Shown: positions 1 through 64,000 of the stretch, in pieces
Layout of the letters: the number at the start of each line of letters is the position of its first letter
How positions within the stretch are numbered: position 1 is the stretch's first letter
From: Ottowia thiooxydans DSM 14619
Lineage (GTDB): Bacteria; Pseudomonadota; Gammaproteobacteria; Burkholderiales; Burkholderiaceae_C
Assembly: GCF_000422885.1 (NCBI RefSeq)
Contig: NZ_KE383942.1
Coordinates: 313,353-377,352, forward strand
Direction: 5' to 3'
DNA length: 64,000 nucleotides
Program-made: the position numbers and the translations under genes
The notes under the pieces: generated by a model
Databases searched by the model: none
What the model was told of the DNA's origin: nothing
The model's input: only the letters and a program-made list of their open reading frames with translations

Positions 1-1
1 C

Positions 2-205
2 TGGGTCTCGTCTGATCGTTTCCTGCGGTTGGCGGAGAAAGCTGGAGCGGAGGATGTCGAGCCGCAGATCAACTTTCTGACAGGTGTGAAGGGTTTGCTT
101 AGGGAAATGCCACCCAGAATTTTTATTGATAGCGATCAGCGGCAGAGTGTGATCACCGCGGCGCAGGATGCGCTAGATGCCGCGATCGACCGCGAAGAAG
201 GCTGA
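2..205 (+). CDS. sctW: T3SS gatekeeper SctW (YopN/HrpJ/TyeA family), 3' end only
   Basis: The open frame enters from the left edge and ends in TGA at 203-205, leaving 67 C-terminal residues. The visible part (LREMPPRIFIDSDQRQ followed by AAQDALDAAIDREEG) has the pattern of the TyeA-like C-terminal domain of SctW proteins, which hold back effector secretion until translocators are exported and dock on the export gate SctV. The next gene starts one base after the stop and looks like SycN, the known chaperone partner of YopN in Yersinia, which supports the call. The N-terminal part lies outside the window, so the full protein and any separate TyeA gene cannot be judged. Confidence 0.7.
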   Translation, partial: WVSSDRFLRLAEKAGAEDVEPQINFLTGVKGLLREMPPRIFIDSDQRQSVITAAQDALDAAIDREEG

Positions 206-206
206 A

Positions 207-584
207 ATGGCGAGTTTTGATCAAACCTTGGCGGATTTTGGCCAAGACATTGGAGTGGAAAGCCTGACGCCAGGGCCCTCAGGTTCCGTCCAGTTGCGCT
301 TCGATCATGGGGGAATATTGGGTTTCTTTCAGCAGGGAGCGGACGTGGTGCTCCATTGGGCCGAGCCTGCACCGTACGATGCGCCTGAACTTCTGCTGCG
401 TGCTTTCAAGCGTATCAGTGATCCTCCATACAATGAGCCACCGCTGCAGGCTGGCTTGCGCGGGGTAGATGGAGTCGAAAATCTGGTACTGGTTACTCGT
501 ATGCCAGAGCGGGATTGCGGGGCCCGTGAACTGCATCAGATGTCCAGTTGGCTTCGTCAATACGCTGCTGCGTTACGGGGTTAG
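207..584 (+). CDS. sycN: SycN-like T3SS chaperone of the SctW gatekeeper
   Basis: This 125-residue protein starts at ATG 207, one base after the sctW stop, with AAGG 5 bases upstream; an in-frame ATG at 177 lies inside sctW and has no such site. The N-terminus (LADFGQDIGV), the QLRF.HGG.LGFFQQG strand and the C-terminal LQAGLRG...LVLVTRMPER...LHQ pattern match my memory of Yersinia SycN, a small class I chaperone that with YscB binds YopN. The gene order sctW-sycN-...-sctX-sctY-sctV copies the Yersinia virA operon (yopN-tyeA-sycN-yscX-yscY-lcrD), apart from an insertion of three other chaperones. The role in gatekeeper stability and secretion is inferred from family and position. Confidence 0.65.
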   Translation: MASFDQTLADFGQDIGVESLTPGPSGSVQLRFDHGGILGFFQQGADVVLHWAEPAPYDAPELLLRAFKRISDPPYNEPPLQAGLRGVDGVENLVLVTRMPERDCGARELHQMSSWLRQYAAALRG

Positions 585-807
585 CAGACCGCTTAAACAG
601 GCCTGTACTGGGGTTTCCCCATGAGGTGGCGTTTAGGGAGTCTCTGCTTAACCCATCTCGGATGCCGGGCGGTGGTCTAGGGATTAGCTGCAAGGCGAGT
701 GTTGCGGTCAAATCCTAAGGCCAGGGCTCAGAACTGAGCCGCAGGGGTTAAACCGAAGCGCGGATCGCCTGCGTTCGGGGGCGCCTAGCTATCTGCTGCC
801 GCGTTGC

Positions 808-842
808 AATCCTCGCGATACCGTCTGGTATTCCTGAGGATT
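808..842. repeat. Two-step inverted repeat (hairpin) in the sycN-chaperone gap
   Basis: AATCCTC (808-814) pairs with GAGGATT (836-842), and inside it ATACC (818-822) pairs with GGTAT (827-831) around a GTCT loop. There is no T-run, so it is not a classical terminator. Its role is unknown; it could be an RNA stem in a 5' leader or the remains of a repeat element. Confidence 0.45.
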
Positions 843-1076
843 CGCGCCCTGCACCCCGCCCCGAACTACGGCGCACGCTTTTTGATCGATTTGTGCAGAG
901 CTTCCCTGCAGCAGAATTTCATCCGGCTTTTTTGCATCTACCTCGATTGAGTTGTCCGGCGTTGGAGCACGTTTCGCGAAATGTCCGAACTTTTTAACCT
1001 GCGGAGCTATCCTGCCCGACCGGGGGTCATAGATGCTGAGCTTTTCGCCATTTGATCGTCAGGGCAGCTTGAGGAT

Positions 1077-1104
1077 GGAACCTTTGCGTTATTCCTGTTA
1101 CTTA
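1077..1104 (+). promoter_or_regulatory. Candidate ECF sigma (hrp-box-like) promoter of the chaperone triplet
   Basis: GGAACC at 1077-1082 is followed, after exactly 15 bases, by TTACTTA at 1098-1104. The same layout (GGAACC-N15-TTACTCA) occurs upstream of the 196-residue gene at 9569-10159. GGAACC with a 15-16 base spacer is the -35 half of the HrpL hrp box, whose -10 half is CCACNNA; here the second half differs at its first two bases. The chaperone start at 1182 lies 77 bases downstream, a normal distance. Use by the ECF factor encoded at 10424 is an inference. Confidence 0.6.
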
Positions 1105-1181
1105 TGAGTATGGAGGTCCACCGTCTAGAGCAAGGCCCCGAGTTTCGAGTTCGCGAAGTTTTTCCATACAGGAGTATTGAT

Positions 1182-1601
1182 ATGACACGCTACACCACAT
1201 TGCTTCAAGACTATGCCCGTCATGTAGGTTTGCCAGTGCAGGAATTCCTGTCTACTCAGGAGTTGGTGATTGCCGGTATCGCCATTGGTTTGGCGCCAGA
1301 GGGGGATGAAGATGTCGGAAACGTCACCGTGTTTTCTTCGCTGGGGCGACCTGCACCAGACGTTGAGAGGGAAAAGTTGATGCAGCTGATGCTGGAGGCC
1401 AATGGTCTGTGGGTGGGTACGGGCGGGTGCACTTTGGGTCTGCAAGCGGGGACGGGTGCGGTGCTGCTTTGTGTGCGCCTGTCTCTGGCCGTGAGCGATG
1501 CGGCCTCCCTGTCTTCAGCCGTGCAAGCCTTCGTGGATGTGGCCTTGCTATGGCAGGAAGTGGTGCAGGGTAAGGTGAAGCCGCAGTTGCCGGTGATCTG
1601 A
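1182..1601 (+). CDS. CesT-family T3SS chaperone, first of three tandem paralogues
   Basis: This protein has 139 residues. ATG 1182 is preferred because GGAG lies 8 bases before it (1171-1174), while an upstream in-frame ATG at 1104 overlaps the promoter-like element and adds 26 residues unlike the paralogues. The shared core is ELVIAG.AI.L near residue 30 and LMLEANGLWVGTGG.TLGLQ near residue 75, the A-N-L/G-L-Q pattern of class I (CesT/SycE-type) chaperones that bind effectors or translocators as dimers. The next two genes have the same core. The acidic, small and soluble character fits. The client is not identifiable from sequence; no effector gene is adjacent. Confidence 0.65.
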   Translation: MTRYTTLLQDYARHVGLPVQEFLSTQELVIAGIAIGLAPEGDEDVGNVTVFSSLGRPAPDVEREKLMQLMLEANGLWVGTGGCTLGLQAGTGAVLLCVRLSLAVSDAASLSSAVQAFVDVALLWQEVVQGKVKPQLPVI

Positions 1602-1614
1602 CGAAGTTAATCAA

Positions 1615-2073
1615 ATGAGCAATAGCCTATATTTAAACCTGCTGGCTGCTTACGAGCAGCATGCACGACCCGGTGTCGTCAGCATTGATTTGCCCCACAC
1701 GGAGGAGCTCATCATCCATGGGCGGGCAGTGAGTCTTTCATTCAAGCTCCACGAGAACTCTCCTGAAGACGGCATGGTGATATGCCGCACCGACCTTGCA
1801 CGGTTCAACGAGAGCCCCGCAGAAGATCTTTGTCGTCTTCTGCTGCAAGCCAATAATCTCTGGGCCGGCACGGGCGGCTCTACTTTGGGCATGCGCGGTG
1901 AGGATGTGCTCATCATGAGCCAGGCAAGGCGTATTGGCTCGCTCGACATCACCATGTTCGATGCTCTTCTGGGTGCGCTGTGCGCCGATGCCGATAGTTG
2001 GACTGCAAGGCTTACAGCCAAACCTCAGGCAGAGCTTCCGCGGCCGGAAAGCATTTTGCACATGCGCGCGTGA
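1615..2073 (+). CDS. CesT-family T3SS chaperone, second of three tandem paralogues
   Basis: This 152-residue protein begins 13 bases after its neighbour ends. The motifs EELIIHGRAVSLSFKL (near residue 30) and LLLQANNLWAGTGGSTLGM (near 79) align with those of the genes before and after it, so this looks like a local duplication. The region between these motifs (CRTDLARFNESPAEDL) is its own, which suggests that client specificity has diverged. It is probably co-transcribed with 1182-1601 from the promoter-like element at 1077. The ribosome binding site is weak (AAG a few bases upstream), consistent with translational coupling. The client is unknown. Confidence 0.6.
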   Translation: MSNSLYLNLLAAYEQHARPGVVSIDLPHTEELIIHGRAVSLSFKLHENSPEDGMVICRTDLARFNESPAEDLCRLLLQANNLWAGTGGSTLGMRGEDVLIMSQARRIGSLDITMFDALLGALCADADSWTARLTAKPQAELPRPESILHMRA

Positions 2074-2111
2074 GCGGCCTCCGAATCTCCAATGCTCAAA
2101 TTTGTTGCAAC

Positions 2112-2552
2112 ATGACTCAAGAACGCTACGAAATCGCCTTGGCCGACCTGGCGCAAGACATTGGCCTTGATGGCTCCGCTTTGGCTCAATACGAGGAGCT
2201 CGTCATTGATGGCGTGGCCATCGCACTGTCTTATGAGGCGGATGAGATGGGCGGCTCCATGCAAGGGGCCTGCTATGTCGGTACTGACCCTTTGTCTGTG
2301 GATGCGTCTTCCAATCTACTGCGTGTGCTCTTGCAAGCGAACACATTGGGCGCTCCCACACTGGGCGCAACACTGGGTTTGCAGCGCTCTGGCCGCCTGG
2401 TGCTGTCTCGGCGGGAGCCACTGGATGCCCCACCTGATCGCTTGGCACGCGTGTGGGGTGAGCTTGCAGATGCGTCGGCGCGCTGGGCCATAGCGCTTGA
2501 GGAGGGCCTGGAGACACGCGCAAAAGAGCTCGTGCATGGCGAGGGGAACTAG
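2112..2552 (+). CDS. CesT-family T3SS chaperone, third of three tandem paralogues
   Basis: This 146-residue protein starts at ATG 2112 (MTQERYEIALADLAQDIGL), where the similarity to the other copies begins; the longer in-frame start at 1998 lies inside the preceding gene. It keeps YEELVIDGVAIALSYEADE and VLLQANTLGAPTLGATLGLQ. In this copy the LW-GTGG loop of the other two is changed to LGAPTLG, the clearest divergence within the triplet. The N-terminus ALADLAQDIGL resembles that of the SycN-like protein (LADFGQDIGV), as expected for related small chaperones. The client is unknown. Confidence 0.6.
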   Translation: MTQERYEIALADLAQDIGLDGSALAQYEELVIDGVAIALSYEADEMGGSMQGACYVGTDPLSVDASSNLLRVLLQANTLGAPTLGATLGLQRSGRLVLSRREPLDAPPDRLARVWGELADASARWAIALEEGLETRAKELVHGEGN

Positions 2553-2772
2553 GGTGTGGTCCGTTTTCCTGGATTGCTTGAAGGCTCGGGGGCGTCTGGA
2601 TCTGTTCCTGTGCGGGGGAGCGCGTGCGTGTCGACGCTAGTGCGAGGCTTCCTATCCACTTAATTATGGCGCTCCATCTTCTATCGCCTACACTTTTTAC
2701 GTTGCGGCCTAAGTTCCCCCTGGCTTGAGCGAAAAACACATGCGACACTAATCCCGAAGAACCGGAGCAGCT

Positions 2773-3195
2773 ATGGCAGAAAATCATGTTGGTTCCCACA
2801 TTGCATTTGACCGTGGCATAGACCAGGTCACCTATGCTCGCCTGGGAGAGTCGCAGAGTCTCCCGCAGCGAAGGGAGGAGGCACCTTCGGAACTGGGAGG
2901 CCGACCACAGCTGGAGAGCCTGCTTGCTCAGCCTACGCTTGATGGCATGTTGGAGGAGGCCATTCGCCCCAGGCTCGAAAATCGCGATCTGCTGGTGCCC
3001 AGCCGCTTTCAGGCGGCCCTCGACAGCGTACACGCGGCGATCTCGGAGAAAGCCGAAAATAACCCGGCTGGTACGGATCAGTTCGGGTCACCCGAAGAAA
3101 GACGTGTTCTCCAACGGGCCGTGAGGCTATTGAGCAATGAGCGTGATCTGCGGGGCTTGGTGCAGATGTATCGCAGCGTGCTCTACCAAGGTTGA
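2773..3195 (+). CDS. sctX: T3SS protein SctX (YscX family)
   Basis: This 140-residue protein starts at ATG 2773 with GGAG 6 bases upstream (2763-2766). In Yersinia, YscX is an early secreted component that binds the chaperone YscY and the export gate YscV and is needed for needle assembly. The features seen are an N-terminal HIAFDRGIDQVTY segment and a basic C-terminus (RRVLQRAVRLLSNERDLRGLVQMYRSVL) that fits the YscX C-terminal helix. The order sctX-sctY-sctV is diagnostic of Ysc-type systems. It is slightly longer than YscX (about 122 residues). The 220-bp gap upstream contains no gene and may hold a promoter that I could not define. Confidence 0.65.
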   Translation: MAENHVGSHIAFDRGIDQVTYARLGESQSLPQRREEAPSELGGRPQLESLLAQPTLDGMLEEAIRPRLENRDLLVPSRFQAALDSVHAAISEKAENNPAGTDQFGSPEERRVLQRAVRLLSNERDLRGLVQMYRSVLYQG

Positions 3196-3284
3196 AAGTG
3201 TCATTGGCAGAGATCGCATCACTGCAGAGTGCTTGCTCTCCTGGAAACCTGCGTGATAAATCCCGTGCTTGGGTCTAGGAACAA

Positions 3285-3686
3285 ATGAAACCAGACGCTG
3301 TGCCACCATTGCCTGATTTTGGGCGAGCCGATGGAATCTCTTCCACGCAAATCGAGCTGATGGATCTGCTCAGCTACATCTATCTGCGCCACGGCCTGCC
3401 CGACAAGGCCGCCGTACTTCTGGCGGCGCGTGACTTGTTGGCACCTGACAATCGAATCACCTTGCTCACTCTGGCGCTCGCGCAGGTGCGTGCGTCCAAG
3501 CCGGAGCGTGCGCTGGAAACGCTGGAGCGGCTGGCCATGCTGGGGGCGGTAGATGCCCCTTTTCATCTCGTGCGGGCACAGGCTTTTCAGGCTTTGGGAC
3601 GTATCGGTGAAGCGGCTGGTGCCATGCGCGCTCACGTGGCTTTGCGCGCCTCCCAGAAAAACGATGTGATGACCACAGTAAACTGA
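3285..3686 (+). CDS. sctY: T3SS chaperone SctY (YscY family, TPR)
   Basis: This 133-residue protein starts at ATG 3285 with AGGA 5 bases upstream. Helical repeats are visible: LLSYIYLRHGLPDKAAVLLAARDLLAPDN, then LALAQVRASKPERALETLERLA and LVRAQAFQALGRIGEAAGAMRAHV, a TPR fold like that of YscY, the chaperone of YscX. Five bases separate its stop from the sctV start, so it is co-translated with the export gate. It is slightly longer than Yersinia YscY (about 114 residues). The function is inferred from family and from its fixed place between sctX and sctV. Confidence 0.65.
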   Translation: MKPDAVPPLPDFGRADGISSTQIELMDLLSYIYLRHGLPDKAAVLLAARDLLAPDNRITLLTLALAQVRASKPERALETLERLAMLGAVDAPFHLVRAQAFQALGRIGEAAGAMRAHVALRASQKNDVMTTVN

Positions 3687-3691
3687 GCGCA

Positions 3692-5818
3692 ATGGCAATC
3701 AGCGCTACCAACTCTTCTACCGGCACCCTCGCGCGATTGCAGCGCATTGTGCAGTTGGCTACCAGCCGAAACGACCTGGTATTGGCGTTCTTCCTGGTGG
3801 CCGTGATCTTCATGATGATCTTGCCACTGCCCACCTGGTTGGTGGATATGCTGATCGGCACCAACATGACGATCTCCGCCATCTTGCTCATGGTGGCCAT
3901 GTATTTGCCTTCGCCTCTGGCATTTTCCTCGTTTCCCTCAGTACTGCTGATCACCACGCTGTTTCGTCTGGGCATCTCGATTGCCACCACGCGCTTGATA
4001 CTGTTGCAGGGCGACGCGGGGCACATCATTACCACCTTTGGCAACTTCGTGGTCGGCGGGAATCTGGTGGTCGGCCTCGTGGTGTTCCTGATTCTGACCA
4101 TCGTGCAGTTCGTGGTGATTACCAAAGGCGCTGAGCGGGTCGCTGAGGTGGCGGCTCGGTTCTCACTTGATGCCATGCCGGGCAAGCAGATGTCCATCGA
4201 TGGTGACATGCGGGCAGGCACCATCGATATGGAAGAGGCCAAGCGTCGTCGAGGTATCGTTGAAAAGGAAAGCCAGCTTTATGGAGCCATGGATGGCGCC
4301 ATGAAATTCGTCAAAGGTGATGCGATTGCTGGCTTGATCATTGTGGCCGTGAACTTGCTTGGCGGCATCATCATCGGCACGATGCAGCGCGGCATGACGG
4401 TGGGCGATGCCACCAGAACCTATTCGATCCTCACCATTGGGGATGGCTTGATTGCACAGATTCCCGCTCTGTTCATCGCCATCTGCGCGGGCATGATTGT
4501 GACCCGCGTGCAGACTGGGGATGAGCCGTCCAACGTCGGAAAAGACATCGGTTCGCAGGTGTTGGCCCAACCTCGGGCCTTGCTGATCGCTGCGGCTGTG
4601 GCGCTCGGGCTGGGTCTGATTCCTGGCATGCCGTTCCCTGTATTTGCCCTACTCGCCGCGGTTATTGGCACGATCGGTTTCGTGCTGATGAGAGGTGTCC
4701 GCCGGGTGGTGAACGAGAAAACAGGAGAAATCACCGAGGTGCCAGCCTTGCAGGCCGCTGGCGAGAAACCTCGCAAGGCCAAGAACGATGGAAGCGACGA
4801 GTTCTCTCCCACCGTGCCGCTATTGATGGATGTCGCTTCGGGCTTGCAAAACAGCTTTGATGCCGAAGTATTGAACGACGAACTGCTCAAGATTCGCCGC
4901 GCACTTTATTTCGATTTGGGGGTGCCTTTTCCGGGCATTCAGCTGCGCTTCAATGAGGCACTTCCCCAGGAGAGCTACAACATTTTGCTTTCGGAGGTTC
5001 CTGTGTCTCAGGGGCGGCTGCGGCATGGGTGGCTATTGGTGCGTGAGAAGACGCAAAACCTTGACGCCTTGCAGATCGACTACGAGTCTGATCGCAATTT
5101 CCTGCCGCACATTCCAACGCTGTGGGCCAAAGCCCAACTAGCAGAAAGCCTCAGAAGCTCGGGAATCTCGTTCATGGATTCCAGTCAGGTGCTGGCCTAT
5201 CACCTGGCGTTCGTTCTCAAGAAATACTCTTCAGACTTCATCGGCATTCAAGAAACGCGCTTCTTGCTGGCTTCTATGGAAGCGCGCTTTCCGGATTTGG
5301 TCAAGGAGTCGACGCGGGTGCTTCCTATCCAGAAGATCGCTGAAATCTTGCAGCGTTTGGTGTCCGAAGATGTCTCGATCCGCAATTTGCGCGCCATTTT
5401 GGAGTCTTTGATCGAGTGGGGTCAGAAGGAAAAGGACTCGGTGCTCCTGACCGAGTATGTGCGCTCCACGCTTAAACGCCAGATCAGCTACAAGCACTCC
5501 AGCGGACAGAACGTGCTGCCCGCTTATCTCCTGGCGCCCAGCATAGAAGATCAAGTTCGTGGTGCTATTCGCCAAACCTCTGCAGGTAGCTATCTTTCGC
5601 TCGATCCCGCTGTGTCCAAACGCCTGGTCGATAGCATCAAGAAAACGGTGGGTGACATATCCACGAGCGTACAACGGCCCGTACTGCTCACCTCCATGGA
5701 CATTCGCCGTTACATGCGCAAGATGATCGAGCAGGATTTGTATGAGCTGCCGGTGCTCAGCTATCAGGAGCTGACGCAGGAGATCAATATCCAGCCACTC
5801 GCGAGGATAGATTTGTGA
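3692..5818 (+). CDS. sctV: T3SS major export gate protein SctV (YscV/LcrD family)
   Basis: This 708-residue inner-membrane protein forms the nonameric ring that receives substrates and couples proton flow to secretion. The first ~330 residues contain about eight hydrophobic segments, with the FHIPEP-family hallmark region LFRLGISIATTRLILLQGDAG and the cytoplasmic loop FVVITKGAERVAEVAARFSLDAMPGKQMSIDGDMRAG. The C-terminal half is the soluble ring domain (DLGVPFPGIQLRFNEALP through VLSYQELTQEINIQPLARI). The length is normal for the family. It lies directly after sctY and 31 bases before sctD. Flagellar FlhA is a distant relative, but the T3SS neighbours rule that reading out. Confidence 0.95.
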   Translation: MAISATNSSTGTLARLQRIVQLATSRNDLVLAFFLVAVIFMMILPLPTWLVDMLIGTNMTISAILLMVAMYLPSPLAFSSFPSVLLITTLFRLGISIATTRLILLQGDAGHIITTFGNFVVGGNLVVGLVVFLILTIVQFVVITKGAERVAEVAARFSLDAMPGKQMSIDGDMRAGTIDMEEAKRRRGIVEKESQLYGAMDGAMKFVKGDAIAGLIIVAVNLLGGIIIGTMQRGMTVGDATRTYSILTIGDGLIAQIPALFIAICAGMIVTRVQTGDEPSNVGKDIGSQVLAQPRALLIAAAVALGLGLIPGMPFPVFALLAAVIGTIGFVLMRGVRRVVNEKTGEITEVPALQAAGEKPRKAKNDGSDEFSPTVPLLMDVASGLQNSFDAEVLNDELLKIRRALYFDLGVPFPGIQLRFNEALPQESYNILLSEVPVSQGRLRHGWLLVREKTQNLDALQIDYESDRNFLPHIPTLWAKAQLAESLRSSGISFMDSSQVLAYHLAFVLKKYSSDFIGIQETRFLLASMEARFPDLVKESTRVLPIQKIAEILQRLVSEDVSIRNLRAILESLIEWGQKEKDSVLLTEYVRSTLKRQISYKHSSGQNVLPAYLLAPSIEDQVRGAIRQTSAGSYLSLDPAVSKRLVDSIKKTVGDISTSVQRPVLLTSMDIRRYMRKMIEQDLYELPVLSYQELTQEINIQPLARIDL

Positions 5819-5849
5819 AGGCACGGCCCACCCAGGTGCTTAGACTGTG

Positions 5850-7247
5850 ATGCGGGACTCGCTCGCGCTGGAGTTGCGTGTCCTCAACGGTCGGCACGCG
5901 GGTGCGTCCACTGCAGCGCGTGATGGCCTCTTGCTGGGGGCAGTAGATGAGTCAGATGTCATTCTCACGGATCTGGATCCCCGAGCAGGTGTGGCCCGCT
6001 TGCACTTGCTCGATGGCCAGCATTGGTTGCTTACGCCAGCAGACGAACACCCGACAGAGCACGCCTGGGACAATGCTCCGAAGGTGGGTGAACTGATCCA
6101 CTGGGGTGGCCTGGCCTTGTGCGTGAGCGCACCACATACCGATTGGCCCCCGCTTCCAGTAACCTACGCCTCGTCGGGTTTCGAGCCTGAGCAAAGCGTG
6201 GCTCATGTCGGTGCAGAACCAGATTCGCTTGAGCCGTCGCCTGTGGAACACGTTCAAAAAACCGAGCTTGATGGCGCATTGGGCGCTTCCCTGGATCAAC
6301 CCAGGCGATCCAAGCTGCGTTCCTCCCTATGGATTGCGGCTGCGGTTTTTTTGATACTTGGATTGCTGGTGCTGGCGGCTTTCGTTTCGGATCGTCCTTC
6401 TCTCAAGACCGAAGGGGCAACTGAGCTGACAGTGCCTTCAGCCCCGGATATGACGGCCCAGGCACAAAAGCAAATGCCTGATTTGGCATTGGCTATTGCA
6501 AAGCTCGACTCCACGCTGCGACTGCAGCTGACGCCTCAACGAGATGGTCTGGTGAGGGTGAATGGCTGGGTCGAGACCGTGGCTCAGCTTGATCGGCTGG
6601 CTGATGCGTTGGGAATGCGGCGCCCAGCTCCTGTGATGCGGGTGCATGTAGCGACAGACGTGCGAACCGAACTGCGCGCCCAACTCGCAGGCAGTTATCC
6701 TCAACTCGATTTTTTGCCGGGAGGGCCCGGCGTACTCCGCATTCGAGGCATTGTTCCTAGCGCGGCAGCTCAGCATGAGGCGCTCACCGCGGTAGGGCAG
6801 CTCTTGCCTGCCAGGCTTGAACTGGCGGATGAATTGAGTCTGGCCGAGAAGCTGGCACCTGAAGTGCGTGCCGCCTTGGTTACGGCCGGTTTCGCGGATG
6901 CCAAAGCCAGCTGGGATGGGCATCAGGTCTTGGCAACACTGTCTTTGAAGGATCTCTCTCGTGCCCGGTTTGAGGACACCTTGGTTGAGTTGGCCAAGCG
7001 TTTTCCTGGGCTGCCATTGCGCGTGAACCCAACACTTGTCACCCCAGTCATCCCGGCTATCCAATCTGCCCGATCCAAAGCGCCGTTCCCTATTCTTGGA
7101 GTGGTCGGTGGCGAGGTGCCGTACGTCGTATTACCAGGAGGGGGGAAACTACTTCCGGGCGGATCGCACGAAGGATGGCGCTTGCAGGCCATAGATCCCG
7201 ATGTACTGGTGTTCGACTCGCCTCGAAGATTGGTGGTCACCAGATGA
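5850..7247 (+). CDS. sctD: T3SS inner-membrane ring protein SctD (YscD family)
   Basis: This 465-residue bitopic protein forms the outer of the two inner-membrane rings. The N-terminal ~110 residues are a cytoplasmic FHA-like domain (LELRVLNGRHAGAS..., then VDESDVILTDLD). A single transmembrane helix follows near residues 160-185 (LWIAAAVFLILGLLVLAAFV), then periplasmic ring-building repeats (LRLQLTPQRDGLVRVNGWVET; LPGGPGVLRIRGIVPS). An acidic linker precedes the helix. ATG 5850 is chosen; GTG 5847 is directly adjacent and possible. In Yersinia yscD is followed by yscE and yscF, as it is here. Confidence 0.8.
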   Translation: MRDSLALELRVLNGRHAGASTAARDGLLLGAVDESDVILTDLDPRAGVARLHLLDGQHWLLTPADEHPTEHAWDNAPKVGELIHWGGLALCVSAPHTDWPPLPVTYASSGFEPEQSVAHVGAEPDSLEPSPVEHVQKTELDGALGASLDQPRRSKLRSSLWIAAAVFLILGLLVLAAFVSDRPSLKTEGATELTVPSAPDMTAQAQKQMPDLALAIAKLDSTLRLQLTPQRDGLVRVNGWVETVAQLDRLADALGMRRPAPVMRVHVATDVRTELRAQLAGSYPQLDFLPGGPGVLRIRGIVPSAAAQHEALTAVGQLLPARLELADELSLAEKLAPEVRAALVTAGFADAKASWDGHQVLATLSLKDLSRARFEDTLVELAKRFPGLPLRVNPTLVTPVIPAIQSARSKAPFPILGVVGGEVPYVVLPGGGKLLPGGSHEGWRLQAIDPDVLVFDSPRRLVVTR

Positions 7248-7355
7248 TGTGTCTCGTTCTTAAAATTTCTCCTTTTCAAGCCATGCTTAGATCCAATAAG
7301 GCTTCTTTGGCGGATCGCTGCCGTGCTTGCTTCTACCTGTCCCTGGAGCCTTTGC

Positions 7356-7676
7356 ATGTCTGATGACGCTCATTTCTCCAAGCCACAAAGAATCTGCGCA
7401 CCGGGCAGGGCGCAGGACTTGGTCTCTCTGGGGCCATTAAGTGAACTGGAGACAGCGCTGACCGGTGAACCAGAACAAGTGCGAGCAGCTCTGTTACTGG
7501 CGGGTGAGCGCATTGATGCATTGGCGCAACGGGCGCGTCAGGCTATAGGCCGAGGTGTCCCGTCTGCTGAATTCGCCCAACTGAGTGCAATCCTGAAAGC
7601 ATGTGAAAGTGCTCGAGAAATTCTTGACGCCGCTGCACCGACTGGCCGCCATAGTGCGAGAATGCATTTAAGTTAA
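7356..7676 (+). CDS. sctE: Small T3SS protein in SctE (YscE) position
   Basis: This 106-residue protein starts at ATG 7356 with GGAG 7 bases upstream. The C-terminal two thirds are helical: VRAALLLAGERIDALAQRARQAIGRG, then SAEFAQLSAILKACESAREILDAAA. The RG..SAEF..L..I..A...A..IL pattern resembles YscE/PscE, the co-chaperone that with SctG keeps needle subunits from polymerising in the cytoplasm. The location between sctD and sctF supports this. The N-terminal ~35 residues are extra compared with YscE (66 residues). No SctG-like TPR gene follows in this window. The assignment rests on position and a weak motif. Confidence 0.5.
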   Translation: MSDDAHFSKPQRICAPGRAQDLVSLGPLSELETALTGEPEQVRAALLLAGERIDALAQRARQAIGRGVPSAEFAQLSAILKACESAREILDAAAPTGRHSARMHLS

Positions 7677-7706
7677 GTTTTCGATCGTTTTCTTCAAGAG
7701 GATCTC

Positions 7707-7949
7707 ATGGCAACTTCAACCAGCGGAATCAATTTTTCCTTTCTCTCTGAAACCATGGGTTCGGTATTGACCAACGCCGAAACCGCGCTGTCCTCAAGAG
7801 TTGCCAACATGGGTCCAAATCCGACCCAAGCTGATTTACTTGAAATGCAAGTCGGTTTGCAAAAGTGGACGATGATGATTCAGCTGCAAAGCACGCTGAA
7901 CAAGGAATTGGGAGATGCGCTGAAAGGCGTCATCCAAAAGGCTTCCTGA
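7707..7949 (+). CDS. sctF: T3SS needle subunit SctF
   Basis: This 80-residue protein starts at ATG 7707 after AGAGGA. Needle subunits of about 80 residues form a helical hairpin. Here two amphipathic helices are separated by the PNPTQADLLEMQ turn, the equivalent of the P-(S/D)-P turn in needle proteins, and the C-terminal helix LQKWTMMIQLQSTLNKELGDALKGVIQK matches the layout of EscF/YscF C-termini. There is no cysteine and no signal peptide, as expected for a T3SS substrate. It lies 30 bases after the SctE-like gene. Confidence 0.8.
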   Translation: MATSTSGINFSFLSETMGSVLTNAETALSSRVANMGPNPTQADLLEMQVGLQKWTMMIQLQSTLNKELGDALKGVIQKAS

Positions 7950-8038
7950 TCTCCCATCTAACCGGAACGAAGCTCCATGGCGTTATGCCGTTTGCCCACT
8001 AGACGCGCGTCGGTCATTTGTACCAAAGGGCCTGTGCC

Positions 8039-8479
8039 GTGAGTTCCTTTGGCGCGATTCTCAGTTCTCTTGGCGAAAAGCTAGGTATTCCCGGGTTAGT
8101 GTTTGACCGGGAAGGATGCTGCCGTTTGGTGTTTGATGGTCAAAGATTGTTTGAGTTGCGCGTATCAAGCGCGCAACGAAGAATGCTCTTGAGTGCCCGT
8201 GTCGGTGGCGCAGGGGCGATTTGGCCCACAGGGTCGGAGAGGTTGCTGATGCAAGCCAATCTGTGGGGTGGTGGCGCAGGTGGCGGCTGGTTCTCGATTG
8301 ATGAGCGTGGGCAATTCTGTCTTCAGCACGAGGTGGCGTTGAACCCTGACAGTGATGCACAACTGTTGGCAAAGATTGAGGGCATGCTCAACAGCCTGGA
8401 GCTTTGGGAACGGCGGCTTTCAGAGGAGAGTCCTCGCGCGTCAACCCAAGCCATACCCCGTACGATCCAGAGAGTCTGA
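8039..8479 (+). CDS. CesT-type T3SS chaperone downstream of the needle gene
   Basis: This 146-residue protein uses GTG 8039, because AAAGGG lies 8 bases upstream (8025-8030); an in-frame TTG at 8018 would cover that site. The class I chaperone pattern is visible: LVFDREGCCRLVFDGQRLFELRV near the start and LLMQANLWGGGAGGGWFSIDERGQFCLQ near residue 75. The serine-, arginine- and proline-rich tail (EESPRASTQAIPRTIQRV) is an extension not present in the triplet at 1182-2552. In Yersinia this position holds the TPR protein YscG, so the locus differs here. The client is unknown. Confidence 0.6.
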   Translation: MSSFGAILSSLGEKLGIPGLVFDREGCCRLVFDGQRLFELRVSSAQRRMLLSARVGGAGAIWPTGSERLLMQANLWGGGAGGGWFSIDERGQFCLQHEVALNPDSDAQLLAKIEGMLNSLELWERRLSEESPRASTQAIPRTIQRV

Positions 8480-8618
8480 CGGTTTGCTCTTTGCGAAACA
8501 ACTCCTCAGCGACTGTCGGAGGTCCGTTTCCGATTCAAATACGTATTCACGAACTCGTGAAGGCATTGCAAACTTTAGTAGGGGTAGGGGCCCCTATAGC
8601 GATAGCCGCTACCCGCGG
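8480..8618. other. Convergent intergenic gap with 12-bp palindrome
   Basis: This gap separates the T3SS chaperone (plus strand) from the STAS gene (minus strand). A perfect palindrome, TAGGGGCCCCTA, lies at 8585-8596. There is no T-run and no clear terminator hairpin with a loop. I see no gene. Confidence 0.4.
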
Positions 8619-8993
8619 TCATGCATCAAAGCGGGCGATCGCCTGTTCGCGTGTCTCGACGACATTCAAGATGTTCAAAAAGCCACTGATGTCGAAAATC
8701 TCGCGCACCTGGGGTTGCATGCCAAACAGCACCATATGGCCACCCTCGGGCTTAAGGCGTTTGGCCGTGACCAACACTACTCGCAGGCCTGCACTGGAGA
8801 TGTAGTCCAGATTGGTAAAGTCCAACACCAACTTACGATCGCCTTGGGTGATCAACCCTAAGATGTCATTTTCTGCACTAGCGGCATTACCGCTATTGAG
8901 CTGGCCTGTGAAGCTCACGAGGCGAGCATTGGCGAGGGCTTCATGGGCAATCATCGATAAGTGCTTGAATGGATGTACCGCTGGCGGCAACAT
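8619..8993 (-). CDS. STAS-domain anti-anti-sigma factor (SpoIIAA/RsbV/BtrV-like)
   Basis: This 124-residue protein is almost entirely one STAS domain: LVSFTGQLNSGNAASAENDILGLI, then KLVLDFTNLDYISSAGLRVVLVTAKRLKPEGG. The ISSAGLR motif contains the serine that partner kinases phosphorylate in this family. Unphosphorylated, such proteins bind an RsbW-type anti-sigma factor and release its sigma factor. The divergent neighbour at 9039 is just such an anti-sigma factor, and an ECF sigma gene lies 1.5 kb away. In Bordetella, BtrV-BtrW-BtrU-BtrS control T3SS this way; the parallel is close, but a BtrU phosphatase gene is not in the window. ATG 8993 has AAGAAG upstream; ATG 8954 is an alternative start. 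Confidence 0.85.
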   Translation of the reverse strand: MLPPAVHPFKHLSMIAHEALANARLVSFTGQLNSGNAASAENDILGLITQGDRKLVLDFTNLDYISSAGLRVVLVTAKRLKPEGGHMVLFGMQPQVREIFDISGFLNILNVVETREQAIARFDA

Positions 8994-9038
8994 ACCGCTT
9001 CTTAGTGCAATGATACCCCGCAGGGGAGAAGTTGCAGT

Positions 9039-9497
9039 TTGTCAGTGATGAACTCACCCAGTCTTGGTCTATCAACGCATGCGCTTGAGATCAAGCCGCG
9101 GCTGGACCAGATCGGCGTGGCGCTGGATTGGCTTCGTGGATTGGCTACGCTGGATCAATGGCCTCAGCGCGCAGCGTTCGGGCTTATTTTGAGTGCCGAC
9201 GAGGCATTGACCAATATCGTTACCTACTCGTTTAGTGAGCCGGCGGATGAGGCAGCTTCGATCTGGCTGTTTTGCAAGCACTCGTCCAAAGAGGTCGCGT
9301 TACGCATTGAGGACGAAGGTGCATTTTTTGATCCCACTGGCGCTCTTCTTGGGTCACACCCGAAATCGATTGAGGATGCCCTGCCAGGTGGGCATGGTTT
9401 GCGCTTGATGCGCCACTATTTGAAATCAATCCACTATGCCCGGGAGGGCACACGCAATGTGTTGACGTTGGTAGTGGATATTGAAATGGCAACCTGA
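9039..9497 (+). CDS. RsbW/BtrW-like anti-sigma factor (GHKL ATPase, serine kinase)
   Basis: This protein has about 152 residues. GHKL ATP-binding boxes are visible: N-box DEALTNIVTYSF near residue 55, G1 IEDEGAFFDP near 95, and G2 GGHGLRLMRHY near 120. Such proteins bind a sigma factor and phosphorylate a STAS partner, here probably the divergent neighbour. Start choice: TTG 9039 has GGGGAG 10 bases upstream; GTG 9045 and ATG 9048 are in frame but further from it. The two genes share a 45-bp divergent region, so they are probably expressed together. In Bordetella BtrW is the switch protein for T3SS; equivalence is an inference from family and location. Confidence 0.8.
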   Translation: MSVMNSPSLGLSTHALEIKPRLDQIGVALDWLRGLATLDQWPQRAAFGLILSADEALTNIVTYSFSEPADEAASIWLFCKHSSKEVALRIEDEGAFFDPTGALLGSHPKSIEDALPGGHGLRLMRHYLKSIHYAREGTRNVLTLVVDIEMAT

Positions 9498-9568
9498 GGA
9501 CGAGCTCCTCCTGCTTTGAAATGCTGGCTCATACCCAAAGCAGTCTCTTGGGAGACCTTGTTCGCGTT

Positions 9569-10159
9569 TCAGCGCGATAAGTTCAATGCTTCTTTCAACC
9601 AGCGTTCGGCGTCACGGTAGGTGATGGGCGAAGCACCGTTCGATTGGGCTTCCGCAAATTTCTGATCGAGAAACTGGTCAACCCGTGCGAGCGCGTCTTT
9701 CTGAAGACCGCTAGAGAGGCCTGCTTCTGTGGCGATCCGTTTGAACTCAGGTCCTCCCGAAGCCGCGGAAAACTGCAACCGAGTAAAAAAATCAACTCCG
9801 GACAATGCCTGTTGACCGTGCTGCGCCATTTCTATGGCGTGCGTCACTGTGCGCGACGACAAAGGTTGACCAGGATCGGGGTGCAAATCAAGCTCGCGAG
9901 CCACAGCCCGGCTGATGCCAGCGGAAAACGACTGCCCCAGGGCATGGACAAATGCTGAGGTGGTGTCTACCTGATCACTTCCTGGGCTAACCCAAGCCAC
10001 TTTTCGTCCGCTACCCGGGAGCACACCAGTGCCTTGAACTTGCCATTGCTCGCCGTCCAATGTGAGTTGAACGGCGTCGTGCTGCTGCGCCGCAGATCGA
10101 AACGCGTCAAGGGGAGGTGCGATTCGTCCGTACGCTGAGGAGGATTGTTCGATAGTCAC
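9569..10159 (-). CDS. Unrecognised 196-residue protein, candidate T3SS-linked regulator or substrate
   Basis: I do not recognise this family. The protein has no signal peptide, no membrane segment and no cysteine. The N-terminus is rich in S, T, Q and A (MTIEQSSSAYGRIAPP...), as in T3SS substrates. The C-terminal half is helical: ISRAVARELDLHP.PGQPLSSRTVTHAIEMAQHGQQALSGVDF, then two further helices. A GGAACC-N15-TTACTCA promoter element lies directly upstream on its strand (10207-10234), so it is probably a member of the ECF regulon. In Bordetella, BtrA/BspR is a protein of similar size near btrS that acts as an anti-sigma factor and is itself secreted; this gene is a positional candidate for that role. 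An effector is the other possibility. Confidence 0.55.
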   Translation of the reverse strand: MTIEQSSSAYGRIAPPLDAFRSAAQQHDAVQLTLDGEQWQVQGTGVLPGSGRKVAWVSPGSDQVDTTSAFVHALGQSFSAGISRAVARELDLHPDPGQPLSSRTVTHAIEMAQHGQQALSGVDFFTRLQFSAASGGPEFKRIATEAGLSSGLQKDALARVDQFLDQKFAEAQSNGASPITYRDAERWLKEALNLSR

Positions 10160-10206
10160 GGGGGATTCTCTTCCAGTGAATGAGCTGAGGTATGTCTGAT
10201 ATTAGG

Positions 10207-10234
10207 TGAGTAACGGTGCAGCCCTGATGGTTCC
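10207..10234 (-). promoter_or_regulatory. Candidate ECF sigma (hrp-box-like) promoter of the 196-residue gene
   Basis: Read on the minus strand, GGAACC (10234-10229) is followed after exactly 15 bases by TTACTCA (10213-10207). It matches the element at 1077-1104 in both half-sites and spacing. The start codon at 10159 lies 47 bases further on. The element is located between this gene and the divergently transcribed ECF sigma gene. Confidence 0.6.
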
Positions 10235-10423
10235 GCTTTTTCGTTTTGCACGTCTGTTTTTTCTCTCATCTCTAGAAAAAACTTTCGTCTTAACGGATTT
10301 TGCTGATGTTTCTGTCACACTGAGGGCATAGGATGCGCCAAAGATGTGGAATTTATCGCTTGCTCCGGTACATTTTTCGTCATCCTTATAGGAGTCGATG
10401 TTGGTGACAAGGATGCGATAGCG

Positions 10424-10987
10424 ATGTCATTTGAACACAACAATGATGCGGATGGCGTTGACGCCGAAGTTCTGTTCCGTGACCTCGTTAAAGAGCATTG
10501 GACACGATTACACCGTTTCATCATCAAAAATATTGGGCATCACGACGATGCCGAAGATCTGACTCAGCAAGCATTTTCTGAGGCCGTCCGCTCGTTTGAG
10601 CACTTTCGTGGCGAATCTGAATTATCGACCTGGCTTTACGGGATTGCGATGAATCTGGTTCGCAATTATCTTTCGCGAGCCCCTCGCCGAAGGTATGAGT
10701 TCACAGACGATTCCGAATTGGAGTTTACGCCGTCTAAGGAGCTTAATCCAGAAGAGTATGTTGAGCAAACTCAGCAACTGAGTGCACTTGCTGAAGCTCT
10801 TGAGGAGCTACCGCCGAGGATGCGGGAAGTTTTGTTGATGGTCGCGGTTGATGAGCTTTCCTACGAGGATGCGGCTGTTTTGCTCACCGTGCCAGTGGGT
10901 ACGGTTCGTAGTCGATTATCTCGGGCTCGAACAGCTTTGCGGTCACAACTTGAGGGCCGTGGGGTTGATCTGGATTTTCTGAAGTAA
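10424..10987 (+). CDS. ECF (sigma-70 family) sigma factor, HrpL/BtrS-like
   Basis: This 187-residue protein starts at ATG 10424 with AAGGA 10 bases upstream; an in-frame ATG at 10346 adds a hydrophobic stretch not typical of the family. The region 2 domain is LHRFIIKNIGHHDDAEDLTQQAFSEA...FRGESELSTWLYGIAMNLVRNYL, and region 4 is LEELPPRMREVLLMVAVDELSYEDAAVLL...VGTVRSRLSRARTAL. These are ECF hallmarks. It is the only sigma gene in the T3SS neighbourhood, next to a STAS/anti-sigma pair, so it is the likely output of that switch, as BtrS is in Bordetella. Predicted targets are promoters with GGAACC-N15-TTACTYA. Whether RsbW-type proteins can bind this ECF factor directly is not shown. Confidence 0.85.
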   Translation: MSFEHNNDADGVDAEVLFRDLVKEHWTRLHRFIIKNIGHHDDAEDLTQQAFSEAVRSFEHFRGESELSTWLYGIAMNLVRNYLSRAPRRRYEFTDDSELEFTPSKELNPEEYVEQTQQLSALAEALEELPPRMREVLLMVAVDELSYEDAAVLLTVPVGTVRSRLSRARTALRSQLEGRGVDLDFLK

Positions 10988-10991
10988 TTAA

Positions 10992-11720
10992 ATGTCCTTT
11001 GCCCGGGCAGTAGCAATGAACCTTTGGGATGCGGACAGCGAGTCTCTGGGGGCGCTCAAGGTCAAGCTGTTGACCACGGAAGATATCCCTGCGCTCGTTG
11101 GATTGCGAAATGAAGTACTTGCGGGACTAGGAAATGTTGATCTGTATTCGCGTGAGCCGGACGAGTCAGCATTTGTACGCTCTTATATTGGAACGACGGG
11201 GCAGGGCGAGACACTCGGTGTTTTCAACGGCAACCGGCTCGTAGCATACGGAATGCTCGGTTTTCCTGATCGCAACGACGCCGCAAACCTGGGTTGCTAT
11301 TTCCACCAGGAGAAGGCTGAGCTTGCTCGCACAGGAGAGTTGGTGAGTTGCATGGTGAGCGAACCCTACCGAGGTCGACGCCTGCAGCGAGTGCTTGTGG
11401 AGAGGCGCCTTGCGCTAGCCCGATCCCGAGGACGGGATTTTTGCGTCGCTATGGCCTCTTTGCATAACCATGCCAGCCGGCGCAACCTCATGCGTGAAGG
11501 TTTTCGAATTGGATGGGTCGGGGAGTTGTCTGGTTTGAGGCGACATCTCCTGGCTATAGACCTCGCCAAATCCTGGGCTGCAGATGATGGCCCCACCCTA
11601 AGCATCGATGCCAACGACTGGGAGCGCCAGCGTGAGCTGACGCAACAAGGTTGGTGGGGTGTGGATTCGACTCAGATTTCTGCCGAGCAAACCAGACTTG
11701 TATTTGCAAAGCACCCATAG
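10992..11720 (+). CDS. GNAT-family acetyltransferase next to the ECF sigma gene
   Basis: This 242-residue protein starts 4 bases after the sigma stop, so the two are co-transcribed. GNAT features are the central strand LVAYGMLGF, the substrate strand ELVSCMVSEPYRGRRLQRVLVERRLALARSRG (acetyl-CoA loop, with RGRRLQR in place of the usual Q/RxxGxG/A) and ASLHNHASRRNLMREGFRIGW (C-terminal N-H..S...L...GF motif). It has no signal peptide. The substrate is unknown. The linkage suggests it belongs to the T3SS regulon, as a regulator-modifying enzyme or an effector. ATG 11016 is an alternative start. Confidence 0.65.
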   Translation: MSFARAVAMNLWDADSESLGALKVKLLTTEDIPALVGLRNEVLAGLGNVDLYSREPDESAFVRSYIGTTGQGETLGVFNGNRLVAYGMLGFPDRNDAANLGCYFHQEKAELARTGELVSCMVSEPYRGRRLQRVLVERRLALARSRGRDFCVAMASLHNHASRRNLMREGFRIGWVGELSGLRRHLLAIDLAKSWAADDGPTLSIDANDWERQRELTQQGWWGVDSTQISAEQTRLVFAKHP

Positions 11721-11831
11721 CCAAGCTATGGGCGCGAAGGCGCAACTGCGATGACCCGGTCTTTCGTGCCTGCCGCGAGGGTCCAGGCGGGCGCGCTGGC
11801 TCTTCCAGCTGCCCCCGTTTCTGAAACCAGC

Positions 11832-14501
11832 CTACCGTAGCGCTGCAGCGGGCAACTCCTGCCCCTGCACAGAAGCTGAGCGGCGCCGACGACTGAGTTT
11901 GGCAGGATTACCACTAGGCTTGGAAGAGGTCGCATTGGCCGCATCTACGCGTTGGCGAATATGGGCCAGTGCTTCTTCCACCTGATCGATCAGTATCAGG
12001 CATAGATCGCCTTTTTCCAGCATTTGCAAGGCGGTGTCGATAGCCAGGAACTCGCCGTGGATTTCTTCGACGCGTTTGGTGCGCGGTGCTCCCACCAAAC
12101 CTTCACGCAATAAAGAAAGCACTTCGCCATCAGAGCGACCGCGCTGGCAAGCGTCCTGATAAAGGATGACATCGTCAAAGGCGGCGCCCAGAAGCCGGGT
12201 TTGACCGCGAATGTCCTCATCACGGCGGTCTCCCGCGCCGCTGATCACCGCCGAGCGCCGGCGAGATGGCATGTTTTCCACGCCTGCGACCAAGGCAGCG
12301 ATGGCATCGGGGTTGTGGCCGTAATCTGCGATCAGGGTTGCGCCGCGATAGTCGAATATGTTGAAGCGCCCTGGCACACCATGAAGGTCGCTGATGAAAC
12401 TGGCCAAGCCTTTTTGTATGGCTTCCCAAGATACATTGACGGCCCAGGCTGCAGCCACGGAAGCCATGGTGTTTTCGACTTGAAAGCCGATCTGGCCTTT
12501 GCGTGTGATCGGTACTCGGGCGAGAGGCAGCCGTTTTTCGAACCGGCCTTCGGCGCATACGATATCCCCGTTCTCGATGAACACCACACGTCGGCCTTGG
12601 GCTCGGTGCGTATCGAGGACCGGGTGAGAGCCATCTTGCGCGAAAAAGGTGACAGAACCTGGGCAATGCCGGGCCATGGCTGCCACGGCAGGATCAGCGG
12701 CGTTAAGTACCGCCATCCCGCTGGTGGACACATTCTTCACGATCACGCGCTTCAGGACAGTCAGGTCTTCCAACGTCGTGATGTAGTTCAAGCCCAGATG
12801 GTCGCCGGCACCCATGTTGGTGACAATGGCCACTTGGCATTGATCAAACGCCAGGCCTTCGCGCAGCAAGCCACCACGCGCGGTTTCCAGCACGGCGGCA
12901 TCTACATCGGGGTGCATCAGCACATTACGTGCGCTGCGTGGCCCTGAGCAATCGCCGGAGTCAATCTGCCGGCCGTTGACATACACACCATCGGTGTTGG
13001 TCATGCCCACACGCAGGCCCTGCGCTTTGAGCAGATGCGCGGTGAGACGTACGGTCGTGGTTTTGCCATTGGTTCCGGTCACCGCTATCACGGGAATGCG
13101 GCCATTGTCGCCATCCGGATACATGTGGGCCATCACAGCTTCGCCCACATCACGGCCTTTGCCGAAGGAGGGGCTGATGTGCATGCGCAGGCCGGGAGCG
13201 GCGTTAACTTCAACGATGCCGCCGTTCTGCTCTTCAAGTGGTTTGATGACTGTTTCGCAGACAACATCGACGCCGCAGATGTCCAGGCCGGTCATCTGCG
13301 CGGCTTCGATGGCCCGCGCGGCCACTTCTGGGTGCACGCTGTCAGTCACATCGGTGGCCGTGCCGCCGGTGGATAGATTGGCATTGGCGCGAAGCACCAC
13401 ACGTTGACCCTTGGCGGGAATCGACTCAGGGTTAAGGTTTTGGGTTGCTAGCCGGGCTTCGGCAATGGTGTCGAAGCGGATTTTGGTGAGCGAGGAAGCA
13501 TGGCCGTCGCCACGGCGAGGATCCTTGTTCACTTCGTCCACCAGCTGGCGCACGGTTTGCACGCCATCACCAATGACCAGCGGTGGATCGCGCCGGGCAG
13601 CAGCTACCAATTTATTGCCAACCACCAGCAGGCGGAAATCGTGGCCTGGCAGGTAGCTCTCCACCATCACGCCGCCGTACTTGGCGGCTGCATCGTAGGC
13701 GATGTTGAAGTGAGCGCGGTCAGAAACACCGACTGTGACGCCTTTGCCCTGGTTGCCGTCTTGCGGTTTCACCACGATCGGCAGACCCAGTTCCAGTGCA
13801 GCAGCCCAGCCGTCATCTGCATCAGAAACGGGGCGGCCCATGGGTACGGGAACCCCGGCGGCATGCAGCAGCTTCTTGGTCAGATCCTTGTCTTGGGCAA
13901 TGGATTCTGCAATGGCGCTGGTGCGGTCAACTTCCGCGGCCTGGATACGGCGCTGTTTACTGCCCCAGCCCAACTGAACCAGGCTGCCGCTGGTGAGCCG
14001 GCGGAAAGGAATGCCGCGCATCACCGCAGCGTCAACAATGGCGCCGGTGGAGGGGCCAAGGCGTTTGTCTTCGTCGAGTTCGCGCAGTTCAGCCAGTGCA
14101 CCATTGACGTCGAACTGGCCCCCCTCCATGGCGGCCTGGCACAGCGCCTGAGCTTTCTCAAACGCTGCCTTGCCCACGGATTCCTCGGTGTATTGCACCA
14201 CTACCTGGAACACGCCTGGTTGCTCAGTGGCGGTGGTGCGGCTGAAGGTGACAGGGCAACCTGCATTGGCCTGCAGCGCCAAGGCGGTCAGCTCAACGGC
14301 ATGCGCCATCGAGATGGGCACGCTTGGCTTATTGGCATGGAGGCCTCCCACGGACGGGAAGAGCTCTCGCAGGCGCTTTTCAAAGTCGGGGGCGGTGCGG
14401 AGATTGCACTCACCCTCGTCGCAGGTGACGACGGCCTCAATGGCCGTATGGCGGCTCCACAGGTTGGGGCCGCGCAGTGCACGTATGCGAGTGACTTGCA
14501 T
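11832..14501 (-). CDS. cphA: Cyanophycin synthetase CphA
   Basis: This 889-residue cytosolic enzyme polymerises aspartate and arginine to cyanophycin, a nitrogen reserve, using ATP. ATG 14501 begins MQVTRIRALRGPNLWSRHTAIEAVV, the usual family start; longer frames overlap the upstream gene. Three domains are visible: an N-terminal domain (about 1-160), an ATP-grasp domain (LPIVVKPQDGNQGKGV near 250, then VEVNAAPGLRMH near 440) that adds Asp, and a Mur-ligase-like domain with an intact P-loop VTGTNGKTTTVRL (near 490) that adds Arg. The C-terminus is long, ending in a basic tail. It lies 50 bases downstream of cphA' and is probably co-transcribed with it. Confidence 0.93.
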   Translation of the reverse strand: MQVTRIRALRGPNLWSRHTAIEAVVTCDEGECNLRTAPDFEKRLRELFPSVGGLHANKPSVPISMAHAVELTALALQANAGCPVTFSRTTATEQPGVFQVVVQYTEESVGKAAFEKAQALCQAAMEGGQFDVNGALAELRELDEDKRLGPSTGAIVDAAVMRGIPFRRLTSGSLVQLGWGSKQRRIQAAEVDRTSAIAESIAQDKDLTKKLLHAAGVPVPMGRPVSDADDGWAAALELGLPIVVKPQDGNQGKGVTVGVSDRAHFNIAYDAAAKYGGVMVESYLPGHDFRLLVVGNKLVAAARRDPPLVIGDGVQTVRQLVDEVNKDPRRGDGHASSLTKIRFDTIAEARLATQNLNPESIPAKGQRVVLRANANLSTGGTATDVTDSVHPEVAARAIEAAQMTGLDICGVDVVCETVIKPLEEQNGGIVEVNAAPGLRMHISPSFGKGRDVGEAVMAHMYPDGDNGRIPVIAVTGTNGKTTTVRLTAHLLKAQGLRVGMTNTDGVYVNGRQIDSGDCSGPRSARNVLMHPDVDAAVLETARGGLLREGLAFDQCQVAIVTNMGAGDHLGLNYITTLEDLTVLKRVIVKNVSTSGMAVLNAADPAVAAMARHCPGSVTFFAQDGSHPVLDTHRAQGRRVVFIENGDIVCAEGRFEKRLPLARVPITRKGQIGFQVENTMASVAAAWAVNVSWEAIQKGLASFISDLHGVPGRFNIFDYRGATLIADYGHNPDAIAALVAGVENMPSRRRSAVISGAGDRRDEDIRGQTRLLGAAFDDVILYQDACQRGRSDGEVLSLLREGLVGAPRTKRVEEIHGEFLAIDTALQMLEKGDLCLILIDQVEEALAHIRQRVDAANATSSKPSGNPAKLSRRRRSASVQGQELPAAALR

Positions 14502-14551
14502 AGAAATACTTTCTTCTGCTGGAAAAAATGAATGAGCCGGGTTGGTATGGA

Positions 14552-16822
14552 TTACTGCAGGACGACTTGAGGTGCCCGCGAAGGCTCCCCATACCGCTGC
14601 AAACCACCGCGAATGAGTTCGGCAGATAAGCCAAGTGCCCAAGCACTGGCCACTGCAGCCAATACACAGGCGCGAGCGTCGCCTGCTTGGGCCTGCATCA
14701 GTGCAGAGAATGCCGGTGCCGAAAGGTCTACCAAGGGCATTTCATCGGCACCTGTGGCCAGGACGACAGTGAAGCCGCGTGCGAATACCGCCCGGCCTTT
14801 GCTGCTTCTATGTCCGGTGACGGCGGGATTGCGCTCATCAAGGCTGTACAAGATGACTTCACCGTCGCAAAGGTCGGCGAGATCCAGCGCTCCGGCGTCG
14901 TCTGCATTCAGCACTGCGGCGCCGCTCGGCAGAACCACGTCAATCTGAGTGCGAACGATGTTCGGAATTTGTTCGGCGTCGCGAATGTAGAACTCCTCCA
15001 GGCCCTGGATGGAGGGCATGGCGGTGACCACCCCAACCGAGCAGCGGTCGTAGGGGAGGCCTTCGGAGAGGATGTGGCGGGCTGAAGTTTCCAGCACCAC
15101 TGCCTGCACCGTGCGGTTAATCAGCATGCGCTCGCCGGCTTCCCAGCCCAATGCACTGCCTTTGGCAAGCTGGCGTTGGCCAAGGTAGAGGCCATCTTGG
15201 CAAGCCAGCGCGGTGACGCGGCCGTCCAGTTGCAACAGCCATGACACCAAGTGGGCAGTCAGTACGTCTCCCTGCTGTCCGACGATGCCGACAATAGGAA
15301 TACGCCCGGAATCTGATGTCGGGAAAAGATGCTTCACGATGGCTTCGCCCACCGGTTGCGCACGGCCGACCGCAGGCTTCAGGTGCATCAGCAGACCGGG
15401 TCCCGCATTGACTTCAACAATGGCGCCGCCCTGAGGTCCGAGGGGCTTTTCAATATCTTCGACCACGAGATCAATGCCGGCAATGTCCAAGCCGACCACC
15501 CGAGCGGCCAGAGCCACCTGATGCGCGACATCTGGGTGCACCCGGTCCGTGACGTCGTTGGCCATGTTGCCGGTACGCTCGACCACAGCACTACGGCCAA
15601 TCGGCAATATGCTGTCAGCCTTCAGACCTTGACGAGCCAGTTCGAGCTGAGTAACTGGGTTTTCATACACCCGAACAGTGTCTAGCGGCAGATGCTCTTC
15701 AGGGCCGCGCCGTGGATCAGAGTTGACTTGCGACTCAATCAACTGCGCCACCGTGGAGCGCCCATCGCCGCTGACGCGTGTGATTTCACCTCGGGTGGCC
15801 GCAACCACCTTGCCGCCCACCACCAGCAGACGGTGCTCCTGGCCGGGGATGAAACTCTCGACCATGACTTCGGAGCCTTCTTTTTCAGCTGCAGCGAAAG
15901 CTTCTTCGACTTCCTGTTGTGTATTGAGGTTCAGCGAAACTCCGCGAGCATGGTTGCCATCCGTGGGTTTGACAACCACCGGCAGGCCAATGCTTTCGGC
16001 GGCTTCCCAGGCTTCAGCGGCGCTCTCGACCGTGCGGCCTTCGGGCACTGGCACGCCGCAGGCGGCCAGCAGCTCTTTGGTGAGATCCTTATCGCGTGAG
16101 ATGCCCTCGGCGATAGCGCTGGTGCGGTCGGTTTCTGCAGTCCAGATGCGACGCTGCGCGGCGCCATGGCCCAATTGCACCAGGTTGCCCTCGTTCAACC
16201 GGATGAACGGAATGCCGCGCTCGCCTGCCGCATCGACCATGGAGGCTGTGCTGGGGCCCAGGCAAATACGGTCCACCATATCAGTGAGGCGGGCGACGGT
16301 GGTGGCCACGTCGTAGGGGCGGTCGTTGATGGCGGCCATCACCAGATCCCGCGCAGATTCCAGGGCGCTCTTGCCAATGGTCTCATCACGGCTGCGGAAG
16401 GCGACCTTGTACACGCCGTGCTCAGGCGTCATGCGCGCCTTGCCGAAACCCGTTTTCATGCCGGCCTGGGTTTGCAGCTCCAAAGCCACGTGCTCCAGGA
16501 TGTGGCCTGGCCAAGTGCCATCGCGCAGACGCATCAGGAACCCACCGCGGCGGCCCACGCTGCAGCGGTGTTCAATCAGGCCCGGTAGCCAGGCGGTCAG
16601 GCGCTCATAGAAACCTGGCAGGGTGTTCGACGGGTGGTCTTCCAGCACGCCGATATCCACAATGGCTTCTATGACCGGGCGGTAGGTCCAGATGTTGGGC
16701 CCGCGCAAATAAGCTACGCGGCGGATCACCATGTCGGGAAACACCGTCACGGGGAGCGGGGCGCCTACTTGGGCTTCACTGGCCGTGACTTGGGTGGCCG
16801 ACGGATACAATCCGCCACCCAT
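14552..16822 (-). CDS. cphA': Cyanophycin synthetase-like protein CphA' with degenerate Mur-ligase P-loop
   Basis: This protein has about 756 residues. The N-terminal domain (VAYLRGPNIWTYRPVIEAIVDIG) and the ATP-grasp domain (LPVVVKPTDGNHARGVSLN; IVEVNAGPGLLMHLKP) are well kept. The Mur-ligase-like domain is present, but its P-loop reads GIVGQQGDVLTAHL where CphA has GTNGKTTTVRL, so ATP binding there should be lost. Paired cphA/cphA' genes with this defect are known in Burkholderiales, and the related cyanobacterial CphA2 uses preformed dipeptides. Activity on beta-aspartyl-arginine is inferred. The start is uncertain: ATG 16822 leaves room for a promoter towards the divergent transporter; ATG 16888, 16858 and 16732 are in frame. 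Confidence 0.85.
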   Translation of the reverse strand: MGGGLYPSATQVTASEAQVGAPLPVTVFPDMVIRRVAYLRGPNIWTYRPVIEAIVDIGVLEDHPSNTLPGFYERLTAWLPGLIEHRCSVGRRGGFLMRLRDGTWPGHILEHVALELQTQAGMKTGFGKARMTPEHGVYKVAFRSRDETIGKSALESARDLVMAAINDRPYDVATTVARLTDMVDRICLGPSTASMVDAAGERGIPFIRLNEGNLVQLGHGAAQRRIWTAETDRTSAIAEGISRDKDLTKELLAACGVPVPEGRTVESAAEAWEAAESIGLPVVVKPTDGNHARGVSLNLNTQQEVEEAFAAAEKEGSEVMVESFIPGQEHRLLVVGGKVVAATRGEITRVSGDGRSTVAQLIESQVNSDPRRGPEEHLPLDTVRVYENPVTQLELARQGLKADSILPIGRSAVVERTGNMANDVTDRVHPDVAHQVALAARVVGLDIAGIDLVVEDIEKPLGPQGGAIVEVNAGPGLLMHLKPAVGRAQPVGEAIVKHLFPTSDSGRIPIVGIVGQQGDVLTAHLVSWLLQLDGRVTALACQDGLYLGQRQLAKGSALGWEAGERMLINRTVQAVVLETSARHILSEGLPYDRCSVGVVTAMPSIQGLEEFYIRDAEQIPNIVRTQIDVVLPSGAAVLNADDAGALDLADLCDGEVILYSLDERNPAVTGHRSSKGRAVFARGFTVVLATGADEMPLVDLSAPAFSALMQAQAGDARACVLAAVASAWALGLSAELIRGGLQRYGEPSRAPQVVLQ

Positions 16823-16932
16823 CGAACAGCAATGCTCTTCTTGTTTGATTCGCCTCATCGGGAGCGCGCTCGCTTTCCTGGTTTTCAACTTTTGTGGTCA
16901 CCCCAAAACGGGGGCAAAGCGTTGTTCATTCC

Positions 16933-19221
16933 ATGTCGCTGCAAACATCCACCGCCTTCACCCCCACTGAAACCGCGATTTCGGTAAGAGTTCCTGCTGG
17001 CTTGACGCTGCGTTCAGAAGAAAACGTTCGCGCCACGCTGGAAGTTGACTTGACTGAGCGACTACGTTTCAGCCTAGGGTATGTACTCATTACAAATCAA
17101 CGGCTTATCGCCCGGTTTCCGGATGAAACAGAGTGGAAATCGTGGGACTTGCGTGCTGGATTGACGCTTGGTCACCAGGATTACGCCGGAGTTGGGACTC
17201 TGGAGTTCCGGAATGAGGCAGGTCAATTGGCCATCTGGCGCTATACGCTGGGCCGAAATCCTGCAGCCCTCCGGTTGCTGGCTCAGTTCGAAGCAGCGCT
17301 CGCCGCCATAGCGGGTAGAGGCGCGGCTGAGATCGAAGATCTGGAGGAAGTAGGGGAGGAAGAGCTGGCCCCAGAAGCGGGCAAGCCTCCATCCACCTGG
17401 ATTCTGTTTCGGCTTTGGCGTTTTGCCAAACCGTACCAATGGCAGTTGCTGGCGGCTTTCCTGCTGACGCTGGCAGCCACGGCGGCCACCTTGGTGCCTC
17501 CCTACCTCACCATGCCGCTCATGGATAAGGTGCTGATCCCATTCCAGAACGGGCAAGAAATAGACACCCGGTTGGTGGGAATGCTGCTGGGGGGCTTGCT
17601 TGGCTCCGCACTGGTGGCTTGGGTACTGGGCTGGGCCAAGACTTATATCTTGTCGTTGGTGTCAGAACGCATTGGGGCCGATCTGCGCACGGCGACCTAT
17701 GAACACCTGCTTAATCTGTCGCTTGAATACTTTGGCGGACGCCGCACGGGCGACCTCATGGCACGCATAGGCTCTGAGACGGACCGAATCAACGTTTTCC
17801 TATCGTTGCACCTGCTGGATTTCGCAACAGACGTGCTGATGATCGTCATGACGGCGGTCATTTTGTTCTCCATCAATCCGGCTTTGGCCTTGGTCACGCT
17901 GGTCCCTTTGCCCTTTATTGGCTGGATGATTCACGTGGTGCGCGATCGTCTGCGCACCGGTTTCGAGAAGATTGACCGCGTTTGGTCTGAGGTGACCAAC
18001 GTACTCGCAGACACCATTCCCGGGATCCGCGTGGTCAAGGCATTCGCCCAGGAAGACCGTGAAGCCAAGCGCTTTGCTGATGCCAACCGGCATAACCTGG
18101 CGGTTAACGACAGGTTGAATAAGCTCTGGTCATTGTTTTCGCCCACTGTGACCCTGCTCACCGAGATAGGCCTGCTGGTTGTGTGGGCCTTTGGGATTTG
18201 GCTGGTCAGCCAGCAAAGCATCACTGTGGGTGTGCTCACCGCATTCCTGGCTTATATCGGCCGCTTTTACATGCGGCTGGATTCTATGAGCCGGATCGTG
18301 TCTGTAACGCAAAAGGCCGCATCCGGTGCCAAGCGTATTTTTGAGATTCTGGATCACGTTTCCAGCGTTCCGGAGGCTGCGCAACCCGTTGATCTTCCCG
18401 CGGTTAAGGGCCACATCACCCTGACCAACACCCATTTCCGGTACGGAAACCGGGCGGTGATCAAGGATTTGAACCTGGACATCCAGCCGGGCCAGATGAT
18501 CGGGCTTGTGGGGCACAGCGGCTCGGGCAAAAGCACGCTGGTCAACCTGATCTGCCGCTTCTACGACATCACCGACGGCAGTATTGCACTTGATGGCGTA
18601 GACATCCGTCAGCTGCGGTTGGCCGATTACCGGCGCAATATTGGCCTCGTTTTGCAGGAGCCATTCTTGTTCTTTGGCACGATTGCGGAGAACATTGCTT
18701 ACGGGAAACCCAGTGCGACCAGAGCTGAAATTATTGCCGCGGCGCGTGCTGCCCATGCACACGAATTCATACTAAGGTTGCCACAAGGATACGATTCTCT
18801 GGTGGGTGAACGCGGTCAGGGGCTCTCAGGCGGTGAACGCCAGCGCATTTCCATTGCCCGCGCGCTGCTGATCGATCCGCGCATCCTGATCCTTGATGAG
18901 GCCACAGCGTCTGTAGACACAGAAACCGAGCGGGAAATTCAGAAGGCGCTGGACAACCTGGTGCGTGGCCGCACCACCATCGCCATTGCCCACCGGCTTT
19001 CTACACTGCGCAAGGCTGACCGCCTGGTGGTCATGGACAAAGGCCGCAAGGTAGAGGAGGGCACGCATGAGCATTTGATCGCTCAGCGTGGTGCCTATTG
19101 GCGGCTGTACGAAGCACAAGCTCGGCAGGAGAAGGCTGAGCGAGAACGCATGTTGGCCATCGACGAGCCTCCGCGCGATGCAGAAACTGTCACCATCAGC
19201 GCCAAGGAGGAGCGGGAATGA
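16933..19221 (+). CDS. ABC exporter (fused membrane and ATPase domains) of the cyanophycin locus
   Basis: This 762-residue half transporter has an N-terminal ~150-residue soluble extension (TLRSEENVRATLEVDLTERLRFSLGYVLITNQRLIARF, PH-like in pattern). Six transmembrane helices lie at about 165-455, and the ATPase domain has Walker A GHSGSGKST, signature LSGGERQRISIARALL, Walker B ILILDEATASVD and the switch His (IAIAHRLS). It is divergent from cphA' and its stop overlaps the DUF1854 start. This pair is a recurrent partner of cyanophycin genes, so a link to storage metabolism is likely, but the substrate is unknown. ATG 16933 is chosen over 16894 because the latter crowds the divergent promoter. 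Confidence 0.8.
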   Translation: MSLQTSTAFTPTETAISVRVPAGLTLRSEENVRATLEVDLTERLRFSLGYVLITNQRLIARFPDETEWKSWDLRAGLTLGHQDYAGVGTLEFRNEAGQLAIWRYTLGRNPAALRLLAQFEAALAAIAGRGAAEIEDLEEVGEEELAPEAGKPPSTWILFRLWRFAKPYQWQLLAAFLLTLAATAATLVPPYLTMPLMDKVLIPFQNGQEIDTRLVGMLLGGLLGSALVAWVLGWAKTYILSLVSERIGADLRTATYEHLLNLSLEYFGGRRTGDLMARIGSETDRINVFLSLHLLDFATDVLMIVMTAVILFSINPALALVTLVPLPFIGWMIHVVRDRLRTGFEKIDRVWSEVTNVLADTIPGIRVVKAFAQEDREAKRFADANRHNLAVNDRLNKLWSLFSPTVTLLTEIGLLVVWAFGIWLVSQQSITVGVLTAFLAYIGRFYMRLDSMSRIVSVTQKAASGAKRIFEILDHVSSVPEAAQPVDLPAVKGHITLTNTHFRYGNRAVIKDLNLDIQPGQMIGLVGHSGSGKSTLVNLICRFYDITDGSIALDGVDIRQLRLADYRRNIGLVLQEPFLFFGTIAENIAYGKPSATRAEIIAAARAAHAHEFILRLPQGYDSLVGERGQGLSGGERQRISIARALLIDPRILILDEATASVDTETEREIQKALDNLVRGRTTIAIAHRLSTLRKADRLVVMDKGRKVEEGTHEHLIAQRGAYWRLYEAQARQEKAERERMLAIDEPPRDAETVTISAKEERE

Positions 19222-19685
19222 GAACCGTATTTGATCTCCACCGCGACGCCTTTGGTCGTTTGGTGCTCATTGATAGCGAGGGGCAAGAGCATGTGGGTGT
19301 AGTGGCCGTGCGTGCGTTTCCCATCGCCGCGCCTGATGAAGGCGTGAGCCTTTTGAACATTGACGGCCATGAGCTGGCTTGGGTGCCTGATCTCTCCACG
19401 CTAGATCAGCCCAAGCGAGCCCTGGTGGCGCAGGCATTGGAGCAACGTGAATTCATGCCTGTGCTGCAGCGCCTGATCAGCGTCAGCAGCTTCGCTACCC
19501 CCAGCACCTGGGAGGTGGAAACCGATCGCGGCAGCACCAGCTTCGTACTCAAAGGCGAAGAAGACATTCGCCGCTTGGGCCCGGATTTGCTGATCGTGAG
19601 CGATGCGCATGGGGTGCAATACCTGATTCGTAACCTGCCGGACATGGATAAGCACAGCAGGAAGTTGCTCGATCGCTTTTTGTAG
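19218..19685 (+). CDS. DUF1854 protein associated with cyanophycin transporter
   Basis: This 155-residue protein has an ATG that overlaps the stop of the ABC exporter (ATGA), so translation is coupled. The pattern FDLHRDAFGRLVLIDSEGQEHVGVVAVRAFPI...GHELAWV..L..L, then EREFMPVLQRLISVSS...WEVETDRGSTSFVLKGEEDIRRLG, fits DUF1854. It has no signal peptide or membrane span and is acidic. Known examples lie beside the same transporter in cyanophycin loci; the biochemical role is undefined. A plausible inference is a cytosolic partner of the exporter. Confidence 0.75.
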   Translation: MRTVFDLHRDAFGRLVLIDSEGQEHVGVVAVRAFPIAAPDEGVSLLNIDGHELAWVPDLSTLDQPKRALVAQALEQREFMPVLQRLISVSSFATPSTWEVETDRGSTSFVLKGEEDIRRLGPDLLIVSDAHGVQYLIRNLPDMDKHSRKLLDRFL

Positions 19686-19690
19686 ATAGC

Positions 19691-19708
19691 CAAGGGCTAG
19701 CGCCCTTG
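19691..19708. terminator. Short hairpin after the DUF1854 gene
   Basis: CAAGGGC (19691-19697) pairs with GCCCTTG (19702-19708) around TAGC. There is no T-run, so termination is weak or Rho-assisted at best. It separates the cyanophycin operon from the SOS-boxed gene that follows. Confidence 0.4.
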
Positions 19709-19743
19709 CTGCCGCGGACCTCTCAGCCAGTTTGATTGTGTAA

Positions 19744-19763
19744 TACTGTTAATATTCACAGTA
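19744..19763. promoter_or_regulatory. LexA (SOS) box upstream of the radical SAM gene
   Basis: TACTGT-N8-ACAGTA, with perfect CTGT-N8-ACAG core and AT-rich spacer, matches the gammaproteobacterial and betaproteobacterial LexA consensus at every core position. It lies 42 bases before ATG 19806. Confidence 0.8.
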
Positions 19764-19805
19764 TCTTCGCATCACTAATCTGAGCTTCCAGATCCTGCGT
19801 GCAGT

Positions 19806-20927
19806 ATGGAAAAGCCCGCCTCAAGCGCTATTCTCAAGTTCGTCAAGGGGCGAGGAACGGGCTCGAATGCACGGTCCCGTTTTGAGGCTTGGTCTCGTGA
19901 ATCCAGCCACGAATACCTTGAGCAAATTCGCGAACTGGCAGATGACGAAGATGAATCAGCGCCCCCCATCGCCACAGAGGTTTCGTTGGTGCAGGCACGA
20001 AGCATCCTCAGCTTCAATCGTTCACCGGATATTGGTTTTGAGCAAAGCATCAATCCTTATCAAGGCTGCGAACACGGCTGTGTGTACTGCTTTGCCAGAC
20101 CGACGCACGCGTATCTGGGCTTGTCGCCCGGGCTCGACTTTGAAACCAAGATATTTGCAAAGGAAAATGCCGCCGAACTCTTGAGAAAGGAGTTGTCCCG
20201 CAGGAGCTACCGCCCGAGTCTCATTGCCCTGGGGGCGAACACAGACCCCTACCAACCGGCTGAGCGTGAGCTTTGCATTACACGCTCAGTGCTGGAAGTA
20301 TTGGCATCATTCAACGCCCCGGTGAGCATTACTACTAAATCAGCACTGGTGGTTCGCGATATAGACATCCTCGCACCCATGGCGCAAAAGGGATTGGCAA
20401 GAGTCAATATCTCCCTGGCCACTGTGGATGCCAAGCTGGCCCGTATTCTGGACGCCCGCGCCAATGCACCTCATCGGCGTCTGCGGGCCATCAAGGAGTT
20501 GTCTGAAGCGGGAATTCCTGTTTCCGTCTTTGCCTCACCCATGATCCCCGCCATCAATGACATGGAGCTTGAAGCCATTCTTGATGCCGCTGCCGCAGCA
20601 GGCGCCAGTGCCGCGAGCATGATTGTGTTGAGGCTCCCGCTGGAAGTCAGAGACCTGTTCGTCGAATGGTTGACAGAGCACTTTCCGCTGCGGGCAGAAC
20701 ACACCATGAGCCTGGTTCGGCAAATGCGGGGAGGTGCGGACTACGATTCATCGTTTGGCAATCGGATGCGCGGCACCGGTCACTACGCGACACTGCTGCG
20801 CCAGAGATTCAATATGGCCGCTCGTCGCTTGGGGCTGGGAAGGCTTGGTGGAACATCGAATGTTTCCTTGTTTCGAGTGCCCTCAGAGCCCAGCCCGCAA
20901 GGAACGCTTTTCCCCGGCGCGGCCTGA
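19806..20927 (+). CDS. PA0069-family radical SAM protein, probably LexA-regulated
   Basis: This 373-residue protein contains the iron-sulphur motif CEHGCVYC (Cys-x3-Cys-x2-Cys, near residue 93), with preceding SINPYQ. Downstream are GANTDPYQPAERELCITRS and ITTKSALVVRDIDIL, signatures of the PA0069 group related to spore photoproduct lyase-like DNA repair enzymes. A perfect LexA box lies 42 bases upstream, so it is expected to be induced by DNA damage. From memory, PA0069 is also in the P. aeruginosa LexA regulon. Its substrate is not established. Confidence 0.85.
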   Translation: MEKPASSAILKFVKGRGTGSNARSRFEAWSRESSHEYLEQIRELADDEDESAPPIATEVSLVQARSILSFNRSPDIGFEQSINPYQGCEHGCVYCFARPTHAYLGLSPGLDFETKIFAKENAAELLRKELSRRSYRPSLIALGANTDPYQPAERELCITRSVLEVLASFNAPVSITTKSALVVRDIDILAPMAQKGLARVNISLATVDAKLARILDARANAPHRRLRAIKELSEAGIPVSVFASPMIPAINDMELEAILDAAAAAGASAASMIVLRLPLEVRDLFVEWLTEHFPLRAEHTMSLVRQMRGGADYDSSFGNRMRGTGHYATLLRQRFNMAARRLGLGRLGGTSNVSLFRVPSEPSPQGTLFPGAA

Positions 20928-21034
20928 ACGGCTATCCGCCGGGACCGCCGAGCTCCCGCTCGGCATCTTCAGGGGCAGCGCATGCCCTCTCCACCCAGCA
21001 GGAAGCCAAGCCTGATGAACAGGCTCGGCTGACT

Positions 21035-22171
21035 CTACGCCCCGAAGAAGTTCTTCAGCCTATCTGTCCAGCTCTCGCTATTGGGCGAATGCTTGGCGCC
21101 GCCTTTTTTCAAGGATTCACCAAAATCCTTGAGTAGTTTGCGTTGGTGCTCGGTGAGTTTGACCGGGGTTTCCAGGCTGATGTGGCAGTACAAATCGCCA
21201 GGGTAGCTGGAGCGTACGCCTTTGATGCCCTTGCCGCGCAGGCGGAACTGCTTGCCGGCTTGAGTGCCTTCGGGGATGTCAATGGCCGCTTTGCCGCCCA
21301 GCGTGGGGACTTCGATTTCGCCGCCAAGAGCCGCAGTGGTGAAGCTGATGGGCACCACGCAGTGCAGGTCGTCTCCATCGCGCTCAAAGATGTCGTGCTT
21401 TTTAACCCGAATCTCAATGAACAAGTCGCCTGGAGGGCCGCCGCCTACACCCGGCTCGCCGTTGCCGACCGAGCGGATGCGCATGCCATCATCAATGCCG
21501 GCAGGAATCTTGACTTCCAGTGTTTTCTGGTTCTTCACCTTTCCTTGCCCGTGGCAGGTGCCGCAGGGCTCGGGAATGATCTTGCCTGTGCCGTGGCAAT
21601 GCGGGCAGGTCTGCTGCACGCTGAAGAAACCTTGCCGCATTTGCACCACGCCTTGCCCATGACAAGTGGCGCAGGTTTTTGCGGTGGTCCCGGCTTTGGC
21701 GCCTGAGCCACTGCAGGTGGTGCATTCGTCCCAGCTAGGGATGCGGATTTGCGCATCTTTGCCGCCAGCGGCTTCTTCCAGGTTGATTTCCATGGCGTAG
21801 CTGAGATCGCCACCACGGAATACCTGCCGTCCGCCACGTTGCCCGCCGCGCCCGCCTTGTTGCTGGCCGAAGATGTCGCCAAAGATATCTCCGAAGGCTT
21901 CGGCGAAACCACCGAAACCTTCTCCGCCGCGCATATTGGGATCGACCCCCGCGTGCCCGTACTGATCGTACGCCGCCTTTTTTTGCGGGTCGCTGAGCAT
22001 TTCATAGGCTTCCTTGCCCTCTTTGAATTTCAGCTCAGACCCTTGTGCGTCACCCTGATTGCGGTCAGGGTGGTACTTCATCGCGAGTTTGCGATAGGCT
22101 TTCTTGATCTCTTCGTCAGACGCATTCTTGGGCACGCCCAATACTTCGTAGTAATCGCGTTTTGTAGACAT
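21035..22171 (-). CDS. dnaJ: Chaperone protein DnaJ
   Basis: This 378-residue Hsp40 stimulates the DnaK ATPase. The J-domain (1-70) has YHPDRN (HPD near residue 33), then a G/F-rich linker. The zinc domain has four CxxCxGxG repeats ([33 protein letters not shown]), followed by substrate-binding domains ending [17 protein letters not shown]. It is last in grpE-dnaK-dnaJ on the minus strand, with a strong hairpin between dnaK and dnaJ that may lower its transcript level. Its length and motifs are complete. Confidence 0.97.
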
Positions 22172-22251
22172 GGCAGATGTGTCGAATGACTGAAGCGGTT
22201 ATCCCGCTTTAATGGTTGAACCTGGAGACGACGGTTGAAGACTCACTTGGA

Positions 22252-22290
22252 GCGTAAAAGCCTCGACCGGATCGATCGAGGCTTTTACGC
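22252..22290 (-). terminator. Strong hairpin between dnaK and dnaJ
   Basis: GCGTAAAAGCCTCGA (22252-22266) pairs perfectly with TCGAGGCTTTTACGC (22276-22290) around a 9-base loop. There is no trailing T-run on the minus strand; the runs of A and T lie inside the stem. It could be a partial terminator or an mRNA-stabilising element that sets the DnaK to DnaJ ratio. Confidence 0.55.
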
Positions 22291-22351
22291 AGGCAAATGG
22301 CGAGGCTCATGCTTCGCTATTTGCCGTGAGTGCGACTAAGGTCACCCTCAA

Positions 22352-24295
22352 TTAGTCTTTCTTGACTTCTTTAACTTCGGCGTCGACCACGTTGTCATCT
22401 GCTGGAGCAGAAGCGCCGCCGGCGTTTCCGCCAGGAGCTGCGCCTGCCGCCGCGGCTGCACCGGCCGCAGCCTGTGCATCTGCATACATCTTCTCGCCCA
22501 GCTTTTGGCTGGCGGTCATCAGCGCTTCGGTCTTGGACTCAATGACGGTCTTGTCTTCGCCTTTGAGCGCTTCCTCGACGTCTTTGATGGCTGTTTCCAC
22601 TAGTTCCTTCTCGCCGGCTTCGAGCTTGTCGCCATGCTCGGTAAGCGACTTGCGAACACTGTGCACCAGCGCGTCGCCCTGGTTGCGAGCCTGAATCAGT
22701 TCCAGTTTCTTGTGGTCTTCAGCGGCGTTCAGCTCAGCATCCTTGACCATTTGCTGAATCTCAGCTTCCGACAAACCGGAGTTGGCCTTGATGGTGATCT
22801 TGTTTTCTTTGCCGGTGCCTTTGTCCTTGGCAGACACATGAAGAATACCGTTGGCATCAATATCGAAGGCAACCTCGATCTGCGGCGTGCCGCGCTGTGA
22901 GGGCGGAATGCCTTCCAGATTGAATTCGCCCAGCGCCTTATTGCCGGTGGCCATCTCGCGCTCGCCCTGGAACACCTTGATCGTCACGGCCGGCTGATTG
23001 TCTTCGGCAGTGGAGAAGGTCTGTGCGAACTTGGTTGGGATGGTGGTGTTCTTCGTGATCATTTTGGTCATCACGCCGCCCAGGGTTTCAATACCCAGAG
23101 ACAGTGGGGTGACGTCCAGCAACAGCACGTCTTTGCGATCACCGCTCAGCACCTGGCCTTGAATCGCTGCGCCAACGGCAACCGCTTCATCAGGGTTGAC
23201 GTCTTTGCGTGGCTCTTTGCCGAAGAACTCTTTCACGGCATCTTGCACTTTAGGCATGCGAGTCTGACCGCCGACGAGAATCACGTCGTTGATGTCGCTC
23301 ACGCTCACGCCCGCATCCTTGATAGCGGTGCGCAGAGGGGCTATGGTGCGCTCAATCAGCTCTTCAACCAGGCTTTCCAGCTTGGCGCGTGTCAGCTTGA
23401 TGCTCAGATGTTTTGGGCCTGAGGCATCTGCCGTGATGTAGGGCAGGTTGATGTCGGTCGCGGCGCTGCTGGAAAGCTCAATTTTTGCTTTCTCGGCGGC
23501 TTCTTTCAGGCGCTGCAGGGCCAACACGTCTTTCGACAGATCAACGCCTTGGTCTTTCTTGAACTCGCCAATGATGTAGTCGATGATGCGTTGATCAAAG
23601 TCTTCACCACCCAGGAAAGTGTCGCCGTTCGTGGACAGCACCTCGAATTGCTTTTCACCGTCGACGTCGGCGATCTCGATGATGGAGATGTCGAACGTGC
23701 CGCCGCCCAAGTCATACACGGCAATTTTGCGGTCGCCCTTGGCTTGCTTGTCCAGGCCGAAAGCCAGCGCTGCAGCGGTTGGCTCGTTAATGATGCGTTT
23801 GACTTCCAGGCCCGCGATACGGCCGGCGTCTTTGGTGGCTTGGCGCTGGCTGTCGTTGAAGTAGGCCGGGACCGTGATAACGGCTTCCGTCACGGCTTCA
23901 CCCAGGTAGTCCTCGGCGGTTTTCTTCATTTTGCGCAGGATCTCCGCGCTGATTTGCTGCGCCGAAAGCTTCTTGCCGCGCACGCCAACCCAGGCATCAC
24001 CGTTTTCTGCTTTGGTGATCTCATAGGGCATCAGGTGGATGTCCTTTTGCACTTCGGGTTCGTCGAATTTGCGACCGATCAGACGCTTGACGGCGTAGAT
24101 CGTGTTTCTGGGGTTGGTGACCGCTTGACGCTTGGCGGGAGCACCCACCAGCACTTCGCCGTCTTCCTGGTAGGCCACGATGGAAGGCGTAGTACGAGCG
24201 CCTTCGGCGTTCTCGATCACCTTGGTCGTGTTGCCTTCCATGATGGAAACGCAGCTGTTGGTGGTGCCCAGGTCAATACCGATAATTCTTGCCAT
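22352..24295 (-). CDS. dnaK: Chaperone protein DnaK (Hsp70)
   Basis: This 647-residue protein starts [21 protein letters not shown], with ATPase motifs [15 protein letters not shown] and [15 protein letters not shown]. The substrate domain begins [18 protein letters not shown], and the acidic C-terminal tail ends in EVKEVKKD. It works with DnaJ and GrpE in folding and in heat-shock control. The order on the minus strand is grpE, dnaK, dnaJ. A sigma-32-like promoter may lie at 24343-24366. Confidence 0.98.
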
Positions 24296-24339
24296 TTTTA
24301 TTCTCCGCTTGGATATATTTTGATTCCGATGCTCAGGAG

Positions 24340-24366
24340 GTTGTGGATAAGTGCTTGTTTTTCAAG
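24340..24366 (-). promoter_or_regulatory. Possible heat-shock promoter and DnaA-box-like site before dnaK
   Basis: On the minus strand CTTGAAA (24366-24360) is followed after 13 bases by CCACAACC (from 24346), a fair match to the sigma-32 consensus CTTGAAA-N11-14-CCCCATNT in the -35 half and a weak one in the -10 half. The same stretch contains TTATCCACA (24350-24342), a perfect DnaA box, possibly by chance. Confidence 0.35.
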
Positions 24367-24404
24367 CCGCCACAAGTCTCATTTCTCGCATCATTTGTGG
24401 TTTA

Positions 24405-24974
24405 TTACTTGGGTGCAGCCACGGTTACAAGTGCCGGGCGCAGTACACGGTCTGCGATGAGATAGCCTTTTTGAAGCACGCTCACCACGGTATTGGGTTC
24501 CTGCTCGGCTGGCACCAGGCTGATGGCCTGTTGCTGTCCGGGATCAAATTTGCTGCCGGCGGCTGGATTGATCTCCACCACCTTATTGCGCTCCAGCGCA
24601 CTGAGCAGCTGCCTGCGAGTGGCTTCGCTTCCTTCGCGCAGTTGCTCAGGTGTGGCGTGTTCGATCAGCAGCCCGGCTTCCAGGCTGTCGAGCACGGGAA
24701 GCAGGCTTTCGGCAAAAGCCTCTACGGCGAACTTGCGCACCTTGGCGATTTCATCGTCAGTCCTGCGGCGAGTGTTCTGCACGTCAGCCTGGGCTCGCAA
24801 GGCTTGGTCAGTCAGCTCACTCACCTTGGCTTTCAAGGTTTCGAGTTCGGCCAGGGTATTGTCCAGCTGGGCGACGGCGTCATGCTCATTGGCAGCGGCG
24901 GCAGCTTCCAGCTCTTCTGGACTGAACGGCTCATCGGCCGGGGCTTGAGGGTAAGGTTTGGCTTGGTCAGACAT
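24405..24974 (-). CDS. grpE: Nucleotide exchange factor GrpE
   Basis: This 189-residue protein has a long N-terminal coiled-coil region ([51 protein letters not shown]) and a C-terminal beta domain ([52 protein letters not shown]), the GrpE signature. It releases ADP from DnaK. It is first of the minus-strand grpE-dnaK-dnaJ group, 109 bases before dnaK. I found no convincing sigma-32 or CIRCE element in front of it. Confidence 0.95.
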
Positions 24975-25531
24975 GCGGTTCAGGAAAAGAAACGTTATCT
25001 ACGCGGCTTTGAATTAGTGAGCGCTAGCGTTGTGAGTTGGAAGTTCGCTGGGAAGCACAAACCTGTCGAAATCGGTATCAGGCAGAGAAGCCGCCCTGAT
25101 CTTTTTGGGATCGCGAGGGGCTTGGACTTCGCGTGGCATTGATTTCTGGTTTGAGTTGTTCAGTGAACTTTCAATTCATGGAACTAATTGGGAGCCGATT
25201 GCGCAAATACAAGAGGAAAACGAGCTGAAAAAGCCAGTTTTCTGCAAAATTCAGCGGAAAAACGGATAGAAGTGTGGTCTTTGGCTGTGCTCTGGCGCTG
25301 GTAGAGCCCGGTCGCGGGCGCAACTGGCCCTCAATGGTCCGTGCTTTTGTCAGCTTCTCGCCCATTGTTCATGGGTGGAGAGAAGCTGAAGAGGTCAAAA
25401 GCGGAAGAGGGCGGCCCAGGGGGTCAATTTCAACCAGTTAAAACCGCTAACCGTCATTCTCGCAAAGCGAGCGTGACGGGGGCGATGGCTTTACGAGCCT
25501 AAGCGAACGGTTGTTGGCGCAGAGCCAGATT
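24975..25531. other. 557-bp intergenic region between grpE and the FKBP gene
   Basis: I see no credible gene. A hairpin lies at 25351-25387 (CAGCTTCTC paired with GAGAAGCTG, with inner GCCCAT/ATGGGTG), suited to termination of the upstream FKBP transcript or protection of mRNA ends. Short open frames here lack ribosome binding sites and look random in composition. Confidence 0.5.
25351..25387. terminator. Inverted repeat upstream of grpE
   Basis: CAGCTTCTC (25351-25359) pairs with GAGAAGCTG (25379-25387), and GCCCAT pairs with ATGGGTG in between, around a short TTGTTC loop. There is no clear T-run in either direction. Confidence 0.4.
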
Positions 25532-25882
25532 TCAGTCCAGGCCCAGCAACTCCACGTCGAATTTCAACGTGGCGTTAGGAGGAATCACGCCGCCAGCTCC
25601 GCGCGCGCCATAACCCAGCTCAGGGGAAATGATCAGCGTGCGTTGGCCACCGACTTTCATGCCGGCTACGCCTTCATCCCAGCCCTTGATCACGTGTCCG
25701 GCGCCGAGTGGAAACTGAAACGGGTCACTCCGGTCGCGGCTGGAGTCGAATTTGGCGCCTTGCTGGCCGTTTGTATAGAGCCAACCGGTGTAATGCACGG
25801 TAACGTGCTGACCGGCGGTAGCTTCGGCGCCTGTGCCAAGTTGGGTGTCGGTGTATTGCAGGCCGCTGGGAGTAGTGTTCAT
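25532..25882 (-). CDS. FKBP-type peptidyl-prolyl isomerase
   Basis: This 116-residue single-domain FKBP shows [69 protein letters not shown], and [17 protein letters not shown]. Active-site residues Y26-like, F and D of KFDSS, W of KGWDEG and Y of GYG are all present, so it should be active. It has no signal peptide and acts in the cytosol. It is a single gene in the opposite direction from nothing nearby; the gap to grpE is over 500 bases. Confidence 0.93.
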
Positions 25883-26048
25883 TGCAATGAGAAAAGGGTT
25901 GAAGTGATCAGGCTGGAATATAGCCGTCTGGAGGCTGGATGATCAGCCACGATGAGTGTAATTCTAGAAAAGCGCGTAAATCGCGTAATTAATAGCTCTG
26001 GAGCAATAGGTCAGGAACGGTCTAAACGCCTACAAGGCCACTATGAGC

Positions 26049-26357
26049 CTATTTTTTCTTCGCTTGCGCGGCCACCCATTTGGTCGCGAATGCCTGGAGG
26101 TCAGAAAGGCGTTTGACCAGATCGGCACCGCTCAGGGTAAGGCTGTAGCCCGCTGTCCCGTGCGTGACCAACCCGGCAGCGCGCAGTTCTTTGAGACGGG
26201 TATTGAGTGTGTTGGGAGTAATGCCACCCACACTGTCTTGAAGTAAGCGAAAAGTTTGAGGATGCCCGTCTCGCAACGCCCAGAGAACCCGAATGGCATA
26301 GCGGGCCTCTAGCAAGGCTAAAAGCTGGCCAGTGGCCGCATTTTCCTTGGAACTCAT
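26049..26357 (-). CDS. HxlR-family winged-helix transcriptional regulator
   Basis: This protein has 102 residues with ATG 26357, chosen because GAGGAG lies 9 bases upstream; an earlier in-frame ATG at 26408 has no such site. The winged helix pattern is LLALLEARYAIRVLWALRDGHPQTFRLLQDSVGGITPNTLNTRLKELRAAGLV, typical of HxlR: GGITP is the turn and NTLNTRLKEL the recognition helix. No cysteine is present, so it is not redox-sensing. No target gene is obvious; the gap on its right holds no gene for over 600 bases. Confidence 0.75.
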   Translation of the reverse strand: MSSKENAATGQLLALLEARYAIRVLWALRDGHPQTFRLLQDSVGGITPNTLNTRLKELRAAGLVTHGTAGYSLTLSGADLVKRLSDLQAFATKWVAAQAKKK

Positions 26358-26985
26358 TTCAAGCTTCTCCTCAATTATCTTTGGTATGTTGGCTTTAATA
26401 TAGCTCAATTTACTTAAACGCTACACGTTTAATAGCTTGATAAGTAGATGGAGCGTGGGTTCAGTGCTACAAAATCCGGACTTTCCCGAGGTTGACGCCC
26501 GGTGTTTTCGCTCTCCACAAGCTCCTCCCTCCTCAGTCGACCCGGCACCTCTCTCTATCCCGGATGGCTAGCCCCGAAGGCGCTGGAATCTACGGTTAAG
26601 AGGCTTCCCTATCGCAGACCGCTAAGCCAGTTCGCCGCGAGTTAGGCCATTTGTGTCGGAATCCCCGGGGTTTGACGCAAGTCGCATCAAGTAATCCTGG
26701 ATCCCCGCCTGCGCGCGGTGCCGGCAATCCGGAGGCCGGCTATCTGAGGATGACGAGTAGGGTTCGCGGCGTAGCGGGATGGCGTCTACCCGAGATGCAT
26801 CCGGCGTCTAGGAAGCCGCAAGGCCAATTCAACTGCCCACAGTGCAGGGCACATCTGCACCGCATGCGCCGAAGAAGATCAAACGGCTGCGGAGCAAGCC
26901 ATCCCAAGTGGCCGCGGAGCTGGCTTTGCCAGGCCGCTGGCTGCGTCCCCCTCCGGGGGAAGGCGCGTAAGCGACTCAGGGGGAG
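26358..26985. other. 628-bp intergenic region with GC-rich repeats
   Basis: No credible gene is visible; an open frame at 26651-26992 on the plus strand codes a composition (many P, G, R, C) typical of repeat DNA. The stretch around 26690-26750 contains a CCCGCCTGCGCG segment and GCCGGC pairs, and 26911-26985 is a repeat of a type common in Comamonadaceae genomes. Confidence 0.5.
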
Positions 26986-26987
26986 CT
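26911..26987. repeat. Comamonadaceae-type GC-rich intergenic repeat
   Basis: The stretch GCTTTGCCAGGCCGCTGG is followed by GTCCCCCTCCGGGGGAAGGCGCG and GCGACTCAGGGGG. It carries the hairpin CCCCC-T-CCGGGGG and closely resembles a dispersed repeat that I recall from Variovorax, Acidovorax and Polaromonas intergenic regions. It ends at the stop of the MarR gene and may serve as a terminator or mRNA 3' end element. Confidence 0.5.
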
Positions 26988-27450
26988 ACTGATAAACTTT
27001 TTGCAGCAACCGAATTAAAGTCTTGCGCTCGGCCGCTGTAAGCGCGCCCGCAGCCTCAGCTTCCAGCTCAAACGCCGTGCGTTCCGCCTGCCGCATGAGG
27101 TCGTGGCCGGATGGCGTCAGATGTAGGCCCAGCGCTCTGCCGTCAAAGGGATGGGGGCGGCGCTCCAGTATTCCTGCTTGTTCCAAGGAACCTATTTTCC
27201 CCACCAGATTAGGCGGAAGGAGGTCCAGAACTTTGCATAACTGCTTGGAGGTGATGCCGGAGTTATGCCCAATGACCGAAAGAATGGAGAAGTCGACTGG
27301 CCGCAGGCCGTATTCGGCCATACGGGGCACGAACAGGCTGATGACGGTGAGCGCCGCCCGGCGGGCGTTATAGCCCACCAGCGTTTGAAGGTAGCTGGTG
27401 TCCACCTCTTCGGCGGAGGCGGACACCCTTTGAGTTTTAGTGGGGGGCAT
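26986..27450 (-). CDS. MarR-family regulator of the aryl-CoA operon
   Basis: This 154-residue protein has a winged helix at DFSILSVIGHNSGITSKQLCKVLDLLPPNLVGKIGSLEQAGILERRPHPFDGRALGLHLTPSGHDLM; R-x-H-x-x-D-x-R is the wing motif of the MarR family. The N-terminal YLQTLVGYNARRAALTVISLFV and C-terminal helices form the dimer interface. It is the last gene of the operon beginning at 33282, and a 19-bp palindrome at the operon promoter is a good operator candidate. MarR proteins of this type (as in FerR/CouR) are released by aryl-CoA thioesters; that ligand is an inference here. Confidence 0.8.
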   Translation of the reverse strand: MPPTKTQRVSASAEEVDTSYLQTLVGYNARRAALTVISLFVPRMAEYGLRPVDFSILSVIGHNSGITSKQLCKVLDLLPPNLVGKIGSLEQAGILERRPHPFDGRALGLHLTPSGHDLMRQAERTAFELEAEAAGALTAAERKTLIRLLQKVYQ

Positions 27451-27568
27451 GGGTCAGGGGCAAGCGGCTGTCATCGATCACTGGTACATGGTTCGATGCT
27501 GGCCAGATCTCCATGCCCCCATTTTCCAGTGACCTTGAACAGACTCTAAGAGCTTGCAGCGGTCTATT

Positions 27569-28708
27569 TTACTTTTCGACCTTGAACTCGCCGCCGGTCA
27601 CTCGCATCATCACGCCGGTATCGGCCGTGTAACCCCAGTGGTCTTGCGCCGTCCAGTTCAGTACGCCGTGGGCCAGCACGACGCGGCCCATGTTTTCAAA
27701 CGCATCGCGCAACGCTGCCCGGAACTCTGGCGTACCAGGCTTGGCTTTCTGAAGCGCAATCGGCAAAGCCTTTTCCAGAATCAGGATCGAATCATAGGCA
27801 TGGCCGGCAAACTGGTTGCGTGAGCCGGGGCCATAGGCTTTTTCGTACTGCTGCACGAATTTGATGGCTTCGGCTTTAGAAGGATGGGCATCCGGCAATT
27901 GCTCGGCCAGCACCGCTGGACCAGACACCACGAACCCGCCTTCAACCTGCTTGCCACCCACCCGCATCAGATCGCGCGTGGCTGCGGCATGGGTCTGATA
28001 GATCTTGCCTTTGTAGCCCCGCTCAACGAGCGCCATCTGCGGCATGGCTGCGCCGGAACCTGAGGCTACAACGAGCATGGCATCAGGATTGGCGGAAACC
28101 AGTTTGAGTGCCTGACCAGTCACGCTGGTGTCTGCGCGCGCAAAGCGCTCCACCGCGACCACCTTGATACCTGCTTTTTCAGCCTGAGGTTTGAAGTCGT
28201 TGAGCCAGGTTTCTCCGTACGCATCGCTGTAGCCCAGAAAGCCCACGGATTTGATGCCTTGCCGTTTCATGTGTTCAATGACGGCGTTGCCCATGACGGA
28301 GTTGGATTGCGGCAGGCGGAACATCCACTTGTCTTTGCCTGGGGGCAGGGCCACTGGTGACCACGCCACTTGCGGAGTTACGGCCTCTTCGGCCACCTGG
28401 GCAATCGCAGCGGCCACTGGCGTTGCCACCGAGCCCATGATGATGTCTACCTTGTCATTGGTCACGAAGCGCTTGGCATGCGTGACACCCTGGGTAGGGT
28501 CGCTGGCGTCATCCATCAGGATCACGTTGATTTTTTCACCAGCGATCTGCTTGGGCCACAGCTTGACTTGATTGCCAGCGGGAATTCCCAACCCGGAGGC
28601 GGGGCCGGTTAAAGGCGCGATCACTCCGATGGTGATGTCTGCCAAGGTGGTGCCGGCGGCCAGCATGGCGGCGGCGGCGACGAGGATGTGTTTCTTGAAA
28701 CGGGTCAT
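27569..28708 (-). CDS. ABC transporter solute-binding protein (LivK/aromatic acid type)
   Basis: This 379-residue protein has a Sec signal peptide (KKHILVAAAAMLAAGTTLA, cleaved before DITIG). The fold of type I periplasmic binding proteins is seen in IGVIAPLTGPASGLGIPAGNQVKLW and later VDIIMGSVATPVAAAIAQVAEEAVTPQVA, GFLGYSDAYGETWLNDF. No permease or ATPase gene is adjacent, so it must work with subunits encoded elsewhere or be an orphan. It lies within an aryl-CoA operon, so uptake of an aromatic acid is likely, but the ligand is not readable from sequence. Confidence 0.8.
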   Translation of the reverse strand: MTRFKKHILVAAAAMLAAGTTLADITIGVIAPLTGPASGLGIPAGNQVKLWPKQIAGEKINVILMDDASDPTQGVTHAKRFVTNDKVDIIMGSVATPVAAAIAQVAEEAVTPQVAWSPVALPPGKDKWMFRLPQSNSVMGNAVIEHMKRQGIKSVGFLGYSDAYGETWLNDFKPQAEKAGIKVVAVERFARADTSVTGQALKLVSANPDAMLVVASGSGAAMPQMALVERGYKGKIYQTHAAATRDLMRVGGKQVEGGFVVSGPAVLAEQLPDAHPSKAEAIKFVQQYEKAYGPGSRNQFAGHAYDSILILEKALPIALQKAKPGTPEFRAALRDAFENMGRVVLAHGVLNWTAQDHWGYTADTGVMMRVTGGEFKVEK

Positions 28709-28754
28709 GGTTTGTCTCCTTTTTGGCTTTGGTGATTAATTGAAGCGCTGCTCC

Positions 28755-29168
28755 CTAGGAGCACTTTTCCTTGATGAAATCAGGAACGGGGATGGCCTGC
28801 AAGCGGCCTCCTTCGGGGTGGATGCAGAAAGCCCGCGTTTCCCGGCCTTCGCACAAAATCTCATCACCTTTCATCACAGTGTGCTTTTGAACAATGGTCT
28901 TGGCGTTCCAGGTTTCGACGCAGGTATGAACGTGCAGCAGATCCCCGTAGGTGGCCGGCCGCATGAACTTGGTATGGATCTCCAGCAAAGGGGTGCCGAT
29001 GATGCCGGTGGTTTTCTTCAGCTCTCTCCACGGTGGAATGCCGCACTCCATAAAAAAGTGGAGCGATGAGGCGTCCATCCATTTCGAGAAGTTGGGAAAG
29101 AAGACGATGCCGGCAGGGTCGCAATCGCCGAACATGACCTTGACGTCGTAAATGGTAGTTTTGCTCAT
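28755..29168 (-). CDS. Hotdog-fold acyl-CoA thioesterase (4-hydroxybenzoyl-CoA thioesterase type)
   Basis: This 137-residue protein shows the 4HBT motif VMFGDCDPAGIVFFPNFSKWMD near residue 10, with the catalytic Asp of DCDPAGI. The remaining strands (LLEIHTKFMRPATYGDLLHVHTCVETW; VMKGDEILCEGRETRAFCIHP) complete a single hotdog domain. It is located between the thiolase and the binding protein in a co-directional group. Its likely role is hydrolysis of an aryl- or acyl-CoA product; the substrate is unknown. Confidence 0.8.
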   Translation of the reverse strand: MSKTTIYDVKVMFGDCDPAGIVFFPNFSKWMDASSLHFFMECGIPPWRELKKTTGIIGTPLLEIHTKFMRPATYGDLLHVHTCVETWNAKTIVQKHTVMKGDEILCEGRETRAFCIHPEGGRLQAIPVPDFIKEKCS

Positions 29169-29204
29169 GAGCTTGTTTGGGTAATTACGGAGCGAGGCAG
29201 GCGT

Positions 29205-30452
29205 TTATGCGGCTGGATTTTCCAGCAGCAACGCTATACCTTGCCCGCCGCCTACGCAAGCGGAGGAAATACCGTATTTGATGCCTGTGCGCTGCATTTC
29301 GCGCGCTAGTGTGATGGTCAGGCGCACGCCAGTAGCGGCAAGCGGATGCCCCAGCGCAATGGCGCCGCCATTCACGTTGAGCTTTGCCAGATCCAGGCCG
29401 AGTTCTTTGGCCACCGCCAGTGTCTGCGCACCTTGCGCTTCATTTATCTCGAAACGGCCAATGTCCTCAAGCTTGAGGCCTGTGCGCTCGAGCAGCAAGC
29501 GGATGGCCGGGGCAGGGCCTATACCCATGATCTCCGGCGGAACGCCCACCGCGGCAGCTGCCACGACGCGCGCAAGCGCCGGGCGACCGGAAGACTTGCG
29601 GTACGCACCAGACGCCACCACCGCAGCGGCTGCCGCATCCACCAAGGCAGAGGAGTTGCCACCGGTTTGAACGCCACCCTCGAACACGGACCGGAGCTTG
29701 GCCAAAACCTCCACCGGCGAGATTCTCGGATGGGTGTCTTGCGCTACCTCGGTCAGCTTGCCTTGCAGACGGATGCCGCGCGGCTTATAGCCTTCGATTT
29801 CGAACTTCTCCGTGATGACTGGCACGATCTCACCAGCCAGGAATCCGCTCGCCTGAGCTGCGACGGCACGGGCGAATGACTCAGAGGCAAACGCATCGAC
29901 CTGCTCGCGGGTAATGCCGTATTTTTTCGCCAGATTCTCTGCCGTCTGGATCATGTTGATACCGGCAGCAGGATCTTTCAGGGCCTCCCACATGTAATCC
30001 TTGAAGCCGACCGGCGCGCCCAGTTTGAAACCGGTGCGGTTGTCGAAGGACGCGATGGGGTTGCGCGTCATGCTTTCTGTGCCAACCACCAGGGCAGCCT
30101 CGCAAGCGCCACTCTGAATGTGCTCACCGGCCTGTCGGAATAATTCAAAGCCGGTGCCGCAAATGCGTTGCGCCATGATGGCAGGCACCTCAACGGGCAC
30201 GCCAGCATAAAGGCCAATGTGACGCGGCAGGAAGAACTGATCGAAATCACCCGGCGCCATGTTTCCGCAGACCACAGAGCCAATGTCTGAAGCAGGCACT
30301 CCGGCGCGCTTGAGGGCTTCACGCGCTGCCTTGATGCCCAGGTCAGTAGGTGAAATGTGGCCCAGCACACCGCAGTAATCAACCATAGGTGTGCGCACGC
30401 CGTCCAGCATCCAGACGTCGTCGAAGGCGTTAAAGAATCCTCTGTTTTTCAT
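29205..30452 (-). CDS. Thiolase (acetyl-CoA acetyltransferase family)
   Basis: This 415-residue protein has the catalytic Cys in QRICGTGFELFRQA near residue 95, His in NGGAIALGHPLAATG near 365, and the second Cys in ISSACVGGGQGIALLLEN near 398. These complete the thiolase triad. It shows 36 bases to the thioesterase and 105 bases to the CoA ligase. In an aryl-CoA operon it probably performs the last thiolytic step that shortens a side chain (as in CoA-dependent beta-oxidation of hydroxycinnamates); acetoacetyl-CoA thiolase activity is the alternative. Confidence 0.85.
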   Translation of the reverse strand: MKNRGFFNAFDDVWMLDGVRTPMVDYCGVLGHISPTDLGIKAAREALKRAGVPASDIGSVVCGNMAPGDFDQFFLPRHIGLYAGVPVEVPAIMAQRICGTGFELFRQAGEHIQSGACEAALVVGTESMTRNPIASFDNRTGFKLGAPVGFKDYMWEALKDPAAGINMIQTAENLAKKYGITREQVDAFASESFARAVAAQASGFLAGEIVPVITEKFEIEGYKPRGIRLQGKLTEVAQDTHPRISPVEVLAKLRSVFEGGVQTGGNSSALVDAAAAAVVASGAYRKSSGRPALARVVAAAAVGVPPEIMGIGPAPAIRLLLERTGLKLEDIGRFEINEAQGAQTLAVAKELGLDLAKLNVNGGAIALGHPLAATGVRLTITLAREMQRTGIKYGISSACVGGGQGIALLLENPAA

Positions 30453-30557
30453 ACGGTTCCTAGCGTTGATCTGATGGCGGTTTCATTCTTCCGCCGAGTG
30501 ACATCAAACCTGTGTTGCTTCGATCTCTTTCATCCGGAGATCGTTTGAACAAGGCTC

Positions 30558-32444
30558 CTAAGGTTTGATGACGGTGTGTTTTGGTGCATCCTCGTAGAGC
30601 GCCTGTACCAAGTCATCGCGCTCCTTGAGCACGGCCCGTTGGTTGATGCTGCCCTTGTCCGTAATCTCGCCTTTGTCTATGGATGGTGGTTCGGCCATCA
30701 GCATCAGGCGGGTCACCCTGTTGGCGCTTCCGGTGGCCGTGAGCGAGAGGTCGGTCACCAGGCTCTGGAATTTGGCCAGTACTCGCTTGTCACCGAGGAC
30801 CTCAGCCAGCGGCGCGTTGGCCGGCAGATCGGTGAGCGTGCGCACTGCTTGTGTGGGGAATACGAGCGCGCCGACCTCCTTCCGATTCAAACCCGCGATC
30901 ACCACGTCTTGAATATAGGGCGCTCCACCTGCGATGACACGAGCGCGCAGCGGCCCCACACTGACGAAGGTGCCCGTGGCGAGCTTGAAGTCTTCCGCAA
31001 TGCGCCCGTCAAAGCGCAAACCGGCGTGAGGGTCTTCAGGATTGATCCACAGCACAGCATCGCCGGTGCAGAAAAATCCTTCGTCGTCGAACGCCTCGGC
31101 GGTGGAATCGGGTGCGCGCCAATAGCCCGGGGTGATGTTGGGGCCGCGATAACGCAGTTCCGTCTTGCCGTCCTTGGGAACCAGTTTGCATTCCATTCCC
31201 GGCGTGGGTAAGCCAAGATCGCCAGCCCGGATATCCGGGCTGGTGGGAAACAACCCATAGGGGCTGGATTCGGTCATGCCGAAGCCACACGTCATCACAA
31301 TGCGCTGGCCTAGCTCACGCTCGGCACTTTCAAACAGTGCGTTCCACACCGGCTGCGCCAGCGAGGCGCCAGCGTAGAAGAACATCTTGACGCGTGAGAG
31401 AAAGTTCTTGCGCAGCGTGTCGTCGGTTTTCATCGCGTTAGCGATGGCTTCAAAACCGGTGGGTACGTTGAAGTACATGGTGGGCGCGATTTCGCGCAAA
31501 TTTCTAAGCGTTTCACCCACTAGGGCTGGAGTGGGCTTGCCTTCATCAATATAGAGCGTGCCGCCGTTATTGATCACCATGCCAAAGTTGTGGTTGCCAC
31601 CGAAGGTGTGGTTCCAGGGCAGCCAATCAATGAGAACGGGCCGCTCTTCGGTCAAGATCGGCATGGACTGGCGCATCTGCTGCTGGTTAGCGCACCACAT
31701 GCGGTTGGTGTTGATCACTGCCTTGGGCAGCTTGGTCGAACCGCTGGTGAACAGGAACTTGACTATGGTGTCCGGCCCGGTGGCGGCTTGGGCTGCATCC
31801 ACGGCAGGCGTGGGTTCGGTGGCCATCAACGCCGCGAATGGCGTAGAAGGGCGGTCCTTCAGATGTGCATGATCCGCGTGGCGAGAAATGACGATTTCCG
31901 CATCAGAAGGTGCGGCAGCGGCAATGGCCGCGCCATAGCGCTCGCCATCGTCAGCCCAGATCAATCCAGGCGTGAGCGTGTTGATGACGTGGCGCAGCTT
32001 GCCGTAGTCTTTGCTGATGGTGGAGTAGGCGGGAGAAGCGGGGGAGTAGGGAATGCCAACGTAGAGACATCCCAGTGCCAACAACGCGTGGTCAATGCTG
32101 TTGTCGCTCAAGATGATGACCGGGCGTTCGGCGGTCAGGCCGCGATCCATTAGCCCCTGGCCTATGCGTCGCGCAGCATCCAACGCTTGCGCGTAGGTGA
32201 TGTGACGCCAATCACCCAGCGAGCCATCCGCGCCTCGCTGGCGCTGGGCGATCAGCGTCTCATTGGGGGTGGTTTTCGCCCAGTGAATGAGGCGGTCAGA
32301 CATGCGCTCGTCAAAAGCCGCCAGGCTAGCGTCAGCGGCCAGATACTGAGCGCCGCTTTCGCTATGCCGCAGATTCACACGGGTCACGCCAAACGCAAGG
32401 GGGCGGTATTCTGGCTGGGCTTGCGCCGTTTCGCTGCCGGTCAT
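30558..32444 (-). CDS. Feruloyl-CoA synthase-like AMP-forming acyl-CoA ligase
   Basis: This 628-residue protein starts at ATG 32444 (MTGSETAQAQPEYRPLAFG), 49 bases after the crotonase stop; the longer open frame runs into that gene. The AMP-binding motif is KFLFTSGSTKLPKAVINTN near residue 210, with K-L in place of the usual T/G-x before PKA. The later motif YRGPNITPGYWRAPDSTAEAFDDEGFFCTGDA is conserved. The long N-terminus and motif set match the group annotated as feruloyl-CoA synthase. It activates hydroxycinnamic or related acids to CoA thioesters at the expense of ATP; exact specificity is inferred. Confidence 0.75.
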   Translation of the reverse strand: MTGSETAQAQPEYRPLAFGVTRVNLRHSESGAQYLAADASLAAFDERMSDRLIHWAKTTPNETLIAQRQRGADGSLGDWRHITYAQALDAARRIGQGLMDRGLTAERPVIILSDNSIDHALLALGCLYVGIPYSPASPAYSTISKDYGKLRHVINTLTPGLIWADDGERYGAAIAAAAPSDAEIVISRHADHAHLKDRPSTPFAALMATEPTPAVDAAQAATGPDTIVKFLFTSGSTKLPKAVINTNRMWCANQQQMRQSMPILTEERPVLIDWLPWNHTFGGNHNFGMVINNGGTLYIDEGKPTPALVGETLRNLREIAPTMYFNVPTGFEAIANAMKTDDTLRKNFLSRVKMFFYAGASLAQPVWNALFESAERELGQRIVMTCGFGMTESSPYGLFPTSPDIRAGDLGLPTPGMECKLVPKDGKTELRYRGPNITPGYWRAPDSTAEAFDDEGFFCTGDAVLWINPEDPHAGLRFDGRIAEDFKLATGTFVSVGPLRARVIAGGAPYIQDVVIAGLNRKEVGALVFPTQAVRTLTDLPANAPLAEVLGDKRVLAKFQSLVTDLSLTATGSANRVTRLMLMAEPPSIDKGEITDKGSINQRAVLKERDDLVQALYEDAPKHTVIKP

Positions 32445-32493
32445 GCTTATGTCTCGCTTGTCTATTTTTATGGGATCGCCAGGAGAGGTCGAA

Positions 32494-33282
32494 TCAGGAT
32501 TTTTGTACTTTGCCCGCTCGACCTTCGAGGAAGGCGCGCACGCGTTCCTTGGCCTCTGGTGCGGACTGAGCAATGGCAGACATCAGCGCTTCGGTAAAGA
32601 AACCATGATCGGCTGATTGCTCGGCAATGCGCGGCAGCGCGTGCATCAATGAATAATTGGTGAGCGGCGCGTTTTGTGCTATGCGCGCGGCTAGTTCCAG
32701 CGCTTTGTCAAAGGCCTGTCCCACAGGAACAAGATATTGGGCAAAGCCTACCCGCTCGCCATCTTGCGCGTTATAGACGCGGCCGGTGAGCATCATGTCG
32801 AGCATGCGTGAGGCGCCAATCAGTTTTGGAATGCGCACCGAGCCGCCGCCGCCCACAAAAATCCCGCGCGAGCCTTCGGGCAGCGCGTAGAACGTGCTTT
32901 CATCGGCCACGCGCAGGTGTGCGGCGCTGGCTAGCTCCAGGCCGCCGCCAACCACGGCGCCGTGCAGTACCGCGATGACGGGGACCGGGCCATGCTGCAC
33001 ACATTCCAGGGCCGAATGCCACAGCCTCGAATGAATCATGCCTTGTCCGGCGTCGCGCTCCTTCAATTCCGAAAGATCGAGACCGGCGCAAAAATGTTCG
33101 CCCTCACCATCAATGACCGCAGCCTTTACGGTATCAGGCAGGTTCTGGAACGTGTCGCGGATGGCCAGGATCAGCCCGTCGGAAAGTGCGTTGCGCTTGG
33201 CGCCACGCGTGAGGCGGACCACAGCGATTTCATTGTGATCTCCACGGATTTCGAGCGAAAGACCTTCGAATTTATTAGCCAT
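32494..33282 (-). CDS. Crotonase/enoyl-CoA hydratase family protein
   Basis: This protein has 262 residues. ATG 33282 is preferred because GGAG lies 6-7 bases upstream. Crotonase signatures are AVIDGEGEHFCAGLDLSELKE (first oxyanion hole) and VLHGAVVGGGLELASAAHLRVADESTFYALPEGSRGIFVGGG (second). It lacks the sequence of the vanillin-forming hydratase-lyase, so a plain hydratase or dehydrogenating partner role in side-chain beta-oxidation is more likely. It is the first gene of the operon, directly downstream of the palindromic operator region. Confidence 0.8.
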   Translation of the reverse strand: MANKFEGLSLEIRGDHNEIAVVRLTRGAKRNALSDGLILAIRDTFQNLPDTVKAAVIDGEGEHFCAGLDLSELKERDAGQGMIHSRLWHSALECVQHGPVPVIAVLHGAVVGGGLELASAAHLRVADESTFYALPEGSRGIFVGGGGSVRIPKLIGASRMLDMMLTGRVYNAQDGERVGFAQYLVPVGQAFDKALELAARIAQNAPLTNYSLMHALPRIAEQSADHGFFTEALMSAIAQSAPEAKERVRAFLEGRAGKVQKS

Positions 33283-33386
33283 TCTTATCTCCATATGCAT
33301 CGTGAGAGCCGCGGTTGAGCTCGCAGGCTACCGGACGGCAGCCTGCGAAGGCGTGCCCGATTTTTGTCCTCGGTAAGTGTCAATTA

Positions 33387-33405
33387 TGATTATCAAAGAT
33401 AATCA
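33387..33405. promoter_or_regulatory. 19-bp palindrome, probable operator for the MarR regulator
   Basis: TGATTATC-AAA-GATAATCA is a perfect inverted repeat with 8-base arms, in the 261-base gap between the crotonase gene (minus) and the Bug-type gene (plus). Its length and AT-rich arms are typical of MarR operators. The MarR gene closes the operon, so it is the likely ligand. No second copy is seen in the window. Confidence 0.65.
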
Positions 33406-33543
33406 AATTCAAGCGACTGTGGCATTTTATTTCTAGGGGTTTTCCCCGTGTGGTTGTGCTCGCCCGGCGTCTGCGCGCGCTTGCGTCATGCAAAAATGGC
33501 GAGGTCGCTATTCGCTTTACCCAAAAATTCAAAGGAGATCCTC

Positions 33544-34518
33544 ATGAGACGTCACATACTGATTGCAGGCGCACTTGCTTGCACCGCCGTGTTCGCACCC
33601 GCTGCCGTTTGGGCGCAACCGGCTTTCCCCAGCAAACCTATTCGGATCGTCGTCCCTAATGCACCCGGCGGCGCGGCTGATCTGACAGCGCGTACGGTCG
33701 GCGAAAAAATGGCTAAGGGCTTAGGGCAGCCTGTAGTTATCGACAACCGGCCGGGTGCTGGCGGTGTGGTGGCCGGACAAGCGGTGGCGAGCGCGCCTGC
33801 CGACGGCTACACCTTGTTGCTTATCTCCAGTGGCACCGCCGTAAGCGAAGCGCTGTTCAAGTCGCTGCCGTTCGACTCACGCAAGGATTTCACGCCCGTG
33901 GCACCTCTAGCCACGTTTGACTTGGTGATCGTGAGTTCGCCCACTGGTGAGTTCAAGACTCTGACAGATTTGGTGTCTTGGGCCAAAGCCAACCCAGGCA
34001 AGCTCAACATTGGAACGCCTGCCATTGGCACCACGCAGAATTTGGCCGCGGAACTGTTCAAGACGGCTGCCGGCATTGATGCCCAGGTCGTGCCCTTCAA
34101 AGGTACGCCGGATGTCATCACGGCCATTCGTGGCGGCCAGATTCAGGTGGGGTTGGATATTTTGAGTCCACTCCTGTCGCAAATACAGGGCAAGGCGCTT
34201 CATCCGCTGGCTGTTACAGGCACGAAGCGCTCCCGCGTACTCCCGGATGTGCCTACTGCGCAAGAGGCTGGCGTCAAGAATTTGAATGCGGCATCCTGGA
34301 ACGGTCTGGCTGTTCCAGCCAAAACTCCGAAAGCCGTTGTGGATCGCTTGAGCAAAGAGATCAATGCTGCGCTGGCTGATGCGGATGTGCGCAAGAAACT
34401 GGAAGCACTGAATCTGGATCCACATCCTGGCACGCCAGCTGATGCCGCCGCCATGTTGAACGGAGACATCCAGCGCTGGGCCGAAGTCATTTCGCGCGCG
34501 AAGATCGAGAAGCAGTAA
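33544..34518 (+). CDS. Bug-type tripartite tricarboxylate transporter substrate-binding protein
   Basis: This 324-residue protein starts at ATG 33544 with AAGGAG upstream (33532-33537). It has a Sec signal peptide (MRRHILIAGALACTAVFAPAAVWAQ) and the Bug signature FPSKPIRIVVPNAPGGAADLTARTVGEKMAKGLGQPVVIDNRPGAGGVVAGQAVA. Such periplasmic proteins are highly amplified in Comamonadaceae and Alcaligenaceae and bind carboxylates, often aromatic. No TctA/TctB membrane genes are nearby. Divergence from the aryl-CoA operon across a shared palindrome suggests common control. Confidence 0.85.
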   Translation: MRRHILIAGALACTAVFAPAAVWAQPAFPSKPIRIVVPNAPGGAADLTARTVGEKMAKGLGQPVVIDNRPGAGGVVAGQAVASAPADGYTLLLISSGTAVSEALFKSLPFDSRKDFTPVAPLATFDLVIVSSPTGEFKTLTDLVSWAKANPGKLNIGTPAIGTTQNLAAELFKTAAGIDAQVVPFKGTPDVITAIRGGQIQVGLDILSPLLSQIQGKALHPLAVTGTKRSRVLPDVPTAQEAGVKNLNAASWNGLAVPAKTPKAVVDRLSKEINAALADADVRKKLEALNLDPHPGTPADAAAMLNGDIQRWAEVISRAKIEKQ

Positions 34519-34621
34519 GCGCAGGGCGCGTGAGCGCAGAGCGTCTGTGAATGGATGTCCTTCAGCCCCAGCCGCTGGGTGTTGAAGGCTCCTGCGCCAA
34601 TGTCCTCTCTACCGCTTCAGG

Positions 34622-36400
34622 CTACCCGGCGTAGTTTTGCAGGCGTGCGTACAAGCCTCCTGACGCGAGCAGCTCCGCATGTGTGCCTTGCTCCACAATC
34701 TTTCCTCGCTCCATAACTACGATGCGATCAGCGTGCTCAATGGTCGAGAGCCGGTGCGCGATCACCAGAGTGGTGCGCCCCTCCATGACACGCGCCATGG
34801 CCTGTTGGACCAGGCGTTCGCTTTCGGTGTCTAGCGCGGAGGTCGCCTCATCGAGCAGCAACACAGGCGCATCTTTGTAGAGCGCCCTGGCAATAGCCAG
34901 CCGCTGGCGCTGGCCACCAGAAAGCTCGGTGGCGTTATGCCCCAGTACCGTGTCCATGCCCTGTGGGAGCGTTGCCACGTGAGCGGCCAAATTGGCATCA
35001 TTCAGGCATGCCTGCACTCGATCGCGGTCGATATGCGCGGCACCTAGGGCCACGTTGGCGGCCACACTGTCATTGAGCATGGTGACATCCTGGCTGACCA
35101 GTGCGAACTGTGCCCGCAAAGCGGCAAGCGGCCAGGCACTGGCGTCAATGTCGTCCAGCAGTATTTGTCCCCCATTGGATTGGACAAAGCGAGGCAGCAA
35201 ATTCACCAGTGTGCTTTTGCCTGAGCCTGAAGGCCCCACCAGTGCGACGGTTTCCCCTGCCTTGATGTGCAAACTCACGCCATCCAGGGCGGGGGCGGCG
35301 TCATCGCGGTAACGCACGCTCACCTCCCGCAGCTCGATTTTTCCGAGCGCACGTGGGGGAACCAGCGCTGCACCGGCCGTGTTGTCGGCCTCGGGCTGAA
35401 CGCTGTCTATCAAATCCAGGCCACGTTCGAGCGCAGCCATGCCACGCGTGATCGGGTTCACCACGTCAGCGAGTCGCCGGGTGGGCGCGACCAGCATGAG
35501 CATGGCGCCAATGAAAGCCACGAAGCCTCCCACGGTCATGGCGCGCCCATCTACGCTTTGGCCTTGTGAAAGCGCTATGCCGATCATGGTTGAGAGCGCC
35601 ACGGATGCGACCAATTGCGTGAGCGGCGTGGTGGCAGCCGAAGAGCGGGTGGCCTTTAGCGCCAGATCGCGCAGGCGGCGGCTCAAGGTCTCGAAGCGCT
35701 CAGCCTGCGCACCTTGCGCACCATGCAGGCGCACCATGCGGTGCGCGAGCACGTTTTCTTCCACCACGTACGCTAATTCATCGGTAGCAATCTGGCTTTG
35801 CCTGGTCACCTTGTACAGATGCCGCGTCATGACCTTGAGAATCCAGGCCACGCACGGCACTAAAACCAGCACGATGAGAGTGAGCGACCAGTTGAGGTAG
35901 AACAGGTAAGCCAGGAGCGCGATCACCGTGAAGCTGTCGCGCGCCCCAGTGATAACGGCCTGCACCAGTTGTGAAGCGCCGTTTTGCACTTCATAGACGA
36001 TGGTGTTGGCCAATTGGCTAGCTGATTGCCGTGAAAAAACGGATAGATCGGCCGTGAGCAGGCGGTCGAATAGCTGGCGCCGGAGCACCAGCATGCCTTC
36101 TCCGGCAATGCGCGCCAAGGCGTATTGCCCGGCAAACTGGGTCAATCCCCGGAGCATGAACAATCCGATCACGGTCACGGGGACCATCCAGATCGGCAGC
36201 TCGCCCTGGGTAAATCCGCGATCAAGCAGCGGTTGCAACAAGGCCGGGATGGCTGGTTCAGTGAGGCCTGTGGCCACTGTGGAGCCGATGGCCAGGGCCC
36301 ATCCGGCCCGGTATTGTTTGAAATAGCCCCATAGGCGCCGCATGCGCTCTTTCAGAGGGCGTTGGCTGGAGGGGCTGGGCTGGGGGTCTGGTGAGGCCAT
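34622..36400 (-). CDS. msbA: MsbA-like lipid A flippase (ABC transporter)
   Basis: This 592-residue half transporter has six membrane helices in the first ~330 residues. The ATPase domain has Walker A VGPSGSGKST, signature ELSGGQRQRLAIARALY, Walker B PVLLLDEATSALD, and switch His IAHRLS. MsbA moves lipid A-core across the inner membrane. The start is set at ATG 36400; an ATG at 36484 is in frame but reaches further into the promoter area of the divergent tolB. Its location beside tolB-pal fits an envelope function. A general multidrug exporter is less likely but cannot be excluded. Confidence 0.8.
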   Translation of the reverse strand: MASPDPQPSPSSQRPLKERMRRLWGYFKQYRAGWALAIGSTVATGLTEPAIPALLQPLLDRGFTQGELPIWMVPVTVIGLFMLRGLTQFAGQYALARIAGEGMLVLRRQLFDRLLTADLSVFSRQSASQLANTIVYEVQNGASQLVQAVITGARDSFTVIALLAYLFYLNWSLTLIVLVLVPCVAWILKVMTRHLYKVTRQSQIATDELAYVVEENVLAHRMVRLHGAQGAQAERFETLSRRLRDLALKATRSSAATTPLTQLVASVALSTMIGIALSQGQSVDGRAMTVGGFVAFIGAMLMLVAPTRRLADVVNPITRGMAALERGLDLIDSVQPEADNTAGAALVPPRALGKIELREVSVRYRDDAAPALDGVSLHIKAGETVALVGPSGSGKSTLVNLLPRFVQSNGGQILLDDIDASAWPLAALRAQFALVSQDVTMLNDSVAANVALGAAHIDRDRVQACLNDANLAAHVATLPQGMDTVLGHNATELSGGQRQRLAIARALYKDAPVLLLDEATSALDTESERLVQQAMARVMEGRTTLVIAHRLSTIEHADRIVVMERGKIVEQGTHAELLASGGLYARLQNYAG

Positions 36401-36565
36401 GGGAGAGGAGTCTAACGAGCATGGAACCTCTGCCAAAAAATCGTGTCTCAGGAATGTCTTTTGCAAAAGCGCATCAGTGCGCAATACAGTTTGTCACGAG
36501 GGTTAATGCTGAGTGTGTAACATTCGACCCTGCATCTGGATCTCCCCAGTTCACAATTGCATCGC

Positions 36566-37867
36566 ATGAAACTAGACCCCCGTGTTGTTTTGTCTCCTGG
36601 CCTTCGCCGCCGTGGCCTCATTGTTGCCATGGCTGCCGCACCCAGCCTTCCGGCATTGGCGCAGTTTCGCGTTGAAGTCTCCGGCGTTGGGCTGACCCAG
36701 TTACCCATCGCGCTTGTGCCGTTTCGCGGCGAGGGCGCCTCGCCGCAAAAGATCAGCGCCATCATCCGCGCCGATCTCGAGCGAAGCGGCCGTTTTCGCG
36801 CGGTCGAGCCCGGCGCCGATGCAATGGACGAAACCACCCGTCCTGATATGTCGGTCTGGCGGCAAAAAAGCGCTGATTCCCTGGTTGGCGGAAGCGTGAC
36901 GCTTCTTCCAGACGGTCGTTTCGACGTACGTTTTCGCCTCTGGGACGTCGTTCGGAACCAGGATCTGGGCGGTCAGGGCTATGTGGTGCCCCGGGCTGAC
37001 TTGCGGCTAGCGGCACACAAAATTTCCGACTACATCTACGAAAAACTGACCGGAGAGAAGGGCGTCTTCTCCACGCGCCTGGCCTACATCACCAAGAGCG
37101 GCACCCGATATTCCCTCTGGGTCGCTGACTCTGATGGCGAAAACGCTCAAGCTGCATTGGGAAGCCCTGAGCCCATCATCTCCCCCAGTTGGTCGCCAGA
37201 TGGCCTGCAGTTGGCTTATGTATCGTTCGAATCACGTAAGCCGGTCATCTACGTGCACGATGTGTCCACCGGGCGGCGCAGGCTCCTGGCGAACTTCCGG
37301 GGATCCAACAGCGCCCCCACCTGGTCGCCAGATGGCCGCAATCTGGCGGTCACCCTGTCGCGCGACGGCGGATCACAGCTCTATCTGATCAGTGCGAACG
37401 GTGGGGAGCCAAGAAGGCTCACGCAATCGCAAAGTATTGATACCGAGCCGGCTTTTTCGCCAGATGGCAGTAGTATTTATTTCGTAAGCGATCGCGGAGG
37501 CGCGCCGCAAATCTATCGCATGCCCGCCAGCGGAGGCCCGGCACAGCGGGTGAGCTTCAGTGGCAACTACAACGTTTCTCCATCCGTCAGCCCTGATGGG
37601 CGGTGGCTGGCCTACATTTCGCGTACCGGCGGTGCTTTCAAACTCCAGGTCATGGAGATTGCATCCGGGAACGTGGCCTCCATTACGGACACCACGGACG
37701 ATGAAAACCCCAGTTTCGCCCCCAACGGCAAGCTCATCGTCTACGCCACGCGGCAAGGCGGCCGTGAAGCACTGATGACCACTACGCTGGACGGCAAGAT
37801 CAAAGCCCGTCTGGCAGGCCAGGGAGGCGAGCTTCGTGAGCCCTCCTGGGGCCCGTTCCAGCGTTAA
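36566..37867 (+). CDS. tolB: Tol-Pal system protein TolB
   Basis: This 433-residue periplasmic protein starts at ATG 36566. It has a signal peptide (RRRGLIVAMAAAPSLPALA, cleaved before QFRVEVSG). An N-terminal alpha/beta domain (IALVPFRGEGASPQKISAIIRADLERSGRF) is followed by a WD40-like beta-propeller with repeated SPxWSPDGxxLAYVS blades near residues 205-430. It links Pal to TolA during cell division. The following genes are pal and cpoB; the upstream tolQRA genes are not in the window. Confidence 0.95.
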   Translation: MKLDPRVVLSPGLRRRGLIVAMAAAPSLPALAQFRVEVSGVGLTQLPIALVPFRGEGASPQKISAIIRADLERSGRFRAVEPGADAMDETTRPDMSVWRQKSADSLVGGSVTLLPDGRFDVRFRLWDVVRNQDLGGQGYVVPRADLRLAAHKISDYIYEKLTGEKGVFSTRLAYITKSGTRYSLWVADSDGENAQAALGSPEPIISPSWSPDGLQLAYVSFESRKPVIYVHDVSTGRRRLLANFRGSNSAPTWSPDGRNLAVTLSRDGGSQLYLISANGGEPRRLTQSQSIDTEPAFSPDGSSIYFVSDRGGAPQIYRMPASGGPAQRVSFSGNYNVSPSVSPDGRWLAYISRTGGAFKLQVMEIASGNVASITDTTDDENPSFAPNGKLIVYATRQGGREALMTTTLDGKIKARLAGQGGELREPSWGPFQR

Positions 37868-37906
37868 TTTTTTTGTTTCGGAATTCACCTCCCAGGAGAA
37901 CCTTTC

Positions 37907-38458
37907 ATGATTAAGCGTTATTTTGTACTCGCTACAGTTGCTGCCGCGTTGGCTGGTTGCGGCTCCAGTGTCAAGCTCGACCCACCAATTCAAGACAGCA
38001 CCGCCACGAGCACCAGTGGTGCGGGAACCGGCGCAACAGCTGCCGGGACGCAAGGGCAGGGCGCAGGTCAAAGTTCGGTCGCACCAGTGCAGGTTGGTGG
38101 ATCGAGCGCTGATGTGGCAGGCCCGTCAGGCGTAGACCGTGTCATCTATTTCGACTACGACAGCTTCGTTGTTCAGCCCGCCTTCCAGTCGGTGGTAGAC
38201 CAGCACGCACGCTTTCTCCAGGCCAATCGCGGCCGCAGTGTCGTGCTTGAAGGCAGCACCGATGAGCGCGGCAGCCGTGAGTACAACCTGGCATTGGGGC
38301 AAAAGCGTGCTGAAGCCGTGCGCCGTGCCCTGACTCTGGTTGGCGCCACCGACGCGCAAGTCGAAGCCATCAGCTTTGGTGAGGAAAAGCCCGCTGTGAC
38401 CGGCTCCGGTGAAGGTGCCTACGCCAAAAACCGCCGCGTTGAGTTGCGCTACCGCTAA
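37907..38458 (+). CDS. pal: Peptidoglycan-associated lipoprotein Pal
   Basis: This 183-residue lipoprotein has a signal peptide and a lipobox LAGC with acylated Cys at about residue 18. A low-complexity linker rich in T, G and A follows. The OmpA-like domain holds VIYFDYDSFVVQPAFQSVVDQHARFLQANRGRSVVLEGSTDERGSREYNLALGQKRAEAV, whose TDERG and NLALGQKRA motifs bind peptidoglycan. It sits between tolB and cpoB. A ribosome binding site CAGGAG lies just upstream. Confidence 0.96.
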   Translation: MIKRYFVLATVAAALAGCGSSVKLDPPIQDSTATSTSGAGTGATAAGTQGQGAGQSSVAPVQVGGSSADVAGPSGVDRVIYFDYDSFVVQPAFQSVVDQHARFLQANRGRSVVLEGSTDERGSREYNLALGQKRAEAVRRALTLVGATDAQVEAISFGEEKPAVTGSGEGAYAKNRRVELRYR

Positions 38459-38479
38459 GCCTTGAACGTGTCCAGCTCC

Positions 38480-39292
38480 ATGCCTTATTTCCGCATCGCT
38501 GTCCTGGCCGCGGCGTGCTTCGCAGGCACAGCGGCGCAAGCGCAGCTGTTCGGCGGCGACGACCAGGCTCGTCAGGCCATCCTGGATTTGCGCCAGCGTT
38601 TCGACGCAGCGGTGAATGCACAGAACCGCCTGGTCGACGAAAACACGCAGATCCGGCGCAGCATGCTTGAACTTCAGCAGCAGATCGAAGCCATGCGTGC
38701 TGAACTGGCACGCTCGCGTGGTCAAGACGAGCAGTTCGCGCGCGAGCTCTCCGAATTGCAAAAGCGCCAGGGCGGCGCGCAGCAGGAGCTCGATGAGCGC
38801 GTGCGCAAGCTGGAGGCCGGCGAAGTGGCGCGTGCGGCTTCTGCAGCAGCGGCTGCCACCGCAGCGGCAGCAGCACCCACCACCCCCGAGGCGGGTGCGA
38901 GCGCAGCGGCACCGGATGCGACCGAAAAGCAGGAATACGATGCCGCGCTGGCAGTCTTTCGTTCTGGTGATTTCAAAGCATCGCAGACTGGTTTTGCCGC
39001 GTTCATCAAGCGCTATCCACGCAGCTCATTGGCCCCGTCTGCCCTGTTTTGGCTAGGTAACGCGCAATACGCTACCCGCAACTACAAGGAAGCGATCACC
39101 AACTTCCGCTCTTTGCTGACTGCGGTACCCAATCACGCCAGGGCTCCGGAAGCCATGCTTTCCATTGCCAACTGCCAGGTTGAGCTCAAGGATGCTCGGG
39201 CCGAGCGCGCTACGCTTGAACTGCTGGTCAAGACTTACCCGAAATCTGAAGCTGCCCAGGCGGCGCGTGATCGCATTGCGAAGCTGAAGTAG
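38480..39292 (+). CDS. cpoB: Cell division coordinator CpoB (YbgF)
   Basis: This 270-residue periplasmic protein has a signal peptide (RIAVLAAACFAGTAAQA). A coiled coil runs at about residues 35-120 (ILDLRQRFDAAVNAQNRLVDENTQIRRSMLELQQQIEAM), an alanine-rich linker follows, and a C-terminal TPR domain ends it (EYDAALAVFRSGDFKASQTGFAAFIKRYPRSSLAPSALFWLGNAQYATRNYKEAI). It coordinates peptidoglycan synthesis and Tol constriction. GTG 38468 is an alternative start; neither has a clear Shine-Dalgarno site, and coupling to pal (21 bases) is likely. Confidence 0.9.
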   Translation: MPYFRIAVLAAACFAGTAAQAQLFGGDDQARQAILDLRQRFDAAVNAQNRLVDENTQIRRSMLELQQQIEAMRAELARSRGQDEQFARELSELQKRQGGAQQELDERVRKLEAGEVARAASAAAAATAAAAAPTTPEAGASAAAPDATEKQEYDAALAVFRSGDFKASQTGFAAFIKRYPRSSLAPSALFWLGNAQYATRNYKEAITNFRSLLTAVPNHARAPEAMLSIANCQVELKDARAERATLELLVKTYPKSEAAQAARDRIAKLK

Positions 39293-39390
39293 TTGGGTTT
39301 TATTGGCTTTTGTCTGCCATCTGCTGGGCCGATTCCAGCTTCGACTCAGGCAGATTTGACGCGAGCAGGGATAAACCCTCAAGCTCGCGC

Positions 39391-39443
39391 TATAATTCGA
39401 GGTTCCCTTGCCGCACTCCATCTGACGCTGGAGGCGGTTTTTT
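39391..39443 (+). promoter_or_regulatory. rpsF promoter (-10) and leader hairpin
   Basis: TATAAT at 39391-39396 is a perfect -10 element; a convincing -35 is not seen at standard spacing. About 15 bases downstream a hairpin CCGC-A-CTCCA (39411-39420) with TGGAG-GCGG (39429-39437) is followed by six T (39438-39443). This terminator-like stem in the rpsF leader, with CCGC at its base, could allow autoregulation by bS6-bS18, as in the known rpsF leader motif. The regulatory role is inferred. Confidence 0.5.
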
Positions 39444-39498
39444 AGTTGTCTGCTACTTCTAAAGTGGCCGGCACGGTATTCATCCATAAGGAGTTTGA

Positions 39499-39861
39499 AT
39501 GCGTCATTACGAGATTATTTTGCTGATCCACCCGGATCAGAGCGAACAAGTTCCGGCCATGCTGGAGCGCTACAAGGGCATGATCACCGCCGGCGGCGGA
39601 AAGATTCATCGCGTGGAAGACTGGGGCCGTCGTCAATTGGCGTACCAGATCAACAAGCTGGCTAAAGCTCACTACCTGTGCGTCAACATCGAGGCTGATC
39701 AAGCCGTGATGGGCGAGCTGGAGCACGCTTTCCGCTTCAACGATGCAGTGTTGCGTCACCTGACCGTACAACGTCCTAAGGCTGACACCGGCCCATCATC
39801 CATGATGAAGACAGTTGAGCGCGAAGAAGCCCGCAAAGCTCAGCAAGTCGAGTCCAACTAA
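39499..39861 (+). CDS. rpsF: 30S ribosomal protein bS6
   Basis: This 120-residue protein starts with [29 protein letters not shown], the bS6 signature, with [25 protein letters not shown] and a basic C-terminal tail. It binds bS18 in the small subunit. It is first in rpsF-priB-rpsR-rplI, with AAGGAG 7 bases upstream. It is a complete, normal-length protein. Confidence 0.97.
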
Positions 39862-39882
39862 GTCGTCGCCGTATTGGCGGGC

Positions 39883-40173
39883 GTGAACCGCACCGATCTC
39901 ACAGCTTGCATCGTCGAATGCAGCGCTCTCAGGTACACACCGGCAGGATTGCCGGCGTTGGATTTGAGGCTCGAACACGAGTCCAGCGCTGAAGAGGCCG
40001 GTGCAACGAGACAGGTGAAAGCCACGCTAAAGGCTCTCGCGGTTGGCGCGATGGCTGAGAGGTTAGGCAAACAGGTGGTGGGATCGCAATGGCGTTTCAC
40101 CGGCTTTTTGGCCAGCCCCCGCAACGGCAAGCACGTAGTGCTCCACATCCAGGATTTTCAGCAAGATTTGTAA
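39883..40173 (+). CDS. priB: Primosomal replication protein PriB
   Basis: This 96-residue protein uses GTG 39883: the N-terminus [34 protein letters not shown] matches PriB, and an in-frame TTG at 39874 is less likely. It is a single OB-fold with single-strand DNA binding. The C-terminal [13 protein letters not shown] is conserved. PriB helps PriA and DnaT reload DnaB at stalled forks. The gene lies between rpsF and rpsR, as in most beta- and gammaproteobacteria, and dnaB itself follows the operon. Confidence 0.92.
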
Positions 40174-40183
40174 GGAGGCCCAA

Positions 40184-40465
40184 ATGGCCACGTTCAAGAA
40201 ATTCAACAAGGACAAGCGTCCTAAGCGCAACACCCAGTCGCTGCTGTTCAAACGCAAGCGTTTCTGCCGCTTCACAGTGGCAGGCGTCGTCGAGATCGAC
40301 TACAAAGACATGGATGTCTTGCGCGATTTCATCGGCGAAAACGGCAAGATCATTCCCGCTCGCCTGACCGGCACGCGCGCGATCTACCAACGTCAGCTCA
40401 ATACCGCCATCAAGCGCGCGCGCTTCCTGGCCATGCTGCCATACACAGACCAGCACCGCGTCTGA
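40184..40465 (+). CDS. rpsR: 30S ribosomal protein bS18
   Basis: This 93-residue basic protein contains [63 protein letters not shown], which is the bS18 core. A strong AAGGAGG precedes the ATG. It pairs with bS6. It lies 10 bases after priB and 14 before rplI. Confidence 0.97.
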
Positions 40466-40479
40466 GGGAAAGAAGCACC

Positions 40480-40932
40480 ATGCAAATTATTCTTCTAGAC
40501 AAAATCGCTAACCTGGGCACCCTGGGTGAAATCGTCAAGGTCAAAGACGGCTATGCCCGTAACTTCCTGATCCCTAGCGGCCGCGCTCGTCGCGCTACTG
40601 CGGCTAACAAAGCTGAATTCGAAGCCCGCCGTGTGGAACTCGAAAAGCAAGCCGCTGACAAACTGGCCCAGGCCAAAGCCCAAGGCGAAAAACTTGCTGG
40701 TAAAACCTTCAAGTTGACACAAAAAGCCGGTGTTGATGGCCGCCTGTTTGGCTCCGTCACTAACAGCGACATCGCCGAAGAACTGAAAAAGCAAGGCTTT
40801 GAAGTTGTGAAGTCGCAAGTTCGCTTGCCCAACGGTCCTATTAAGCTCGTGGGCGACACCACCGTTGCTGTGTCACTGCACACTGACGTGGTGGAAGAGA
40901 TTACTGTTTCTGTGTACGGCGAATCCGCCTAA
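40480..40932 (+). CDS. rplI: 50S ribosomal protein bL9
   Basis: This 150-residue protein has [36 protein letters not shown] as the N-terminal globular domain, then the long central helix and a C-terminal domain with [25 protein letters not shown]. It is the last gene of the rpsF operon and is followed by a clear terminator. Confidence 0.97.
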
Positions 40933-40954
40933 ACCGAATACGGTCCTGTCTCAG

Positions 40955-40986
40955 CCGCCACCCCATAAGGGTGGCGGTTTTTTTTT
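40955..40986 (+). terminator. Rho-independent terminator after rplI
   Basis: CCGCCACCC (40955-40963) pairs with GGGTGGCGG (40969-40977) around CATAA, followed by at least nine T. It is a textbook terminator for the rpsF-priB-rpsR-rplI operon. Confidence 0.9.
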
Positions 40987-41034
40987 AGTTGAGCGGTGCG
41001 AAATGCACCGCGTTGTGCACAGCATATGGGTATC

Positions 41035-41065
41035 TTATGCACAGTCCGTGCACCGCTTATCCCCA
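41035..41065. promoter_or_regulatory. DnaA-box-like sites upstream of dnaB
   Basis: TTATGCACA at 41035-41043 is a perfect match to the DnaA box TTATNCACA; TTATCCCCA at 41057-41065 is one base off. They lie about 180-210 bases before the dnaB start, in a 313-base gap between rplI and dnaB. They could make dnaB responsive to DnaA, but two sites alone are weak evidence. Confidence 0.35.
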
Positions 41066-41245
41066 GAGCTATCCCGTGACACCGCAGCTCAGCCGGCGTA
41101 GCATTCGGAATGGAGTTGGACCTAGGAGCCTGTCGGACTTGGAAACCCTCCAAATGCCGTATGAGTACCGTTTTTCGCTGCGTCGCTGGTCCTCCCCTGC
41201 CGGGTGAGGGCGCATTCAACTGCCGTCCCCAGGTTCAATTTACAC

Positions 41246-42658
41246 ATGTCCTCTGCTTTTCCTCCCAGTTACCCTGACCTCGGCGATGACTTGTCGCCCG
41301 ATCGTCAGGTAGCGCAGCTGCGCATTCCTCCCCATTCGATAGAGGCGGAGTCGAGCGTGCTCGGTGGCCTGTTGCTAGACAACGGCGCCTGGGATCGCGT
41401 TGGCGATCTGGTCAAAGACACGGACTTCTACCGTTACGAACACCGTTTGGTGTACGCCGTCTGCGGCAAACTGATCAACGAAACCAAACCGGCAGACGTC
41501 ATTACCGTGTTTGAGGAGTTGCAGCGCCAGGGCAAGGGCGATGAGATTGGTGGCCTGGCGTACTTGAACTCTCTTGCGCAGTACGTTCCCAGCGCCGCCA
41601 ACATTCGCCGTTACGCAGAAATCGTGCGTGAGCGCGCGATCTTGCGCAAACTGGTTTCCGCCAGCGATGAGATCGCCACCGCCGCCTTCAATCCACGCCA
41701 GCCGGTGGCCAAAATCCTTGACGAGGCTGAATCCAAGATCTTCAAGATCGGCGAAGAAGGCTCGCGCATGAAGCAGGGCTTCCAGGCCATGGATAAGCTG
41801 GTGGTCGATCTGCTGGATCGTGTGCAGGAGATGGCGGACAACCCGAATGACGTCACGGGCGTACCCACTGGTTTCTACGATCTGGATCGCATGACCGCTG
41901 GCCTGCAGGGCGGCGATCTCGTGGTGCTCGCTGCGCGTCCGTCCATGGGTAAGACAGCGTTTGCGGTGAACATCGCTGAACACGTGGCGCTCAACGAGCA
42001 GCTACCCGTGGCCATTTTCTCCATGGAAATGGGCGCGGCGCAGCTCGCCGTGCGTATCGTGGGCTCGATTGGCCGTATCGACCAGGGTCACTTGCGTACT
42101 GGCAAGCTGACAGATGAAGAGTGGCCGCGTCTCACAGAAGCCATTGAAAGCCTGCGCACAATTTCCCTGCATATCGACGAAACGCCAGGCCTGTCACCAA
42201 GCGAGTTGAGAGCCAACGCGCGCCGACTGGCCCGCACGTGCGGCAAGCTTGGCCTGATCGTGGTCGATTACCTGCAACTGATGAGCGGAAGCAGCAGTAA
42301 CGAGGAAAACCGCGCCACTGTGCTGGGCGAAATCTCCCGCGGATTGAAAGCGCTTGCCAAGGAATTGAACTGCCCGGTTATTGCACTTTCGCAGCTTAAC
42401 CGCAGCGTGGAGCAGCGAACCGACAAACGCCCCATGATGAGCGATTTGCGTGAATCAGGCGCTATTGAGCAAGATGCCGACATCATCATGTTCATCTACC
42501 GCGATGATTACTACAACAAGGATTCGCGCGAACCTGGCGTGGCCGAGATCATTATCGGCAAACAGCGTAACGGCCCCACGGGTACCGTAAAACTTGCCTT
42601 TGTCAAACAGCTGACGCGCTTCGAGAGTTTGGCTCCGGGCAGCCAGGACGATTTCTAA
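41246..42658 (+). CDS. dnaB: Replicative DNA helicase DnaB
   Basis: This 470-residue protein starts at ATG 41246. The N-terminal helical domain is LRIPPHSIEAESSVLGGLLLDNGAWDRVGDLV. The RecA-like domain has Walker A RPSMGKTAFAVNIAEHVA near residue 232, H4 motif LIVVDYLQLM, and the C-terminal ESGAIEQDADIIMFIYRDDYYNKDSREPG. It is the hexameric 5'-3' helicase of the replication fork. PriB is encoded just upstream in the ribosomal operon. Confidence 0.97.
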   Translation: MSSAFPPSYPDLGDDLSPDRQVAQLRIPPHSIEAESSVLGGLLLDNGAWDRVGDLVKDTDFYRYEHRLVYAVCGKLINETKPADVITVFEELQRQGKGDEIGGLAYLNSLAQYVPSAANIRRYAEIVRERAILRKLVSASDEIATAAFNPRQPVAKILDEAESKIFKIGEEGSRMKQGFQAMDKLVVDLLDRVQEMADNPNDVTGVPTGFYDLDRMTAGLQGGDLVVLAARPSMGKTAFAVNIAEHVALNEQLPVAIFSMEMGAAQLAVRIVGSIGRIDQGHLRTGKLTDEEWPRLTEAIESLRTISLHIDETPGLSPSELRANARRLARTCGKLGLIVVDYLQLMSGSSSNEENRATVLGEISRGLKALAKELNCPVIALSQLNRSVEQRTDKRPMMSDLRESGAIEQDADIIMFIYRDDYYNKDSREPGVAEIIIGKQRNGPTGTVKLAFVKQLTRFESLAPGSQDDF

Positions 42659-42668
42659 ACCTTCCTAG

Positions 42669-42698
42669 AACCTGTTCACGATGCATCGTGAGCAGGTT
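42669..42698. terminator. Inverted repeat after dnaB
   Basis: AACCTG-T-TCACGAT pairs with ATCGTGA-G-CAGGTT around a GC centre, 10 bases after the dnaB stop. No T-run follows, so it may stop only with the second hairpin downstream. Confidence 0.5.
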
Positions 42699-42744
42699 GG
42701 AATGCGCTGCTAAGGTGTACTTCACGTTTGCCTGCAGCACAAAC

Positions 42745-42775
42745 AAAAAAGCCGCGACGGCTGTCGCGGCTTTTT
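42745..42775. terminator. Bidirectional terminator between dnaB and the aminotransferase gene
   Basis: GCCGCGAC (42751-42758) pairs with GTCGCGGC (42763-42770) around GGCT, with a run of A before and T after. It can end transcription from dnaB (plus) and from the convergent aminotransferase (minus). Confidence 0.85.
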
Positions 42776-42798
42776 GTTGGCGGATATAAAAAGGCGGT

Positions 42799-43995
42799 TT
42801 AGACCACTTTAGCAATCGACTCGCAAACGTAGCCGATATTCTTCTCGTTCAGCGCAGCCACGCACATGCGGCCAGTGTCCGTACCGTACACGCCGAATTC
42901 ATTGCGCAGGCGCACCATCTGGTCCTTGCTGAGGCCTGAATAGCTGAACATGCCCACTTGCGTGGTGATGAAGCTCATGTCTTGCTTCACGCCAGCGGCT
43001 TTCAGGCCTTCCACCAGCTTTTTGCGCATGGCCTTGATGCGAACGCGCATGCCGGCAAGCTCTTCTTCCCACTGAGCGCGCAGCTTGGGGTCTTCCAGAA
43101 CCATGGCCACCACCGCACCACCGTGTGTGGGTGGGTTGCTGTAGTTGGTGCGGATCATGATCTTGAGCTGAGACAGCACGCGATCAGCTTCTTCCTTGGT
43201 GTCACAAAGCACAGACAGGGCGCCCACGCGCTCGCCGTACAGGCTGAAGCTCTTGGAGAACGAGGTCGAGACAAAGAAGCTCAAACCAGCGGCCACGAAC
43301 TTGCCAACTACAGCGCCGTCTTCGGCAATGCCATCCGCAAAGCCTTGGTAGGCCATATCCAGGAAAGGCGTGAGGCCGCGCGACTTCACCACGGCGATCA
43401 CCTGATCCCACTGAGCGGGCGTGATGTCGTAGCCAGTAGGGTTGTGGCAGCAGGCATGCAGCACAGCAACCGTACCAGGTGCGGCAGCTTGCAGATCGGC
43501 CAGCATGCCCTCAAAGTTCAAGGCGCGGGTGGCACCGTCGTAATAGCGGTACGAATCCACCTCAAACCCGGCCTGCGTGAAGAGGGCGCGGTGGTTTTCC
43601 CAGCTGGGATCCGAGATGAGGACTTTGGCTTCGGGTTTCAGCTTGCGGATGAAATCAGCGCCAATCTTCAGGCCGCCTGTACCACCCAAGCCTTGCACGG
43701 TAGCAACGCGACCGGCTTTGAACGGCTCCGAATCGGCACCAAACACCAGCTTCTTCACTGCCGTGTCGTAAGCTGCAATGCCATCAATAGGCAAATAGCC
43801 ACGTGGCTTTGGTGTGTCCATCAGGGCCTTCTCGGCTGCTTGTACACATTGGAGCAAAGGCAGCTTGCCGTTCTCATCGAAATACACGCCTACGCCGAGG
43901 TTGACCTTATTAGGATTGCTGTCAGCGGCAAATTGCTCATTCAGACCCAGGATAGGGTCGCGAGGGGCCATTTCGACGGCGGAGAAAAGAGACAT
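42799..43995 (-). CDS. Aspartate/aromatic amino acid aminotransferase (class I)
   Basis: This 398-residue PLP enzyme starts at ATG 43995 (MSLFSAVEMAPRDPILGLNEQF); the longer frame reaches into the uvrB promoter area. The PLP lysine is in STSFSKSFSLYGERVGAL near residue 250, and the other family marks are VHACCHNPTGYDIT (near 185) and GRMCVAALNEKNIGYV (near 375). It transfers amino groups between aspartate, tyrosine or phenylalanine and 2-oxoglutarate. AspC-type or TyrB-type specificity cannot be separated by eye, so I give no symbol. It is divergent from uvrB. Confidence 0.88.
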   Translation of the reverse strand: MSLFSAVEMAPRDPILGLNEQFAADSNPNKVNLGVGVYFDENGKLPLLQCVQAAEKALMDTPKPRGYLPIDGIAAYDTAVKKLVFGADSEPFKAGRVATVQGLGGTGGLKIGADFIRKLKPEAKVLISDPSWENHRALFTQAGFEVDSYRYYDGATRALNFEGMLADLQAAAPGTVAVLHACCHNPTGYDITPAQWDQVIAVVKSRGLTPFLDMAYQGFADGIAEDGAVVGKFVAAGLSFFVSTSFSKSFSLYGERVGALSVLCDTKEEADRVLSQLKIMIRTNYSNPPTHGGAVVAMVLEDPKLRAQWEEELAGMRVRIKAMRKKLVEGLKAAGVKQDMSFITTQVGMFSYSGLSKDQMVRLRNEFGVYGTDTGRMCVAALNEKNIGYVCESIAKVV

Positions 43996-44283
43996 AGCGG
44001 AAAAGTCCTGTTGAATGCAAAGGCATCGAATCAGACGTGTCCAAACGCGGCAGGACCGCATGCGGTACGCTGGAGAGGGAAAAACCCTTGAATTTTAGCT
44101 AGTAGCCTGAAGGACTTGTCACAAAGGCTTGAAAATTGACTCCAGTGTTCATGGTTTTTACCGAGTTTGGCCTCACATACTGCTGCTAAAGCGCCAAGCT
44201 TGGCTGCAAAATGAGCCGTTGCAAGCCGCTCGTATCGGCGCTCCTTACCCACCAAGCTCCAGGCACCGCATTACTTCCAGAAT

Positions 44284-46368
44284 ATGACTTCTACCGTTGT
44301 GGCCGAAGTGCCAACCGAGGGCAAATTCCTGTCCTTCCCCGATTCGCCGTTTCAGCTTTTTCAGCCCTATCCGCCCGCTGGTGACCAACCCGCGGCCATT
44401 GATGCGCTGGTGGAAGGTGTGGAGTCGGGGGAGTCTTTCCAGACCTTGCTGGGCGTCACTGGTTCGGGCAAGACCTTCACCATGGCCAACGTCATTGCCC
44501 GGCTCGGGCGGCCCGCCATCGTGTTCGCACCGAACAAGACGCTCGCCGCACAGTTGTACAGCGAGTTCCGGGAGTTCTTCCCCAAGAATGCGGTTGAGTA
44601 TTTCGTCAGTTACTACGATTACTACCAACCAGAGGCCTATGTGCCTCAGCGCGATCTTTTCATTGAGAAAGACAGCGCCATCAACGAGCACATAGAGCAG
44701 ATGCGTCTTTCCGCCACCAAGAGTGTGCTGGAGCGGCGTGATGTGGTGATCGTGGCCACGGTGAGTGCCATCTACGGCATCGGCGCGCCGGAGGACTACC
44801 TCCAGATGCGGCTGATCCTCAAAGTGGGGGGCAAGCAGCCGCAGCGCGACACCATTGCTCAGTTGGTACGCATGCAGTACCAGCGCAATGACACTGATTT
44901 CACGCGCGGTTGCTTTCGCGTGCGCGGCGACACCATTGACGTTTTTCCGGCCGAACATAGCGAACTGGCCGTTCGCATTGAACTGTTCGACGATGAGGTG
45001 GAGAGCATCCAATTGTTTGACCCGCTCACTGGCCGGGTTCAGCAAAAGGTGCCGCGCTTTGTAATCTACCCCTCAAGCCATTACGTCACGCCGCGAGAGA
45101 AGACTCTCGCAGCCGTGGAAACCATCAAGGCTGAGCTGAATGAACGCCTGAAGTTCTTCGTTTCGGAGGGGAAGCTCCTGGAAGCTCAGAGGGTAGAGCA
45201 GCGCACACGCTTCGATCTCGAAATGCTGGCTGAACTAGGCCATTGCAAGGGCATTGAGAACTACACCCGCCATCTTTCAGGCGCTGCCCCCGGCGATCCG
45301 CCTGCGACGCTCACAGACTATTTGCCGCGTGACTCCCTCATGTTCCTCGATGAGAGCCACCAGATGATCGGGCAACTCAACGCCATGTACAACGGCGACC
45401 GTGCACGCAAAACTACGCTGGTTGAGTATGGTTTTCGCTTGCCGAGCGCCCTGGACAATCGTCCCTTGAAGTTCCTTGAGTTCGAGCAGCGCATGCGGCA
45501 AGTGATTTTTGTTTCCGCCACACCGGCTGATTACGAAAAGCAGCATGCCGGCCAAGTGGTTGAACAGGTGGTTCGCCCCACCGGCCTGATAGACCCTGAA
45601 GTGGAGGTTCGTCCCGCCACTCACCAGGTCGATGATGCGCTGCAGGAAATTCGCATTCGCTCCGAAAAGCGCGAGCGTGTACTGATCACCACGCTTACCA
45701 AGCGCATGGCGGAGCAACTCACGGAATACTTAAGTGAAAACGGCGTCAAGGTTCGTTACCTTCACAGCGACATAGATACCGTAGAGCGGGTTGAAATCAT
45801 CCGTGATCTGCGGCTGGGTGCGTTTGATGTTCTGGTGGGCATCAACTTGCTGCGCGAAGGCCTGGATATCCCGGAAGTTTCCTTGGTGGCTATCCTGGAT
45901 GCCGACAAGGAAGGCTTCCTCCGCGCGGAACGCTCTCTCATCCAGACCATTGGTCGCGCCGCACGGAACGTCAACGGCAAGGCCATTCTGTACGCAGACA
46001 GGATGACTGAATCGATGAAAAAGGCGATAGGTGAGACGGAGCGCAGAAGGCTAAAGCAGATAGCCCACAACCTGGAGCATGGCATTACGCCAAGAGGCAT
46101 CGTGAAAGAGGTTCGCGATCTGATCGATGGCGTTTACAGCGAGAAAAGCGGTAGAGACGCGGAGCGTCTAAATCACGGCTCTGCGACCTTCAAAGAGGAG
46201 GCTTTGTCCGAAAAAGACCTCGCCAAAGAAATCCGTCGCCTGGAAAAACTCATGATGGAGCATGCGCGCAACCTCGAGTTCGAGCAAGCTGCCCGCACTC
46301 GAGATCAACTAGCCAAACTCAAAAGCAGGATCTTTGGTGCTGCAGGGGAGGGGAGCGCTGCCGCTTGA
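44284..46368 (+). CDS. uvrB: Excinuclease ABC subunit UvrB
   Basis: This 694-residue repair helicase has Walker [17 protein letters not shown] near residue 55, [18 protein letters not shown] (beta-hairpin region that clamps damaged DNA), [10 protein letters not shown] (DESH motif) and helicase motif [31 protein letters not shown]. The C-terminal UVR motif is [26 protein letters not shown]. The length is normal. I looked for a LexA box in the 288-base gap upstream and did not see one, although uvrB is SOS-regulated in E. coli. Confidence 0.97.
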
Positions 46369-46380
46369 GTGAGGCCAGGG

Positions 46381-46396
46381 CAGGGCCGTAGCCCTG
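46381..46396. terminator. Short hairpin between uvrB and the BON-domain gene
   Basis: CAGGGC pairs with GCCCTG around CGTA in the 33-base gap between two convergent genes. There is no T-run; it is a weak or bidirectional terminator at best. Confidence 0.45.
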
Positions 46397-46401
46397 TTAG
46401 C

Positions 46402-46893
46402 TTAGCCCTTCACTTCCAGCATATTGCTCACGCTCTTCACGCCAGAGACGCCTTTTGCAATCGTTTCTGCGCGGTCCTTGGCTGCAGCATTAGGTGCAGG
46501 GCCTTTCAGCGAAACTACGCCATTGCTGGTGTCCACATTGATCTTGATCGCGCTCAGATCGGGATCTTTCATCAAGCCAGCTGAAACAGAAGCAGTAATT
46601 GCGGCATCTCCGGCAGCCTCTGCCATTCGTGAGCCAGCGGCGCTAGCATCCGCGCGCATCTCTGCTGTGCCCTCTTTGATCTGCTCGCCGGTGCGTGCTG
46701 CCGCCGCTCTTGCATCAGCGGCCGCTGCAGCTGCCTTGGCTTCCGCATCACGAGCCACATCCTCGGTTTTCGCAATAGCCGAGTCGACCTTCTGACCAGC
46801 GGTTCGCTCGTCGTTCTTGTTGCAAGCAACCAGACCGGTGGTTAGCGCCGCAGCGGCGGCCAAAAGCGTCAAACGTTGAATACTTGTTTTCAT
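46402..46893 (-). CDS. BON-domain lipoprotein
   Basis: This 163-residue protein starts at ATG 46893 with AAGGAG 9 bases upstream. It has a signal peptide and lipobox (LTTGLVAC, acylated Cys at residue 24). An alanine-rich helical stretch (AKTEDVARDAEAKAAAAAADARAAAARTGEQ) is followed by a BON domain (DAAITASVSAGLMKDPDLSAIKINVDTSNGVVSLKGPAPNAAAKDRAETIAKGVSGVKSVSNML). BON domains bind phospholipid or stabilise the envelope under osmotic stress (as in OsmY). It lies convergent with uvrB. Confidence 0.85.
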   Translation of the reverse strand: MKTSIQRLTLLAAAAALTTGLVACNKNDERTAGQKVDSAIAKTEDVARDAEAKAAAAAADARAAAARTGEQIKEGTAEMRADASAAGSRMAEAAGDAAITASVSAGLMKDPDLSAIKINVDTSNGVVSLKGPAPNAAAKDRAETIAKGVSGVKSVSNMLEVKG

Positions 46894-47233
46894 TTGAGGT
46901 TTCTCCTTCCAGATCCATGAGCTGAAGTGCCCACTGAGATGTAACTGTAGAGAGAGGTGCTCAACTGGGATGTCAGCTGTGGATGAAAGACCTGTAGGAG
47001 GAATCCAACTGCTCGAAATCTGCAGACCAGAATGAAACTCCACGTCCTTAAGCCAATTTTTTTGGCCTGTCAAGAGGGAGAATCAGTGTATACTTGATAA
47101 AAATACTCGGAAATAAATTGAACTAGACAGCTTGCCACGGTGTCAGTCAATTGGATTCAGCAGAGCCTAGTTTTGGCTCCCAGATGGGAAGTTTTCCCAT
47201 GAATGTTCAACCCACGCTATCGAGGAGTTTGTC
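46894..47233. other. 340-bp divergent region between the BON gene and iscR
   Basis: There is no gene in this stretch. It contains an IscR-site-like element at 47088-47114 and, further right, the iscR leader. The remainder is ordinary sequence. Confidence 0.6.
47088..47114 (+). promoter_or_regulatory. Probable type 1 IscR binding site upstream of iscR
   Basis: ACTTGATAAAAATACTCGGAAAT resembles the type 1 IscR site (half-sites TTGAC and TACTCGG spaced by AAAA), here with TTGAT and ACTCGG. It is about 120 bases before the iscR start. This would let holo-IscR repress the whole isc operon. Confidence 0.5.
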
Positions 47234-47770
47234 ATGCGCCTTACAACCAAGGGCCGATTCGCGGTAACCGCCATGATCGACCTTGCCTTGCGTCAGGATA
47301 ACGGTCCGGTGACGCTTGCCGCTATCAGCCAGAGGCAGCAGATTTCCCTGTCCTACCTGGAGCAGCTGTTTGGCAAGCTGCGCCGGCACGAATTGGTAGA
47401 GTCTACCAGGGGCCCAGGCGGCGGCTATTCGCTCGGGCGTAAAGCGGCTGACATCACCGTCGCTGACATTATCGTCTCAGTGGATGAACCCATCGATGCC
47501 ACCCACTGCGGCGGCAAAGAAAACTGTCATGGCGATGGTGGCCGCTGCATGACGCACGATCTGTGGACCTCCTTGAACGCTCGCATGGTCGAATTTCTTG
47601 ATTCGGTCACCCTGCAGAAGCTGGTCAATGACCAACTCGAAAAGGGCGTTGAAGTTGAGGACAAGCCAGCTACCAAGCGCGCCATCTCCAGCGCACCGGT
47701 GGTCAAGCCTATTCGCGTGAATGCGCCCAACTCGGTGTTCGCACTGGGTGGAATCTCCTCCAAGCTCTGA
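47234..47770 (+). CDS. iscR: Fe-S cluster-sensing transcriptional regulator IscR
   Basis: This 178-residue Rrf2-family protein has the winged helix [65 protein letters not shown]. The cluster ligands are seen as Cys residues in [18 protein letters not shown] (near 95-110). It represses its own operon when loaded with [2Fe-2S]. It is first of iscR-iscS-iscU-iscA-hscB-hscA-fdx. Confidence 0.95.
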
Positions 47771-47837
47771 GCATGTGCACCCCAGGGTGCACAGCAGCAG
47801 TTTCTAGATTTAACCTTCATAGCCAGTCAAGCCAGCC

Positions 47838-49058
47838 ATGAGCCAGACTCCTCACTTCCCAATCTACTTGGATTACGGCGCCACTACGCCAGTTGATCAA
47901 CGCGTGGTCGATGCCATGATTCCGTGGTTGCGCGAACACTTCGGTAACGCGGCCAGCCGCAGCCATGCCTGGGGCTGGGAAGCCGAAGCCGCGGTTGAAA
48001 AAGCCCGCGTCGATGTCGCAGATTTGATCGGTGCTGACCCACGTGAAATCGTGTGGACCTCCGGCGCCACTGAATCCACCAACCTCGCTTTGAAAGGTGC
48101 AGCGCACTTCTATAAAGGCAAGGGCAAGCACCTCATCACGCTCAAGACTGAGCACAAAGCCACTCTGGACACCATGCGTGAGCTGGAGCGCCAGGGCTTC
48201 GAGGTCACCTACCTCGATGTTCAGGAAGATGGCTTGCTGGATCTGGATAAATTCCGGGAAGCTCTGCGTCCTGACACCGTACTCGTCAGCGTCTTGTTCG
48301 TGAACAACGAAATCGGCGTCATTCAAGATATTGCCGCCATTGGCAATATCTGCCGTGAAAAAGGCGTGCTGCTGCACGTAGACGGCGCGCAGGCCACTGG
48401 CCGGGTCGACATCGATCTGAAAACACTCCCAGTGGATCTGATGAGCCTCACCGCCCACAAGACCTACGGCCCCAAAGGCATTGGAGCCCTGTACGTGCGC
48501 CGCAAGCCACGCGTGCGGCTGGAGGCGCAAATGCACGGTGGTGGCCATGAGCGCGGTATGCGCTCCGGAACACTGGCTACGCATCAGATCGTCGGCATGG
48601 GCGAAGCCTTCCGGATTGCCAAGGCGCAAATGAAGGAAGACAACGCTCACGCGGCTCGTCTGCAAAAGCGTCTGCTGGATGGCCTCAAAGACATTGAGCA
48701 AGTGTTCATCAACGGTAACCTGGAACGCCGTGTGCCCCAGAACCTGAACATGAGCTTCAACTTCGTTGAAGGCGAATCCTTGATCATGGGTATCAAAGGT
48801 TTGGCCGTGTCCAGTGGTTCGGCATGTACCTCTGCCTCGCTGGAGCCAAGCTACGTATTGCGCGCCCTGGGCCGCAGTGATGAATTGGCGCACTCCAGCT
48901 TGCGCATGACCATCGGTCGCTTCACTACAGAAGAAGAGATCGACTATGCGGTAGACACCATCCGCAAGAACGTCGCGAAACTTCGCGAACTAAGCCCCCT
49001 GTGGGAGATGTACCAAGACGGTGTAGACATCTCCACCATCCAGTGGGCAGCGCATTGA
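47838..49058 (+). CDS. iscS: Cysteine desulfurase IscS
   Basis: This 406-residue PLP enzyme provides sulphur for Fe-S clusters and tRNA thiolation. N-terminal [18 protein letters not shown] is conserved, the PLP lysine is in [13 protein letters not shown] (near 210), and the catalytic loop [21 protein letters not shown] (near 330) carries the active Cys. It transfers sulphur to IscU, the next gene. It is a complete, normal-length protein. Confidence 0.97.
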
Positions 49059-49115
49059 TCAACGAACTCGGTGCTGGAAATCCAGTGCTGTCTGTTCAAC
49101 CAAGGAGATACGAAC

Positions 49116-49499
49116 ATGGCCTATTCTGAAAAAGTCATCGACCATTACGAAAACCCCCGCAACGTCGGCAGCTTTGACAAGGGCGACGACACCATCGGTA
49201 CCGGTATGGTCGGCGCGCCTGCTTGCGGCGACGTCATGAAGCTGCAGATCAAAGTCAATCCAGCCACTGGCATCATTGAAGATGCTCGCTTCAAGACCTA
49301 TGGTTGCGGTTCTGCCATTGCCAGCAGCTCGCTCGTCACTGAGTGGGTTAAGGGCAAAACGCTGGATCAGGCAGCTGAGCTCAAAAATAGCCAGATTGCT
49401 GAAGAACTGGCCTTGCCGCCAGTGAAGATCCACTGCTCCATCTTGGCTGAAGACGCCATCAAGGCAGCAGTCAACGACTACAAACAAAGGCACGCCTGA
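49116..49499 (+). CDS. iscU: Iron-sulphur cluster scaffold IscU
   Basis: This 127-residue protein starts at ATG 49116 with CAAGGAG upstream. The three conserved Cys are in PACGDV (residue 37), YGCGSAIASSS (63) and KIHCSI (106). The LPPVK motif (99-103) is the HscA docking site. It accepts sulphur from IscS and iron and passes [2Fe-2S] with HscA/HscB help. Confidence 0.97.
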   Translation: MAYSEKVIDHYENPRNVGSFDKGDDTIGTGMVGAPACGDVMKLQIKVNPATGIIEDARFKTYGCGSAIASSSLVTEWVKGKTLDQAAELKNSQIAEELALPPVKIHCSILAEDAIKAAVNDYKQRHA

Positions 49500-49581
49500 G
49501 CCATGCGCGCGCTGAATGCTCAGCCTTCAGCGCTCCCGCCGGAATAAGCCAAAGACTCTAAGCGAAAGCTACATACCCCAA

Positions 49582-49905
49582 ATGTCCGTTTCTCTTACCC
49601 AAGCCGCTGCGCGGCACGTAAACAAGTATCTCGCCAAGCGCGGCAAGGGCGTGGGCGTGCGGCTTGGTGTCAAAACCACCGGCTGCTCCGGCTTGGCCTA
49701 TAAGCTGGAGTACGTGGACGAAGTGGACACCGGGGATGTGCTGTTCGAAGAACATGGCATCAAGCTGATGATTGATCCCAAGAGCCTGGCATATATTGAC
49801 GGCACGGAACTCGACTACGTGCGTGAAGGCCTGAACGAAGGCTTCAGGTTCAACAACCCCAACGAACGCGACCGCTGCGGTTGCGGAGAATCGTTCCGCG
49901 TCTAG
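49582..49905 (+). CDS. iscA: Iron-sulphur carrier protein IscA
   Basis: This 107-residue protein starts at ATG 49582. The three A-type Cys are in [10 protein letters not shown] (near residue 35) and RCGCGESF (at 99 and 101). [30 protein letters not shown] is a typical IscA N-terminus. It carries Fe-S clusters to target proteins. It lies between iscU and hscB. Confidence 0.95.
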
Positions 49906-50018
49906 CGCTCGTTACCTCTTGTCTTGAGGGCGGCACCAACAGGCTGAAACGGTTTTTCCGTGGTTGTTCTGCCCTGGCGGGGAAACCTCGTACAAGAGGA
50001 TGAAACTAACCCATCGCC

Positions 50019-50537
50019 ATGAATCTTCAGTCCACAGATTTTGAGCTCTTTGATGTGCCCCCGCGCTTCGCGCAGGATGCTGCACTGCTGGATGCGCGTT
50101 GGAAAGAACTTCAGCGGCAAGTGCACCCAGACAAGTTTGCCACCCAAGGTGCGGCAGCCCAGCGCGTCGCCATGCAGTGGTCAGCCCGTATCAATGAAGC
50201 CTATCGACGCTTGAAAAGCCCGCTCAAACGCGCGGCGTATCTGTGCGAACTCAATGGCGCGCCCATCCAGGCGGAAAACAACACCGCCATGCCTGCTGAG
50301 TTCCTCATGCAGCAAATGGAATTGCGCGAAGGCCTGGATGATGCCGGCACCCCTGAGGAACTTGAGCAGATCAGCCAACTGTCTGCATCCTTGTGGAGCC
50401 AGGCGTTGGTAAAGATTGAACGGCAAGCAGATATCGAGAATGACTGGCCCGCTGCCGCGCAAACCGTACGGGCACTGATGTTTCTCGAGAAGCTCGCCTC
50501 CGACGTCTCGCGCAAGCGTGAGACACTCGCCGCCTGA
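50019..50537 (+). CDS. hscB: Co-chaperone HscB
   Basis: This 172-residue J-domain protein has the HPD motif in QVHPDKFATQG (near residue 34), and the C-terminal domain RRLKSPLKRAAYLCELNGAPIQAENNTAMPAEFLMQQMELREGLDDA binds IscU. It recruits IscU to HscA. It is in the standard place between iscA and hscA. Confidence 0.95.
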   Translation: MNLQSTDFELFDVPPRFAQDAALLDARWKELQRQVHPDKFATQGAAAQRVAMQWSARINEAYRRLKSPLKRAAYLCELNGAPIQAENNTAMPAEFLMQQMELREGLDDAGTPEELEQISQLSASLWSQALVKIERQADIENDWPAAAQTVRALMFLEKLASDVSRKRETLAA

Positions 50538-50569
50538 GAATGGCTTTGCAAGATTTGTATTCGTAGAAC

Positions 50570-52432
50570 ATGGCGCTGCTTCAGATTTCCGAACCCGGTC
50601 AATCGCCCGATCCTCACCAACGGCGCATTGCAGTCGGTATTGACCTTGGCACCACGCATTCCCTGGTCGCCGCTGTCCGGCATGGTGCGGCCGAGTGCCT
50701 CCCAGACGACGATGGCCGTGTACTACTGCCCTCCGTTATTCGCTACCTGGCTGGCGGCCGCCGCCAGATTGGCTACGCTGCACTAGAGTCTGGTGCGGCA
50801 GAAGATGCCGAGAACACCATTCATTCCGCCAAGCGCTTCATGGGGCGCGCGCTGGCGGATATTGCGCAGGCTGAGAAGCTGCCGTACCGGTTCATCGACC
50901 AGCCGGGCATGCTCGCCATAGACACCGTACAGGGAAAGAAATCCCCGGTGGAGATCAGCGCTGAGATCCTGGCCACGCTGCGTCAGCGCGCTGAAGACAC
51001 CTTCGATGATGATCTTTACGGCGCCGTGATCACCGTACCGGCCTATTTTGATGACGCTCAGCGTCAAGCCACCAAAGATGCTGCGCAGTTGGCCGGCATC
51101 AATGTGCTGCGCCTCATCAATGAGCCCACTGCAGCCGCTATTGCCTATGGCCTGGATAACGCCAGCGAAGGCATCTATGCCATATTCGATCTGGGCGGCG
51201 GCACGTTTGATATTTCCATTCTTCGCCTGACACAAGGCGTATTTGAAGTCATCTCCACCGGCGGCGATTCCGCCTTGGGTGGTGACGACTACGACCGCGC
51301 CCTGGTGGATTGGGCGTTGCCGCAAATCAACGCGAACATGGATTCCCCTGAATCCAAGGCGGCGCTGAAAGCCGCAGCGCGTAGCGCCAAGGAAGCCTTG
51401 AGCGAAACAGAGGAAACGGTTTTCCGTGTAACTTCAGGAGCTCAAAGCTTTGAACTCCCGCTGACAAGGTCAGATTTTTATTCTGTCACCGCAGAGCTTT
51501 CCGCGCGCTGCATGACCGCCGTGCGCCGTGCCTTGCGCGACGCCGGGCTCTCGCCGCAAGAAGTGCAGGGTGTGGTCATGGTGGGCGGTTCTACCCGCAT
51601 GCCGCAGATCCAGCGTGCCGTGGCGGAGTTCTTTGGCAAGCCACCGCTCGTCAATTTGAACCCTGACGAAGTGGTCGCTCTTGGCGCTGCTATCCAAGCC
51701 AACCAATTAGCTGGTAATGACACCGCTGGTGAATTGCTGCTGCTTGATGTGATCCCGCTCTCGCTCGGTATTGAGACCATGGGCGGCTTGGTGGAGCGCA
51801 TCGTGCCGCGCAATCAGACCATTCCCGTCTCCATGGCTCAGGATTTCACCACCTACAAAGACGGCCAAACCGCATTGGCACTGCATGTGGTGCAAGGCGA
51901 GCGCGATCTTGTGCAAGATTGCCGCAGCCTGGCACGCTTTGAGCTTCGCGGCATTCCACCCATGGTAGCGGGCGCGGCCCGCATCCGCGTGACTTTCACC
52001 ATCGATGCCGATGGGCTTCTCAGCGTCAACGCCAAGGAGCAAGCGAGCGGCGTGGAGGCCAAGATTGATGTCAAGCCCACGTATGGCTTGAGCGACGAGC
52101 AAATCGCCACCATGCTGCAAGAAAGCTTCACCACCGCTGAAGCTGACATCAAAGCGCGCGCACTGGCCGAAGCCAAGCTCGATGCCGATCGCATGCTGCT
52201 GGCAACGCAAAGCGCGCTGGATGTAGATGGCGCACTGCTTGAGGCGTCAGAACGCGCCGCCATAGATGCACTCATGCTGTCACTGCGTGGTATTGCCGCC
52301 AACAGCACAGATGCTCAAACCATTGAAGACGCCACAGAGGCTCTTGCAAACGGCACAGAGGCTTTTGCCGCCGAACGCATGAACCACAGCATCCAGAAAG
52401 CGCTATCCGGCAAGCGGGTAGACGCGCTATAA
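50570..52432 (+). CDS. hscA: Fe-S assembly chaperone HscA
   Basis: This 620-residue Hsp70 has [23 protein letters not shown] near the N-terminus, [38 protein letters not shown] (ATPase core) and the substrate domain [18 protein letters not shown]. It lacks the acidic C-terminal tail of DnaK (24295-22352), which helps separate the two. It dislodges the cluster from IscU through the LPPVK site. It is co-directional with fdx, 14 bases later. Confidence 0.97.
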
Positions 52433-52446
52433 AAATCTAATTTCCC

Positions 52447-52785
52447 ATGCCCGTTATCAAGATCCTCCCGCACCCCGAGTACGCACCTCAAGGCACTGAG
52501 ATTCAGGCCACGCCGGGTCACTCCATTTGTGAACTCTTGCTCGAGAACAATATTGCGATCGAGCACGCCTGTGACATGAGCTGCGCCTGCACCACCTGCC
52601 ACGTGATCGTGCGCCAGGGTATTGAGTCGCTCAATGAGGCTGAGGAAGAGGAAGAAGATTTGCTGGATCGTGCCTGGGGCCTGGAGCCGCAGTCGCGCTT
52701 GTCGTGCCAGACCATCGTGGCGCAAAAAGATCTGACAATAGAGATTCCGCGCTACACCATCAACCACGCCAAAGAGAACCACTGA
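52447..52785 (+). CDS. fdx: 2Fe-2S ferredoxin (isc type)
   Basis: This 112-residue protein has three Cys ligands in CDMSCACTTC (near residues 42-51) and a fourth in RLSCQT (near 87), the adrenodoxin-type arrangement. It gives electrons for IscS sulphur release and cluster coupling. It is the last gene of the isc operon, and the stop lies 4 bases before dnaQ. Confidence 0.96.
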   Translation: MPVIKILPHPEYAPQGTEIQATPGHSICELLLENNIAIEHACDMSCACTTCHVIVRQGIESLNEAEEEEEDLLDRAWGLEPQSRLSCQTIVAQKDLTIEIPRYTINHAKENH

Positions 52786-52789
52786 GCCT

Positions 52790-53527
52790 ATGTCCCGTCA
52801 GATCGTCCTGGACACAGAAACCACTGGCCTTTCTGCTGAAGGCGGCGACCGCATCATTGAGATCGGTTGCGTTGAATTGGTGGCGCGCAAGCTCACTGGC
52901 AACAATCTTCACTTCTATCTGAACCCTGAGCGCGACAGCCATGAAGACGCGCTCAAGGTGCACGGTATCAGCAACGAGTTTCTGCGCGACAAGCCAAAAT
53001 TTGCTGAAGTAGCCCATGAAATAGTGGCCTACCTGAAAGGCGCCGAAGTCATCATTCACAACGCGGCGTTCGACGTCGGATTTCTGAACAAGGAGTTCGA
53101 ACGCGTGGGGCTACCCGGTATGGATGTCCATGTAGACCTGGTGACCGACACGCTGGCCATGGCCAAGCAGTTGTACCCCGGTAAGCGCAATAGCCTGGAT
53201 TCCTTGTGCGACCGCTTGGGCGTAGACAACTCCGGCCGTACGCTTCACGGCGCTTTGCTGGATGCCGAACTGCTGGCAGATGTCTACATCAATCTCACGC
53301 GCGGACAAGATGCGCTGCTGATTGATCTGGGCAATGTGGGCGAAGATGAAGCCAGCGGCACGCCGCGCATGGATCTCTCCGGCTTTGTATTACCAGTTCT
53401 TGCAGCAAACCCGCAAGAACTCGCTGCCCATGACGGCATGCTCACGCAGCTAGACAAGGCCAGCGGTGGAAAAACAGTATGGCGGAAGGCCGAGCCTGCG
53501 CAAAACGCCGAATCAGCTGTGGCATAA
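52790..53527 (+). CDS. dnaQ: DNA polymerase III epsilon subunit DnaQ (proofreading exonuclease)
   Basis: This 245-residue protein has Exo I QIVLDTETTGLSAEGGDRIIEIG, Exo II EVIIHNAAFDVGFLNKEF and Exo III RTLHGALLDAELLADVYINL, all with catalytic acids. The C-terminus is the alpha-subunit tether. It removes mispaired nucleotides. It is directly after fdx and may be read with the isc operon, followed by tRNA-Val. Confidence 0.93.
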   Translation: MSRQIVLDTETTGLSAEGGDRIIEIGCVELVARKLTGNNLHFYLNPERDSHEDALKVHGISNEFLRDKPKFAEVAHEIVAYLKGAEVIIHNAAFDVGFLNKEFERVGLPGMDVHVDLVTDTLAMAKQLYPGKRNSLDSLCDRLGVDNSGRTLHGALLDAELLADVYINLTRGQDALLIDLGNVGEDEASGTPRMDLSGFVLPVLAANPQELAAHDGMLTQLDKASGGKTVWRKAEPAQNAESAVA

Positions 53528-53570
53528 TCCCATCTTTCAGGTTTAAGCGAAAAGCTTGAACTCCGAAATC

Positions 53571-53645
53571 GGGTGATTAGCTCAGCGGTAGAGCACTGCC
53601 TTCACACGGCAGGGGTCGCAGGTTCAAACCCTGCATCACCCACCA
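53571..53645 (+). tRNA. tRNA-Val (CAC), probable attachment site of the downstream element
   Basis: A 75-base cloverleaf is present: acceptor GGGTGAT with ATCACCC, anticodon stem CTGCC/GGCAG, loop TTCACAC giving anticodon CAC, and T-loop GGTTCAAACC, with encoded CCA at 53643-53645. It is intact. An integrase-bearing element starts just downstream, so the 3' part of the tRNA probably holds the core attachment sequence; the second copy should lie right of the window. Confidence 0.93.
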
Positions 53646-53663
53646 AAAATACTCAATAAAACC

Positions 53664-53695
53664 AAGGACTTAGCAGAAATGCCGAGTCCTTTTTT
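53664..53695 (+). terminator. Terminator after tRNA-Val
   Basis: AAGGACT (53664-53670) pairs with AGTCCTT (53685-53691), followed by T's. It is a classical Rho-independent terminator for the tRNA transcript. It lies inside, or at, the left end of the integrated element. Confidence 0.75.
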
Positions 53696-53845
53696 GTTGC
53701 CGGTACGGAAAAAGTACGGAAAACAGGTGCTGGCTTAAAGCGCTTTTTTTGCGTCTCAATGCACAGTTCATTTGGCTCTGCACATTTCGATTGCCCCATC
53801 GTCATGCAAAATGTTCCTCTTCATAACCACACGAGGAGAGGGATA

Positions 53846-54082
53846 GTGTTCAAGATTGGCGAAAAGTATGACATTGAAATGTTGGACGGCCGCGACCATA
53901 ACGGGCATCCAGACCTGACCACCTATCCGGGTCGCGAAGTGTTGTCGAAGGACGGTCCGCTCATAGAAATAGTTGACGCGGGTGGAACCCTCATAATTAA
54001 CACTTACTCACCCGTCTTTGCTCGGGCAAAGCTGAAGAAGCCTTCGAAGATCGCGGAGGCGCTGCAATCCAAAGGCTCCTGA
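53846..54082 (+). CDS. Small unknown protein at the left end of the element
   Basis: This 78-residue protein uses GTG 53846, chosen because GAGGAGAGGG lies just upstream; an in-frame ATG at 53759 has no such site. The composition is plain, with no membrane segment (FKIGEKYDIEMLDGRDHNGHPDLTTYPGREVLSKDG...). It is the only plus-strand gene of the element and lies next to the att site, the usual place of satellite accessory genes. I do not recognise the family. Confidence 0.5.
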   Translation: MFKIGEKYDIEMLDGRDHNGHPDLTTYPGREVLSKDGPLIEIVDAGGTLIINTYSPVFARAKLKKPSKIAEALQSKGS

Positions 54083-54094
54083 GTCGACCTCTCT

Positions 54095-54364
54095 TCAAGC
54101 CACCCATTTCCGATACGGATCAAGCAACCGAGTAAACAGCCTGTTCTCCACGATAGGGCCATCGGACTGACTCTCCCGGCGCGTGTACAGACTGCCCACC
54201 AGCATCAACACAGCGGCATGCACTGGCGCTGCGTCGGGTAGTTCGTCTAGGTCGAGATAGTCCAGCGCTGCGGCTTCGGCGGCGTCAATCATTGCCAAGA
54301 TGGCAGCGTCGTCTTCATCTTGATCAACGCGAATGTGGTTTTTTGCTTCTTCCAGGGTCACCAT
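54095..54364 (-). CDS. Head-tail connector (gp6/DNA-packaging) protein
   Basis: This 89-residue protein has MVTLEEAKNHIRVDQDEDDAAILAMIDAAEAAALDYLD, which is the hallmark N-terminus of the phage head-tail connector/DNA packaging family (gp6 of HK97 type), then VHAAVLMLVGSLYTRRESQSDGPI. It adapts the portal for tail attachment. In satellites such a connector lets helper tails join. It is the last gene of the head module. Confidence 0.75.
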   Translation of the reverse strand: MVTLEEAKNHIRVDQDEDDAAILAMIDAAEAAALDYLDLDELPDAAPVHAAVLMLVGSLYTRRESQSDGPIVENRLFTRLLDPYRKWVA

Positions 54365-54521
54365 GTCTTTTCCTCAGTAAATGCGCCTGCCGCGCTCGGT
54401 GAGAGGTGCCGGGTAACATGTCCCGGCCACCAAGCCGCAGGCTGTCAGGGTTTTCTATGAACGCGGCACTCACTGACAAATCCGCGTCCGGGCCATGTCT
54501 TGCGACCCCTCCCGGCTAGGG

Positions 54522-56036
54522 TTAAACAAACATGAATTGGCCATCGCTATAGCCCTCGCTCATCGCCTGAGAGCTGGCTGCTATCCCGAAGGCCATAGCC
54601 ATCGCCACCAGGCCATCAATGCGACCCGTGGTGCGGCTCTTGTCGAGCTTGCGGTTGCCTGCCGGGTCTTTCGTCACCGTCGCATTGGCCGCACACATCT
54701 GGAGCACCGGATTGCCACCGTGGGCCACTTGCCCATTCAGCAAGGCAGCTTCCAGCGCATCCAGGGCAGGAGACATATCCTTGAAGCCCTGGCCGAATGG
54801 CACTAGAGGCAATTCCATGTCCAGGCGCTCAAGCTCTTTCTTGAGCACATCGATGCGCCAGCGGTCGAAAGCGATAGCCTGCACATTCACGTCAACCAGA
54901 ATCTCGGCCATATCGCGGGCCACATGCTCATAGTCGATGGCACTGCCTGGCGTGGTGCGTAGCAAGCCCTGGCGATGCCACACGTCATAGGGTGCGCGGT
55001 CACGGCGGGCACGGTCTGCCAAGCCCACCTCAGGCGTCCAGAAGAACGGCTGTACATGCCACACACCATCATCGTCCTGGCCGATCAGCACCAGAGCGGT
55101 TAGGTCGGTGCGCATGGATAGATCCAGGCCAGCGAACACGGGACCATCCATACTGCACATTGAGTGTGCAGTTGCAGCACACGCCTTCCACACGTCCGGC
55201 GACACGAACGGGCTTTCCGTCGATACCCGCTGATTCAGCAGCAGGTTACGAACTGAGTTTTCCATGCTGGGCATGCGCTGGGCTTGCACCATCTGTTCTT
55301 GCAAATCGGCTTCGGAGCGGAACAAACCCAACGCGGGGTTGGCTGCTTTCCAGGCTTGCACGTCCAGCAGATCAGCACCTTCTGGTGCGGCGTACAGATG
55401 ACAAACAATCTTTGGGTCGCTGCTCACCTTGGCGTCGTCAATCTGCACACTCAGCCAATCGGCATCTGTGGCAGCTTGCGTGCTGATGACGATCTGGAGA
55501 GGGTCGGCATGCGCGCCCTGGCTGGTCAGCAGCGCGTCAATGAAATCAGACTGCGGTCCCCGTACCTGGCCCCATTCATCGCCGATCACCAGCACCGGGG
55601 ATAGCCCGTGAGCGGTCTTGCCGTCAGCGGCCATCGCTCGAAACTCAACATTCATGGGCAGACCGATCAGGCGCTTGCCTGAAGGCACGATGCGCACCAG
55701 GCTGGAGAGCTTCGCCGATTGCTGCACCATCTTGCAGGCCAACGAGAACACCAGGGATGCCTGATCCCGACTCATGGCACCAGAGACTATTTGCGCGTTC
55801 TGCTTGGCCTCAGGCCCGACAAGGTGCGCCAGCAGCAGGCCAGCAATCAAGCCAGACTTACCATTCTTTCGTGCTATTGAAAGAATAGCGCGGCGCGTTC
55901 CAGCGGGGTTGTCGTAGACCTCACGGATGAACTTCTTTTGGAAGTCAGCCAGCACCAGCGGCTTACCCACATCCGCGCCTTCGGGCGTCACGCAGTAACG
56001 CTGAATGAAGTCAATGATGCGGGCGGCTCTGCTCAT
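54522..56036 (-). CDS. Terminase large subunit
   Basis: This 504-residue protein has Walker A LSIARKNGKSGLIAGLLLAHL near residue 50, Walker B VLVIGDEWGQVRG (near 150), and a nuclease domain starting FAGLDLSMRTDLTALVLIGQ (near 300) with further Asp in ALDALEAALLNGQ and the final RIDGLVAMAMAFG. It packages DNA into the head with ATP. Its start overlaps the small-subunit stop (ATGA), so the two are translated together. Confidence 0.92.
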   Translation of the reverse strand: MSRAARIIDFIQRYCVTPEGADVGKPLVLADFQKKFIREVYDNPAGTRRAILSIARKNGKSGLIAGLLLAHLVGPEAKQNAQIVSGAMSRDQASLVFSLACKMVQQSAKLSSLVRIVPSGKRLIGLPMNVEFRAMAADGKTAHGLSPVLVIGDEWGQVRGPQSDFIDALLTSQGAHADPLQIVISTQAATDADWLSVQIDDAKVSSDPKIVCHLYAAPEGADLLDVQAWKAANPALGLFRSEADLQEQMVQAQRMPSMENSVRNLLLNQRVSTESPFVSPDVWKACAATAHSMCSMDGPVFAGLDLSMRTDLTALVLIGQDDDGVWHVQPFFWTPEVGLADRARRDRAPYDVWHRQGLLRTTPGSAIDYEHVARDMAEILVDVNVQAIAFDRWRIDVLKKELERLDMELPLVPFGQGFKDMSPALDALEAALLNGQVAHGGNPVLQMCAANATVTKDPAGNRKLDKSRTTGRIDGLVAMAMAFGIAASSQAMSEGYSDGQFMFV

Positions 56037-56446
56037 ACTGCGCGGAGCCTCGGAATCAGATCATCATCTGGTTGCTGGCGTGCTCCACGCTCGGCGGTCG
56101 CTGCATTCACCATGTCAGCGGCTCGGCCCACGGTAGCGGTTGTGTGAACACTCACCGAGCGAGACAAGGCCATGGCAAGGCGGGTTAGCTTGGCATGCTC
56201 ATCAGATCCGATTGCTACGGTTTCAATAGCATGCTGCACCCTGGCCAGATTCGCAGCCAGCACCAGATCGGAATCAGTCCAGGTATCACGCGGCCTAGAT
56301 TGCACGATGGCATTCCAGAACGGTTTGCAGGCTTCCGGCAGGGTCACATAGGCCGGCGGATCAATCGGGCCTTGTGCGGCGTTCTGAGCGGCCTGCACTG
56401 CACCCTTGGCAGTGTCTGCACGCTGGCGTTTGGGAGTGAGCTTCAT
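56033..56446 (-). CDS. Terminase small subunit (probable)
   Basis: This 137-residue protein overlaps the large terminase start by four bases and lies directly upstream, which is the classical terS-terL pair. It is helical (PEACKPFWNAIVQSRPRDTWTDSDLVLAANLARVQHAIETVAIGSDEHAKLTRLAMALSRSVSVHTTATVGRAADMVNAATAER). It should recognise the element's pac or cos site and so decide which DNA enters the head. The family call rests on position and general pattern. Confidence 0.7.
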   Translation of the reverse strand: MKLTPKRQRADTAKGAVQAAQNAAQGPIDPPAYVTLPEACKPFWNAIVQSRPRDTWTDSDLVLAANLARVQHAIETVAIGSDEHAKLTRLAMALSRSVSVHTTATVGRAADMVNAATAERGARQQPDDDLIPRLRAV

Positions 56447-56506
56447 GGTTGCCTATTTTTTAAGCAGCAAGCGTTAAAGGAAGAGGGACAGGACGGTCTA
56501 GGCCAA

Positions 56507-56971
56507 TCAGCCACTGGTGATTTCTGGCTCATCGCCTCGCCTCGGATCGGGCCTGAGCAGCAGCGGCGTCTTGGCATTCCACGGGTGGCGCAGGTCGATA
56601 GGCCAGCCATCCAGGCCACACCCCAGGCTCACGCGCTTGCCTTGATCCATCGCCGTCTTGATCGAGTGACAGCTATGGCACAACGGACACAAGTTATCCG
56701 TGCTGTTGTCGCTCGGGTCACCTGAGACGTGATCCACATCAGTAGCCGGTTCCACCTGCCCACGCTGGGCACATGCTCTGCATAGAGGTTCACCAGCCAG
56801 CACAGATGCCCTCAGGCGCTGCCACGCTGCTCCATTGAGGGGTAAGGTGCGGCGCGGGTCTGCATCGCGTCCTGTGCGTTTGGATAGGCGCAAAGGCGGT
56901 GCCATCTTGATGCGTGTGTCTTCGATCATCTTGATGCGCGGTTGCAGCATCTTCAGCTTGGGGCGGTTCAT
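56507..56971 (-). CDS. HNH endonuclease of the packaging module
   Basis: This 154-residue protein has zinc ligands in CRACAQRG and CPLCHSCHS, around the HNH core VDHVSGDPSDNSTDNLCPLCHSCHSIKTAM. HNH proteins beside terminase genes in HK97-type phages activate terminase cutting at cos sites. The gene lies between portal and small terminase, and its ATG overlaps the portal stop by four bases. Confidence 0.8.
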   Translation of the reverse strand: MNRPKLKMLQPRIKMIEDTRIKMAPPLRLSKRTGRDADPRRTLPLNGAAWQRLRASVLAGEPLCRACAQRGQVEPATDVDHVSGDPSDNSTDNLCPLCHSCHSIKTAMDQGKRVSLGCGLDGWPIDLRHPWNAKTPLLLRPDPRRGDEPEITSG

Positions 56972-58191
56972 GCGGCTTCCTTCTGCTTGGATGGATAGGG
57001 TTGCGGCGCAGGGGTGGGGGTGGAATCGGATTCCACCGTCTTGGCATCGTCTATGCCCTCGATCACCGGCAGGTTCTCCAGCTTCCGGGCCTCGCTCTTG
57101 AGCATCCAGCCGCTGGTAATGCCTGAGCTATAGAACGCGGCTCGGTTGGTGGCATCGCCTCTCAGCAATCCTTCAACCTGATGCTCTGCAAAGTAGGTGC
57201 GCCGACCTGCCTCAGTCAGCAGCTTCTGTGCAATGCCCTGCTCCCACATGGTCAGGTGCCTGCGTAGGCTCAGAGTCACGAACTGGCGAGCTAGCTCCAC
57301 GCTGTTGGAGTAGTTCGCACTCTCCATGCTTTGCACAATGACAGGGGGCACACGGAACAAGCGGCACACCTCCACCACTGAGAGCTTGCGGGCCTCGATC
57401 CATTCGGCATCCTCTAGGCTCATGCTCACCGGCTGGAAGTCGGCACCCTCTTCAAGCACAGCAGTGCGGCCGCTGTTGGCACCTCCTGCATGCTGGCTGG
57501 CCCAGGACTCACGGATGGTTGTGCGTTGTTCGGCTTTGAGCTTGCCGGGGAACTTGAGTACACCCAGCAGCTTTGCACCATTGCGGAAAGTCGAAACACC
57601 ATGCTCCTGTTCGGAGATAGCCAACTCGATCACTCCACGGGCGGCTTGTATAGGACTGACGCCCATCACGCCATCGTCACCCAGTCGGTGACGCAGGTGC
57701 AGTACCTCATCTGCCAGCAGGCGATTCAATCGGCCTTCGGTATCGCTGTACTCATAGGCCAGCTTGCCAGTGTTCAACCTGAGCACGTTCATGCGGTCGG
57801 GGTTGATGGGCCATAACTCTCTCACCTGGCCGTCATAGCCACGCACGATGCGGGCAAAGGCATTGCCACGAAGCAAGACATTCGCCTGCATCAGTTCGCG
57901 GAACTCCAGGGCGGTTTGCTCGGGGTTAGCCGCATCATGAAGCACACGGTATAGGGGATGGTCGCCAGCGCGTTCACGGTCATCACCACTTCGCCGATAA
58001 AGGATCAGGGGCAACGTGGCCGTAGTCTCGGCAATGGCCTGTACGCAGGCATAGACAGCACTCACCCCTTGCGCGGTCTGGTCGTTCACCGGGCCATTGC
58101 GCAGGGTCTGGAAGGCTCCCCAGGTGTCATTTGGGTTGGTGGCTCGGCGCTCTAGGCCAATCACATTCAATGCGCGTTCTAGGAGGCTCAT
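56968..58191 (-). CDS. HK97-type phage portal protein
   Basis: This protein has 407 residues. Start ATG 58191 overlaps the protease stop (ATGA); ATG 58197 is also in frame. Portal features are VSAVYACVQAIAETTATLPLILYRR, LLRGNAFARIVRGYDGQVRELWPINPDRM, and VVEVCRLFRVPPVIVQSMESANYSNSVELARQFVTLSLRRHL. It forms the ring through which DNA enters the head and joins to the connector. The C-terminal tail is low complexity (PTPAPQPYPSKQKEAA). Confidence 0.9.
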   Translation of the reverse strand: MSLLERALNVIGLERRATNPNDTWGAFQTLRNGPVNDQTAQGVSAVYACVQAIAETTATLPLILYRRSGDDRERAGDHPLYRVLHDAANPEQTALEFRELMQANVLLRGNAFARIVRGYDGQVRELWPINPDRMNVLRLNTGKLAYEYSDTEGRLNRLLADEVLHLRHRLGDDGVMGVSPIQAARGVIELAISEQEHGVSTFRNGAKLLGVLKFPGKLKAEQRTTIRESWASQHAGGANSGRTAVLEEGADFQPVSMSLEDAEWIEARKLSVVEVCRLFRVPPVIVQSMESANYSNSVELARQFVTLSLRRHLTMWEQGIAQKLLTEAGRRTYFAEHQVEGLLRGDATNRAAFYSSGITSGWMLKSEARKLENLPVIEGIDDAKTVESDSTPTPAPQPYPSKQKEAA

Positions 58192-58727
58192 CGGCATGTC
58201 TCCAGCCACAGGTTGCGCGGCTCGCATGAGAACATGACCAGGTACTGCTTAGGCTTGTTGCGCATCGCCACCGTGGTATCGGTGTAGGCCGGGTCACTGG
58301 TCAAGGTGATTTCATGAAGATTCACCTCCAGCAACTCGCGCACTATCGTGGAGCCTCGTTCCTCCCAGCGGTCGCCACCATCGGCTACTTGAAAGCCGAA
58401 TGAACAACCGGCCACGTCGCCACGATCAACCAGCACAGCCAAGTCCCGGCCATGGGTGGTATCTGGTAGAGCCAACTCAAAAGCCAGTCCATGCGCATCC
58501 TCTTTGAGCTTCAAGCTACCGCCACGGGTCGTACCCAGCAGCGCAGCGCCTTGGTGGTGATAGAGCGCACGAATATTGGAGCCGCTTCCCAGGGACTTGG
58601 CGAAGGCTCCATTGCGGATGACCTCAGAGAAACTCCCCAGGTTGGCTTCGCTGTTGAATATCGCGGCATACCCGTGCAGCGTCTTGCCGTTGCTGCGCAG
58701 GTTGCCAGTAGAGCGGACTTCCAACAT
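58188..58727 (-). CDS. HK97 family prohead protease
   Basis: This 179-residue protein has the U35 pattern: LHGYAAIFNSEANLGSFSEVIRNGAFAKSL, VLVDRGDVAGCSFGFQVADGGDRWEE and VRELLEVNLHEITLTSDPAY. The His of LYHHQG and Ser of CSFGF are the expected catalytic residues. It matures the capsid. It lies between capsid and portal, with the stop overlapping the portal start. Confidence 0.85.
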   Translation of the reverse strand: MLEVRSTGNLRSNGKTLHGYAAIFNSEANLGSFSEVIRNGAFAKSLGSGSNIRALYHHQGAALLGTTRGGSLKLKEDAHGLAFELALPDTTHGRDLAVLVDRGDVAGCSFGFQVADGGDRWEERGSTIVRELLEVNLHEITLTSDPAYTDTTVAMRNKPKQYLVMFSCEPRNLWLETCR

Positions 58728-58738
58728 TCGCTTGCTCC

Positions 58739-59962
58739 TTAGATAGCGATGTCGTCAGCCAGCACGAATGCCTTGGGATGGCGCACTGCGGCATCGCAGG
58801 TATGCAAAATTCGGAGCTGCACATCACCCTTTTCGTAGTACCCAGCGGCATAAGGGTTTGCTAGGATTTCTGTAGCACCCCATTCGCCGATCACCAGTTG
58901 GGTGAAGTCACCTGCAATCAATCGGCCCGTGGCTGGGCTTCCTGCCTTGGCGTCCAGTTGGTTGGTGGAGTACGCTGGAAGGTCTGCCACACGGCCGCCT
59001 TGCATCAGGTACGCGGCACCGGCCACAGCATCCTTGAGCGTGGTTTGCAGCTTGGTCGAAACCTTGGCATGAGTCACGATGGCATTGGGCGTGATGTTCT
59101 CCAGGCCCAGTTTTTCAAGCATGGCGACGATGGCATCCCAATCGAGCGTTGCCAGTGATGCAGTTTGAATGCCTGCCACGCTCAAGATGCCCGTGGGCTG
59201 CTTGGCGGCGGCAGTCCCGTGCAGCAGCGCTTTATCCACTGCCAGCGAAACCACTGCGGAGAAGTCATCGCGCACCAGTTGTTCAATGGCCGGATTGCTT
59301 TGCTGGATCAGTTGACGACTCAGTGCAGTGAGTGCGCCTACGTGCTTTGGCTCCAGCTTGACGCTTCCGTAGGTGGTGTTGCTCTCAGTGAGGGCGTCAC
59401 CTTCGGCAATCCAGTACGCAGTTGATGCGCCGGTCTGTTTGGGCAACACGGTATCGCCGCGCAGCCCGGTAAGGACTCGGGCACCCAGTGATTTCACGAT
59501 CAGGCTGTTGCGCAGCAGGCCAATGAACTGGTCAGCTTTGAAGTCGTCCGGCACGATGGCTGCGGAACTGGTGGTGGTCTGAGTCGCACGCTTCTCGAAG
59601 ATCGACGTGGGCACCAGAATGCCGCCTTTGCTAGGTTCGATGCCCATGCGCTTAGCTTCGGCTTGGAACTCTGCCAAGGCACCCGTGGCGCTGCGGTTCT
59701 CCACCTGGCAGGCGATGGCGTCCAGCACGTTCACACGGCTTTCCATGTTGCGGCGGCTGGTGTCTACAGGCGTACCTGTAGAGCGGCGCTCGGCCTCTTC
59801 AATGAATTGGGCGCGGGCTTCGTCAGCCTCCAGGGCTGAGATTTCAGCCTTGAGTGAGTCGAACTTGGTTTTCGCCTCGGGCGTCAGCGTCTCAGCGTTC
59901 AGCAGGGTTCGGGCTTCGGTAACTTTGGCAGCGCGGGCTTCGCGCAGGTCGTTCAGTTTCAT
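58739..59962 (-). CDS. HK97-type major capsid protein
   Basis: This 407-residue protein has an N-terminal coiled coil delta-domain (NAETLTPEAKTKFDSLKAEISALEADEARAQFIEEAER) that the protease removes. The HK97 fold follows from about residue 110 (GGILVPTSIFEKRATQTTTSSAAIVPDDFKADQFIGLLRNSLIVKSLGARVLTGLRGDTVLPKQTGASTAYWIAEG) to the end (YYEKGDVQLRILHTCDAAVRHPKAFVLADD). It is the shell protein of the head. It is the first gene of the head module. Confidence 0.92.
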   Translation of the reverse strand: MKLNDLREARAAKVTEARTLLNAETLTPEAKTKFDSLKAEISALEADEARAQFIEEAERRSTGTPVDTSRRNMESRVNVLDAIACQVENRSATGALAEFQAEAKRMGIEPSKGGILVPTSIFEKRATQTTTSSAAIVPDDFKADQFIGLLRNSLIVKSLGARVLTGLRGDTVLPKQTGASTAYWIAEGDALTESNTTYGSVKLEPKHVGALTALSRQLIQQSNPAIEQLVRDDFSAVVSLAVDKALLHGTAAAKQPTGILSVAGIQTASLATLDWDAIVAMLEKLGLENITPNAIVTHAKVSTKLQTTLKDAVAGAAYLMQGGRVADLPAYSTNQLDAKAGSPATGRLIAGDFTQLVIGEWGATEILANPYAAGYYEKGDVQLRILHTCDAAVRHPKAFVLADDIAI

Positions 59963-60340
59963 GGGTCAGTTCTTTGCAAAGAATGAAGAAAGACCCAGAT
60001 ATACCGAACTTCAAAAATGATAGCAATAGGCCTGAGAGGGGTGAATGCTCATGGCCGAACATGGCAGATAACTATTTTTTGCCGTTGCGGGCCAACCACT
60101 GTTTGGAGCCTGTTTTCACTGGGCCGCTCTCCGATATGCCAACAGCAAGGCGGGTCGTTGGGGCCGCTCGCTGTCCTGGCCCTGCCATCAGTCCTGTTCT
60201 GCGTCCTAGGACTGGTAGAGCTATAGAGGTGTACAGTTTCTGTAGTTGGTCGGTGGTACAGAAACTGAGGGCTGATCGGCCTGAAACCCGCATGGATACT
60301 GGGTTTTGAGAAATTCGCCACCGTTCTGACGCTACATTTT
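59963..60340. other. 378-bp gap between capsid and replication-like gene
   Basis: There is no gene in this gap. Its right part contains TACAGTTTCTGTA (60232-60244) and a partial copy on the other strand (60257-60269); the same motif recurs three times in the 3' end of the next gene. The promoter of the head module should lie here. Confidence 0.55.
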
Positions 60341-60432
60341 TTAATGAGTCGCAGGAGGGGCTAATACAGAAACTGTAGCGTCAAATGCTCCCATCGATAC
60401 AGTTTCTGTATCGGCACGCTGCATTTTCTGTA
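60232..60432. repeat. Array of the palindrome TACAG-TTT-CTGTA
   Basis: Perfect copies lie at 60232-60244, 60365-60377 (opposite orientation of the TTT centre) and 60398-60410. The last is extended to a 19-bp perfect palindrome at 60395-60413. Partial copies (11 of 13) lie at 60257-60269 and 60420-60432. Three of the five are within the last 90 bases of the replication-like gene. The high local density excludes chance; the motif is a candidate iteron or repressor operator for replication or for the head operon. Confidence 0.75.
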
Positions 60433-60904
60433 GCGTCGTTTTATTTTTAGTCGCCCTGGCCCGTGGCGCTGTGGCAGCTTTAATGACTCGCCGGGCTTCG
60501 GTTAGCGTCTTGGCTGCTAGGTATTCGTGCGTCGGCTTCATGGCATCAATGTGAAGCTTCAGGTTCTCGAACACTTCCAAGTCCGTGAAGCGGTAGAGGT
60601 TGCACACCTTGGAACCGTTCTCCACGCCGATGGTGGCGCGGGTCTTGGCGATAAATCCAGCGGCCTCTAGTTGACGCAAAGCCTTTGCTAGTGTCACCGG
60701 GGCCGTCCATCCCCGGTGCCGTAGCTCCGACAATGCCGCGTTGATGTTTCCATTGTTGAACCCGTTCAACTTCACGCGAAGGTCAAAGAACAGGGCCTGG
60801 GAGGAACGATCTAGTGCAATGTAAGCGGGACTGTTCAGCAGCGAGAGATTGACGCCTACAAACTTGTCGGCGTAGGTCTTAGCTGGGCGTTTATCCCGGC
60901 CCAT
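60341..60904 (-). CDS. Winged-helix replication-like protein of the element
   Basis: This 187-residue protein has an N-terminal winged-helix-like region (KFVGVNLSLLNSPAYIALDRSSQALFFDLRVKLNGFNNGNINAALSELRHRGWTAPVTLAKALRQLEAAGFIAKTRA), like the DNA-binding domains of phage replication initiators and plasmid Rep proteins. The C-terminal ~35 residues overlap the palindrome array, so protein sequence there is shaped by DNA sites. Its start overlaps the Toprim stop (TAATG). A role in origin recognition or in control of the head operon is inferred, not shown. Confidence 0.6.
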   Translation of the reverse strand: MGRDKRPAKTYADKFVGVNLSLLNSPAYIALDRSSQALFFDLRVKLNGFNNGNINAALSELRHRGWTAPVTLAKALRQLEAAGFIAKTRATIGVENGSKVCNLYRFTDLEVFENLKLHIDAMKPTHEYLAAKTLTEARRVIKAATAPRARATKNKTTLQKMQRADTETVSMGAFDATVSVLAPPATH

Positions 60905-61782
60905 TAACGCGCCTCCAGCAGTCGGGCCATTCTGGCCAAGTGAGCACGTTCTGATTGTTCGGCCACCTTAGCGACTTCCAGGGCGTTTTCAGGTAGCAGC
61001 AATTCCACTTCGAGCCGCAACAATGAACGCAGTGATCGAGCTGGCATGGCCTCTGCCTCCACGGTGTATTTGATGTGCTGGGCGCGCTTATCGCTTTCCT
61101 TTCGCGGCTTGGTCGGCAGGTCGTATTCCTCCACCTGCTCCTCGTTGATGGCAATGCGGCGAAAGTTCAGTTCGATATCTGACCGCAAGTGCATGCGCAG
61201 TTCACGCTCCAGCGTCACATCAATCAATACGCCCGCCGGGTCGTAGTCACCGATGTAGAACACCACCAGGGGCCTGGCGTCGTCGCCATGGTTATGCACT
61301 TGCGCAGCCTCATGGACGAAGGACAAGCTACTGAATCCGCCACAGGGGTACAGGTCCACCGCAAGGTCTTTGCAATCACCCAGCAGCACAGATGCAATGC
61401 TGCGCGACTCTGCCCACACTTCACAGCGGTAATCGGAGTCTCGCCATAGATCGGCGCGGTAATGACCCGCCATGCTCCGGATGAAATCGCCCGCACCTGA
61501 ATAGGTGTTGACGAAGTAGCCGCGGCGACTCATGTCCGCGATCCAGTTGTAGGGTATTTGACCGTCGCGGCGAAGCTTCACACAGCGCTCTTGAACATGT
61601 CTGTAGCCTCGGTCGGACTTCTCCACCGGCTCAGGCAGGCGCGGGTCGGTCATCCGGTAAAACACATGGCGCACGGATTGGGGATGATCTTCGTTCAACA
61701 CGGCAATGATCTGCGAATCCAGTTGTTCGACACGATCACGGGTGCGACGTTCACGTTTTATCGTGCCAGCCCGATAAGTCAT
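60904..61782 (-). CDS. Toprim-domain protein (topoisomerase VI A/Spo11-like) of the element
   Basis: This protein has 292 residues with ATG 61782, overlapping the AlpA gene (ATGA). The Toprim motif is RPLVVFYIGDYDPAGVLIDVTLERELR (near residue 170), with acidic GDYDPAG. The N-terminal region (HVFYRMTDPRLPEPVEKSDRGYRHVQERCVKLRRDGQIPYNWIADMSRRG) resembles the winged 5Y-CAP region of topoisomerase VI A. The role in the element may be in replication; primase is an alternative use of Toprim. Charged, no signal peptide. Confidence 0.65.
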   Translation of the reverse strand: MTYRAGTIKRERRTRDRVEQLDSQIIAVLNEDHPQSVRHVFYRMTDPRLPEPVEKSDRGYRHVQERCVKLRRDGQIPYNWIADMSRRGYFVNTYSGAGDFIRSMAGHYRADLWRDSDYRCEVWAESRSIASVLLGDCKDLAVDLYPCGGFSSLSFVHEAAQVHNHGDDARPLVVFYIGDYDPAGVLIDVTLERELRMHLRSDIELNFRRIAINEEQVEEYDLPTKPRKESDKRAQHIKYTVEAEAMPARSLRSLLRLEVELLLPENALEVAKVAEQSERAHLARMARLLEAR

Positions 61783-62024
61783 GCCGCCCCCTTGGCTTTG
61801 AGCCAGTCGGAGACTTGACCGGCTACCCAACGGGTACAGCGCTTGCCATCTTTTTTTGGCGCTGGGAACGTGCCCTCGGCAACTCTGCGGCGGATGCTCG
61901 ATTCAGACAGGCCAGTGACTTCGATCACCGTCTGAATCTTTAGCAGGGCTTCGGCAATATGAAGCGCATAGGCCGACTGGAGAGGTGGGCGCTTATGGCG
62001 GGTTGGAGCGGAAACAGTGTGCAT
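61779..62024 (-). CDS. alpA: AlpA-family regulator
   Basis: This protein has 81 residues with ATG 62024, supported by GAGG 6 bases upstream; the earlier ATG at 62054 is less likely. The MerR-like helix-turn-helix is KIQTVIEVTGLSESSIRRRVAEGTFPAPKKDGKRCTRWVAGQVSDWLKAKG, the AlpA pattern (GLSxxTIYRxxxxGxFPxPxxxG...WxxxEVxxWL). AlpA controls excision and replication genes in phage satellites (PICIs). It is directly next to the unusual palindrome array at 62091-62136, which is its likely target. Confidence 0.8.
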   Translation of the reverse strand: MHTVSAPTRHKRPPLQSAYALHIAEALLKIQTVIEVTGLSESSIRRRVAEGTFPAPKKDGKRCTRWVAGQVSDWLKAKGAA

Positions 62025-62090
62025 TGAAAGCCTCATGAATGAATGAGCCTTCATTGCAACCGATATTTGCTCCTAAATATATAGCACTAT

Positions 62091-62136
62091 GCTAGCAGGG
62101 TACGTACTTTGCTAGCTAGGTACGTACCCTGCTAGC
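62091..62136. repeat. 46-bp palindrome of alternating GCTAGC and GTACGTAC units at 10-bp pitch
   Basis: GCTAGC at 62091-62096, 62111-62116 and 62131-62136 alternates with GTACGTAC at 62100-62107 and 62120-62127, so five self-complementary motifs have centres exactly 10 bases apart (62093.5 to 62133.5). The whole 46 bases form a palindrome with arms of 17 and only two mismatched base pairs inside. The repeat period is 20 bases. It lies between the stop of the 166-residue gene (62132) and the alpA start (62024), beside a TATATT element at 62081-62076. Confidence 0.85.
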
Positions 62137-62632
62137 TGGGTTCAGATTCCCACTCTTTGCACCAGCGCTCGATCACTCGTTGACTTCCCAAGGCATCATA
62201 TTTATCAAGCATTGCCCGCGCGAATGCGGATTTACTCCGGTACTCGTGTCTATTCTTCTGCCACCGAATCCAGCAATCGAAAACGTGCTGCTTTGCTGCT
62301 TGCTTGGGGCCCGCGTAGTGCTGGTTGATAGCCCGGCGCCTTGCTTTACTAGAGTCTCTAAGTTGGTATGTCAGGGATACAAACTCACTGATTGATTCCT
62401 CATCCAAGTTTGTTGCGATAATTTTTTTTAAACGCGCTTTGTGCGCCAAATATTCGACATTCCACGCTTCCGCATCGCCGACAAAAGGGTCAGGACACCC
62501 ATGAACTAACTCATCGAGAACGGCTGCGGCTCTTGCCTCTTGCTTTGCAGCAATTTTCCTGACTCTTTCCAGTTCTCTCATTGCAGCTGCATTGCATATG
62601 CTGTTAGAAACATCAGTTTCATTACTCGTCAT
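62132..62632 (-). CDS. Unknown 166-residue protein between integrase and AlpA
   Basis: This helical protein has many charged residues (MRELERVRKIAAKQEARAAAVLDELVHG...; HYAGPKQAAKQHVFDCWIRWQKNRHEYRSKSAFARAMLDKYDALGSQRVIERWCKEW). The C-terminal region resembles a small DNA-binding helix bundle, but I recognise no family. Its TAG stop at 62132-62134 lies inside the 46-bp palindrome. It is in the same direction as alpA and may be its co-regulated upstream neighbour. Confidence 0.5.
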   Translation of the reverse strand: MTSNETDVSNSICNAAAMRELERVRKIAAKQEARAAAVLDELVHGCPDPFVGDAEAWNVEYLAHKARLKKIIATNLDEESISEFVSLTYQLRDSSKARRRAINQHYAGPKQAAKQHVFDCWIRWQKNRHEYRSKSAFARAMLDKYDALGSQRVIERWCKEWESEPS

Positions 62633-62720
62633 AGCGTCCCCCTCGCCCCTGAAAAAGTTGCCAGCCCAGCCCGTCAGGGAAACGGGTTTTCGGGGATCAG
62701 CCTAGGGCTGGCGAAAATGG

Positions 62721-63098
62721 CTAAGCTGACCAAACTAGACGAAGGTGGCTATGCTTAGGGGGCGCTTTAGTCCTGGCCGCTTTAAACATTGCCTCTATGC
62801 GGTCGAGCGGTTCAAGCAACCTCGCCCTGACATCCCAACGCTTTCCTTTGACTGCCCTAACAGAGATCCAGGAGCAAAACTCACCGTTCCGATATGCCAG
62901 CCGCTTCGGTGCAATGGGGAATTCAATGTCAGGGATGCGGAGCGTATCAAGCACGCCGCTGGCTGCGACGATCTCATAGCCCCAACTATCTCGAGTGTAA
63001 AGCCGCCCCTCCGGCAGATGTGAGCGGCGAACAAGCATGTCACCAGTCTCGATTCGCTCCCATCCATGGTCTTCTGGGTGGATAATTAATGCAGCCAT
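62721..63098 (-). CDS. Unknown 125-residue protein near the integrase gene
   Basis: ATG 63098 is preferred over an in-frame TTG 63104, with AAGGA about 8 bases upstream. The sequence (MAALIIHPEDHGWERIETGDMLVRRSHLPEGRLYTRDSWGYEIVAASGVLDTLRIPD...) is acidic and aromatic-rich with no signal peptide. I do not recognise a family. It lies between the 166-residue gene and the integrase, all minus strand. Confidence 0.45.
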   Translation of the reverse strand: MAALIIHPEDHGWERIETGDMLVRRSHLPEGRLYTRDSWGYEIVAASGVLDTLRIPDIEFPIAPKRLAYRNGEFCSWISVRAVKGKRWDVRARLLEPLDRIEAMFKAARTKAPPKHSHLRLVWSA

Positions 63099-63199
63099 TT
63101 TCAAAGTCCTTTTGATAGTGGTCAGGCGGTCGGGTCGTTCTCAGGCTTCCCGGTCGCCGTCTTTTTGCCCTACATAGTCCGGCGCAGGGCTTGCCGGTA

Positions 63200-64000
63200 T
63201 CAAATTGCCAGCGCAGCCAGTGCATTAGCGGCGTGCGCCTGTCTCAAGTGTCCGTAGTGTTTTTCGATCATTGGCAAAGACGTATCAGCCAGCTTGGCGA
63301 CGGTTAGCAGATCCAGCCCGTGAGCTGAGATCAGATCGGTGATAGTGCTGTGCCTCAGGCTGTAAGCTGTTGCGCCGCTGGGTAGCTCGGCAGCGGTCAC
63401 GGCATCCCTCATAGGGCCTTTCCATGAGTCCTTGTTCCACGCGGCACCATCCGCTCTTGCGAAGATCGGCGCAGCGGGCAGCTTGTTTTTGCACTGTCCC
63501 GCGATGAAGTCCGCCGTTTCCTTGGGTAGCGGGATCGTGCGCGGCTTGCCGTTTTTGTCGTTGCCGATACGTAGGTTTTTCAGACGTGGCTCGAAGTCTG
63601 CCACTGTGCGGGCTGCGAGCGCACCCGGACGGAGGGGGAGGGCGCTCATAGCTCGGATGAACGTTCCAATGTCTGATGCAGCGTGCCTAACCAGCTTCTG
63701 CCGCTGGGCATGATCCAAGTAAACCTCCCGCTTCCCGCTTGCCGCTTCCACTGGGCGAAGTTTGGTATCCCAAGCCGTGCTACTGGTGATGTAGCCGTCG
63801 GCCAGCGCCAGATTCAGCGCGGCCTTTAAGTTGCTCATATCGCGGTTTAGAGATGCTGCACTGCGTTTGCGCGTGGCTTCCTTCGCTTTGTCTTGCGGCA
63901 TGGCCAAAGTGCCCGCCAGCTTTGAGCGCCAATCATCTAGTACCCGGGGGGTTATTTTTGTGAGGGGCAGGCGCTCAAGCCTTTTATCGTCGAACACCCA
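63200..64000 (-). CDS. int: Tyrosine recombinase (integrase), N-terminus beyond the window
   Basis: At least 267 C-terminal residues are inside; the reading frame is still open at the right edge. The catalytic residues seen are Arg in SALPLRPGALAARTVADF, Lys in GNDKNGKPRTIPL, the Y-S-L-R-H box YSLRHSTITDLI (Tyr instead of the usual His), and the Tyr nucleophile in LADTSLPMIEKHYGHL. It should integrate the element at tRNA-Val. The C-terminal ALAALAI tail is short. Being at the far end from tRNA-Val, it suggests that the second att site lies just outside. Confidence 0.88.
   Translation of the reverse strand, partial: WVFDDKRLERLPLTKITPRVLDDWRSKLAGTLAMPQDKAKEATRKRSAASLNRDMSNLKAALNLALADGYITSSTAWDTKLRPVEAASGKREVYLDHAQRQKLVRHAASDIGTFIRAMSALPLRPGALAARTVADFEPRLKNLRIGNDKNGKPRTIPLPKETADFIAGQCKNKLPAAPIFARADGAAWNKDSWKGPMRDAVTAAELPSGATAYSLRHSTITDLISAHGLDLLTVAKLADTSLPMIEKHYGHLRQAHAANALAALAI

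What the first reader, a model, noticed from the sequence alone, without database searches (positions are those of the whole stretch)
53646..64000. Capsid-forming phage satellite (cf-PICI-like) at tRNA-Val
The element carries integrase, AlpA regulator, a Toprim protein and a replication-like gene, plus a complete HK97 head module (capsid, protease, portal, HNH, both terminases, connector), but no tail, baseplate, lysis or CI-type lysogeny gene in over 10 kb. Seen: gene content and order, with ATGA/TAATG coupling across head and replication genes. Known: capsid-forming PICIs have this make-up and borrow helper tails. Inferred: this is such a satellite in a Burkholderiales host, where few have been described to my knowledge. 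The alternative is a decayed prophage, but no gene is broken.
Basis: partly seen in the sequence, partly recalled or inferred. Interest (0 to 1): 0.85.

Follow-up and report, generated by a model that had tools for sequence, protein, structure and literature searches.

The report
Tail-less capsid-making phage satellite
A 10.9-kb mobile element in a bacterial chromosome carries genes to integrate, to build its own virus head and to pack its DNA, but none for a tail, so it probably borrows tails from a passing virus; related elements turn up repeatedly in environmental sequence data.

Summary
Past the window edge the element ends at a second, perfect 50-bp copy of the tRNA-Val 3' end: 10,894 bp, whole integrase, no recognised tail, lysis or CI-like gene. 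Content: int, AlpA, Toprim protein, RepA-like protein, capsid-protease-portal-HNH-TerS-TerL-adaptor. It is not a one-off or a wreck: 49 loci including this one share the head-gene order with TerL at least 66% like this one, three contigs are circular, genes are under purifying selection, and 45 of 46 family TerLs fall in one branch. New here: an HK97-type cos signature before TerS, seen in 44 of 46 family rows, and a mosaic origin (packaging genes like HK97-like tailed phages; capsid and portal of another lineage). The head-closure gene found in 33 of 51 family rows is absent here, as in at least two relatives, so this copy may be impaired or may use a helper's. No HK97-like helper prophage showed up in the host by the families tested. 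It works like a cf-PICI, but lacks a primase; induction, packaging and tail borrowing are untested. Verdict: real, a new variant of a known kind.

The parts
53571..53645 (+). tRNA-Val (cac), integration site
   Evidence: ARAGORN; the same tRNA-Val beside dnaQ in four same-genus genomes looked at
53596..53645 (+). att copy at the tRNA end; perfect 50-bp direct repeat, its partner lies 490-539 bp beyond the window end
53759..54082 (+). 107-aa open frame of unknown function, opposite strand, standing where relatives have head-closure gene Hc1
   Evidence: no family; no relative in IMG/VR other than the same strain's contig, nor in 398 other genomes of the order
54095..54364 (-). head-tail adaptor Ad1 (gp6-like), 89 aa
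   Evidence: phrog_40 5.4e-23, PF05135 1.1e-12
54522..56036 (-). large terminase TerL, 504 aa, HK97 type
   Evidence: 61-62% identical to HK97/HK022 TerL
56033..56446 (-). small terminase TerS, 137 aa
   Evidence: phrog_5601 1e-32
56470..56523 (-). HK97-like cos signature AAATC-N21-ACCG-N18-AACGCT between HNH and TerS (overlaps the HNH 3' end)
   Evidence: (1 match in the window, 0 in 100 shuffles)
56507..56971 (-). HNH endonuclease, 154 aa
   Evidence: phrog_2323 9.8e-28
56968..58227 (-). portal, 419 aa
   Evidence: PF04860 1.1e-105
58188..58727 (-). prohead protease, 179 aa
   Evidence: PF04586 2.5e-42
58739..59962 (-). HK97-fold major capsid protein, 407 aa
   Evidence: PF05065 6e-39
60341..60904 (-). 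replication-initiator-like protein, 187 aa (RepA N-terminal-like)
   Evidence: family profile: RepA structure 4pta at E=0.0055; three related RepA chains at 0.91-0.97, with unrelated regulators at 0.19-0.24 between them
60904..61830 (-). Toprim protein, 308 aa, probably Topo VI-A/Spo11-like ('Mini-A'-like)
   Evidence: phrog_6247 topoisomerase 7.1e-39; family profile hits Topo VI-A 1d3y at E=0.024
61779..62054 (-). AlpA regulator/excisionase, 91 aa
   Evidence: PF05930 2.6e-8
62132..62632 (-). orfC, 166 aa, unknown, shared with some relatives
62721..63104 (-). orfB, 127 aa, unknown
   Evidence: no family
63200..64000 (-). tyrosine integrase, 391 aa, continues 375 bp beyond the window end

Best explanation
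It is an integrated capsid-forming phage satellite that works like a cf-PICI. Inferred life cycle: a helper phage triggers AlpA, which with the integrase cuts the element out at the 50-bp att; the RepA-like protein, with the Toprim protein, copies it; its own capsid, protease and portal build a small HK97-type head; its own HNH, TerS and TerL cut concatemers at an HK97-type cos before TerS and pack one 10.9-kb unit; Ad1 caps the portal; the helper supplies tail, lysis and, in this copy, probably the head-closure protein as well. Shown: gene content, att ends, cos signature, family, selection, no recognised tail genes. Inferred: induction, replication roles, packaging, tail borrowing.
For: Perfect 50-bp att repeats bound a 10,894-bp element. 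Head and packaging genes present, no tail family in the 18 frames of the element scanned and no tail hit. Family: 49 loci including this one have capsid, protease, portal, HNH, TerS, TerL (as far as present) with TerL at least 66% identical; 48 in that linear order, L154 being a circular contig opened elsewhere. IMG/VR relatives with TerL of 57-66% that show both genes have the tailed-phage order TerL before portal. TerL tree: 45 of 46 family rows in one 47-row branch (SH-aLRT 98), in an unresolved fork with HK97-like and Pusillimonas-type tailed phages. Portal tree: 44 family rows and nine cassette relatives in one branch (96), the induced Klebsiella element KppS-Ant just outside (95), HK97 and Pusillimonas T7-7 far. 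cos: 44 of 46 rows within 5 of 18 mismatches; 44 of 1960 random pieces. Three circular metagenome contigs of 10.6-10.9 kb. dN/dS 0.09-0.20 for nine genes, rep 0.30.
Against: Head-closure gene Hc1 is absent while 33 of 51 family rows have it, so this copy may be impaired. No primase, unlike siblings L053 and L062. No helper prophage by the families tested. The capsid tree does not join the family to KppS-Ant, whose place is a long branch in both trees, and no proven cf-PICI sequence could be fetched. The tail screen finds tails in only 8 of 13 tailed-type control contigs, so divergent tail genes could be missed. One relative (L196) has a tail assembly gene among its head genes. The cos signature is missing from 10 of 12 IMG/VR tailed-type contigs searched.
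Confidence: 0.82

Rival explanations
1. A once-working satellite now stranded: it lost the head-closure gene and can at best be excised and packed without giving infectious particles.
For: Hc1 is missing from the slot where 33 of 51 family rows have it, including L048, which ends at a tRNA-Val too; an unconserved 107-aa frame stands there; no PF05521 elsewhere in the genome.
Against: L196 (G098) and L073 also lack Hc1 after an Ad1 with room to spare or before the putative end; the six head and packaging genes compared have family-typical length and genes are under purifying selection, though a recent loss would not show in that.
Confidence: 0.3
2. A decayed prophage: remnant of a full HK97-like phage that lost tail, lysis and lysogeny genes.
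For: HK97-type TerS, TerL, HNH and cos.
Against: Gene order differs from the tailed phages viewed (against 40, 64); the same tail-less order recurs in dozens of diverged loci with their own TerL, portal and capsid branches; no broken frame; perfect att repeats.
Confidence: 0.05
3. A satellite that does not need tails: it moves as an integrative, plasmid-like element and the heads serve another purpose, such as interference with helper heads.
For: RepA-like and Toprim proteins in place of a primase; no helper prophage found.
Against: Adaptor, cos and terminase are kept under selection, and 33 of 51 family rows keep Hc1, which makes sense only if a tail is joined.
Confidence: 0.07

Closest known systems
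Capsid-forming PICIs (cf-PICIs; Alqurainy et al. 2023, paper not held; described in passages seen of PMC10690885, PMC11389934, PMC10803314, PMC13230959)
   Same: Integrase, PICI-type regulator, own capsid, protease, portal, HNH, TerS, TerL, connector; no tail; similar size (PMC10803314 gives an average of 14 kb)
   Different: No primase; RepA-like and Toprim proteins instead; HNH directly after portal, adaptor after TerL, no head-closure gene; HK97-type cos and terminases. How far proven cf-PICIs share these traits could not be checked
Klebsiella element vB_KppS-Ant (LR881103; called an induced prophage in PMC8006926, passages seen; that it is a satellite is my inference)
   Same: Circular order int-regulator-primase-capsid-protease-portal-connectors-TerS-TerL; portal 34%, protease 43% identical
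   Different: Primase; TerL only 28% identical; encodes a tape-measure protein (phrog_2854, 2e-176)
HK97/HK022 and the Pusillimonas T7-7 phage-plasmid (tailed)
   Same: HNH-cos-TerS-TerL module: TerL 62% (HK97) and 67% (Pusillimonas), TerS 38% and 53% identical; same cos boxes, 18-nt spacing
   Different: Tail genes; order TerL-portal-protease-capsid-connectors; capsid 22-23% and portal 31% identical
MulchRoom/MiniFlayer satellites of Streptomyces phages (PMC10690885, passages seen)
   Same: Own head and packaging genes; tail taken from the helper is proposed for MulchRoom
   Different: Virulent helpers, direct terminal repeats, no significant homology to cf-PICIs according to that paper; not compared here by sequence

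Membership tests
cf-PICI | Integrated at a specific site by its own integrase | tested here: met
   50-bp att repeats and whole integrase; one att copy each in same-genus G409 and G411
cf-PICI | PICI-type regulator (AlpA or Stl) | tested here: met
   PF05930 34 bits, cut-off 21
cf-PICI | Own capsid, protease, portal, HNH, TerS, TerL | tested here: met
cf-PICI | Head-tail connectors | tested here: inconclusive
   Ad1 present, head closure Hc1 absent
cf-PICI | No tail genes | tested here: met
   the screen's sensitivity is limited (8 of 13 controls)
cf-PICI | Primase-type replication gene | tested here: not met
   None in the element; RepA-like and Toprim genes instead; siblings L053 and L062 match primases. 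Whether a primase is defining I could not check, as the defining paper is not held
cf-PICI | Groups with proven cf-PICIs in the capsid tree | not testable with these tools
   No proven cf-PICI sequence obtained; the proxy KppS-Ant lies next to the family in the portal tree, not in the capsid tree
cf-PICI | Helper induction and transfer with helper tails | not testable with these tools
   Needs an experiment
Tailed HK97-like prophage | Tail and lysis genes within the att sites | tested here: not met
Topo VI-A / Spo11 / Mini-A (Toprim protein) | Topo VI-A similarity with conserved acidic and Tyr residues | tested here: inconclusive
   1d3y at E=0.024 with a shared YDLPT stretch; invariant D197, near-invariant D195 and Y58 (their catalytic role is recalled); structure jobs failed

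The most novel reading that the evidence does not exclude
A recurrent lineage of capsid-forming satellites, not reported in the papers I could search, that has kept the cos site and terminase of HK97-like siphophages while using a private capsid lineage, so that satellite and helper terminases may act on each other's DNA; some members shed even the head-closure protein, and in this branch a Spo11-like Toprim protein with a RepA-like initiator replaces the usual primase.
Probability: 0.4. Interest if true: 0.72.

Novelty: new variant of a known kind. Interest (0 to 1): 0.56.

Why it matters
It extends head-building, tail-borrowing satellites to hosts (at least Ramlibacter-like bacteria) for which my literature searches found no report, shows how such elements can be mosaics of a phage packaging module and a separate capsid lineage, and gives a boundary, a predicted cos site and a candidate helper class (HK97-like siphophages), so that induction, packaging and tail borrowing can be tested directly. 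The optional head-closure gene asks how little of a neck a satellite must carry.

Tried and rejected
Decayed prophage: rejected (gene order, family trees, selection, no broken frame). Local helper prophage: searched by portal, capsid, head closure, tail L and tail J families in the own genome; only the element itself was found; other kinds of helper were not searched. Hidden head-closure gene in another frame: HMM from relatives on six-frame pieces of 25 aa or more, no hit up to E=10 in the window element; an earlier HMM contained one wrong row, L069, and is superseded, only the distances being used. E. coli relatives of TerS-TerL DNA: 9 of 5426 genomes; the two regions viewed are tailed prophages. 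The 107-aa frame: no relative but the same strain. Literature: no held paper has all of 'phage satellite', 'capsid-forming', 'Burkholderia'; the broad search listed community-ecology papers (15 of 2,603 shown); cf-PICI searches are. Most subscription papers are not held, so absence in print is not shown.
Full report
WHAT IS THERE. The window lies at G000:C2:313353-377352 of a 7.05-Mb, 78-contig genome. I took the next stretch. A perfect 50-bp copy of the tRNA-Val 3' end (window 53596-53645) recurs 10,894 bp away, 490-539 bp past the window edge. Between the copies lie, all on the minus strand: integrase (391 aa), orfB, orfC, AlpA, Toprim protein, replication-like protein, capsid, protease, portal, HNH, TerS, TerL and adaptor Ad1, plus a 107-aa frame on the plus strand near the tRNA. 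Of 18 frames of the element scanned with Pfam and PHROGs (16; two small ones in the capsid-rep gap) none matches a tail, lysis or CI-type repressor family; orfB, orfC and the small frames match nothing useful. A tblastn screen with 36 tail proteins from six phages or elements gave no hit in the element; of 51 family rows one had a hit (L196, below), and 8 of 13 tailed-type control contigs had at least one, so the screen is imperfect.

SITE. The same tRNA-Val beside dnaQ is found in the four same-genus genomes I looked at. G411 and G409 have one att copy, which looks like an empty site; G421 and G408 have two, 16.2 and 17.5 kb apart, around other elements with a related integrase (49%) and AlpA (42-43%) in which none of the window's head genes was detected.

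FAMILY. Toprim relatives in named genomes (36 loci) include Ramlibacter sp. H39-3-26 (L011) with the whole cassette in the same order; a Ferrovibrio MAG contig (L009) and a Nitrosospira MAG (L015) have parts of it; in the other 33 the cassette was not found as such. In IMG/VR the TerL query gave 67 loci, the capsid 28, the Toprim 27. My working family is every locus with TerL at least 66% identical, a portal and at least three cassette genes: 49 loci including the window. L047 is the window's own strain at 100%; L148 and L051 are one contig; some other pairs are near-identical. In 48 of 49 the genes present stand in the order capsid-protease-portal-HNH-TerS-TerL; L154 is a circular contig opened elsewhere. 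Relatives with TerL 57-66% identical that show both genes have TerL before portal, as tailed phages do; one of these, L076, is also at 66% and fell out by the three-gene rule. L064, L070 and L154 (10.6-10.9 kb) have 55-127-base terminal repeats, so they assembled as circles. Of 399 genomes of the window's order, three including its own have TerL at 70% or more. One, G098, has an element with integrase whose ends I infer from a 20-bp direct repeat 11.5 kb apart, one copy 65 nt past a tRNA-Ser; this is weaker than the window's att.

SELECTION. Against the nearest relative of each gene, dN/dS is 0.17 capsid, 0.14 protease, 0.17 portal, 0.20 HNH, 0.09 TerS, 0.09 TerL, 0.12 Ad1, 0.11 Toprim, 0.16 AlpA, 0.30 rep; orfC is saturated; integrase and orfB were not computed. 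dS is high (0.8-2.0), so these are rough. The nearest relative differs from gene to gene, a sign of exchange within the family.

ORIGIN. TerL: best listed phage matches are HK022, HK97 and kin at 61-62%; best plasmid match a Pusillimonas T7-7 phage-plasmid at 68% with a full tailed-phage gene order. In the TerL tree (96 rows, quick method) 45 of 46 family rows fall in one branch with two other contigs (L094, L095), support 98; L077 lies just outside; the fork that holds this branch, the HK97 group and the Pusillimonas group is unresolved. Portal: in an 89-row tree 44 family rows and nine further rows fall together (96). Those nine (L015, L146, L149, L163, L165-L168, L180) carry the same capsid-protease-portal run but have no TerL in hand or, in L167 and L180, one of 35-38% identity, so terminases seem to be swapped. 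KppS-Ant joins next (95, long branch); HK97 and Pusillimonas are far. Capsid: 39 family rows and 12 others, among them L119 with another gene order, form a branch (99) away from HK97, Pusillimonas and KppS-Ant (long branches). The best listed phage capsid match is 39% over 75% of the protein. So the element looks like a mosaic: phage-type packaging genes, separate capsid and portal lineage.

COS. The HNH-TerS junction aligns with the joined ends of HK97 and HK022: AAATC, 21-22 nt, ACCG, 18 nt, AACGCT. In the window the exact pattern occurs once, at 56470-56523, and in none of 100 shuffles. Of 46 family rows with TerS (L009 lacks it; L047 and L148 dropped as repeats), 44 have it with at most 5 of 18 mismatches within 150 nt before TerS, L077 and L164 do not; 44 of 1960 random pieces of the same contigs reach that score, some of which may hold the site itself. 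A strict pattern is met by 30 of 49 family loci. Among tailed relatives it is exact in the two E. coli prophages, has one mismatch in Pusillimonas and in L086 and two in L098, and is missing (4-7 mismatches) from the other 10 of 12 IMG/VR contigs searched, several of them short upstream of TerS. KppS-Ant's record is cut near TerS, so it is no test. Cutting at the site is inferred.

CONNECTORS. After Ad1, most relatives with room there carry a gene of about 105 aa; the four scanned match head closure Hc1 (phrog_25, 1e-22 to 2e-33). Of 51 rows scanned (49 plus L196 and L197) 33 have it; in L197 it stands before Ad1. Of the 18 without, 11 end too soon to tell; the other seven are the window, L047 (same strain), L073, L196 (G098), L063, L075 and L077, the last three without a recognised Ad1. 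The window element has no Hc1 in any frame and no PF05521 match elsewhere in its genome. This copy therefore uses a helper's Hc1 or is impaired; L196 and L073 argue mildly for the former.

REPLICATION. The family profile of the 187-aa protein matches the RepA initiator N-terminal domain (4pta, E=0.0055; three related chains at 0.91-0.97; unrelated regulators at 0.19-0.24). The Toprim profile matches Topo VI-A (1d3y, E=0.024) and the window protein weakly Wadjet JetD (0.0052). Topo VI-A-like 'Mini-A' proteins are said to be mainly of mobile elements (PMC8185306, PMC11302465, passages). Siblings carry primase (L053, L062) or helicase (L057, L058) genes instead. Roles here are inferred.

HELPER. 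Own genome: one PF04860, one PF05065 (both this element), no PF05521, PF05100 or PF13550. HK106 and HK446, which mobilise the cf-PICI EcCIEDL933 (PMC11389934, passage), are among the closest TerL matches; an HK97-like siphophage is my guess for the helper class.

KNOWN OR NEW. cf-PICIs are a known kind. [quoted passage not shown] This family differs in the hosts seen, in replication genes, in the place of HNH and adaptor and in optional head closure. I file it as working like a cf-PICI and as a new variant; formal membership waits on helper mobilisation and on comparison with proven members.

Noticed in passing
L206 686-16968, L207 797-18352: Other elements of 16-17.5 kb at the same tRNA-Val in same-genus genomes, with related integrase and AlpA and a frame of about 1628 aa; none of the window's head genes detected.
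   Followed up: partly
L190 2036-4333: KppS-Ant, an induced 16.5-kb Klebsiella element with satellite-like gene content, encodes a tape-measure protein (phrog_2854, 2e-176): a head-building satellite that may set tail length.
   Followed up: partly
L196 10458-11036, minus strand: The G098 element has a tail assembly protein gene (HK97 I-like, 3.5e-42; phrog_32, 5.6e-73) between capsid and protease.
   Followed up: partly
L009-L044: The Toprim protein is encoded in 36 loci of varied bacteria; 26 of them also hold a member of one protein cluster, and the five cluster members scanned are tyrosine integrases. Some carry other head genes, such as capsids in L013 and L033: a wider class of integrative elements.
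   Followed up: partly
L167 10001-14891, L180: Cassettes with the family's capsid, protease and portal but a TerL only 35-38% like this one: terminase swap within the satellite family.
   Followed up: no
L161 4070-5257: A transposase gene sits between rep and capsid in one family member.
   Followed up: no
L096 1-2769: A 2.8-kb contig with a 141-base terminal repeat carries TerS, part of TerL and Ad1: a mini-circle or assembly artefact.
   Followed up: no
window 53759-54082: 107-aa frame with no relative in IMG/VR but the same strain's contig, nor in 398 other genomes of the order.
   Followed up: yes
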